A stretch of 34,036 nucleotides of DNA, from contig CAMLHD010000005.1 of assembly GCA_946479835.1 (NCBI GenBank), positions 1 to 34,036 on the forward strand, given 5' to 3'. The translations under genes were made by a program, and so were the position numbers. The notes beneath the pieces were generated by a model that searched no databases, was not told the origin of the DNA, and saw only the letters and a program-made list of their open reading frames with translations. Shown one piece after another: positions 1 to 34,036 of the stretch (its first letter is position 1; every line of letters starts with the position of its first letter). The DNA is from an uncultured Candidatus Saccharibacteria bacterium. GTDB taxonomy: Bacteria; Patescibacteria; Saccharimonadia; Saccharimonadales; JACDBH01.

Positions 1-101
1 GCCAAGATTGGGCAAAATCGGATGAGCTGCGCGACAAGTTAAAAGAGCAAAGTATCGAGGTCAAGGACACGCCGCAAGGCACGGTTTGGTCTAGGTTTTA
101 A
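1..101 (+). CDS. cysS: Cysteinyl-tRNA synthetase, C-terminal fragment (partial)
   Basis: The frame is open from the window edge to a TAA at 99-101 and encodes about 32 residues. It contains [12 protein letters not shown] followed by KDTPQGTVW. The pattern (R)D-x-L...GI-x-(V/I)-x-DT-x-QGT-x-W is the characteristic extreme C-terminus of bacterial CysRS, the enzyme that charges tRNA-Cys with cysteine in the cytoplasm. The 5' part lies outside the window. The stop overlaps the stop of the convergent AI-2E family gene by 4 nt. Identification rests on the short signature only, but that signature is distinctive. Confidence 0.85.
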
Positions 102-1201
102 GCCTGTACGACTTCTTTTGGAGCCAAGTATTTCTTACGGGTCAGATAATCTAGTACGAAGATCCGCAGGCAACCGGCTATCGGTATAGCCAATAAACCG
201 CCTAAGAGGCCATTAAGGCTGGCGCCGATGACGACCGACGCAAATACCAGCAGCGGCGACATGTCTGTTGCATTAGCTTGGATCTTGGGCTGGATAGCAT
301 AATTCTCGATCTGTTGATACGTGATGTAGTAGGCCAGAATTATCAGCGCTGCCCAAGGGCTCGTGAACAGAGCGACGGCACTGACGATAATAGCGCCGAT
401 GGTATGGCCGACTAACGGAATCAAACCACAGATAAAGACCACCACTATCAAAGCAACGGGGTAGCTGATATTTAAGATAAACAGAGCCGGGGCTATCAGA
501 ACGGCTGCCGTCGCGGCCAAGAATACCTGGCCGTTGACATAGCCTTTGATGACTTTGTACATATCCCGGGTCATTTTTTCGGCCCATTCTTGTTTTTCGT
601 CAGAAATTAGGCGGCGGCCGAGGTGTAGCCAACGCGGGCCTTCTATCAGCATCATGTAGGTCAATACCAGCACGGTAAGGATCGATACCAGGTTGCCGGT
701 GATGCGCGTCACGGTATTGACAGCCGTACCACCGGTCAGGGAATCTGCCCAATCCGAAACCTGTGCCGACAATTTGTCTATCTGATGCTCCAGATTGTTG
801 CGGTGCACGAAAGAACCGACTGAGGTATTTTCATCCCTGAAGTCCTCTACCAGCACCGGCGCAGCAGAGATGAAAGAACTGGTCTGCCGTATAAGGGGCG
901 GCAGGATACTCATCAAGAATCCGATCAATATAAGGACGACGATTAGAAATGATACGCCTGTGGCTACTGAGCGGCTGCCGCGCTTGCGGCCGGGCAAACG
1001 CTGGGCGATCCAATGTACCGGTGCGTTCAAAGCCAGCGCCAGGAAAAAGGCGACAAAAATCAGAGTCAGTGCGTGGCTTGCTTTACGCATCATGCCAAGC
1101 AGAAGTACCGAGGCGATGACAATTATCAGCACGCGAACGACGGTGCGATTGGAAACAGTGATTTCGAATGATTTATCTTTATTTTTAGAAAAGAACAGCA
1201 T
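98..1201 (-). CDS. AI-2E family membrane transporter (PF01594-like)
   Basis: The product is a 367-aa integral membrane protein. A short cytoplasmic N-terminus is followed by a hydrophobic pair (about residues 22-60), a third TM segment (about 80-105), a long soluble insert (about 106-165), and then a cluster of TM helices to about residue 355. [18 protein letters not shown] segment and a C-terminal [10 protein letters not shown] segment are typical of the AI-2E/PerM/YdiK family, and the length is typical too. Family members export small molecules or ions. The name comes from E. coli TqsA and does not prove autoinducer transport here. The gene starts 7 nt after the upstream glycosyltransferase gene, so it is probably the last gene of that operon. 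The substrate is unknown. Confidence 0.85.
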
Positions 1202-1208
1202 AGCGTCA

Positions 1209-2333
1209 TTATCTCATGTTTGTGCGACGAAACAACACTTCTTCATAAGCTTTGACTAGTTTGGGTCCGACCACATTGATGTCGTACTGGCCGACGGCCT
1301 GCTGCTGCCAATCAAACATCTTGGCGCGCATCTTGTCATCGTTGATAAAAAGAGTCAGGTGTTCAACAAAAGCCGCCCGGTCCTTAGGATCGAATAACAG
1401 ATATGGCTGCTGGCCGAGTATGCTGCGATAGCCGGCATTGTTGCCGCCGATCACCACTTTGGAACCGGCTGCCATGGCTTCCACCAGTACGATGCCGAAC
1501 GACTCGCCGCCAATGGAAGGGAAGACGGCGATGTCGGCCGTTGCCAGATAGTCCGGCTTGTCCTTTTCGGGTACGAAGCCGGTGAATATTACATCCCGGT
1601 CCACTCTTGAGCGATCCCGGGCCTTGGTTTTTAAGGGGCCTTTGCCGCAGACTATAAGCCGGGTCTTCTTAGCCAGTTCGTCATCCAGCGCGTTGTAGGC
1701 GTCAATCAGCTCCAAGACACCCTTGCGGCGGACCAGACGACCTAAGAAAAGGATGTTCAACTTGCGCTTGTCGAACTTGCCCATGCGTTTTCCCGTGCGG
1801 AATGAGGCCACATCGATCGGGTTGGGCAGGTAATCCGAACTTATGCCATAAGCTTGCCTGGCAAAGTGCACGGCCGGCTCTGAGACCGCGAATATCTTAT
1901 CAAACCGCTTAATGCTTTTGCCTAAAGCAGCTCTTAAAAGCTGGTTGGAATAACCATGCAGGCGCGACGCTGGCAGGATATGGAAGGTGCCGATAACGGC
2001 AGTATTCGGCCCAGCGTAACGGATGACTTGCTTAGCTAAAAATGGACTGTAGGGCAACTGTACATGCAATACATCAAACTGTTCGCTTGCGAGCAGCTTC
2101 TTTATCTTACGGCGCGAAGTCGGCAGGGGCGTGCGCACCTGGTTCTTATTGAAGCGGGTCTTAACGAACCTTCCCAGGCTATGGACGTTAGGGATGTCGG
2201 TGCGGGTAGTATTGGCAACAAGATAATGTACCACATGGCCCTCGCGCCTCAGCCAATTGCCAACTGTCAGTACATGCTGCTGAACGCCGTCCGGCTTGTC
2301 GAGCGTATCATCTAGCACAATGCCTATTTTCAC
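1209..2333 (-). CDS. Glycosyltransferase, GT4 family (PimA/PimB-like)
   Basis: This 374-aa protein has a GT-B fold. The N-terminal half begins MKIGIVLDD and has a D-GVQQHV segment typical of GT4 acceptor domains. The C-terminal half (about 190-370) has the nucleotide-sugar domain with LFLGRLVRRKGV (about 200), a VCGKGPL segment and the E-x7-E signature GESFGIVLVEAMAAG (about 285-300). Such enzymes move a sugar from a nucleotide or prenyl donor to a lipid or polysaccharide acceptor at the inner face of the membrane. The start is a GTG that overlaps the stop of the preceding glycosyltransferase by 4 nt (GTGA), so translation is coupled. The two GT4 proteins are clearly related, so they may add successive sugars. 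Donor and acceptor cannot be read from sequence. Confidence 0.9.
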   Translation of the reverse strand: MKIGIVLDDTLDKPDGVQQHVLTVGNWLRREGHVVHYLVANTTRTDIPNVHSLGRFVKTRFNKNQVRTPLPTSRRKIKKLLASEQFDVLHVQLPYSPFLAKQVIRYAGPNTAVIGTFHILPASRLHGYSNQLLRAALGKSIKRFDKIFAVSEPAVHFARQAYGISSDYLPNPIDVASFRTGKRMGKFDKRKLNILFLGRLVRRKGVLELIDAYNALDDELAKKTRLIVCGKGPLKTKARDRSRVDRDVIFTGFVPEKDKPDYLATADIAVFPSIGGESFGIVLVEAMAAGSKVVIGGNNAGYRSILGQQPYLLFDPKDRAAFVEHLTLFINDDKMRAKMFDWQQQAVGQYDINVVGPKLVKAYEEVLFRRTNMR

Positions 2334-3472
2334 CGGACGGCCGCCTTGCGGTGCGATTTGACTACCTGCTTATAAATATTTTCATACTGGTCGATGACCT
2401 TGACGCTGTCGAACTGCTTGACGTAGTCCTTTGACCATTCCAACCAGGCTTTGCGTATGCCTTCGTCGCGCAGGAAAAGCTCCAACCGGCGGGAAAAGTC
2501 GGTGGTATCGCGTGGATTTACGAGCGACAACAGGCCGCGGTCTTTCATGACGCAGGTATAGCCGGAATTATCGCCGGCAACCGTAGGAGTGCCGGCGGCC
2601 ATGGCTTCCAGCAACACCACGCCGAAGGATTCGCCGAATATGGCGGGCGAACAGAACACAGTGGCGTTTTGCATAAGCTTGATCTTTTCTTCTTCGGTTA
2701 CAGCGCCTAAGAACTTGACCCTTGGCACCTCGTGCTCGTCAACCCAATCTTCCAGACGGTCACGTTCTGGGCCGTCGCCGGCGATCACCAGTTTGACATG
2801 GCGGTCGCGTTCGGACAATTCGGCGAAAGCTGAAAGCAGATATCTCACGCCTTTGCGTTTTTCCAGGCGGCCGATGTATAAAATCGTGTTTTCATCGCGC
2901 TTTTCGCGCTTTTTAGGCTTGTACAAATGCAGGTCGATGTAGTTTGGGACAATCGACACCTCTTGGCCGGACCACTCGCGGACAAAGCGGGCGGCGCTGT
3001 CCGATACGGCCGTCATGCCGGCAAGATTACGGAAGATCGACCGGGAGTAAGGTATTCTAAACAGCTCAATGGTGCGGCCCATGGTTGTTTCCGGCATTGT
3101 GGCATGGAAGGTAGCAATAATCGGGCAGGTGGCTCTGGAGGCGATCTGAGCGCCCAGTACCGGAATTTCCGGCTCGTGCACATGGATCAGATCGAACTGT
3201 TCGGCGAACAGCATTTCTTCCAGGTCACTGGGTTCGAAGCTGGCGCCGATCTCAAGCGTGGTGTTGAGGGGCGTATTCCATTTAGCGGACCGGCCGATAA
3301 AGATAGTCCGTTCCGGCGGATCGCCCTCGTAAGCTCTGGGCCTAGGCGTAATGATGCGGACATCGTGGCCGCGGGCCGTCAGGTCTTGGTCCAATAGAGC
3401 TACTAGTTTTTGTACGGCACCGTGGCGGAAGAAGTCATACGGGCAGACTAGGCCGATTTTCATATGTTCCAT
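2330..3472 (-). CDS. Glycosyltransferase, GT4 family (PimB-like)
   Basis: This 380-aa protein has a GT-B fold. The N-terminal domain carries MKIGLVCPYDFFRHGAVQ and, near residue 100, a HVHEPEIPVLG segment like that of actinobacterial PimA/PimB mannosyltransferases. The C-terminal domain has ILYIGRLEKRKGV (about 200), VIAGDGPER and the E-x7-E motif in GESFGVVLLEAMAAG (about 285-300). The ORF opens with ATG at 3472, but a second ATG three codons later (3463) begins the canonical MKIG, and neither has a clear Shine-Dalgarno. It is the first of two overlapping glycosyltransferase genes and follows the alpha/beta hydrolase gene by 21 nt. A role in cell-surface glycolipid or glycan synthesis is likely. 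The exact sugar is unknown. Confidence 0.9.
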   Translation of the reverse strand: MEHMKIGLVCPYDFFRHGAVQKLVALLDQDLTARGHDVRIITPRPRAYEGDPPERTIFIGRSAKWNTPLNTTLEIGASFEPSDLEEMLFAEQFDLIHVHEPEIPVLGAQIASRATCPIIATFHATMPETTMGRTIELFRIPYSRSIFRNLAGMTAVSDSAARFVREWSGQEVSIVPNYIDLHLYKPKKREKRDENTILYIGRLEKRKGVRYLLSAFAELSERDRHVKLVIAGDGPERDRLEDWVDEHEVPRVKFLGAVTEEEKIKLMQNATVFCSPAIFGESFGVVLLEAMAAGTPTVAGDNSGYTCVMKDRGLLSLVNPRDTTDFSRRLELFLRDEGIRKAWLEWSKDYVKQFDSVKVIDQYENIYKQVVKSHRKAAVR

Positions 3473-3493
3473 TTTATCACGGACAGAATTATG

Positions 3494-4426
3494 CTAGTCT
3501 TTCTTATTTAACAGCTGTCGGATCTTGTAGGGTAGCAGTTTTACAGATTCGGACTTTCCAGCCAGTACGTTGGGCACATGTTTGCTGAGCCGAGCGCGTA
3601 CGTAGTTGTAATCGTTGAATATGACCCTCATGTGCTGCTCAACCAGCTGGTTATCGAAGTAATTGTCTACATCCACGCCAACATGCCACACCGGCAGATC
3701 GACTTGGACCTTGCAATTGTCTACAGTAAGCATGTCGTGTGATGTTGCCATGTGGGTCCTAAGATCGTTCTGGCGCCACAACACGATCTCGAATTCGGTC
3801 AGCAGTGCGGCCTCTTCCGGGCTAAGATCGGCGAATTTATGCTTGGCGTTATGGGTCTTGTGATAAACCGACCGCAGTACGGCGGGATGCAATGCCAAGT
3901 TCCTAAACAGCGGCGCAGCCAAACGGTATGAGAGCAACCTGGAGGCCGCGCGGTAAGACAAAAAACGGTTGCGGGAAAAGACAAAATCCTGATGATGGGC
4001 AAATCCGACGACGCTAATAAGTAGGTTAACTTTCTTGGCAATATCCGGGTAGCGCTGAAGCATCCTGGTCACGATGATAAAGCCGTAAGAGATGCCGATA
4101 ATCGTGATACGTCGGTTCCGAAAGCGCAGCTTAACTACCGAAGCCAGATAATCGGCCATGGTGTTGAGATCCGGCTTTTCGCCTATCTTATAAAAACTGT
4201 CCATTCCACCGAAACCAGGCAGGTCCGGCATGGTCACGCCGGCGTAATCATTGACTACCTCAGCGATGGTATACATGCGCTCCAAGGATGAATGGTGGCC
4301 GTAGATCAGTAAAACTTCGCGTTTTTTGTTCTTGGGCGGCGGCATGCGCAGCAGCCGGCCTTTTAAGCCATTCATATTCAGCGGCACGACATACTCGGCC
4401 GGTATGTGCGGGAACTTGTGTTGCAT
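3494..4426 (-). CDS. Alpha/beta hydrolase
   Basis: This 310-aa protein has the ordered signatures of an alpha/beta hydrolase. These are an oxyanion-region LLIYGHHSS (about 40), MPDLPGFGGMD (about 66-77), the nucleophile elbow G-I-S-Y-G (Ser near residue 112), a cap region (about 140-230), a possible acid in the HVGVDVDN stretch (about 250) and a late SKHVPN (about 285) giving the His. No signal peptide or TM segment is seen, so it should act in the cytoplasm or at the inner membrane face. It sits 21 nt upstream of the glycosyltransferase pair, which suggests a role in trimming or activating a lipid or glycolipid intermediate, though this is only contextual. The substrate is unknown. Confidence 0.8.
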   Translation of the reverse strand: MQHKFPHIPAEYVVPLNMNGLKGRLLRMPPPKNKKREVLLIYGHHSSLERMYTIAEVVNDYAGVTMPDLPGFGGMDSFYKIGEKPDLNTMADYLASVVKLRFRNRRITIIGISYGFIIVTRMLQRYPDIAKKVNLLISVVGFAHHQDFVFSRNRFLSYRAASRLLSYRLAAPLFRNLALHPAVLRSVYHKTHNAKHKFADLSPEEAALLTEFEIVLWRQNDLRTHMATSHDMLTVDNCKVQVDLPVWHVGVDVDNYFDNQLVEQHMRVIFNDYNYVRARLSKHVPNVLAGKSESVKLLPYKIRQLLNKKD

Positions 4427-4460
4427 TAAACCTTATTTTACAAGATTTACCGGATAAAAT

Positions 4461-4991
4461 CTAGGCCGGTTCGATGGTGCCGCAGGCCAGTCGCGGACCG
4501 CCGCTGTAACCTGAGCCGGACTCGCCGGGAGCATGCGGGTCGGGGTTGGCATGAATCATAATAGAAGTACCCTCGGGCGCCGAATCCTTACCCAATAGCG
4601 ATACTGGTCCGTCCGACAAGGTAACGCGCGTAGTGATAGCTTCCAGGACACCTTTGCCGGATTCGTCAATGGCGATGCTTGGGAGATCGCCTGCATGATA
4701 GCCGTGGTTGGCGTCGGGGTCTGTATTGCCGGACGGTCCGGGATCAAAGTGGCCGCCGGCGCATTTGAAGCCTTCGCAGTCGCAAGCAGCTTTTTCGTGG
4801 AAGTGAACGGCGTGCACGCCAGGCTTTAAGACCCCAGGGTCGCCCTCTACTTCCAGGCGGACATGGACGTATTTGGCGCCGTCTGCTTCATATTCGCTCA
4901 GCAGCAGATTGCCGGACACGCTTGGCCCTTCTACTTTGGCCTTGGCCTGCTTAGTCTGCTGTAGATTGTCGGCTTTTAGTTCCAATGCCAT
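4461..4991 (-). CDS. sodC: Superoxide dismutase [Cu-Zn], apparently cytoplasmic
   Basis: This 176-aa protein has the Cu/Zn SOD fold and dismutates superoxide to peroxide and oxygen. All metal ligands can be placed: Cu ligands in V-H-F-H, the bridging His in GGHFDPG, Zn ligands in NHGYHAGD, the last Cu ligand in SIMIHANPD, and the active-site Arg plus disulfide Cys in GGPRLACG. The partner Cys lies in the CDCEGFKC stretch, which has two extra cysteines. The N-terminus (MALELKADNLQQ) has no signal peptide, which is unusual because most bacterial SodC enzymes are exported. A GGCGGAA-type Shine-Dalgarno lies upstream, with a TATACT -10 (5017-5022). The gene fits the oxygen-respiring chain encoded elsewhere in the window. 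Confidence 0.93.
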   Translation of the reverse strand: MALELKADNLQQTKQAKAKVEGPSVSGNLLLSEYEADGAKYVHVRLEVEGDPGVLKPGVHAVHFHEKAACDCEGFKCAGGHFDPGPSGNTDPDANHGYHAGDLPSIAIDESGKGVLEAITTRVTLSDGPVSLLGKDSAPEGTSIMIHANPDPHAPGESGSGYSGGPRLACGTIEPA

Positions 4992-5016
4992 GATGTTCCG
5001 CCTTTCTTTGATAGTT

Positions 5017-5022
5017 AGTATA
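5017..5022 (-). promoter_or_regulatory. Candidate -10 element of sodC
   Basis: TATACT on the minus strand lies 25 nt before the sodC ATG, with a GGCGG-type Shine-Dalgarno between them. No good -35 is visible. This would let sodC be transcribed apart from the upstream membrane-protein gene, although the 33-nt gap also allows read-through. Confidence 0.4.
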
Positions 5023-5024
5023 CC

Positions 5025-5777
5025 TTAATCGATCAACACCAGTCCGCGCAGCAGCTTTGATAGCTGCGAGCGCGAACCTTCGCCGCGGTAAGTCTTGTCG
5101 AATATCCATAGGAAATAACCTGCGAACATAGCCGCTTCGCCCAAAAGCGCAAGCTGAAACTTGTTGATTATTTGAGTAGAGCCGAAAGTAATGTAGCCGC
5201 CGATTACGATCAGGAAGAAAGACAGTACCCTTAAAGACCGCCACCAAAAATGAGACCGGCCGCGGCGTACCCGAGTAAGCAGGGTATCAAGCACCACCGT
5301 GGCAGCCATACTGATGCCTGACAAGGCAACGCCGAAGATATGGATATGATAGGGAATCGGTTCCAAGGCGACCGGCATAAGGGCGGCGATGTAAAGGCCA
5401 AGCACGGTCAAGGTTACCAAGCTGGTTACCGGGCGCGAATGCTTAAGCGTACGGCGCAGGTAATTGCGCCAGCGCCACAGCCCGTAAGCGCCAAAGAACA
5501 GGGCACCTGCTAAGTATGGAGCGGTACGTACATCACGGCCAAAGTCGCTTAAAGCGGTCGACCACTTAAGTATCTCGGGTGTAATCATAAAGCACAATGC
5601 AAAGCCGAAAAGCATTATCAGCGCGGCGGCCAGACCCCAGAAACGGCCGTGAAGTTTGCGCAGGAATCTGAATATCAGCACCTTGTCGGCGATGAAATGA
5701 ACCGTCCGCCGGCCGTAGGTCAGGGAATATTCGGGCGCGTTTTTGATGGTTTGTCTGGACTTTTTCTTTTTTGCCAC
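5025..5777 (-). CDS. Six-TM membrane protein of unknown function
   Basis: This 250-aa protein has a strongly basic N-terminus (MAKKKKSR). TM segments are seen near residues 48-68, 88-108, 118-135, 145-163, 185-203 and 212-230, with the basic linkers RWRNYLRRTLKHSR and TRVRRGR between them. The YHIHIFGVALSGISM stretch and the overall layout recall small DRAM/Frag1- or DUF998-like membrane proteins, but I do not recognise a specific family. The start codon is GTG and there is no Shine-Dalgarno. A consensus TATAAT ends only 9 nt upstream, which suggests a leaderless transcript. It may be the first gene of a run to position 98 (sodC, hydrolase, glycosyltransferases, AI-2E protein). Confidence 0.75.
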   Translation of the reverse strand: MAKKKKSRQTIKNAPEYSLTYGRRTVHFIADKVLIFRFLRKLHGRFWGLAAALIMLFGFALCFMITPEILKWSTALSDFGRDVRTAPYLAGALFFGAYGLWRWRNYLRRTLKHSRPVTSLVTLTVLGLYIAALMPVALEPIPYHIHIFGVALSGISMAATVVLDTLLTRVRRGRSHFWWRSLRVLSFFLIVIGGYITFGSTQIINKFQLALLGEAAMFAGYFLWIFDKTYRGEGSRSQLSKLLRGLVLID

Positions 5778-5786
5778 TCTGATAGG

Positions 5787-5792
5787 ATTATA
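5787..5792 (-). promoter_or_regulatory. Consensus -10 (TATAAT) for the 5777 gene
   Basis: A perfect TATAAT on the minus strand ends 9 nt before the GTG start at 5777. Transcription would begin within a few bases of the start codon, so the mRNA would be leaderless. No convincing -35 is present. Confidence 0.5.
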
Positions 5793-5909
5793 ACACCTTA
5801 AATATAAAGCTTATGAAAGTGACTATTATTACACGCCGCCTGTATTATTTTGCACAGTATTAAACCTCATGCTCATTTATGCTGGTCTTACGTCATAAGG
5901 AGGAGGCGA

Positions 5910-6179
5910 ATGGCAGACACAGTATACCGGGAGGAAAGAGGCAACTGGGTAGGCTGGGTAGCGTTGATACTAAGCATCATCGCACTCACGCTGGCTTGGA
6001 TAGCCTATAACCGGACAGGCAAGGACCTGGAAGATTCGGCGGCTGATGCGGTCGACAACGCGACCCAGGAGATAGAAGAGAACGCTCCTGAAGCCGGAGA
6101 CGAAGCCCAAGACGCGACCGACGCGGTCGAAGAAGGGGTCGATACTGGTCCGGATGGTGTCGACGACGGCGCCCAATAA
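5910..6179 (+). CDS. Small membrane-anchored acidic protein
   Basis: This 89-aa protein begins at an ATG 4 nt after a near-perfect Shine-Dalgarno (AAGGAGGAGG, 5898-5907), which is why this start is preferred to an upstream in-frame ATG at 5850. A single TM helix (about residues 13-31) is preceded by a short charged N-terminus. It is followed by a roughly 55-residue tail made almost only of D, E, A, T, G, N and V, with no aromatic residues. The tail is predicted to be disordered and strongly negative. Orientation is uncertain: the positive-inside rule favours an outside tail. No family is recognised. A terminator-like hairpin follows at 6201-6261. Confidence 0.75.
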   Translation: MADTVYREERGNWVGWVALILSIIALTLAWIAYNRTGKDLEDSAADAVDNATQEIEENAPEAGDEAQDATDAVEEGVDTGPDGVDDGAQ

Positions 6180-6200
6180 ATAGCACCTTATCCTGTAAAG

Positions 6201-6261
6201 CAGCTCGCTTCTGATGGCACTTTTGTAGGCCAGATCACGTTAGTGAGCTGTTTTTCTTTTT
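6201..6261 (+). terminator. Likely Rho-independent terminator after the acidic membrane protein
   Basis: Arms CAGCTCGCT (6201-6209) and AGTGAGCTG (6242-6250) pair over 9 bp with one G-U. They enclose about 32 nt that hold a smaller TGGC/GCCA stem. A T-rich run, TTTTTCTTTTT, follows directly at 6251-6261. The loop is long for a classic terminator, so confidence is moderate. Confidence 0.55.
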
Positions 6262-6267
6262 GTATGA

Positions 6268-6534
6268 TTATTGGCCGAGAGCTTCGTCCATCTCGGACGT
6301 ATCAAGCGCTTCGTCGATCTTCTGGTTGTGCATGGTATCGGCGGCCGCGTCCAGATCCTCGGCTTTTTCAATGGCCGGCACATCGTCTGAAGTAGTGGAA
6401 TTAGCGGTTTCTACTTCAGGAGCTTTGTTGGCCTCGTATAGGCGCCAACCCAGGAATCCGACCAGGCCGAGTACGGCCAGGATCAGTATTACTTCGACGG
6501 CGCCGAAGCCGTAGTGGTTCTTATTCAGTTTCAT
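6268..6534 (-). CDS. Type IV pilin-like small membrane protein
   Basis: This 88-aa protein starts at the ATG at 6534, with GGAG 8 nt upstream. An in-frame ATG at 6582 lies well inside the preceding gene and is less likely. The N-terminus has a short basic leader (MKLNKNHYG), then F-x3-E (FGAVE), then a roughly 20-residue hydrophobic helix. That is the layout of a prepilin, with cleavage expected after the Gly and Glu at mature position 5. The rest is a short acidic tail rich in D, E, A and T with no disulfide Cys. The start lies 14 nt inside the upstream secreted coiled-coil gene, so the two are co-expressed. Pseudopilin-like function is inferred from the leader alone. Confidence 0.7.
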   Translation of the reverse strand: MKLNKNHYGFGAVEVILILAVLGLVGFLGWRLYEANKAPEVETANSTTSDDVPAIEKAEDLDAAADTMHNQKIDEALDTSEMDEALGQ

Positions 6535-7177
6535 TTTCTGTCTCCGTTCCTTCGTTTTCTTCGCCTTCGTTTTCGGTCTCATCGCCGCTGTCGTCTGTGC
6601 GATTAGCCCTTGAATGTTCTGATTGCAAGCTGCTGATCAGGTCTACGACGGATTTGTGATAAGCCCTCAGGCTTTCGCGCGTTTCCTTAACGGCCGTCCG
6701 ATAAGCATCCAGCTGTTGGCCGACGCCGGCTGTTTCACAATCGAATTCGAATTCATAGCTTCCCAAAGCCTCCAGCGAGCTTTCTGAGTTGGCTTTGGCC
6801 AGTTCGATGGCCTCAACCAGTTCCTCGTAATTCTGGACTGTCAGCTGGCCGGAAGCGTAAAAACCAGTGACACGTTCGTAAACTTTGTCTATCACTCCTT
6901 TTAAGCGAGTGGCGCTGTTGGACAGTTTCGGCACCAAAGCTTGCAGCTTGGCCTCGCGGGCCTCACAGCGTTCCTTTTGCATGGTCAGCTTGCGGGCTTC
7001 AGCTTCGGCTCTGATTTCGGCTATGCGGGCATCTTTGGCCTCGCGCCGTGATTCGGCCGCCTGACGGGCCTCGTCCCGGATTTCATTAACCCGGTCAGGG
7101 TTTGCCTGGGCCGACAACGGCGCACTAAGGCTCAGCGTCGCCAGAAGGACGGCCAAGATTGCTAATGCTCTTTTCAT
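6521..7177 (-). CDS. Secreted coiled-coil protein of unknown function
   Basis: This 218-aa protein has a clear signal peptide: MKRALAILAVLLATLSLSA, with cleavage near AQA-NP (about residue 26). The mature part is mainly charged alpha helix. Residues 28-75 are a dense E/A/R coiled coil, and residues 80-190 form further helices with two widely spaced Cys (C71 and about C148) that may form a disulfide. The last 25 residues are an acidic E/N/T/G tail. A good Shine-Dalgarno (AAAGGAG) precedes the ATG. It lies 30 nt downstream of the FecR-domain gene and overlaps the pilin-like gene, so the three form one unit. No named family is recognised. Confidence 0.75.
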   Translation of the reverse strand: MKRALAILAVLLATLSLSAPLSAQANPDRVNEIRDEARQAAESRREAKDARIAEIRAEAEARKLTMQKERCEAREAKLQALVPKLSNSATRLKGVIDKVYERVTGFYASGQLTVQNYEELVEAIELAKANSESSLEALGSYEFEFDCETAGVGQQLDAYRTAVKETRESLRAYHKSVVDLISSLQSEHSRANRTDDSGDETENEGEENEGTETENETE

Positions 7178-7207
7178 ATAGCTCCTTTATTTATTAAATT
7201 TAAATAA

Positions 7208-8659
7208 TTAAGGAACAATTAGCGTTTCCTCATCTGATATGGGACAAGCGCCATCATATGTAGTCTTGCAGAGCAAGAGCCGATAGCTACCCGAAGCCAG
7301 GCCCGAGGTATCAACGGTGTGCTGCGCGCCATCGCCCTTGTATATCTTGGTGGTTGGCTCCGCCCCCGGAGTAGGCGAAATATAAAGCCTGTAGCCGTAC
7401 GGAGCCGTGCCGGTTTGCGTCCAGCTCGCCGAGTTACCGGACAAGCTTAAGCTGACTGTTCCGGTCGGAGGCTCAGGCGGCACATAAGGAGATGTCAGGG
7501 TCACGGTATTGCTGTAAGTATTGCAGCTACCGTCAGTGTAGACGCAGATCCGGTAATGATAGGTCTTGCCGAAAGTATCCTCCCAAGTATATGAGCGGGT
7601 ACCGGCGCCGGATACGAATGTGGCGTCATCCTTGCCATATGTGGGAGTAGTCGATGTTTTGCTACGAACCAGCTTGAAGCCGTCATGACTGCTGCCGATA
7701 TTGCTAACCGTCCAGGTAAATTTGAGGCCCTTCGCTACAGCGCTGCCAGACAGCTTAACGCTTGCACCTGCCGGGACCGGAGCGGGCGCTGGAGCCTGCT
7801 CTTCGATCTTAGTCAAGAAGCCTAGCTTGTCCTTGAATTCATTGGTCTTTTTGTCCTGATCCAGGTTCCAGACCATGAAGCTGCTGCTCTTAAGGTCATC
7901 GACTGATATATCAGTGACTTTGTCTTTGAGCTCGGCGTTGGCATGATCTTTGAAGAACTGCTTGCCTTCGTCAACTTTAGTCTCAGTATCTTTGACCGAC
8001 ACTGAACTTTGCAGCACCAGGACACCCTTGTTAGTATCACTGTTGACGGTGCTGTAAGCGGTGCCTAGGGCAGTGTAGTCGGCGTCGTCAACGCTAACCG
8101 TAAATGAACGCTCCGAAGCCACTACGCGGCTGTAGACTTCGCCGCTAATGTTATCTACTCGTACTTCATCTGCGTAAAGGCTGGTGAGCTGAGCGGTGCT
8201 TGATTCGTTCAGGCGCACGATGCTGCCGTCATCGAAGGTCAGGATGACTCGAGAGCCGACATCGGTCTGCACCGAGTCGCCCTGAGCCAGGTTGGTCTCT
8301 GTGGTAAGGCTATGCCAATCCACGCCGTCATGGCTGTATTTGGCCGTGCCGTCAATCAACGACACCACCAGGCCCAATGAAGCCCGCTGATCCTGTAAAG
8401 GCGCGTTATCGGCTGATTTGTCTTCACCCATAAACATAAAGTAGCCGCCAACGCCTAAAAGCAGGACTAATATAACCGCTGCGGCCAACAGCCGCTTGCG
8501 GTTGAACATAGCTAGTAACCTGGTAAGTATTCCTCCGCGCCCGACCTTTGCCGGACCAGTCGCCACCGGCTGGTCGTTTTCTACCTTTTCTTCATCTGTT
8601 TTAACTTTTACCTCGATCTTTTCTGATTTTTGCTGCTCGTTTTCGGTTTCTTTTTCCAT
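7208..8659 (-). CDS. Membrane-anchored FecR-domain protein with C-terminal Fn3-like domains
   Basis: This 483-aa protein has a charged, K/E-rich cytoplasmic N-terminus (1-45), then one TM helix (about 57-77). A FecR-type beta domain follows (about 90-225), with the typical L-x-G-D-x-V-x-T...L-x-F-DDGS-x-V-x-L pattern. Two fibronectin-III-like beta domains follow (about 295-390 and 395-483), and the first has Cys pairs in the YRICVY/GSC region. FecR domains in Gram-negative bacteria relay signals to sigma factors. In CPR bacteria such domains occur on surface proteins with no sigma factor nearby, and none is seen here. It heads a three-gene set with the coiled-coil and pilin-like proteins. A palindrome overlaps its probable promoter. 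Confidence 0.8.
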   Translation of the reverse strand: MEKETENEQQKSEKIEVKVKTDEEKVENDQPVATGPAKVGRGGILTRLLAMFNRKRLLAAAVILVLLLGVGGYFMFMGEDKSADNAPLQDQRASLGLVVSLIDGTAKYSHDGVDWHSLTTETNLAQGDSVQTDVGSRVILTFDDGSIVRLNESSTAQLTSLYADEVRVDNISGEVYSRVVASERSFTVSVDDADYTALGTAYSTVNSDTNKGVLVLQSSVSVKDTETKVDEGKQFFKDHANAELKDKVTDISVDDLKSSSFMVWNLDQDKKTNEFKDKLGFLTKIEEQAPAPAPVPAGASVKLSGSAVAKGLKFTWTVSNIGSSHDGFKLVRSKTSTTPTYGKDDATFVSGAGTRSYTWEDTFGKTYHYRICVYTDGSCNTYSNTVTLTSPYVPPEPPTGTVSLSLSGNSASWTQTGTAPYGYRLYISPTPGAEPTTKIYKGDGAQHTVDTSGLASGSYRLLLCKTTYDGACPISDEETLIVP

Positions 8660-8689
8660 ACCTGTACGGTACCTGTTTAGCTTTAGCGC

Positions 8690-8695
8690 AGTATA
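8690..8695 (-). promoter_or_regulatory. -10 element of the FecR-protein gene
   Basis: TATACT on the minus strand lies 30 nt before the ATG at 8659. It overlaps one arm of the perfect inverted repeat at 8692-8716, which suggests operator control. The -35 is not clear. Confidence 0.45.
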
Positions 8696-8716
8696 ACACT
8701 AAGCATGAGTGTTATA
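8692..8716. repeat. Perfect 9-bp inverted repeat overlapping a promoter (candidate operator)
   Basis: TATAACACT (8692-8700) and AGTGTTATA (8708-8716) are exact inverted repeats separated by 7 nt. The repeat lies between the end of the flippase-like gene and the FecR-protein start, and one arm covers most of the TATACT -10. There is no T-run after it on the minus strand, which makes an operator more likely than a terminator for the upstream gene. Confidence 0.55.
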
Positions 8717-8724
8717 TACAACAA

Positions 8725-9654
8725 TCAAATAAACTTTCGTTTTAGAGACAATCTAAAGAATAAAAAGCCCGGCAGTATCGGCAGCCAGTAAGATATCAGC
8801 CGGTAGGTAAGCGCCACCGGCAGGGCCTCATCAAAACTCAAGCCTGTGGCCATTAATCCGCCAGTCAGAGCCGCCTCAGCGCCGCCAATGCCGCCCGGAG
8901 TAGGGGTTATGCTGGCGCCGAACAGGCCGATAGTCAGCGTCCACAGTACTTCCAGCGGCGACAGGTAAATGCCTAAGGAAAGAGCGCATAAGAACAGGCA
9001 GCTGGCAAACAGCAGGGTAACGGCCGAAGCACCCAGGAAACCATACAGCAGCTTGGCCGGCTTTAAGAAATAAGTCCTCAGCACATTCAGCGTATTAAAC
9101 AGTAGCTTTATAACAACCAGCCGGGCCTTCACCCAAGCTATGAAGATCAAGCTGAAGACGAACAGCAGAGCAAGCAGGGCATTGCCGACCCACTCCGGCA
9201 ATGCTACCCAGATTTCACTTAAAGTATGACTGCTTAAGATCAGGCTCAGAATGATAATGCTGACATGGCCGGCAAATCCCAGCAGGCTGTTAAGCGCCAT
9301 CACCGATCCGGCCTGCAAGCCTGTGTGCTGGTGCTTGAGCAAATAGCGCATATTCAAGGCTATGCCACCGATGCCGGCCGGTACTAATTTGGTCGCAAAT
9401 CCGCTGGCCAGCTGCACTATTAGCGTGCGCTTAAAGGCAAGTGGTTTCAAAGCGACCGAAATTAACGTGAAAGCCGCCGCTAAGTATGTAGCGAATACCA
9501 GCAGCAGGGCGAAGGCGATCAGGTCAAGATCGGCGCTTTTGATAGCTTCGAAGCTCTTGCCCAAAGAATCGGCCTGCGGCACCAGAACCAGCAGGGCGGC
9601 AATCAGCAGAAGCGAAAGTATAAGATAGGCGCGCTTTAAATGCCGGAAGATCAT
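8725..9654 (-). CDS. Flippase-like membrane protein (LPG synthase TM region/AglD family, UPF0104)
   Basis: This 309-aa protein has about eight TM helices. The family signature is seen in PAGIGGIALNMRYLL (about 95-110) and in the C-terminal PTPGGIGGAEAALTGGL segment (about 250-270), followed by RLISYWLPILPG. These match the membrane domain shared by MprF flippases and AglD-like proteins (PF03706). The catalytic GNAT domain that makes lysyl-PG is absent, so this is a stand-alone flippase-like unit, probably handling a lipid or lipid-linked sugar. An AAAGG Shine-Dalgarno and a TGC-extended -10 (TAGACT, 9674-9679) precede it. The substrate is unknown. Confidence 0.85.
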   Translation of the reverse strand: MIFRHLKRAYLILSLLLIAALLVLVPQADSLGKSFEAIKSADLDLIAFALLLVFATYLAAAFTLISVALKPLAFKRTLIVQLASGFATKLVPAGIGGIALNMRYLLKHQHTGLQAGSVMALNSLLGFAGHVSIIILSLILSSHTLSEIWVALPEWVGNALLALLFVFSLIFIAWVKARLVVIKLLFNTLNVLRTYFLKPAKLLYGFLGASAVTLLFASCLFLCALSLGIYLSPLEVLWTLTIGLFGASITPTPGGIGGAEAALTGGLMATGLSFDEALPVALTYRLISYWLPILPGFLFFRLSLKRKFI

Positions 9655-9673
9655 GAGATAACCTTTCGCATTT

Positions 9674-9679
9674 AGTCTA
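9674..9679 (-). promoter_or_regulatory. Extended -10 (TGC-TAGACT) of the flippase-like gene
   Basis: On the minus strand the TGC extension is directly followed by TAGACT, 19 nt before the ATG, with AAAGG between. A TTATCG 16 nt further upstream could serve as a weak -35. Confidence 0.45.
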
Positions 9680-9747
9680 GCACGCTAAACGTAAGCGATA
9701 ATTAAGTTTTGTTTATAAAAGTAATTTGTGATTTCGAGGTAGGTTTT

Positions 9748-9763
9748 GGAGGTGGTAATGACA
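9748..9763 (+). repeat. Left arm of island-flanking inverted repeat
   Basis: GGAGGTGGTAATGACA matches the reverse complement of 10326-10342 with a single 1-nt gap. Both arms look like a Shine-Dalgarno plus ATG. On this strand the ATG opens only a 9-codon frame, so here it may be a relic of the start region of a similar gene. Confidence 0.4.
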
Positions 9764-9770
9764 ATAGTGC

Positions 9771-9830
9771 GGCGGCGAGGGGGGTGACTCTTGGAACGAG
9801 TCCGTTGAGCCACCCCCCGGTGTTGCCGCC
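9771..9830 (-). repeat. Tandem structured repeat, copy 1 (large hairpin)
   Basis: As minus-strand RNA, positions 9818-9807 (GGGGGGTGGCTC) pair with 9790-9779 (GAGTCACCCCCC) over 12 bp with one G-U. Outside an internal loop, GGCGGC (9830-9825) pairs with GCCGCC (9776-9771). The apical loop holds GGA-CTCGT-TCC, itself a 3-bp mini-stem. Because the G-U pair becomes C-A on the plus strand, the structure favours transcription of the minus strand, that is, downstream of the 138-aa gene. A role as terminator or 3' UTR element is inferred. Confidence 0.6.
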
Positions 9831-9855
9831 ACTCAGGCGCCGGTTAGCGATGAAT

Positions 9856-9901
9856 GGTTGACCCTCAGAACGAGTCTGTGAGTCACCCCCAGTTGTACCG
9901 C
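9856..9901 (-). repeat. Tandem structured repeat, copy 2
   Basis: This is a diverged direct copy of the core of 9781-9830. On the minus strand GGGTGACTC pairs with GGGTCAACC with one mismatch and one U-G. The apical part is AGA-CTCGT-TCT where copy 1 has GGA-CTCGT-TCC, which is a compensatory change. It begins 14 nt after the stop of the 138-aa gene. Confidence 0.55.
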
Positions 9902-9914
9902 TTGCCGGCGACGA

Positions 9915-10331
9915 TCAGACGGTGAAGCCGACGGTGCGAACCGTGACCTGGCAGTAGGTCTGCGAGAACACCGTCGCCTTGCCGTGCAGGATGCCGAGCT
10001 CACCGCCCTCGAAGTTGAGGGTCGACTGCTCGACCGCCGACATCGCGCTGCCGGGCGAGCTGGACGTGCCGTCGGGTGCGATGGAGTCGAGGATGCCGTG
10101 CTTGCGCGGGTCGTCGAGCGCGTCCTGGGGCAGGAAGTAGCGCTGTTCCGAGCTGGCTCGCAGTGCGGGCATGACCTCGTCGGTCCACCAGTCGTAGAAG
10201 ACGTTCGCGTCCTCCTCCGAGCAGTCGGTCTCGACGATGATCGCGAGGATGACGGCGGCACGGGTTGGTACGTCGGGCACCGTGTCGGGCTGCCTGACAT
10301 CGGTTGGTTGTAGGGCTGATGGTTGTGTCAT
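9915..10331 (-). CDS. Orphan 138-aa protein in GC-rich island
   Basis: The ATG at 10331 follows a strong Shine-Dalgarno (GGAGGT, 5-nt spacing), and the frame has very high GC at third positions. Both points support it as the true coding frame among several overlapping open frames in this GC-rich DNA. The N-terminal 25 residues are polar and P/T/Q-rich. A short hydrophobic stretch (AAVILAIIV, about 25-33) is followed by an acidic, aromatic helix-like part (DANVFYDWWTDEV, about 42-54). The C-terminal third is beta-rich with single Cys residues. There is no signal peptide or known motif, and I do not recognise the family. Codon use is actinobacterial-like and unlike the rest of the window, which points to horizontal transfer. 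Confidence 0.6.
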   Translation of the reverse strand: MTQPSALQPTDVRQPDTVPDVPTRAAVILAIIVETDCSEEDANVFYDWWTDEVMPALRASSEQRYFLPQDALDDPRKHGILDSIAPDGTSSSPGSAMSAVEQSTLNFEGGELGILHGKATVFSQTYCQVTVRTVGFTV

Positions 10332-10342
10332 TGACCACCTCC
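10326..10342 (-). repeat. Right arm of island-flanking inverted repeat
   Basis: The reverse complement reads GGAGGTGGTCAATGACA and is the ribosome-binding site plus first codons of the 138-aa gene. It matches the left arm at 9748-9763 apart from one inserted base. Confidence 0.4.
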
Positions 10343-10493
10343 GTGGATGTGCATCACCTGGGATAGATGATAAGGCTCATTTTGATACTGTATTTTGGTA
10401 TTGTCAAGTATTAATTCTTGTGGTTTTATATTTCCCAAAAATGGTGTATTGAGCTGCTAACTCCAGGGGTTCGACCTCTTGGTAGAATTAAGT

Positions 10494-10499
10494 TACAAT
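10494..10499 (+). promoter_or_regulatory. -10 element of tRNA-Gln
   Basis: TACAAT within AAGTTACAAT lies 12 nt before the mature tRNA 5' end. TTCGAC lies 18 nt upstream of it as a possible -35. The same AAGTTACAAT with an upstream TTCGCC occurs before the helicase gene at 26470, which supports both as real promoters. Confidence 0.5.
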
Positions 10500-10511
10500 G
10501 TACGTCGGTAA

Positions 10512-10586
10512 TGGGACGTCGCCAAGTGGTAAGGCACCAGGTTTTGGTCCTGGCATTCGGGGGTTCGAATCCCTCCGTCCCAGCCA
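10512..10586 (+). tRNA. tRNA-Gln (anticodon TTG)
   Basis: A full cloverleaf can be folded. The acceptor arms are TGGGACG (10512-10518) and CGTCCCA (10576-10582), with discriminator G and an encoded CCA (10584-10586). The D arm contains AGTGGTAAGGC. The anticodon stem is CCAGG/CCTGG (10537-10541 and 10549-10553) with a 7-nt loop TTTTGGT and anticodon TTG at 10544-10546. The T arm carries GGTTCGAATCC. The weak U-A first acceptor pair is typical of bacterial tRNA-Gln. A 13-nt copy of its 3' end occurs 40 nt downstream. Confidence 0.97.
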
Positions 10587-10626
10587 GAAACCAGATATTG
10601 ATGGTCCTATCTATCCGTCCCAGCCA
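10574..10626 (+). repeat. Direct repeat of the tRNA-Gln 3' end
   Basis: TCCGTCCCAGCCA occurs at 10574-10586 (the tRNA end) and again at 10614-10626. Similar A/C-rich bases follow each copy (GAAACCAG and AGAAATCAG). This is the pattern left by site-specific integration at a tRNA 3' end or by partial tRNA duplication. No integrase lies nearby. Confidence 0.6.
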
Positions 10627-10744
10627 AGAAATCAGCAATCAATCCCGTACCACTTTTGGTAACATTTCTTACGATTATTAGCTTATCTTATCTGTAACTA
10701 CTGACTGCTGTGACCTGTGTCACTGCTTTAGTTTCCGATTCTTC

Positions 10745-10750
10745 TATACT
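10745..10750 (+). promoter_or_regulatory. -10 element upstream of the 10776 gene
   Basis: TATACT lies 25 nt before the ATG with a strong Shine-Dalgarno between. A small palindrome, GTGAC-4-GTCAC (10710-10723), lies just upstream in the -35 region and could bind a regulator. Confidence 0.4.
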
Positions 10751-10775
10751 GGTAGCCACAGGAGGGAGGTAAGCA

Positions 10776-11282
10776 ATGAACAACAGGCAATATCACTATC
10801 CTTACACTTCATCAGGCGGGGCATTGACCGCTCGGAAAGCTCCGGCAAAGCAGAAGGCCGAGGAAGAGCTCGTACAAGCCATCGGTGATTCGCACGACGT
10901 GCTGGTAAGAGCCAAGACTGTGTTCCCGCTGACTCTCATACAAGATACGATCACAGTTGACCGCACCAAGCTGACGATTGCTCGCCGCGACTTATTCAAG
11001 GTAGCCGAGGTCATAAGCATCCGGATAGAAGACATCCTGAATATCACCGCGAATGTCGGCCCGTTTTTCGGCTCGATCAGCATAGCCACCCGGTTCTTCG
11101 ATCCTGGCAAACCCTACACCTTGGATCACTTATGGCGTGCCGACGCCCTTAAGATCAAGCGGATCGTACAAGGCTATATGATCGCACGGCGCGAAGGAGT
11201 GGACTCTTCAGCTCTGTCGTCCAGAGAACTAGCAGATGACCTCGACAAGTTAGGGAAAGTATCGTCCGAAGAAAAGGTGTAA
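10776..11282 (+). CDS. Conserved-type small protein with a PH-like beta domain, function unknown
   Basis: This 168-aa soluble protein starts at an ATG preceded by GGAGGGAGGT, with a TATACT -10 at 10745-10750. The N-terminal 25 residues are tyrosine-rich and polar (NNRQYHYPYTSS). Residues about 45-110 alternate hydrophobic strands (TLIQDTITVDRTKLTIARR, then FKVAEVISIRIEDILNIT) as in bacterial PH-like domains. The C-terminal part is helical, with ADALKIKRIVQGYMIARREG. There is no signal peptide or TM segment. I recall similar proteins as widespread hypothetical proteins in Saccharibacteria, but that is memory and not a search. No function can be assigned. Confidence 0.8.
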   Translation: MNNRQYHYPYTSSGGALTARKAPAKQKAEEELVQAIGDSHDVLVRAKTVFPLTLIQDTITVDRTKLTIARRDLFKVAEVISIRIEDILNITANVGPFFGSISIATRFFDPGKPYTLDHLWRADALKIKRIVQGYMIARREGVDSSALSSRELADDLDKLGKVSSEEKV

Positions 11283-11364
11283 GCCTTAATAATATTCAAG
11301 TGTGAATTTATTAACTGTATAAATTTTCCATTGCTTTAGTATGCCTAAGTACAGGAGGCTAATT

Positions 11365-12171
11365 ATGGACAAGACATCAGAAGTTATGTTGCGAACCGGG
11401 CGGCCAATGCCTGTTATGGGCTTGGGCACCTGGAAGTTAAAGGAACACACGGCTGAGACCGTGCTTAAGGCTTTGAGCGCCGGCTACCGCATGATCGACA
11501 CGTCGGGCGATTACGGCACCGAGCCCGGAATTGGGGAAGCCTTCAAAAAGGGTGAGATTGGACGTCATCAATACTATTTAGTTACCAAGGTTGAAGAAGA
11601 CGAGGACTCTTATGATTCCACCGTCAAGAACCTGGAAAAACTAAGCATAGACTTTGCCGACCTGATGCTGATTCACCGGCCGCCAGCCAACGGCAGTGCC
11701 GGAATCGAGCTATGGAAGGGTCTTATGGACGCCAAAAAGGCCGGCCTGACCATGGATATCGGTGTCAGTAACTACACTGAAGAGCAAATTGAAACGCTGG
11801 CTGATGCCACCGGCGAATTGCCGGTTGTAAACCAGATCGAATGGAGTCCGTTTGGCTACTCAGAAGATATGCTTGATTTCTGTCGCGCCAACCGCATCGT
11901 CATCATGGCTTACAGTGCGCTGACCCACGGTAAGCGGCTGGACGATGAACTGATAGAAGAGATTGCCGAGCATCACGGCAAGACGCCGGCTCAGGTAATG
12001 ATCCGCTGGAATCTTCAGCTGGGTACCGTGCCGCTAGTCAAAGCCAACCAACTCAAGCACCTGAAAGAGAATATCGATGTCTTCGACTTTGAGCTTTCCG
12101 CTCGCGAGATGGATGCCATGATGGACCTGAATGAAGAATATTCCTCGATCGGCACACTAACCTACGTTTAG
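11365..12171 (+). CDS. Aldo/keto reductase
   Basis: This 268-aa protein has the AKR TIM-barrel fold. It reduces aldehydes or ketones with NADPH in the cytoplasm. The tetrad can be placed: D-T-S-x-D-Y-G (Asp and Tyr, about 44-49), the Lys in YLVTKVEED (about 76) and the His in LMLIHRPP (about 107). The cofactor-side motifs DIGVSNYTEEQ and NQIEWSPF follow, then a late RWNLQLGTVPLVKA. The start at 11365 follows AGGAGG with 6-nt spacing. An upstream in-frame ATG at 11341 lacks such a site and adds eight non-family residues. It resembles the 2,5-diketo-gluconate reductase type (DkgA/YvgN), but substrates in this family are broad. Confidence 0.92.
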   Translation: MDKTSEVMLRTGRPMPVMGLGTWKLKEHTAETVLKALSAGYRMIDTSGDYGTEPGIGEAFKKGEIGRHQYYLVTKVEEDEDSYDSTVKNLEKLSIDFADLMLIHRPPANGSAGIELWKGLMDAKKAGLTMDIGVSNYTEEQIETLADATGELPVVNQIEWSPFGYSEDMLDFCRANRIVIMAYSALTHGKRLDDELIEEIAEHHGKTPAQVMIRWNLQLGTVPLVKANQLKHLKENIDVFDFELSAREMDAMMDLNEEYSSIGTLTYV

Positions 12172-12225
12172 GCACTGGCCACTATCTATTTGCGTTTTGA
12201 GGTCTAAGATACCAAAATATATATA

Positions 12226-12609
12226 GTGAGACTGAAATTCTTACTGGGAGTTTTGATGTTCGTTTTTTTCCTGGCTTCAGGCATGGTTAATCATGTCAGC
12301 GCAGCCGGAAATACAGTAGCGATTACGGTTCAGATACGCAAGCCCGTGGAAGAAAAACCAGCCTTAAGTACAAAGATAACGGATGATGCAAAAAATCCGC
12401 TGGCACTGCTTTCCGTCAAGTCTGCGATAGAGATAAAGAGACCCCCCGAAAAGCCAGATCCAGAGAAAACAAATAATCAAAAGCAGTATGCCAAAGAAAC
12501 TCAGATCAAAAAACTGGTCCCGATATTATCGGATCTTAGGGTGGCTTATGGCTCAGATTCCGACCAATTGTCCAAAACAAACGTTCAGTGGTTTAATTAT
12601 CGTATATGA
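12226..12609 (+). CDS. Small secreted protein, translationally coupled to the glycine-rich surface protein
   Basis: This 127-aa protein begins with a signal peptide: RLKFLLGVLMFVFFLASGM, with cleavage near VSA-AG (about residue 28). The mature part is about 100 residues with P/K/E-rich linkers (EKPALSTK, RPPEKPDPEK) and no Cys. The GTG start at 12226 gives the better signal peptide, but it lies directly behind a TATATATA that could be the -10. The ATG at 12256 has GGGAG at 5-nt spacing and is a real alternative. The stop overlaps the next start by 4 nt (ATGA). No family is recognised. The context suggests a cell-surface partner of the following protein. Confidence 0.65.
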   Translation: MRLKFLLGVLMFVFFLASGMVNHVSAAGNTVAITVQIRKPVEEKPALSTKITDDAKNPLALLSVKSAIEIKRPPEKPDPEKTNNQKQYAKETQIKKLVPILSDLRVAYGSDSDQLSKTNVQWFNYRI

Positions 12610-13766
12610 AGCTACATAAGCGCAGCCTTTTATTCAATGCGCTTTTTATGGCCAGCCTAATAGTACTTTCCGGCTGGCCCCCTGTCTTTGGACGTCTGAT
12701 GCCGATAACCAAAACCAAGGTGGAGGCTGCTACCCAGACCTTCACTACCAGCGGCAGCTGGCAGGCACCAGCAGACGTAACTGCCGTAACGGTTGAAGCC
12801 TGGGGAGGGGGAGGAGCCGGTGGCGGGCGAGGCAGCTCTACTGGACAGTCAGGTGGGGGCGGAGGCGGCGCCTATGCCCGCTCTACAATTACGGTAACTC
12901 CTTTGCAGACCTATAATTATACGGTAGGTGCGGCTGTTAGTGGCTCAACCGGCAACGGGGCCAACGGCAATTTGTCTCAATGGGAAAGCGGCGCTGCTGT
13001 CAGGGCGGCCGGTGGAACGGGCGGGCTAGGTACAACCACCGGTGGAGCCGGTGGTACAGTAGCCAACTCGGTAGGAACTGTACGTAATGCTGGCGGTAAT
13101 GGCGCTAATGCAATCAGCACAATATCAGGCGGGGGCGGAGGCGGAGCAGGCTCAAACGGTGCGGGCGGCAACGCTACTAACGGCACGGCAGGGACAGGCA
13201 CCACTGATGGCGGCGGCACAGGGGGTGCAGGAGTAACCAACGCTGATGGCGCCGCAGGGACAGCGGCTGGGGGAGGAGGGTCTGGAGCAAAAAGAACCAG
13301 CGGTAACCGTTCTGGCGGAGGTGGTGCAAGAGGGCAGATAAGGATAACTTATGCGATCGTATCAGTCACCGTTACTAACGGATCGGTAGCGTATGGAACC
13401 GTTAACCTAGGCACAAGCAAAGATACCACAGCTTCCGGCATAAACAACACTCAGGTTGCTACAAATAATGGGGATTCCACTCAAAATTTCAATATACGCG
13501 GTGAAAATGGAGTTAACTGGACATTAGCCGGCACAGCAGGCACCGAGCAATATGTACACGCCTTCTGCAGAACCGGAAGCGGCTCACCTGATCCGTGCGA
13601 TGCTTCACCTACCTGGACAGCTTTGACGACTTCTTATCAATCCCTGGCAACAAATGTTGCAGCCAGTGGTAACGCAAGATTTGATCTTAGGTTAACGACA
13701 CCAACCGCAACTACAGCATCTGGCCAGCAGTCCGTGAATGTTACGATTCAGGCCGTAGTTCCTTAG
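12606..13766 (+). CDS. Secreted glycine-rich surface protein with C-terminal WxL-like beta domain
   Basis: This 386-aa protein has a signal peptide at about 1-36. An N-terminal glycine-rich domain (about 38-250) begins TFTTSGSWQAPADVTAVTV and runs into many G-G-x repeats, as in surface adhesin-like glycine-rich domains. A C-terminal beta domain (about 252-386) contains GSVAYGTVNL, NWTLAG, HAFC, SPTWTAL and ends TIQAVVP. That domain is clearly paralogous to the protein at 14505-15038 on the other strand. Two Cys in the C-terminal domain (FCRTGSGSPDPCDAS) probably form a disulfide. The repeat DNA is GC-rich but the codon use matches its flanks. It is most likely displayed at the cell surface. 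The gene overlaps the convergent gene by 4 nt. Confidence 0.8.
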   Translation: MKLHKRSLLFNALFMASLIVLSGWPPVFGRLMPITKTKVEAATQTFTTSGSWQAPADVTAVTVEAWGGGGAGGGRGSSTGQSGGGGGGAYARSTITVTPLQTYNYTVGAAVSGSTGNGANGNLSQWESGAAVRAAGGTGGLGTTTGGAGGTVANSVGTVRNAGGNGANAISTISGGGGGGAGSNGAGGNATNGTAGTGTTDGGGTGGAGVTNADGAAGTAAGGGGSGAKRTSGNRSGGGGARGQIRITYAIVSVTVTNGSVAYGTVNLGTSKDTTASGINNTQVATNNGDSTQNFNIRGENGVNWTLAGTAGTEQYVHAFCRTGSGSPDPCDASPTWTALTTSYQSLATNVAASGNARFDLRLTTPTATTASGQQSVNVTIQAVVP

Positions 13767-14464
13767 TCAGATTTGTCTTTGACTCTTATTTTGACTGTTT
13801 TTACTTTGGTGCCGCTAGGGGCCTTGGCAGGTTTTTCAATGGATTCTCTAGTCCGGCCGGCTTTCCAAGCTCCTCTAAGTGCGGCCCGCAGATTGACGAA
13901 CCTGTTCAGTATTAACAGGAGAATAGCCGCAGGTACTGCATAAGTTAATATTGTACTTAATGGCCTGTACTGCTCATAAAGGGCCTTAAGGCGGTAGTAG
14001 ATGCCATCAAACAGGCTGGAGGGCACAACCCGGAAGCTGAGCTTAGTTGCCGCAGCCACGCCGACCACGGCCGTGCCTTGTTCGACTGTCTCAGATGGCC
14101 GCGCTTCAAGATATGCGAAGTAGTTACCTGGCTGCGTACGAATAGGCGGATGAAAAGTCGGGGTCACGGACTGCGCTCCGCCCGGTTCCAGCACGAAGCT
14201 TGAGGGCTCAAAGCTGAACCAATCAGGATTAGGCTTAAGCTCATCCTGGGTTTCGTTAAGTGTAACCAGCATCTGGTAAGTAGCAGTTTCGTCACCGGTG
14301 TTGAAGACTGTGATCGGCGGCAGTGTGTAAATGCTACCCGATCTAATATCTTCTGAGATCTCAATTCGTCCGGTACCGACCCCCACTCCAACCCGAGCAA
14401 ACACGGCAGCCGGCATGCACAGCACGAAGACGAACAGTGCCCACGCGACCAAAGCTCTTTTCAT
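13763..14464 (-). CDS. Secreted, C-terminally anchored Ig-like protein (DUF916/WxL-interacting-like architecture)
   Basis: This 233-aa protein has a signal peptide (1-23, ending VFA). An Ig-like beta domain (about 24-155) carries ITVFNTGDETATYQM and FVLEPGGAQSVTPTF, then R-x-QPGNYFAYLEA. A TM helix (about 172-192) and a basic cytoplasmic tail rich in K and R follow. This layout (beta domain that caps partner strands, C-terminal TM, basic tail) resembles the DUF916 WxL-interacting proteins of Firmicutes and the COG1470 family. It is followed downstream only by its convergent neighbour, and its start lies 40 nt from the end of the secreted W-x-L domain protein encoded upstream. The architecture is visible, but the link to the WxL system is inference. 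Confidence 0.75.
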   Translation of the reverse strand: MKRALVAWALFVFVLCMPAAVFARVGVGVGTGRIEISEDIRSGSIYTLPPITVFNTGDETATYQMLVTLNETQDELKPNPDWFSFEPSSFVLEPGGAQSVTPTFHPPIRTQPGNYFAYLEARPSETVEQGTAVVGVAAATKLSFRVVPSSLFDGIYYRLKALYEQYRPLSTILTYAVPAAILLLILNRFVNLRAALRGAWKAGRTRESIEKPAKAPSGTKVKTVKIRVKDKSD

Positions 14465-14504
14465 AGTTTCACCCTAGTAGTTTTAAGCAAGCCGTTAAAC
14501 AGCG

Positions 14505-15038
14505 CTAGTCAATTACGGCTTGGACTGTAACTGTTATGGACTTTTGCACGTAATCGCTAGTAGACGATGGCGTTTCAATCATGAGGTCGAACACAGAAGT
14601 ACCGCTTGGCGTAACTGTACCAGCAAGGGCTTGATAGCTGCCGGCTGTGGTAATAGCCGTCCATGTAGGGGAAGAATCACATGTGGCAGTACAGAACGAA
14701 TGTTTGTATTGATTGGCGCCTATTGTAGCTGCTAATGACCACTGAGTGCCGCCGGTAGCATGTGTGCTTGTGATATTGAAGTCTTCGTTGACATTACCGT
14801 CATTAGTCGCAGTCTGTGAATCATTAACTCCACCTGTGGTTGTATCTTGAGAATCACTTAAATCAAGCGTGCCATAAGCAACTGTGCCATCAGAGACAGA
14901 AACCGATATATTCTGAGGCGTTACGGTTGCGGCAACCGTTCCGGTCGTAGCCGCGAATGCTCTTCCTCCAACTACCAGAGGTACTGCGGACACCACCAAT
15001 GCAGCTGCCAGCCTGAACCATCTGTCAATTTTTTTCAT
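14505..15038 (-). CDS. Secreted WxL-like beta-domain protein
   Basis: This 177-aa protein has a signal peptide (MKKIDRWFRLAAALVVSAV, with cleavage near AFA-AT, about residue 29). It is otherwise a single beta domain. Shared landmarks with the C-terminus of the glycine-rich protein, in order, are DGTVAYGTLDL, a DTT-x2-GVN run, ATNDG, FNI, Q-W-S-L-A, QYKHSFC, SPTWTAI, YQALAG, FDL and a final VTVQAVID. The Cys pair FCTATC is in the same place. The W-x-L motif and the conserved aromatic residues recall WxL surface domains, which bind the wall non-covalently. The gene is expressed with the downstream Ig-like anchored protein (40-nt gap). It may be a minimal structural unit of a surface layer or fibre. 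Confidence 0.78.
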   Translation of the reverse strand: MKKIDRWFRLAAALVVSAVPLVVGGRAFAATTGTVAATVTPQNISVSVSDGTVAYGTLDLSDSQDTTTGGVNDSQTATNDGNVNEDFNITSTHATGGTQWSLAATIGANQYKHSFCTATCDSSPTWTAITTAGSYQALAGTVTPSGTSVFDLMIETPSSTSDYVQKSITVTVQAVID

Positions 15039-15171
15039 TAGTTCGTCTCTCTTTATATGTATTATGGTTAATTTAAGTTAAGTGTAGCTTAAGCGTTAAG
15101 TATGTCAACATAAATCTTGCGTTTTGAAACAGCGTCATCCACAGCATTAAATTCCGTGGATTTTTAAGATG

Positions 15172-16104
15172 TTAGAAATAATTAGCTGATTGTTCCAGCG
15201 CTTTAGCGAGCTCAGCGTTGTCTAGACTAGCTAGTGATGCGATAGCTTTTTGCTTGTAGCCTTCGGCTTCTTTGAGTGCAAGTTCCAGCGATCCATCTTG
15301 TTTTAGAATTTCATATACTTTCTGCGCCGAAACTTCTTTGCTGCCGAGCAGTTTCTTTAGCGCTAGTCCGTTTGGGCCTTTTAAGGACAGGATGACAGGG
15401 AAGGTGTAGTTACCCTCCAGAATATCGTTGCCCACCGATTTGCCGGTGGACTCGAACGAGCCGGCAAAATCTTTGACATCATCCGCATACTGATATGCGA
15501 TGCCGTAGTTCAGGCCGAAATCCGAAAGCGCTTTAAGCTGGCGGGCGTCCAGTCCCGAAACAAGCCCGCCTAAAGTGAGTGAGACTATGAACATGGATGA
15601 CGTTTTACCCCTGATGGCGCCCAACAGCGATTCGGTGGTGCGCTTAACATTGAATTGGTCGGATAACTCCTTGGCTTGGCCGTCGCATAGGTCGGCAACG
15701 GTTTCGGATAAGACCCGGCCGGCTTCGCCGCTGACACTGGCCGCCAGCGAACATCCCTTGGCTAGCAGATAATCTCCCGCCAAGATAGCTGAGTCCTCGC
15801 CTTCTTCGGCATTGATCGTCGGTATGCCGTGGCGGAAGGTTCCGCCATCCATGATATCGTCGTGCACCAAGGATGACAGATGGATCAGCTCCACCGCTGC
15901 CGCAGCGTTTATCGCATCTTCATCAATTTTTTTGCCGCTGTGGCAGACGACGGCGATCACCAGACTGGGCCGCCATCTTTTGCCGCTGGCTTCAAGCAGG
16001 CGCCGCACCCCGCCGATATGCGCCGAAGCCTGCTGCCTTATCTTTTCGTCTACCGAATCAAGGTAGCCGCGAAGTCCTTTTACTCCAAAATCATGAGCGC
16101 TCAT
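15172..16104 (-). CDS. Polyprenyl (geranylgeranyl/octaprenyl-type) diphosphate synthase
   Basis: This 310-aa trans-prenyltransferase of the IspA/IspB family condenses isopentenyl diphosphate with allylic diphosphates. The first Asp-rich motif is L-V-H-DDIMD (about residues 79-85), followed by FRHGIPT. The second is YADDVKD (about 208-214). Both have all Mg-binding aspartates, so the enzyme should be active. The length fits medium- or long-chain synthases, but chain length cannot be read safely. It is the last gene of the cyoABCD run, 35 nt after cyoD. It could therefore supply farnesyl diphosphate for heme O or a quinone side chain, although undecaprenyl precursor supply is also possible. Confidence 0.9.
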   Translation of the reverse strand: MSAHDFGVKGLRGYLDSVDEKIRQQASAHIGGVRRLLEASGKRWRPSLVIAVVCHSGKKIDEDAINAAAAVELIHLSSLVHDDIMDGGTFRHGIPTINAEEGEDSAILAGDYLLAKGCSLAASVSGEAGRVLSETVADLCDGQAKELSDQFNVKRTTESLLGAIRGKTSSMFIVSLTLGGLVSGLDARQLKALSDFGLNYGIAYQYADDVKDFAGSFESTGKSVGNDILEGNYTFPVILSLKGPNGLALKKLLGSKEVSAQKVYEILKQDGSLELALKEAEGYKQKAIASLASLDNAELAKALEQSANYF

Positions 16105-16139
16105 TAAGCTAATAATACCAGTGTTGCCTTAAAAATTAT

Positions 16140-16829
16140 TCAGGGCTCTACCGAGATGCTGCCGGACGTATCCAGGTTCAGATCGTCGTGGAATCCAAAA
16201 TCACCGGCCTGATTAAGCGTGATGGTTTCGGGGCGGCCGTCGTCAAGCACAACCTCGAACTCTCCACCATAGCTTTCATGCTGGTCGTGCGAGCCGAACG
16301 TTATCATCCTATCCGCACCGTCGGCATTTATGAAAGTAAGCGTATCGCACCGTTCGGCATTAAGATGAGCGGGGCTAACACTGCTGCCTCGGATTATAAC
16401 GATGTGGTTATCATGCAGCTCAGTGCAGGCGCCGGTCTGCTCGCCGCTTACCTGGGCGATATTTTCTTCCTGGGCCTGCTTCCTTATAAATTCTTCAGGC
16501 GTCATGTTGTGGTACAGGTTGCTCATGATAAATATTGAAGCGCCGATCACCACGATTATCAGGCCGGCCGTTCCGAAGAAGAAGACGATATTGTAAAGCG
16601 GCTTCGGTCCGCGCCCCAGGTGTAAGAAGAAGAAAATCTGTATAAACATTTGGATCACTCCAAAGCCAAGGATAGCCGCCAGCAGCACGTTACCGGTCAG
16701 TATCTTGTTTACGACCAGATAGTAGGGAATGATGGTAAAGACCAAGGACAAGATAAAGCCGACGATATACGAACCGGTTGATCCGTGCGCGCTTTTTGCT
16801 GTCTTGTGCGGGTATAATTTTTCGCTCAT
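16140..16829 (-). CDS. cyoD: Cytochrome o ubiquinol oxidase subunit IV fused to a cupredoxin-like domain
   Basis: This 229-aa protein is about twice the length of a normal CyoD. Residues 1-110 are CyoD, with three TM helices (about 18-40, 44-70 and 80-103), GSYIVGFILSL, and a FFFLHLG segment typical of the family. Residues about 130-229 form an added beta domain with INADGADRMITFG, a GG-containing strand and a final G-x-FGFHDDLNLDTSGSISV, which resembles the closing strands of cupredoxins. The usual Cys copper ligand is missing (FH instead of YC), but His181, His184 and His214 and two Cys (135 and 161) are present. CyoD topology would place this domain on the outer face. The start overlaps the cyoC stop (ATGA). 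Confidence 0.88.
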   Translation of the reverse strand: MSEKLYPHKTAKSAHGSTGSYIVGFILSLVFTIIPYYLVVNKILTGNVLLAAILGFGVIQMFIQIFFFLHLGRGPKPLYNIVFFFGTAGLIIVVIGASIFIMSNLYHNMTPEEFIRKQAQEENIAQVSGEQTGACTELHDNHIVIIRGSSVSPAHLNAERCDTLTFINADGADRMITFGSHDQHESYGGEFEVVLDDGRPETITLNQAGDFGFHDDLNLDTSGSISVEP

Positions 16830-17425
16830 ACAAATGCCATTAGATAAACTACGGTGAAGATAAATATCCAGACGATATCAAGGAAGTGCCAGAACAGGCT
16901 GAGCAAGGCAAGCTTGCGGACATTGGATTTGGTCAGACCCTTAAGCACCACGAAAACCAGTATAGTGGCCAGCCATAACAGGCCAGAGGTGATATGGAAA
17001 CCGTGCGTACCGACTAACACAAAGAAAGCCGACAGGAACGCGCTAGCCTGCATTGTATGGCCCTCATGGATGAATTCAGCGAATTCGTACAGCTCAATGC
17101 CCAAAAAGGCTAAGCCAAGCAGGAAAGTAACGCCGAACCACCACAATGTTTGGCTTTTTATACCGCGCCTAGCGGCTATCATGCCAAGGCCGGCCGTGAA
17201 GCTGCTGGTCAGCAGGATCAGCGTTTCTGCCAATGCAAGGTTCATGTTGAACAGGTCATGGCCGCCCGGGCCGCCGGCGGTTTGGTTCCGCTGTACCGCA
17301 TAGACCGCGAACAGGACGGCGAACATCAGCAGGTCGGTCATCAGATAGACCCAGAAGCCAAACATCGAACGGTCGTTTGCGGCCGCTTCGTGTTCTTTTT
17401 CTATTGCCAGCTCATGCTTGCTCAT
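16826..17425 (-). CDS. cyoC: Cytochrome o ubiquinol oxidase subunit III
   Basis: This 199-aa integral membrane protein has five TM helices. The N-terminus (MSKHELAIEKEHE, then FGFWVYLMTDLLMFA) and the HGFHITSGLLWL and LFWHFLDIVWIFIFT segments are those of the heme-copper oxidase subunit III family in its short bo3 form. The subunit stabilises subunit I and sits beside its D-pathway entrance. Length is normal (E. coli about 204 aa). It overlaps both cyoB (17422-17425) and cyoD (16826-16829) by 4 nt, so the subunits are translated together. Confidence 0.95.
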   Translation of the reverse strand: MSKHELAIEKEHEAAANDRSMFGFWVYLMTDLLMFAVLFAVYAVQRNQTAGGPGGHDLFNMNLALAETLILLTSSFTAGLGMIAARRGIKSQTLWWFGVTFLLGLAFLGIELYEFAEFIHEGHTMQASAFLSAFFVLVGTHGFHITSGLLWLATILVFVVLKGLTKSNVRKLALLSLFWHFLDIVWIFIFTVVYLMAFV

Positions 17426-19497
17426 TTTTTATTCCTTACCAGGCCCCAGGCCCATCCGGGTGCGGTCTTAACGAATTCGATCAGGCCCATATCGTCTTCA
17501 TCATTGAGTTTGGAAGCATGGTGGCCGATCTGCCTAGGCTGCCGGGATTTCTCAAGTTCCTTGATCTCAGAGGCCGGAATCACGTATTCGGAATCCTCCC
17601 GGAAAGTACGTCCTATTAGAATAATGATAATGGCGAGGATAGATAGGACTACAAGCCATACCATATGCCACGTAAAGCCGAAGCCGACTAGGAACGCAAA
17701 GATCGATATATAGATGCCGGTGGCGGTGTTCTTGGGCATATGGATGTCTTCAAAGCGAGGCTTTGGCATCCCCTCGTTCTTGAATTTCCAGAAGATATCG
17801 CGTTCCGGTGCATCGGGAATGTGAGCGTAGTTGTAGTGCGGCGGCGGCGAGGAAGTCGACCACTCCAGTGTGCGGCCGTCCCACGGGTCGCCGGTAGTGT
17901 CCTTGAGGTGTTTCTTCTGCATGAAGCTGGCAATGATCTGCACTATCTGAAGCGCGACGCCGAGAGCTATTATCAGGCCGCCGATAAACGCCATGATGAA
18001 GAACGGCTGCCAGCCGTGCGAGCCGTCGTAGCGGTCAAGCCGCCTGGTAGCCCCCATCAGGCCAAGGATGTAAAGCGGCGTAAAGGCCATGAAGAAACCT
18101 ATGATCCAGCTCCAAACAGCGTAGCGGCCGATGCGTTCGTTCAATCTGAAGCCAGCTATCTTCGGGAACCAGAAGTTCAGTCCGGCGAAGATGCCGAACA
18201 GCACGCCGCCGACGGCCGTGGAATGGAAGTGGGCCACCAGGAACAAGCTATTGTGCAGCTGAAAATCTACTGGTGGAATGGCCAGCAGGATGCCGGAAAT
18301 ACCGCCCAGTGCGAATATGCCGACGAAGCCGAGGAACCAGAGCATCGGCGTCGTAAAACGGATACTGCCTTTGTACATGGTGGCGATCCAGTTGAACATC
18401 AGCACCGTCGTCGGTATGGCGATGATCATGGTCGCTACTCCAAAGGCCGAGTTGACATTGGCGCCGGCGCCCATCGTGAAGAAGTGGTGCAGCCAGACCG
18501 CCAACGAAACCGTCGCCACGCCTATGATTCCGGCTACGGCGGATTTATAAAAAGCTACCGGTTTGCGGCTGAAGGTCGAGACTACTTCTGAGAATATGCC
18601 GAAGCTGGGCAGCATAATGATATATACCTCCGGGTGGCCCCACATCCAGATCAGGTTGGTGTACATCATCGGGTTGCCACCGCCGGTGGTAGTAAAGAAG
18701 TGCGTGCCAAGATAACGATCAAAAAACAGCAGGAATATGGTCATGGTCAGCAGGGGAAAGACACTGATAGCCATGATCATGCTGCACAAACTTCCCCAGG
18801 TGAACAACGGCATCTTCAGCAAGGTCATGCCCGGAGCACGCATTTTTAAGATAGTCATTATGAAGTTTATGGCACCCAGGGTAGTACCGATACCGGATAT
18901 CTGAAGGCTCCATATCCAATAATCCATACCGACTCCCGGACTGAACTCCGGACCCGATAAAGGCGCCACCGCCAGCCAGCCAGTAGCCGCATACTCGCCG
19001 CCTAAGAAGAAGAACATGTTGATCATAATTACACCGCCGACATAAAGCCAGAAGCCCAAGGTATTCATGAACGGCGAGGCCAGGTCGCGGGCGCCTATCT
19101 GCAACGGAACGATATAGTTGATAAAGCCGAAGATCAGCGCCATAGCCACGAAGAACACCATGATATTGCCATGGGCGGTGAATATCTCCTGGAAATGCTG
19201 CGCCGACAAATAACCTGTTGATCCGCCGCTGGCCAGTGCCTGCTGCAGCCATAGCATGATGGCGTCCAGTCCGCCGCGCAACAGCATAAAACCACCGACC
19301 CAGAAATACATGATGCCGATCTTCTTCGGATCGACCGATGTCAGCCATTCTTTCCATAGCCAGGTCCAGCGCTTTTTGTAGGTAATAAAGCCGATTGTGG
19401 CCAGCAGCATCAGGCCGAAGCCGATAGAACCGGCAATGGTGTGCCATTCATGAGGCAATGCCTCGCCGCTTAATTTACCGAGTAGGAATTCTCTCAT
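17422..19497 (-). CDS. cyoB: Cytochrome o ubiquinol oxidase subunit I, lacking the K-channel lysine
   Basis: This 691-aa catalytic subunit of a bo3-type quinol oxidase reduces O2 at the heme o3-CuB site and pumps protons. Ligands are all present: low-spin heme His109 and His425; CuB His288, His337 and His338, with Tyr292 for the His-Tyr cross-link; heme o3 His423. D-pathway residues Asp138 and Asn127 and the Glu290 of HPEVY are present. Quinone-site Arg74, Asp78 and His101 are kept, but the residue equivalent to E. coli Gln101 is Glu104. The K-pathway motif is IPTTVLMFNW, with Leu366 in place of the E. coli Lys362. The order cyoA-B-C-D is normal. The start overlaps the cyoA stop by 1 nt (TGATG). 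Confidence 0.97.
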   Translation of the reverse strand: MREFLLGKLSGEALPHEWHTIAGSIGFGLMLLATIGFITYKKRWTWLWKEWLTSVDPKKIGIMYFWVGGFMLLRGGLDAIMLWLQQALASGGSTGYLSAQHFQEIFTAHGNIMVFFVAMALIFGFINYIVPLQIGARDLASPFMNTLGFWLYVGGVIMINMFFFLGGEYAATGWLAVAPLSGPEFSPGVGMDYWIWSLQISGIGTTLGAINFIMTILKMRAPGMTLLKMPLFTWGSLCSMIMAISVFPLLTMTIFLLFFDRYLGTHFFTTTGGGNPMMYTNLIWMWGHPEVYIIMLPSFGIFSEVVSTFSRKPVAFYKSAVAGIIGVATVSLAVWLHHFFTMGAGANVNSAFGVATMIIAIPTTVLMFNWIATMYKGSIRFTTPMLWFLGFVGIFALGGISGILLAIPPVDFQLHNSLFLVAHFHSTAVGGVLFGIFAGLNFWFPKIAGFRLNERIGRYAVWSWIIGFFMAFTPLYILGLMGATRRLDRYDGSHGWQPFFIMAFIGGLIIALGVALQIVQIIASFMQKKHLKDTTGDPWDGRTLEWSTSSPPPHYNYAHIPDAPERDIFWKFKNEGMPKPRFEDIHMPKNTATGIYISIFAFLVGFGFTWHMVWLVVLSILAIIIILIGRTFREDSEYVIPASEIKELEKSRQPRQIGHHASKLNDEDDMGLIEFVKTAPGWAWGLVRNKK

Positions 19498-20435
19498 CAG
19501 TGTCCCTCGTGCTCCCCATATTCAACCACCTCAGCCTGGTGGCCATGAGAGCCACCGTGAGATCCACCGTACTTACTAAGTATATTACCGTATAATTCTG
19601 CGCCCGGATTGGAATAAAAGGCGGGCGGGTTGTCCTCGCTTGGCGTTAGCAGCTTGGCATATTCCAGATCGGTCAGCTCGAATGGCGATTGCAGGGTATG
19701 GCCAACCCACTTGTCAAAATCAGCCTGCGTGCTAACGCGGGTAACGAACCTCATGTCGGCAAACCCTCGGCCGTTAATCTCGGCCGCGCCGCCTTCATAA
19801 TCTCCGACCGTATCGGCTATCAGGTTCAGCGTGTTGACATGCTCAGTCATGGCGTAAAGCATCCCTGCCAGGTGGGGAATCCAGAACGAACTCATAGGCG
19901 TCTCGTCAGCCGTTAGCTCAAATCTAACCGGAGTATCTACCGGGATCTGCACATAATTGACGGTGGCAATGTTCTGCTTGGGGTAAACGAACAACCACTT
20001 CCAGCGCATAGCGACTACTTGGATTGTCAGCGGTTCTTTACCGTTTTCAATCGGATCTTTAGGCTCAAGTTTTTGGGTGGCGGGCAGCATCAGCGCGGCG
20101 AGCACAATTGCGACCAGCAATGGGGATACCCAGGCCGTGACTACCAACGCTTTGCTCCGGCCGGCATCATGACGAAAGTGCGATTTATCATTGGACTCGC
20201 GGTACTTCCATGCAAAGAAATAGAGCGCGAACAAGATCGGGGCAGCGAACCCCACCATAATCAATGTCGAGACCACCATCAGCTGATGCTGCTGGTCGGC
20301 TATCAGCCCTTTGGGATTGAATAGGATCAAGTCGTGGCCTCTGAGCAACACAGCAACAAGCAGGCTGAGGCTAAGCAACCCTAAAACAGTCAGCCATATC
20401 GGCTTGCCACGCTTGTTTTTTACGCTTTTTGTCAT
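19497..20435 (-). CDS. cyoA: Cytochrome o ubiquinol oxidase subunit II
   Basis: This 312-aa protein has an N-terminal hydrophobic segment (about 14-31) that lacks the E. coli-like lipobox Cys. Two TM helices (about 52-75 and 98-117) follow, then an outer cupredoxin domain (about 130-275) with VVAMRWKWLFVYP and SSFWIPHLAGMLYAM. The CuA Cys-x3-Cys pair is absent, as expected for a quinol rather than a cytochrome c oxidase. The last 25 residues are His-rich (GGSHGGSHGHQ...GEHEGH), which could bind Cu or Zn and is not a usual CyoA feature. It is the first gene of the oxidase operon, with an extended -10 (TGC-TATAGT) upstream and divergent cyoE on the other side. Confidence 0.95.
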   Translation of the reverse strand: MTKSVKNKRGKPIWLTVLGLLSLSLLVAVLLRGHDLILFNPKGLIADQQHQLMVVSTLIMVGFAAPILFALYFFAWKYRESNDKSHFRHDAGRSKALVVTAWVSPLLVAIVLAALMLPATQKLEPKDPIENGKEPLTIQVVAMRWKWLFVYPKQNIATVNYVQIPVDTPVRFELTADETPMSSFWIPHLAGMLYAMTEHVNTLNLIADTVGDYEGGAAEINGRGFADMRFVTRVSTQADFDKWVGHTLQSPFELTDLEYAKLLTPSEDNPPAFYSNPGAELYGNILSKYGGSHGGSHGHQAEVVEYGEHEGH

Positions 20436-20463
20436 TAACCCTTTAAGCTTAAGTATTACTCCT

Positions 20464-20469
20464 ACTATA
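20464..20469 (-). promoter_or_regulatory. Extended -10 of the cyoABCD operon
   Basis: ATGC-TATAGT on the minus strand lies 28 nt before the cyoA ATG. TTCAAC 16 nt upstream is a possible -35. The 89-nt gap to divergent cyoE must hold both promoters. The TTGAAA at 20487-20492 would serve the other direction, so the two could be co-regulated. Confidence 0.5.
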
Positions 20470-20486
20470 GCATGTGGGCTTCGGGG

Positions 20487-20513
20487 TTGAAATACCGTCT
20501 AACACCTTATGAT
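20487..20513 (+). promoter_or_regulatory. Candidate cyoE promoter (TTGAAA-15-TATGAT)
   Basis: TTGAAA at 20487-20492 and TATGAT at 20508-20513 lie directly before the cyoE ATG at 20525. No Shine-Dalgarno fits in the remaining 11 nt, which points to leaderless or near-leaderless translation. Confidence 0.45.
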
Positions 20514-20524
20514 AGACTGATGAC

Positions 20525-21385
20525 ATGAACTTCGGGGCCCTCTACCGGCTGACCAAGCCGGGTGTTACCTACGGCAATCTCATTACTACCATCGCGGCGT
20601 TCCTGTTCGCTTCCGACGGCCATATAGACTGGGGTGTTTTCTTATCTCTTACTGTCGGCACATGGGCCGTGATTGCCAGCGCGTGCGTCATAAACAATTT
20701 CCTGGACCAAGACATAGACTCAAAGATGGAGCGCACCCGCAACCGGCCATTGATAACTGGCGAGGTTAGCGGGCAGCAAGCAGTACTATTCGGCGCACTG
20801 CTGGGTTTAGGCGGAACAGTCCTCCTGGCTTTGTTCACCAACTGGTGGGTGGTAGGCGTCGGTATTTTTGGCTGGATAGTCTACGTGCTTTTTTATGGAG
20901 CGCTGGGCAAGCGCTTGAGCGTGCATGGCACGCTGGTCGGCTCGCTTAGCGGCGCGGCGCCGATACTGGCCGGCTATGTGGCGGTTTATCCGGGGTTGGA
21001 CTGGACTGCAGCGGTGCTTTTTGCCGCCATCTTTTTCTGGCAGATGCCGGAATTCTATAGCATTTCTATATTTCGGGAGCGCGAGTATGCCAAAGCCGGC
21101 GTGCCGGTCAGCTCGATTATCCGCGGCGTACCGGCAACCATCCGCCAAATATTTTTCTATACCATACTGACTTTGGCCAGCATGCTGGCTTTGGCCGTCA
21201 GCCCTCTGACCAGCTGGACCTATTGGGTAGTCATGCTGATACTGGGCATGCGATGGCTGCATCTGGCAGCCGAGGGCCAGCTAACGGACGACACCGTGTC
21301 TTGGTCGCGCCGAAATTTCCGCTATGCTTTGGTAATCTTAGTGGTATTCTGCGCGGTTATTGCGCTTAACCCATATTTGCCATAA
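20525..21385 (+). CDS. cyoE: Protoheme IX farnesyltransferase (heme O synthase)
   Basis: This 286-aa UbiA-family prenyltransferase with about eight TM helices adds a farnesyl group to heme b to give heme O for the bo3 oxidase. The first Asp-rich motif is N-F-L-DQDIDSKMERT-x-NRPL (about residues 58-75). The second conserved loop is YGALGKRLSVHGTLVGSLSGA (split here as YGALGKRLS and GTLVGSLSGA, about 125-147), followed by FFWQMPEFYSISI (about 170-183) typical of CyoE/CtaB. It is divergent from cyoABCD. No heme-biosynthesis gene is seen in the window, so the heme b source is not shown. A small membrane-protein gene follows after 9 nt. Confidence 0.95.
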   Translation: MNFGALYRLTKPGVTYGNLITTIAAFLFASDGHIDWGVFLSLTVGTWAVIASACVINNFLDQDIDSKMERTRNRPLITGEVSGQQAVLFGALLGLGGTVLLALFTNWWVVGVGIFGWIVYVLFYGALGKRLSVHGTLVGSLSGAAPILAGYVAVYPGLDWTAAVLFAAIFFWQMPEFYSISIFREREYAKAGVPVSSIIRGVPATIRQIFFYTILTLASMLALAVSPLTSWTYWVVMLILGMRWLHLAAEGQLTDDTVSWSRRNFRYALVILVVFCAVIALNPYLP

Positions 21386-21394
21386 AGTAGGCTT

Positions 21395-21649
21395 ATGCTT
21401 ATTTTTGTCCATGTGATGTTGGCTCTAAGTGCAATCGCGCTTTCTGTAGCCGCAAATTTCATGCCCAGTGCGGGCAAGCTTAAGTCAAGTTATATGTTAG
21501 CCGTAGGCACCCTAGCTTCCGGCGTACTTTTGATAATTGTCAATAACGCCAGCGTCCTTCGCACATGCTTGACCGGCATAGCATTCTTTGGCATCGTCTC
21601 CATGCTCAACGAAACCGCCCGCAAGCGCCTGGCAACCCAGGAAGATTGA
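21395..21649 (+). CDS. Small membrane protein downstream of cyoE
   Basis: This 84-aa protein is nearly all membrane. TM helices lie at about 2-22, 32-51 and 57-72, followed by a short charged C-terminus (NETARKRLATQED). It starts 9 nt after the cyoE stop and should be co-transcribed. There are no His-rich or heme-binding motifs beyond one His at position 6, and a single Cys in RTCLTG. No family is recognised. Its place suggests an accessory role in heme O or oxidase assembly, but this is context only. Confidence 0.65.
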   Translation: MLIFVHVMLALSAIALSVAANFMPSAGKLKSSYMLAVGTLASGVLLIIVNNASVLRTCLTGIAFFGIVSMLNETARKRLATQED

Positions 21650-21707
21650 TATCTCGTTTATCAGGGGAGAGTAGCCGGAGCGCCGGATTTATTCCGCGCC
21701 CCGCGCG

Positions 21708-21735
21708 ATGAGAGGGGAACTTCTTCCCCTCTCAT
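21708..21735. terminator. 12-bp perfect hairpin between convergent genes (possible terminator without T-tract)
   Basis: ATGAGAGGGGAA (21708-21719) and TTCCCCTCTCAT (21724-21735) pair perfectly around a CTTC loop. The hairpin lies between the cyoE-linked gene (+) and the FAD oxidase gene (minus). Neither side has a U-tract, so intrinsic termination is uncertain. It may instead protect mRNA 3' ends. Confidence 0.45.
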
Positions 21736-21762
21736 GAGCAAGCGAACGAAGTGAGCGTGGCG

Positions 21763-23418
21763 TTAAAAATGGTCTCTTACACGGGAGAATGAGTACTCCC
21801 ATGTCGCATCTGCCTTTTTGTGTGGATTGAATATGTTCTGCGGATCATAGATTTCTTTGATTTCACGGAAGAGTTTGACGACCTTGCGGCCGTACATTTC
21901 CTCAAGCCAAGGACCGCGCACCAGACCGTCGTTATGTTCGCCGCTTAAAGAACCGCCGAATTTCAATATCAGCTCATTGACTTCGCGCATAGCCGGCTCA
22001 AGCTTGGCGCGCTCGCGCGGGTCTTCCAGCTTCATCAGCGGAATAATATGGAAGTTGCCGTCCCCCATGTGGCCGGCAATGGTGGCTAACAATTTATACT
22101 TCTTAATAATTTTGCGCAGCTTTGGCAGAAATACCGGCAGGTGTTCGGGATTGACCACAAGGTCATCGATGAACGGGGCAGTGTGCTTATCTTTGACTTT
22201 GCTTCTAAGCAGCTGAAAGCTGGCCCGGCGCATGATCCAGAATTTGCGGCTCTTGGCCTCGGTCTCGTCTTCTTCGAACAACGACTTGTGCTTGAATTCC
22301 TTAAGGTCTTGGCGCAAGGCGCTGACTTTGTCGGCGATAACTTCCGGAGAATCGCCGTCGAACTCTACCAGCAGCACCATCTTGGGAATACCTCGCATCA
22401 GCATGGCGGCGTTAGGTATCAGCTGCGCGGCCAGCTTGATGGTTGCCGGCCAACCGATCAGCTTATGGAAATTAAAGAACAGCTTGAAGCTCAGCATCAG
22501 CGTGTAGTTATCGAAGCCTTCAAAGGCGGAAGGATTATGGGTCATAACCTTGTTGATCATCTTGCCTAAGGGCTTGAGGTCTCGTAAAAAGATCACCAGT
22601 GTGCCGGAATGTTTCGGTGCTGGCACTAGCCGGAACTTCATCTCGGTCGTCAGGCCTAATGTTCCCTGAGCGCCCACGAACAGCTTAGTCAGATCAAATA
22701 TGCCGGTTTCGCGGTTCCAGATGTTCCAAAGATGATAACCGGTCGAATCCTTACTGACTTTCGGCCGTGCCGCTTGCAGGGCTTCGTAATTTTCTTCCAG
22801 TAGGTGAAAGGTCTTGCGGTACAGATCGCCCTCGAAGTTCTTGCGCTTCATCTTGGCATCGAGTTCTTTTCTGGTCAGCGGCTTGATTACGTATTCATTG
22901 CCGTCGCTTAGGACCATTTTTAGTTCGGTAACAAAATTGTCGGTCTTGCCATACTCCAGCGATTTTTCGCCACCGGAATTGTTGTTGACCATGCCACCGA
23001 TGGTGCATAGATCCCTCGACGCCGGATAGGGCGGCAGCAGCGCGTTTTTCTTCAGGCTCTGCTTTTCAAAATCACGGTAATAAACGCCGGGCTGCACGGT
23101 TGCGGCCGTGGCCGTCAACGCTTTGATATCTTTGAAGTGCCTTTTAAAGTCAGCGATGATCGAATCATTGATGGCGCCGCCCGACATGTCGGTGCCAGCC
23201 GAACGCGCAGTTACGCTTAAAGATGGGTTGGTAGCTTTATGTTTGCTTATCATCCGCACCAATGCCTGGACATCGTCGCTGTTCTTCGGAAAAACGACCA
23301 GCTCAGGCCGGATTTCAAAAAGTGAAGCGTCGTGGCTGTAGGTATCTTTTGCGGCCGCTGAATCGTCGACCTCACCCTTAAAACCTGCGGAGCGCAGTTT
23401 TTCGACTAGTTTCTGCAT
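21763..23418 (-). CDS. FAD-linked oxidase (D-lactate/glycolate dehydrogenase-like)
   Basis: This 551-aa protein has an N-terminal PCMH FAD-binding domain (about 35-230) and a C-terminal FAD-oxidase domain (about 260-540). The PCMH domain has VVFPKNSDDVQALVR, TARSAGTDMSGG and a DLCTIGGMVNNNSGG segment. The C-terminal domain has the GHMGDGNFHI motif (about 460-470) and SGEHNDGLVRG (about 505-515), which supply metal and substrate contacts in D-2-hydroxyacid dehydrogenases. There is no Fe-S domain. The family oxidises D-lactate, glycolate or similar acids and passes electrons to a quinone or cytochrome. Its position between cyoE and NDH-2 suggests it feeds the quinone pool. The exact substrate is unknown. 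Confidence 0.88.
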   Translation of the reverse strand: MQKLVEKLRSAGFKGEVDDSAAAKDTYSHDASLFEIRPELVVFPKNSDDVQALVRMISKHKATNPSLSVTARSAGTDMSGGAINDSIIADFKRHFKDIKALTATAATVQPGVYYRDFEKQSLKKNALLPPYPASRDLCTIGGMVNNNSGGEKSLEYGKTDNFVTELKMVLSDGNEYVIKPLTRKELDAKMKRKNFEGDLYRKTFHLLEENYEALQAARPKVSKDSTGYHLWNIWNRETGIFDLTKLFVGAQGTLGLTTEMKFRLVPAPKHSGTLVIFLRDLKPLGKMINKVMTHNPSAFEGFDNYTLMLSFKLFFNFHKLIGWPATIKLAAQLIPNAAMLMRGIPKMVLLVEFDGDSPEVIADKVSALRQDLKEFKHKSLFEEDETEAKSRKFWIMRRASFQLLRSKVKDKHTAPFIDDLVVNPEHLPVFLPKLRKIIKKYKLLATIAGHMGDGNFHIIPLMKLEDPRERAKLEPAMREVNELILKFGGSLSGEHNDGLVRGPWLEEMYGRKVVKLFREIKEIYDPQNIFNPHKKADATWEYSFSRVRDHF

Positions 23419-23476
23419 GACTTAATAACAGCTTAGCGGTTTAGGTCCAAGGTGGCAATACACTTATGGTTTTTGC

Positions 23477-23482
23477 TATACT
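23477..23482 (+). promoter_or_regulatory. Extended -10 of ndh
   Basis: TTGC-TATACT has a TG extension and ends 12 nt before the ndh ATG. No Shine-Dalgarno is present in the short gap, so the message is probably near-leaderless. The -35 is weak. Confidence 0.5.
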
Positions 23483-23494
23483 CGTCATTAAGAT

Positions 23495-24694
23495 ATGAAA
23501 AAACTGCAAGTAGCAATTGTCGGGGGCGGCTTTGGCGGCGTCAAAGCAGCTCTTGAGCTGGCCGGCCATAACAGCTTCAATGTCACGCTGGTCGCCAACA
23601 AGCCTTTCTTCGAATACTTTCCGATGATGTACCACACCGCTACCGGCGGCAGCCGGATAGTTTCCAGCATCACGCTAGGCGAAATATTTGAGGATAAACG
23701 GATTTCAATCTTGATTGACACGGCTGCCAAGATCAATCGTCAAAAGAAGATCCTTAATTTAAAAAGCGGCACCAAACTGGAATATGACATCCTGATTTTG
23801 TCGCTCGGCAACGTGACCAATTATTTCAACATCCCGGGCATGGAAAAATACTCGTTCGGAATTAAAAGCCTGCGTGATACCGAGGCTCTAAAGGCGCATC
23901 TGCATGAGCAGATGACCAACAAGCTGGATATTGACGCTCACTACGTAATCATCGGCGGCGGGCCGACAGGCGTGGAAATCGCTGGTGCTTTACCCGGCTA
24001 CGTCAAATACCTGCGCAAGATGCATGGTGTCCGGTCTAAAAAGAAGATTCATGTTGATCTGATCGAAGCTGCGCCAAGAGTGATGCCGCGCATGCCGAAA
24101 GATGTTTCCCGGATCATTGCCCGGCGCCTCCGCAAGCTTGGCGTCAAATTGTATTTCGGCCGGCCCGTACAGGCCGAAACCGCCGACACGCTGCTATTGG
24201 ACGGCCAACCTATACGCTCGCATACCGTAATTTGGACGGCCGGCGTAGCCAACAATCCATTCTTTGCCAAGAATCACTTCCAACTGTCTCCGAACGGCAA
24301 AGTGCAGGTCGACCAGCTGCTGCAGGCTTGGCCGGGCGTGTTCGTAATCGGCGATAATGCCGATACGCCGTACAGCGGCATGGCGCAGACCGTGCTGCGC
24401 GACGCCAATTTCGTGACCCATAATCTTAAGCGCCACGCCGCCGGCAAACGGCCGTTCGCCTACAAACCCAAGAAACCGATCTACGTTACCCCGGTAGGCA
24501 AGAACTGGGCAGTTGTGGTTTGGGGACGCATGCATTTTTACGGCTATTTGGGCTGGATTCTGCGCCGGGCCGCCGACTGGATCGGTTACCGCGACATCGA
24601 ACCATGGTGGAAGGCTACTAGCAGGCTGCTGGCAGACGATGATAGACAGGATAACTGTCTGGTCTGCGCTACCCGCGTGGCCGCCGTAGATTAG
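23495..24694 (+). CDS. ndh: Type II NADH:quinone dehydrogenase (NDH-2)
   Basis: This 399-aa single-subunit flavoenzyme oxidises NADH and reduces quinone at the inner membrane face without pumping protons. The FAD Rossmann motif is VAIVGGGFGGVKAALEL (residues 6-22). The NAD motif is YVIIGGGPTGVEIAGAL (about 150-166), followed by an acidic end-of-strand region. The second FAD motif is VFVIGDNADT (about 284-293), with a quinone-side GMAQTVLRDA helix just after. The C-terminus has an amphipathic stretch (YLGWILRRAADWIGY) for membrane attachment. It is divergent from the FAD oxidase (76-nt gap). With CyoABCD it forms a two-enzyme NADH-to-oxygen chain. A strong terminator follows. Confidence 0.93.
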   Translation: MKKLQVAIVGGGFGGVKAALELAGHNSFNVTLVANKPFFEYFPMMYHTATGGSRIVSSITLGEIFEDKRISILIDTAAKINRQKKILNLKSGTKLEYDILILSLGNVTNYFNIPGMEKYSFGIKSLRDTEALKAHLHEQMTNKLDIDAHYVIIGGGPTGVEIAGALPGYVKYLRKMHGVRSKKKIHVDLIEAAPRVMPRMPKDVSRIIARRLRKLGVKLYFGRPVQAETADTLLLDGQPIRSHTVIWTAGVANNPFFAKNHFQLSPNGKVQVDQLLQAWPGVFVIGDNADTPYSGMAQTVLRDANFVTHNLKRHAAGKRPFAYKPKKPIYVTPVGKNWAVVVWGRMHFYGYLGWILRRAADWIGYRDIEPWWKATSRLLADDDRQDNCLVCATRVAAVD

Positions 24695-24699
24695 GAACA

Positions 24700-24732
24700 T
24701 TAAAAAGCTCCTGTAAATCAGGAGCTTTTTAA
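24700..24732. terminator. Bidirectional Rho-independent terminator
   Basis: A perfect stem of up to 14 bp (TTAAAAAGCTCCTG with CAGGAGCTTTTTAA) surrounds a 5-nt loop, TAAAT. It has a T-run on the plus strand and, through the A-run, also on the minus strand. It ends ndh (+) and the four-TM protein gene (minus). Confidence 0.92.
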
Positions 24733-24745
24733 TTATTGAAATTAT

Positions 24746-25267
24746 TTATTTTACAAGCTTGTCACCATGATACTTGTCACGGATCGCGAATAACAGCCAG
24801 AATACGACCGCAGATATAAGCAGGTTCCAAATCAGACTGAAGAAGCCGCCGCGGCCTTCGATGAACAGGCTGACGACAGCGTAAACCACGTTGATCAGGC
24901 CTACCAGGAAGAGCAGGTCCCAACCAGATCGCTGGCGGTTCTTGAGCTTAGGATAAGCCATCAAAAGCAGGACGCCTTGGACCAGCAGCACTGCTAAGCC
25001 TACCCACACCCATACCGTTAGGCGCTCTTCCAAAACCGGCGATGCCCCGATGGAGCGGTAAAATTCATTGGCGGAATCCAATAAGTCATCGGCCGCATTT
25101 GCCCAGCGGTAGAGCCACCAGGCAGCCAGCAACTGCAATACGCCGCCGATCAAGGCCAGCCAAGGCCAAAGCTTGACCAGTGTTTCCTTGCTGCTGTCCG
25201 AAAGTTTTGGCGCGCCTTTAAAGAGGTCGGCCAAACTATTTTCGGCTTTATTAAGTAATGCTTTCAC
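24746..25267 (-). CDS. Four-TM membrane protein of unknown function
   Basis: This 173-aa protein starts at a GTG 8 nt after AAGGAGG, a strong site that decides the start. A short soluble N-terminus (1-32) is followed by TM helices at about 34-54, 84-104, 117-135 and 143-163, and a basic C-terminus (RDKYHGDKLVK). A short acidic loop with aromatic residues (ANAADDLLDSANEFYRS) links the first two helices. No catalytic motif is seen and no family is recognised. It is a single-gene unit between the ndh terminator and queA. Confidence 0.75.
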   Translation of the reverse strand: MKALLNKAENSLADLFKGAPKLSDSSKETLVKLWPWLALIGGVLQLLAAWWLYRWANAADDLLDSANEFYRSIGASPVLEERLTVWVWVGLAVLLVQGVLLLMAYPKLKNRQRSGWDLLFLVGLINVVYAVVSLFIEGRGGFFSLIWNLLISAVVFWLLFAIRDKYHGDKLVK

Positions 25268-25343
25268 AGGGTTACCTCCTTAAAATATCTTGGTTTAAGC
25301 ATACGCTTCCGAGCCGCCTATTTTCAATAGTTACTTGAAAATT

Positions 25344-26366
25344 CTAAGTCAGCAGCATCGCATCGCCGAAGCTGTAGAAGCGATATTTTTGCTTGATTGC
25401 ATGCTTATAGATTCGCATGAGTTCAGCAGCGGCCTGGTCCTCATCCAAAGACCGCTTATTGGCTATAAAAGCGGCTACCAGCATCAGCAGGCTGGTGCCG
25501 GGCAGATGAAAGTTCGTGATCAGGCTGTCAACGGCCTTGAACTTATATCCGGGCCTGATAAATATAAACGTAGTGCCGTCCTCGGCCTTGAATTCAGGCC
25601 TGTCTTTACGGGCGCTCTCCAGCATGCGCACGCTGGTAGTTCCTACCGCCGTAAGGTGCGAAGCCTGGTTTAAGATATGCGCCGCCCGGGAACTTATGGC
25701 ATAATCTTCACCGTGCAGGCGGCCGGTGCGCAGATTTTCATCCGTGACGCTGGCGAAAGTGCCAAGGCCAACATGCAGGGTCATTTCCGCAAAATCGTGC
25801 TTGGCCTTGAGTTTTTCAATCAGCTCGTTCGTAAAATGCAGTCCTGCTGTCGGTGCGGCTAAGCTGCCGGAAGCATCGGCATAAACCGTCTGGTATTCGC
25901 TTGCCAGCTTGTCGTTCTGCGCAATATAAGGTGGCAAGGGAATGTGCTCATATGCTTTGAGGCGTTCGTCATCATGGGGCGTATTCAGCCTTAAGGTGCG
26001 GATGCCCTCCGAATCGATTTCTGCAACTTCCGCATGCAACCAATCCGTAAGCTCCGTTTTAGCACCAGGCTTGAACTTGCGCCCTGGCCGTACCAACGCC
26101 CGGATCGTCCTGGCATCAAGTTTTTCAAGCACGAAGACTTCGGTTTTGCCCTCGTTGAAGAGCCAGCGGCAATTCTCAACTTTGCTGTTGTTCACAGCCA
26201 ATGTGGTTTTGGGCTGCAGATATTTATCCAGGTTATAGAAAAAATCATCCTGCAAACGGCCGTCCTTAAGGCTGTAGACCAAAAGCCGGGCGTGATCGCG
26301 CGGGTAGGCCGGCGCCTGGGCTATCAGTTCATCAGGCAAATCAAAAGTATACAAGTCGTCTTTCAC
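25344..26366 (-). CDS. queA: S-adenosylmethionine:tRNA ribosyltransferase-isomerase
   Basis: This 340-aa enzyme transfers the ribose of SAM to preQ1 in tRNA to give epoxyqueuosine at the wobble base of tRNAs with GUN anticodons. Family landmarks are present in order: FDLPDELIAQAPAYPRDHARLLV (seen as FDLPDELIAQAP and DHARLLV, residues 8-30), an LAVNNSKV segment, GRKFKPGAKTE, ASGSLAAPTAGLHFT (about 165-180), HVGLGTF (about 198), HGEDY (about 219), AVGTTSVRMLE (about 240) and TNFHLPGTSLLMLVAAF (about 284-300). Length is normal. The start is a GTG with no clear Shine-Dalgarno and a TAACAT -10 about 9 nt upstream, so it may be leaderless. Confidence 0.96.
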   Translation of the reverse strand: MKDDLYTFDLPDELIAQAPAYPRDHARLLVYSLKDGRLQDDFFYNLDKYLQPKTTLAVNNSKVENCRWLFNEGKTEVFVLEKLDARTIRALVRPGRKFKPGAKTELTDWLHAEVAEIDSEGIRTLRLNTPHDDERLKAYEHIPLPPYIAQNDKLASEYQTVYADASGSLAAPTAGLHFTNELIEKLKAKHDFAEMTLHVGLGTFASVTDENLRTGRLHGEDYAISSRAAHILNQASHLTAVGTTSVRMLESARKDRPEFKAEDGTTFIFIRPGYKFKAVDSLITNFHLPGTSLLMLVAAFIANKRSLDEDQAAAELMRIYKHAIKQKYRFYSFGDAMLLT

Positions 26367-26456
26367 TAGTCAGCTATGTTATCAGTTATTTAACTCTTGC
26401 GTAAATTATTAAATGGTTTTATCATGACCTGTTCGCCTAACTGCGGATAGAAAAGT

Positions 26457-26462
26457 TACAAT
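26457..26462 (+). promoter_or_regulatory. -10 element of the helicase-nuclease gene
   Basis: AAGTTACAAT, identical over these bases to the tRNA-Gln promoter, ends 7 nt before the ATG at 26470. Transcription should start at or next to the start codon, giving a leaderless message. Confidence 0.5.
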
Positions 26463-26469
26463 AATAACG

Positions 26470-29400
26470 ATGAGTTTTGAAGACGTTTATAATCGCTTGA
26501 ACGACGAGCAGAAACGGGCTGTCGATGCTATTGACGGACCGCTGCTGGTGCTGGCCGGGCCCGGCACCGGCAAGACCCAGCTTTTGAGCGCCCGGGTTGC
26601 CAATATTCTGCGCCTGACCGACACTAGGCCCGAAAACATTCTGTGCCTGACGTTTACAGATGCCGCAGCGCTTAATATGCGCGAGCGCCTGGGCACCATG
26701 ATCGGCGAAGCAGCCTATGACGTGCACATCAACACCTACCACAGCTTTGCTGCCGAGATCATCAAGGCCTACCCGGATTTTTTTGAGACCGTTGATCTTG
26801 CTACGGGCGAAGATTCGCGTTTAGAGCGGCCAATCAACGAGCTCGGACAGCTGGAAGTCATAAAGTCAATCGTCGATCAGCTGCCATTCAGCGATCCACT
26901 TAGGAGCGCCCGTTATTATCTACGAAGTGTTGTCTCAACTATATCGGATCTCAAACAGGCAAATATAAATCCTGATGAATTAAGAGAAATCGCCAAGTCC
27001 AACGCCGAAGACAGTCAAAAGCTGTCAGTGCCTATCAATGAATTGATGAGCAAAGCCGGCGGCACCATGCCCCGGAAAGCAGCCGCGGCCATCGAATTGT
27101 TCGAAGCTGTCTTAAGCCAAACGGAGAAAGGCAAAGGCAGCCTGGCGAAATCTGGTGCGGAAGCGTTAAAACAAGCGCTCGAAGACGCGGAAGCAGAAAA
27201 TTCCACCAAACCTTTGACCGCCTGGAAGAACGACTGGCTGCAAAAAGACTCTGGTGACAACTGGATGTTCGGAAATCCCGAAACCACCGAAAAAATGCTG
27301 TCTTTGGCAACCATCTTTGAGCGCTACCAGAAGGTACTGAAAGACACCAGCCAGTACGACTTCAACGATATGATATTGACCACCATCAAGGCCATGAATG
27401 AAAAGCCGGAGCTTAAGTTCAACTTGCAGGAACGCTACCAGTACATCCTGCTGGACGAGTTCCAGGACACTAATGCCGTCCAGTTCGAGTTAGTACGAAA
27501 CCTGGCAGAACACCCCGTGCACGAGGGCAGGCCCAACATCATGGCGGTCGGCGACGACGATCAGGGCATCTTTGCTTTCCAGGGCGCCGATATCGGCAAC
27601 ATGGTACAGTTTTTGGCGGCATTCCGCGATGTCGAAGTCATTAACCTCATCAAAAATTATCGTTCGCACACCGACATCCTGCATGTCGCCCACAATATTG
27701 CCGAGCAGATAGAATCGCGGCTGCACCATAATCTTAAAAACATCAGTAAAGACATCGAAGCCGCGTCTTTGAGCCTGCCAGCAAAGGCAACCATAGCCCG
27801 CCACGAGTTTAATTCGCAGGCCGCCGAGTACGGATGGGTGGCCGACAGCATCGCCGAGCTCATCAAAGCCGGTACCGATCCGGCCGAGATTGCCGTTCTA
27901 GCGCCCAAGCACGTGATTTTGGAAACTCTGGTGCCTTTCCTGAATAAAAAGAATCTGCCGGTAGCATATGAGAAGCGTGAAAATATCTTTGAGACCGAAA
28001 TCGTGCGCGCCATTATTTTGGTCTGCGAATTCCTGCGGGCCGCCGAACATAATCAAATCGAACCGATGGACGAACTGCTGCCAAGAGTGCTGAGTTTGGA
28101 TTTTTGGCAGGTGCCGGTCAGTACCATTTGGCAGCTCAATTGGGAGCATCATGATCAGCACAGTAAAGACGGCCAGACGTGGGTACAGCGGGCCTTGAAG
28201 CACACTGACACCAAAGACCATGTCGAGTTCCTGCTGACCTTAGGTTCCAAGACCAACATCTTAGGTTTGGAACAGACATTGGATTTCATTACCGGTGCCG
28301 ATTCGCTGGAAGGCTATGCCTCACCTTTGAAAAGCTATTATTTTTCCAATGCCGCGGCCGAAGCTTCGCCGGTAAAGTTCTACGAAGCGATCTCGCACTT
28401 AAGCGTCATCCGCGCCCAACTGCGCGACCAGCAGGTCAGGGCAGACCAACGACTGACGATAGACGGTCTGCTGGAACTGTACGAAACCTACCTCGAAGCC
28501 GAGCAGCCGCTCATTAACAGCCATCCCATCGCCCAAGCCGAATCGGCGGTTCAACTGCAGACGGTTTATAAGGCCAAGGGTTTGGAATACGAATACGTCT
28601 TTTTGCCGTTTATGCACGACGATGTGTGGGGCGGCACTGCTACCGGATCTTATAACAAGATATCGCTGCCAAAGAATCTAAAATTCATCCGTCACGACTC
28701 CACCAGCGACGATTCTTACCGCCGGCTTTTGTTCGTAGCCATAACCCGTGCCAAGCACGGCTTGATCGCCACCAGCCATGCCCAAAAAGAGACAGGCAAA
28801 CAGAACTTGCCGGTAAAATACATGCACGAATCCGGCGATGAAGAGCGCGTCAGCGCTATTCTGCCACCTGCATACCAGCAGGTCATGCGTACAGAAAGGC
28901 CCACCGAGCAGCTAATGCTGGATGTGGACACATTGTGGCACAGCCGCCACACTGCCTTTACGCCGTCACTAAAAAGCCTGCTAAAGAACCGGCTCAGCCA
29001 CTATGTCATGAGCCCGACACATCTTAATAATTTCACAAATATCGAGTATGCCGGACCGTTCGATTTTCTGCTCAATACGCTACTCCGGTTCCCTATGGCG
29101 CCGTCTGCAGACAGCGTTTACGGCGACGCCCTGCACCGAGCACTAGAGCGTTTTCAGAAATCAGGCCAGGGCGGCAAAGGCTGGTCAATCGAGCAAGCCG
29201 TAAAAAGTTTTGAAGAACAACTGGACAGGGGCTATCTTACGCCAGCCGACAAGGCTATTTACGCTGACCGCGGTGCCCGTGCACTTAGAATTTATCTGAA
29301 GAAAAATGCCAAGCGCCTGCTAGCGCATGCTGAGATCGAGGCCGATTTTCGGCGCGAGGGCTGTAGTTTGGGCGATGCGGTGCTGACCGGCAAGATCGAC

Positions 29401-29781
29401 CGCCTGGAAGTAGACAAGTCCAACAAGAAGCTGACCATCATAGATTATAAAAGCGGCAAGGCCTCAACGAAGTGGGGCAGCAGCCCGAAACACATCAATT
29501 ACAAGCACCAGCTGTATTTTTATACCTTGCTGCTCGAAACCTCCAGTACATACCGCGGCTACCGTGTCGAGGCCGCTCAGTTGGAGTTTATCGAGCCGCT
29601 GACGAACGGTGAGCCCGCACCGCCGCTGGTACTGCCATTCAACGAAAAAGAATACGGCGAGTTCAAGCGGCTGGTGGCTAGCGTCTGGCAGCACATCCAA
29701 GCTTTAGACTTACCCGATATTTCCGGTTACGGCAGCGGAGCTTCCGGTATGCGAAAATTCATCACTGATTTGCTGACATAA
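26470..29781 (+). CDS. UvrD/Rep-family helicase with C-terminal PD-(D/E)XK nuclease domain
   Basis: This 1103-aa SF1A helicase has the Q-motif NDEQKRAV (11-18) and Walker A AGPGTGKTQ (29-37), with LTFTDAAALNMRERL (motif Ia) after it. Walker B is LLDEFQDTN (about 327-335). Motif III is GDDDQGIFAFQGAD (about 358-372) and motif IV the NYRSH region. Motif V is KAKGLEYEYVF (about 700) and motif VI VAITRAKHGL (about 755). The C-terminal 220 residues hold a RecB-type nuclease with GKIDRLEV, IIDYKSGK (about 990) and QLYFYTLLL (about 1015). This fusion matches AdnB/AddA-like enzymes that process DNA double-strand ends. No second Adn/Add subunit is in the window. Confidence 0.93.
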   Translation: MSFEDVYNRLNDEQKRAVDAIDGPLLVLAGPGTGKTQLLSARVANILRLTDTRPENILCLTFTDAAALNMRERLGTMIGEAAYDVHINTYHSFAAEIIKAYPDFFETVDLATGEDSRLERPINELGQLEVIKSIVDQLPFSDPLRSARYYLRSVVSTISDLKQANINPDELREIAKSNAEDSQKLSVPINELMSKAGGTMPRKAAAAIELFEAVLSQTEKGKGSLAKSGAEALKQALEDAEAENSTKPLTAWKNDWLQKDSGDNWMFGNPETTEKMLSLATIFERYQKVLKDTSQYDFNDMILTTIKAMNEKPELKFNLQERYQYILLDEFQDTNAVQFELVRNLAEHPVHEGRPNIMAVGDDDQGIFAFQGADIGNMVQFLAAFRDVEVINLIKNYRSHTDILHVAHNIAEQIESRLHHNLKNISKDIEAASLSLPAKATIARHEFNSQAAEYGWVADSIAELIKAGTDPAEIAVLAPKHVILETLVPFLNKKNLPVAYEKRENIFETEIVRAIILVCEFLRAAEHNQIEPMDELLPRVLSLDFWQVPVSTIWQLNWEHHDQHSKDGQTWVQRALKHTDTKDHVEFLLTLGSKTNILGLEQTLDFITGADSLEGYASPLKSYYFSNAAAEASPVKFYEAISHLSVIRAQLRDQQVRADQRLTIDGLLELYETYLEAEQPLINSHPIAQAESAVQLQTVYKAKGLEYEYVFLPFMHDDVWGGTATGSYNKISLPKNLKFIRHDSTSDDSYRRLLFVAITRAKHGLIATSHAQKETGKQNLPVKYMHESGDEERVSAILPPAYQQVMRTERPTEQLMLDVDTLWHSRHTAFTPSLKSLLKNRLSHYVMSPTHLNNFTNIEYAGPFDFLLNTLLRFPMAPSADSVYGDALHRALERFQKSGQGGKGWSIEQAVKSFEEQLDRGYLTPADKAIYADRGARALRIYLKKNAKRLLAHAEIEADFRREGCSLGDAVLTGKIDRLEVDKSNKKLTIIDYKSGKASTKWGSSPKHINYKHQLYFYTLLLETSSTYRGYRVEAAQLEFIEPLTNGEPAPPLVLPFNEKEYGEFKRLVASVWQHIQALDLPDISGYGSGASGMRKFITDLLT

Positions 29782-29810
29782 AAAAAGCCCTTAATTTAAG
29801 AGCTCTTTTT
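29781..29810. terminator. Terminator-like hairpin, bidirectional
   Basis: The A-rich arm AAAAAAGCCCTTA and the arm TAAGAGCTCTTTTT pair over about 13 positions with two mismatches around an ATT loop and end in T5 on either strand. It separates the helicase-nuclease gene (+) from the aquaporin gene (minus). Confidence 0.65.
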
Positions 29811-29825
29811 ATGATTTTGTTTTGC

Positions 29826-30572
29826 TTACCTGCGGCGGCGAGCCGTAGTTTTGCGCTTGGTGCTAGTGGTTGTCTTTTTGCCACGAGCCGAAGTGGTTGT
29901 TTTGCTCTCGCTAGTACTGACCACGCGTGCGCGTGAAGACGATACCAATGAATTAAGTGGAGCGAACAGCAGAACATAAAGGTTCATACCGACTACGCTA
30001 CCGATAATAGGGCCGAAGATGTAGGCCCGGCTCCAAGACTGGTTCGCCAGCGCAATGGCTGGGTTCAAAATGGCATTGGAAGCTAATGAAGCTACGATAA
30101 CGCCCATGAACAGACCTCCGCCCATCAGAACGGCTGCTCGTCCGGCTTCGTAGCGCTCGTAAACAGCTGCAGCGATTGCGAAGGTGAATACCAACGCACC
30201 GACAGCCTCGGCTACCAGCACCTTCCAATCAAACGCGTTGCCAGCAATGCTGCGCAACTCATCGCCAACGAAGTAGTTGGCCAGCTGCCAGGCTGCCAGA
30301 CCACCGAGCATCTGCACGGCTAGGTAGGCGATTGCCTGGATGGTTTGTATTTTGCGCAGTGTCCATAAGCCAATGGTCACTGCCGGGTTGAAATGCCCAC
30401 CGGAAGTAGCGCCAACCGCCAGGACCAATAAGGCCAGCGTTGCGCCTACGGCAATCGCTACAAAGTAGCTGATGCCGATTTGTGAACGCGAAACGTTAAT
30501 AGCGACAGTGGCGAGTACGGCAGTACCCAGAAACTCCGCTGCTAACATCGCGATCCTTGATCGCACTGTCAT
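29826..30572 (-). CDS. Aquaporin (MIP family) with basic C-terminal tail
   Basis: This 248-aa channel has six TM helices and two half-helices. The first NPA box is GGHFNPAVT (about residue 62) and the second is ILNPAIAL (about 176). The Arg that normally follows the second NPA and forms the selectivity filter is Ile here, so the pore may be wider or less polar than in AqpZ. The last 40 residues are a cytoplasmic tail of S, T, K and R (ending KRKTTARRRR), like a histone tail. The start at 30572 (MTVRSR) is preferred because GGAGGG lies 10 nt upstream. An in-frame ATG at 30590 has no such site. It lies about 95 nt downstream of the carbonic-anhydrase-like gene on the same strand. Confidence 0.88.
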   Translation of the reverse strand: MTVRSRIAMLAAEFLGTAVLATVAINVSRSQIGISYFVAIAVGATLALLVLAVGATSGGHFNPAVTIGLWTLRKIQTIQAIAYLAVQMLGGLAAWQLANYFVGDELRSIAGNAFDWKVLVAEAVGALVFTFAIAAAVYERYEAGRAAVLMGGGLFMGVIVASLASNAILNPAIALANQSWSRAYIFGPIIGSVVGMNLYVLLFAPLNSLVSSSRARVVSTSESKTTTSARGKKTTTSTKRKTTARRRR

Positions 30573-30668
30573 CGCAGGATAACCCTCCATTTATTTATGC
30601 AATAACAATAAATGTTTTTTCACATAAATGCAAATAGTTTAGGGTGTGTTATAGCTGTTGTCCCGCTA

Positions 30669-31529
30669 TTAAGCTGCCACAGCAACTTGTTCCGGCGTCA
30701 GGACCGCAGCACGGTGCTTACCGTCGCAAAGCGCAATGTAGGTCGCGACCTGGTAGGCCATCATTGTATGGAACAACATCGAAGCTTGGGCTTCGGCATC
30801 AACGCCTTCCGCCATAGCATTGGCAAGCTTCTTAATGTACCAAACGTCAACCACAAAAACTTGTTTGCCAGTAGCCTTAAAGTACGCGTCCCGGTCAATG
30901 GTAGTGTTCTCAACATAGTTGAATATGACCATTTGTTCGCGGTGGCCGTGAACGCCTTCATGGTCGTCCAACAATGTTTCGGTGAGATCTTCGCCCACGG
31001 TATCTTTAAGAAAGTTCTTATCATCATTGACCGGCGCAATCGTAACGTCTTGGTAAGTTCCGGCGTTGAAATCACTGCCCATGAGCGACTGCACCGTGGG
31101 TTCCAGCCCGCCCTTATGCTGCGTGAACAAGTCGCTGATAGTGGTGATCTTGTCATTCGCGCCACAGCCGGTACCATTAGCAAAACCTTCGGCCCGGTTA
31201 GTCGAGTCAACGTGCGCGCCAAGCGTAAATCCACGCTCCTTTGCCTTGGCCAAAAGTTCTGCGCCCTGCAGTTGCAGGCCCGCAGCTTTGGCGGCAACCA
31301 GAAGGCTTTCCGCGCCGCCGGCCAAGTGCGCACCAAGCCCTAAGGCCTGAGCAACTTCAGCCAATGTTCGGCCATCTAGGCATACGGCGGGATTACGCCA
31401 ATCAATATTTACGCGGAACTGATCTGCCTCGCTAGCTTCGGCTTCGGCCTCAGCTTGGGTAAATTCCGGTGCCGTAATGCCCCCGAAACCAACGCCGATT
31501 TCCGAAGTTACTGTAATTTGTGCAGGCAT
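30669..31529 (-). CDS. Probable zeta-class (cadmium-type) carbonic anhydrase homologue
   Basis: This 286-aa soluble protein has its start set at 31529 (MPAQITV) by GGAGGGAG 8 nt upstream. A 17-residue longer frame lacks a good site. The order of motifs matches my recollection of diatom CDCA repeats: C50-x-D52-G-R54 (CDCA: CVDGR), an A-GG turn (residues 70-72), H106-x-D108 (CDCA: HGDH), G-C122-G (CDCA: GCGF), H190-x3-H194-G-H196-x-E with a following V-x-x-N and N-x-T, then F-x-V-D-x-W (about 229-235). Cys50, His106 and Cys122 would bind Zn or Cd, with Asp52/Arg54 as the catalytic dyad. The second ligand gap is 16 residues instead of 10. Alternative: a related non-catalytic fold. Confidence 0.6.
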   Translation of the reverse strand: MPAQITVTSEIGVGFGGITAPEFTQAEAEAEASEADQFRVNIDWRNPAVCLDGRTLAEVAQALGLGAHLAGGAESLLVAAKAAGLQLQGAELLAKAKERGFTLGAHVDSTNRAEGFANGTGCGANDKITTISDLFTQHKGGLEPTVQSLMGSDFNAGTYQDVTIAPVNDDKNFLKDTVGEDLTETLLDDHEGVHGHREQMVIFNYVENTTIDRDAYFKATGKQVFVVDVWYIKKLANAMAEGVDAEAQASMLFHTMMAYQVATYIALCDGKHRAAVLTPEQVAVAA

Positions 31530-31740
31530 GATAATTTCTCCCTCCAGGTTTCTAGTTTCTTGCATACTAATTCTTTCCATTAAAATAGAGCACCTTAAAA
31601 CTTGCTAGGTTAATAAAATCCTGTACCACTCTACTACTTTTTGTTTCTAATTTGAAGGGTAGATGGGGCTTGGCATGTGCGTATTGTCACACTTGATTCC
31701 GCATAGCAATGATAGGATTAAATTACTATAGGAGCCTGCA

Positions 31741-32025
31741 ATGAGCGTTGAGCCGTGGCCCGGTAGCACCAACCCCGATTCAGAAAATGAAGCGCTCTTA
31801 GACTGGTTTGAATTAAACTTACGCGATAAAGAACTGCTGCGGGATTTGCAGCGGCAATTGATAGAACAAAATCCAGCTTTGTACCGCATTTTGGCCGATA
31901 CCGCGGCTGATATTGCGCCGGGCGATCCAAAAGGCCACGAAACTTATTTTGGCGCGTTGCTACTGCGGGCGGCCGAATCCGAGTTCCGATACGTGCCGTT
32001 GGAAGCCCCACCGCAAGCCGCTTAA
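31741..32025 (+). CDS. Small acidic soluble protein of unknown function
   Basis: This 94-aa protein starts at an ATG preceded by AGGAG at 8-nt spacing. The predicted structure is mostly helical, with ENEALLDWFELNLRDKELLRDL, then a short RYVPLEAPPQ tail. It has no Cys, signal peptide or TM segment. Its stop overlaps the convergent atpC stop by 4 nt (TTAA). Codon use matches the neighbours. No family is recognised. The 211 nt upstream (31530-31740) contain no other gene that I can support. Confidence 0.6.
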   Translation: MSVEPWPGSTNPDSENEALLDWFELNLRDKELLRDLQRQLIEQNPALYRILADTAADIAPGDPKGHETYFGALLLRAAESEFRYVPLEAPPQAA

Positions 32026-32450
32026 CCGCGCGGCCGGCGACGCTTCAGGCCGGCAACCTGAAGGCGCACGGCTGAACGGTCCATCAGGCTCTGGGCCTGG
32101 CTCAATGATACTTGGTCTTTGGCTTCGCTCTTTAGTTTCTTAGCGCGTTCAAACGCTTCCTGTGCTTCTTCCTCGCTGATTTCGTCGGAGTTGTCGGCTT
32201 CATCAACCAGCACGCGCAGGGTATCGCCCGAAACTTCTATGGCACCGCCGGAAATGGCAAATACATCTCGGCTGTCATCACGGTCGGCTGCGCTTCGGCG
32301 CACTAATATCACGCCCGGTTTGGCGACTGATACCAACGGCATATGGCCGGGCATCACGCCGATTTCGCCGTCCATGGTCGGCAGGATGATTTCGTAAACG
32401 TCTTCCGAGAATTTGATGCCGTCCAGGCTTACAAGTTCAAAATGAATCAT
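32022..32450 (-). CDS. atpC: F-type ATP synthase subunit epsilon
   Basis: This 142-aa protein has the epsilon beta-sandwich domain (about 1-90) with MIHFELVSLDGIKF, then GEIGVMPGHMPLVS (about 29-42), the signature of the family. A C-terminal helical part (about 95-142) has EEEAQEAFERAKKLKSE and ends in a basic RRRPRG. It couples the central stalk and can inhibit ATP hydrolysis. The start overlaps the stop of a 46-aa ORF (ATGA) that lies between it and atpD. That is unusual, because atpC normally follows atpD directly. Confidence 0.93.
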   Translation of the reverse strand: MIHFELVSLDGIKFSEDVYEIILPTMDGEIGVMPGHMPLVSVAKPGVILVRRSAADRDDSRDVFAISGGAIEVSGDTLRVLVDEADNSDEISEEEAQEAFERAKKLKSEAKDQVSLSQAQSLMDRSAVRLQVAGLKRRRPRG

Positions 32451-32586
32451 TGAGCGGTTTCGTCCTTATCGGTGATCTGCGAATCATCGGCCGATGCGGG
32501 TAGCTCCACTTCAATCAACCGGACCGAGGGAATCAGACGGCCAACCGGCTCCGGATAATCAGGCGCTGGCGGCTGCAGTTCGGCCA

Positions 32587-32587
<1 letters not shown>
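32447..32587 (-). CDS. 46-aa ORF wedged between atpD and atpC
   Basis: The ATG at 32585-32587 shares one base with the atpD stop (TAATG), and the TGA at 32447-32449 overlaps the atpC start by 4 nt (ATGA). The frame encodes 46 residues: a proline-rich start (MAELQPPAPDYPEP), a short hydrophobic/basic middle (GRLIPSVRLIEVEL) and an acidic end (SADDSQITDKDETAQ). It is too short for an ordinary ORF search. The exact fit at both ends strongly suggests that it is translated as part of the atp operon. No family is recognised. It may be an assembly or regulatory peptide. Confidence 0.65.

Positions 32588-34036
<1,449 letters not shown>

What the first reader, a model, noticed from the sequence alone, without database searches (positions are those of the whole stretch)
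30669..31529. Likely zeta-class (cadmium-type) carbonic anhydrase in a CPR bacterium
The motif chain C-x-DGR ... GG ... H-x-D ... GCG ... H-x3-HGH-x-E ... V-x-x-N ... F-x-VD-x-W matches diatom CDCA repeats in order and approximate spacing. Zeta-CAs were described from marine diatoms, so a compact single-domain form here would widen the family. The second metal-ligand gap is longer (16 against 10 residues), which makes it a divergent form.
Basis: partly seen in the sequence, partly recalled or inferred. Interest (0 to 1): 0.75.

Follow-up and report, generated by a model that had tools for sequence, protein, structure and literature searches.

The report
Bacterial cadmium-type carbonic anhydrase beside ATP synthase
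A very small symbiont-type bacterium (Saccharibacteria) carries a carbonic anhydrase of the kind known from marine diatoms, the kind that can run on cadmium, and related bacteria usually keep this gene just behind their ATP synthase genes and often beside a gene for a water or gas channel.

The parts
30669..31529 (-). zeta-type (CDCA-fold) carbonic anhydrase gene, 286 aa, no other Pfam domain
31380..31382 (-). codon of Cys50, predicted metal ligand 1 (CxDGR)
   Evidence: position read; invariant in 133 of 133
31368..31376 (-). codons of Asp52-Gly53-Arg54, predicted Asp-Arg pair (role by recall of beta-type enzymes)
   Evidence: D52 and R54 133 of 133, G53 131 of 133
31212..31214 (-). codon of His106, predicted metal ligand 2
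   Evidence: 132 of 133; aligned with the CDCA1 His
31164..31166 (-). codon of Cys122, predicted metal ligand 3 (GCG)
   Evidence: 133 of 133; aligned with the CDCA1 Cys in GCG
30936..30944 (-). codons of His196-Arg197-Glu198, conserved HxE shared with CDCA1
   Evidence: H196 and E198 133 of 133
31541..31545 (-). GGAGG, likely ribosome-binding site for the ATG at 31529
29826..30590 (-). MIP (aquaporin family) channel gene, 78 bases after the anhydrase on the same strand
   Evidence: PF00230 E 5.5e-21; neighbour in 36 of 73 class loci
32022..32450 (-). atpC, ATP synthase epsilon subunit, upstream neighbour on the same strand (491 bases between the genes)
   Evidence: named from its place after atpD and its homologues; 61 of 73 class loci keep it upstream of the anhydrase
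32587..33984 (-). atpD, ATP synthase beta subunit (named by recall of its sequence; homologues beside atpC at related loci)
31741..32025 (+). small opposite-strand ORF (94 aa) between atpC and the anhydrase; a weak match (33% over 58) in the same place in L001
   Evidence: no Pfam family at E<=0.001, best DUF3040 at E 0.048

Best explanation
The gene makes a cytosolic, single-domain carbonic anhydrase of the zeta (CDCA) fold. Cys50, His106 and Cys122 hold one Zn2+ (possibly Cd2+); the metal-bound hydroxide attacks CO2 to give bicarbonate; Asp52-Arg54 orient the metal-bound water as in beta-type enzymes; the second lobe (with His196, Glu198, Asn204, Trp230) supplies the rest of the pocket, so that one chain does what a beta-type dimer does. 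Shown by sequence or model: the fold, the conserved ligand set, the gene neighbourhood. Inferred: metal binding, metal identity, catalysis, cytosolic location (no signal sequence seen by eye). Physiologically it most likely speeds the CO2/bicarbonate/proton equilibrium near a proton-translocating ATP synthase, with the adjacent MIP channel as a possible path for CO2 or water; that last step is inferred from gene order only (my odds for a real functional tie: 0.4).
Against: The window's own Pfam score is under the curated cut-off and covers residues 189-235 only. Foldseek TM-scores are modest, 0.40-0.46 by query. The A2 profile finds CDCA in the PDB only weakly and mixed with an unrelated enzyme (3uk8 E 0.001, 2rl1 E 0.004), and hhalign of A2 with CDCA1 covers only 32 columns at probability 44%. 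The closest relative locus, L004, keeps only a C-terminal piece without the metal site, so the gene can be lost; P0075 lacks the His. Ligand distances were not measured. No activity data. The Gly after the metal His, important for metal exchange in CDCA1 by PMC4413181, is Gly in only 1 of 132, so cadmium exchange may not carry over.
Confidence: 0.8

Rival explanations
1. Same fold and metal site but another main reaction: hydrolysis of a CO2-like molecule such as COS or CS2, as some beta-anhydrase relatives do (recalled).
For: Large sequence distance from CDCA1, about 20% identity over the structural alignment; a longer ligand linker; hosts are not phototrophs.
Against: All ligand and CxDGR/HxE positions kept; no neighbouring sulfur gene among the window ORFs scanned (not every ORF was scanned).
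Confidence: 0.1
2. An anhydrase-fold protein that no longer catalyses: a metal or CO2/bicarbonate sensor, or a structural partner of the ATP synthase.
For: Gene lies in or beside the atp operon at most loci, gap at most 200 bp in 21 of 61.
Against: Ligands and catalytic-type residues invariant across proteins of very low mutual identity.
Confidence: 0.07
3. About the role only: the enzyme is real, but its place beside atpC and MIP is old gene order without functional meaning.
For: uvrD, unrelated in function, lies in the same block in 49 of 61 linked loci; 12 of 73 loci are not seen with atpC (L076, L109 and L111 are cut by a contig end on that side).
Against: MIP is on the same strand at 35 of 36 loci and within 160 bp at 35 of 36, while uvrD is on the opposite strand in 46 of 49. 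MIP lay near atpC in 0 of 16 genomes counted as lacking the anhydrase (about 1.5 kb seen). L133 has another putative carbonic anhydrase (PF20393) in the same place and L033 a Na+/H+ exchanger between anhydrase and MIP; both are single cases.
Confidence: 0.5

Closest known systems
CDCA1 zeta-class carbonic anhydrase of the diatom Thalassiosira weissflogii (PDB 3bob, 3boh, 3boj, 3uk8, 7bez; Pfam PF18484)
   Same: Fold; CxDGR, His, GCG, HxE, N, W at matching places
   Different: One domain instead of three repeats; linker of 16 instead of 10 between His and Cys; no Gly after the metal His; extra D126 and other family residues; host a non-photosynthetic CPR bacterium; about 20% identity
Other bacterial PF18484 proteins (uncharacterised, many from Saccharibacteria-type genomes and metagenomes)
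   Same: Same invariant residues; same gene place at most class loci
   Different: No published description found in the searches; the domain tag itself is already in databases
Beta-class carbonic anhydrases (PF00484) and Pro_CA_2 (PF20393)
   Same: Metal held by two Cys and one His in beta and zeta classes (PMC4730368, passage); CxDxR seen in the Pro_CA_2 protein of L133
   Different: The window protein matches neither Pfam model up to E 10; single CDCA-fold chain rather than a dimer

Membership tests
zeta carbonic anhydrase (CDCA) | CDCA fold | tested here: met
zeta carbonic anhydrase (CDCA) | Two Cys and one His metal ligands, with CxDGR and GCG | tested here: met
   Sequence and profile alignment; conserved in 132 of 133
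zeta carbonic anhydrase (CDCA) | The three ligands converge on one metal in space | not testable with these tools
   Model coordinates are not released
zeta carbonic anhydrase (CDCA) | PF18484 score over the curated cut-off (a curation threshold, not a biological trait) | tested here: not met
   22.9 of 29.2 bits for the window protein; precomputed PF18484 tag on 16 of 46 homologues, 77 of 81. For this reason I call it a divergent bacterial branch of the CDCA fold family rather than a Pfam-grade member
zeta carbonic anhydrase (CDCA) | Gly on both inner ends of the His-Cys linker (G316, G324 in CDCA1-R2, linked to metal exchange) | tested here: not met
   After His: Gly in 1 of 132 (Val in the window); before Cys: Gly in 132 of 132. 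Whether this defines the class is not settled
zeta carbonic anhydrase (CDCA) | Tandem repeats as in CDCA1 | tested here: not met
   One domain, 286 aa; a trait of CDCA1, not needed for activity, since single repeats are active (PMC4413181, parts 1 and 2)
zeta carbonic anhydrase (CDCA) | CO2 hydration; Cd2+ as cofactor | not testable with these tools
   Needs protein
beta carbonic anhydrase (PF00484, PF20393) | Match to the beta-class Pfam models | tested here: not met
   Neither listed up to E 10 (HMMER's filters drop most matches above about 0.1)
beta carbonic anhydrase (PF00484, PF20393) | Beta-class fold among structural matches | tested here: inconclusive
   No beta-class row, but a missing row does not exclude it

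The most novel reading that the evidence does not exclude
Saccharibacteria carry a dedicated CO2/bicarbonate/proton module in which a zeta-type carbonic anhydrase and an aquaporin-family channel are built into the ATP synthase locus, letting a minimal cell handle CO2 and protons near its ATP synthase; and the cadmium enzyme of diatoms descends from this larger and more diverse bacterial family.
Probability: 0.2. Interest if true: 0.8.

Novelty: new variant of a known kind. Interest (0 to 1): 0.62.

Why it matters
CDCA1 is called the unique example of a useful role for cadmium (PMC4413181, 2015), and the reviews opened here place zeta enzymes in diatoms or marine phytoplankton. A diverse bacterial branch in about a fifth or more of the sampled class genomes gives single-domain enzymes for studying the class, a possible source of the diatom gene, and a testable link between a carbonic anhydrase, a MIP channel and ATP synthase in cells with genomes of about 1 Mb.

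Tried and rejected
Single-sequence searches were too weak: PDB phmmer gave only chance-level hits and NCBIfam a weak false lead (PRK11440 hydrolase, E 0.062, 13 of 195 bits). tblastn in the plasmid and phage collections gave no match; predicted viral structures gave none at E<=1e-3.

A FastTree tree of 100 sequences with the CDCA1 pieces put these with short or divergent bacterial forms at support 0.43, so the direction of transfer is unresolved.

The idea that genomes without a zeta gene carry Pro_CA_2 instead did not hold in general: PF20393 in 2 of 80 genomes, one right after atpC (G397), the other about 9 kb from it (G423).

MIP with zeta-type gene in the phylum draw: 6 of 8 against 55 of 371, Fisher 3e-4. 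With two more genomes of the draw that A3 found later (G143 without MIP, G225 with): 7 of 10 against 54 of 369, Fisher 1.7e-4. Neither is corrected for kinship, and it is assumed that the draws are the same but for their centres.

72 of 324 is a lower bound: of 40 genomes taken as lacking the gene (11 were listed so, 29 inferred from handle numbering), 16 showed an atpC, and 2 of those 16 had a homologue beside it: L131 (profile E 9e-8; no PF18484 match) and L128 (by eye only; no Pfam match).

PF00484 was over its cut-off in 4 of 379 phylum genomes and matched at E<=1e-3 in 23; none was among the zeta-type genomes of that draw, but with these numbers this says little. The promoter and terminator scan was uninformative (promoter-like sites at chance level).

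Full report
WHAT IS THERE. The finding is a minus-strand gene, 30669-31529, coding for 286 residues. A GGAGG stands 11 bases before the ATG at 31529; an in-frame ATG at 31580 is less likely.

FAMILY. Against Pfam the protein matches only PF18484, cadmium carbonic anhydrase repeat, over residues 189-235, E 7.5e-5, 22.9 bits, below the curated 29.2. Phmmer found 46 proteins including itself. 44 rows were aligned as A1: the window ORF in place of P0001, without the two short ones, P0028 and P0046. Of these 44, 41 match PF18484 at E up to 1. The A1 profile hits only CDCA in the PDB (3boh E 7e-4, 3uk8 E 0.036) and reaches 71 proteins. A profile of 20 of the more distant ones (A2) reaches 81. each scored only the 7997 candidates sharing most words. 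Against the PDB, A2 is weaker: 3uk8 E 0.001, an unrelated transferase 2rl1 E 0.004, 3boh E 0.059, 3bob E 0.57. Precomputed PF18484 tags are on 16 of 46 proteins and 77 of 81, so the domain hit itself already exists in databases; the few names given are 'hypothetical protein'.

ACTIVE SITE. In 133 aligned proteins (A3; P0001 replaced by the window ORF, seven shorter proteins left out) C50, D52, R54, G71, G121, C122, G123, D126, H196 and E198 are invariant; H106 is kept in 132, the exception P0075 having Arg. hhalign with pieces of the three CDCA1 repeats gives E 3.3e-8 and probability 95% for A1, E 3.6e-8 and 95% for A3; in both, C50, H106, C122, H196, E198, N204 and W230 fall on Cys, His, Cys, His, Glu, Asn and Trp of CDCA1. 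A2 aligns only over the last 32 columns, E 2.4e-4, probability 44% (all). The residue numbers of the CDCA1 ligands are recalled; that the ligands are two Cys and one His, and that G316 and G324 flank the linker between two of them, is from PMC4413181 (parts 1 and 2 of 4 read). The step from His to the last Cys is 10 in CDCA1, 16 in the window, 11 to 49 over 132 bacterial proteins, most often 12 (48), 16 (33) or 13 (22). The residue after the metal His is Gly in CDCA1 but in only 1 of 132 bacterial proteins (T 49, D 30, V 26, C 13, others 13); the residue before the last Cys is Gly in 132 of 132. The review reports that changing either Gly to Ala in CDCA1-R2 cost the ability to exchange metals, so exchange may be poorer here; that is inference.

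HOST AND DISTRIBUTION. Of 156 pattern matches in the genome collection, 6 loci encode relatives, titled Candidatus Saccharibacteria (3), Patescibacteria group bacterium (2) and bacterium (1). The window's atpD, atpC and MIP proteins are 91, 85 and 84% identical to those of L004, a Saccharibacteria record. In a draw from the phylum, 7 of 379 genomes match A1 and 6 of 379 match PF18484, 5 over cut-off, with 0 of 14 control genomes; 8 genomes together. In the class of G001, 72 of 324 genomes match A3. That this class is the Saccharibacteria is inferred: G004 and G005, titled so, are among the 72. The number is a lower bound (see Tried and rejected), and it includes pieces such as the remnant in G004.

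GENE NEIGHBOURHOOD. I looked at the surroundings in all 72 genomes (73 loci; L001-L005, the rest). atpC is found near the anhydrase at 61 of 73, at most 2.8 kb away, always with the anhydrase downstream, on the same strand at 59 of 61. The gap is at most 200 bases at 21 of 61. MIP is found at 36 of 73 (34 of the 61 and two cut by a contig end), same strand at 35, within 160 bases at 35. The 12 loci without atpC are L005, L031, L071, L076, L087, L090, L103, L107, L109, L111, L114 and L124; L076, L109 and L111 end at a contig edge on that side. L006 (outside this count) also has the order atpD, atpC, anhydrase, MIP, and L034 does not. Over 62 anhydrase proteins of linked loci the median pairwise identity is 20.7% (1888 pairs), so the linkage has outlived most of the sequence likeness. 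The caution: uvrD follows in 49 of 61 linked loci, so part of this is general gene-order conservation. In the window, 78 bases separate anhydrase and MIP on one strand; 491 bases, with most of a small opposite-strand ORF, separate atpC and the anhydrase. In 16 genomes taken as lacking the gene but with an atpC, MIP was near atpC in none (about 1.5 kb seen on each side).

LITERATURE. A 2015 review says that CDCA1 homologues had been identified only in diatoms (PMC4413181, parts 1-2). A 2020 review table lists zeta under diatoms (PMC7215798, passages), a 2024 paper under diatoms/phytoplankton (PMC11085502, passages). Zeta genes were found in few of the diatoms examined in a 2017 study (PMC5853954, passages). 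A 2024 minireview names zeta among the forms less abundant in Archaea in a tally of bacterial and archaeal genomes, which implies bacterial hits; words for Saccharibacteria, Patescibacteria or CPR do not occur in its main text (PMC10880623, section 6 and word searches). Full-text searches: carbonic anhydrase with Saccharibacteria 7 papers, with Patescibacteria 23, 20 listed, with candidate phyla radiation 7; PF18484 1; Saccharibacteria with aquaporin and ATP synthase 0; zeta or CDCA with bacterial terms 44 (25 listed), 17, 12 and 18 (15 listed). No title or abstract start listed there describes this gene or gene order, but most of these papers were not opened and subscription journals are mostly not held. 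Two papers on Saccharibacteria respiration describe the bo3 oxidase; the word anhydrase does not occur in their main texts (PMC8407418, PMC6031116, passages).

READING. The enzyme assignment is strong (0.8). The metal is most likely Zn, with Cd possible. The physiological reading, CO2/bicarbonate/proton balance beside ATP synthase with a MIP channel, is a hypothesis from gene order; a Na+/H+ exchanger inside the block in L033 and a Pro_CA_2 gene in the same place in L133 point the same way but are single cases.

Noticed in passing
window 16140-24694: Subunits of a heme-copper oxidase (COX1, COX2 with COX_ARM, COX4_pro), a UbiA-family gene and a pyridine-nucleotide oxidoreductase, with a FAD-linked oxidase: an aerobic respiratory set in a CPR genome, of a kind already reported for Saccharibacteria.
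   Followed up: partly
L104 3986-4888 and L108 3998-4900: Two anhydrase relatives have the CIDGR stretch after the AGGT stretch instead of before it, as if a piece of the metal-site lobe had been permuted, with His and the last Cys still present (read by eye).
   Followed up: partly
L004 7965-8252: The locus closest to the window by its neighbours keeps only the C-terminal part of the anhydrase (83 residues matched); the metal-site part is gone while atpC and MIP remain.
   Followed up: partly
L133 1072-1455: In a genome without a detected zeta-type gene, a Pro_CA_2 gene (PF20393, 52 bits) sits 39 bases after atpC on the same strand.
   Followed up: partly
L033 5436-6956: A Na+/H+ exchanger (PF00999, E 1.5e-57) lies between the anhydrase and MIP.
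   Followed up: no
L082 5021-5422 and 10 other loci (L002, L003, L006, L070, L077, L078, L092, L096, L113, L120): An MscL channel gene is in the block, often on the opposite strand between atpC and the anhydrase; Pfam-checked in L082 only, the others by a sequence motif or by eye.
   Followed up: partly
L034 7211-7843: A shorter protein (210 aa) of another phylum genome scores over the PF18484 cut-off (38.6 bits) and shares PGGIY with CDCA1; it is not beside atpC.
   Followed up: partly
L084 3998-6024; L092 1963-2925: Second anhydrase-like genes beside the first: two profile-matched ORFs in L084; in L092 a divergent ORF with Cys, His and Cys motifs by eye only, no Pfam match.
   Followed up: no
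window 7208-8659: The FecR-domain protein has homologues next to the anhydrase locus in L029 and L033.
   Followed up: no
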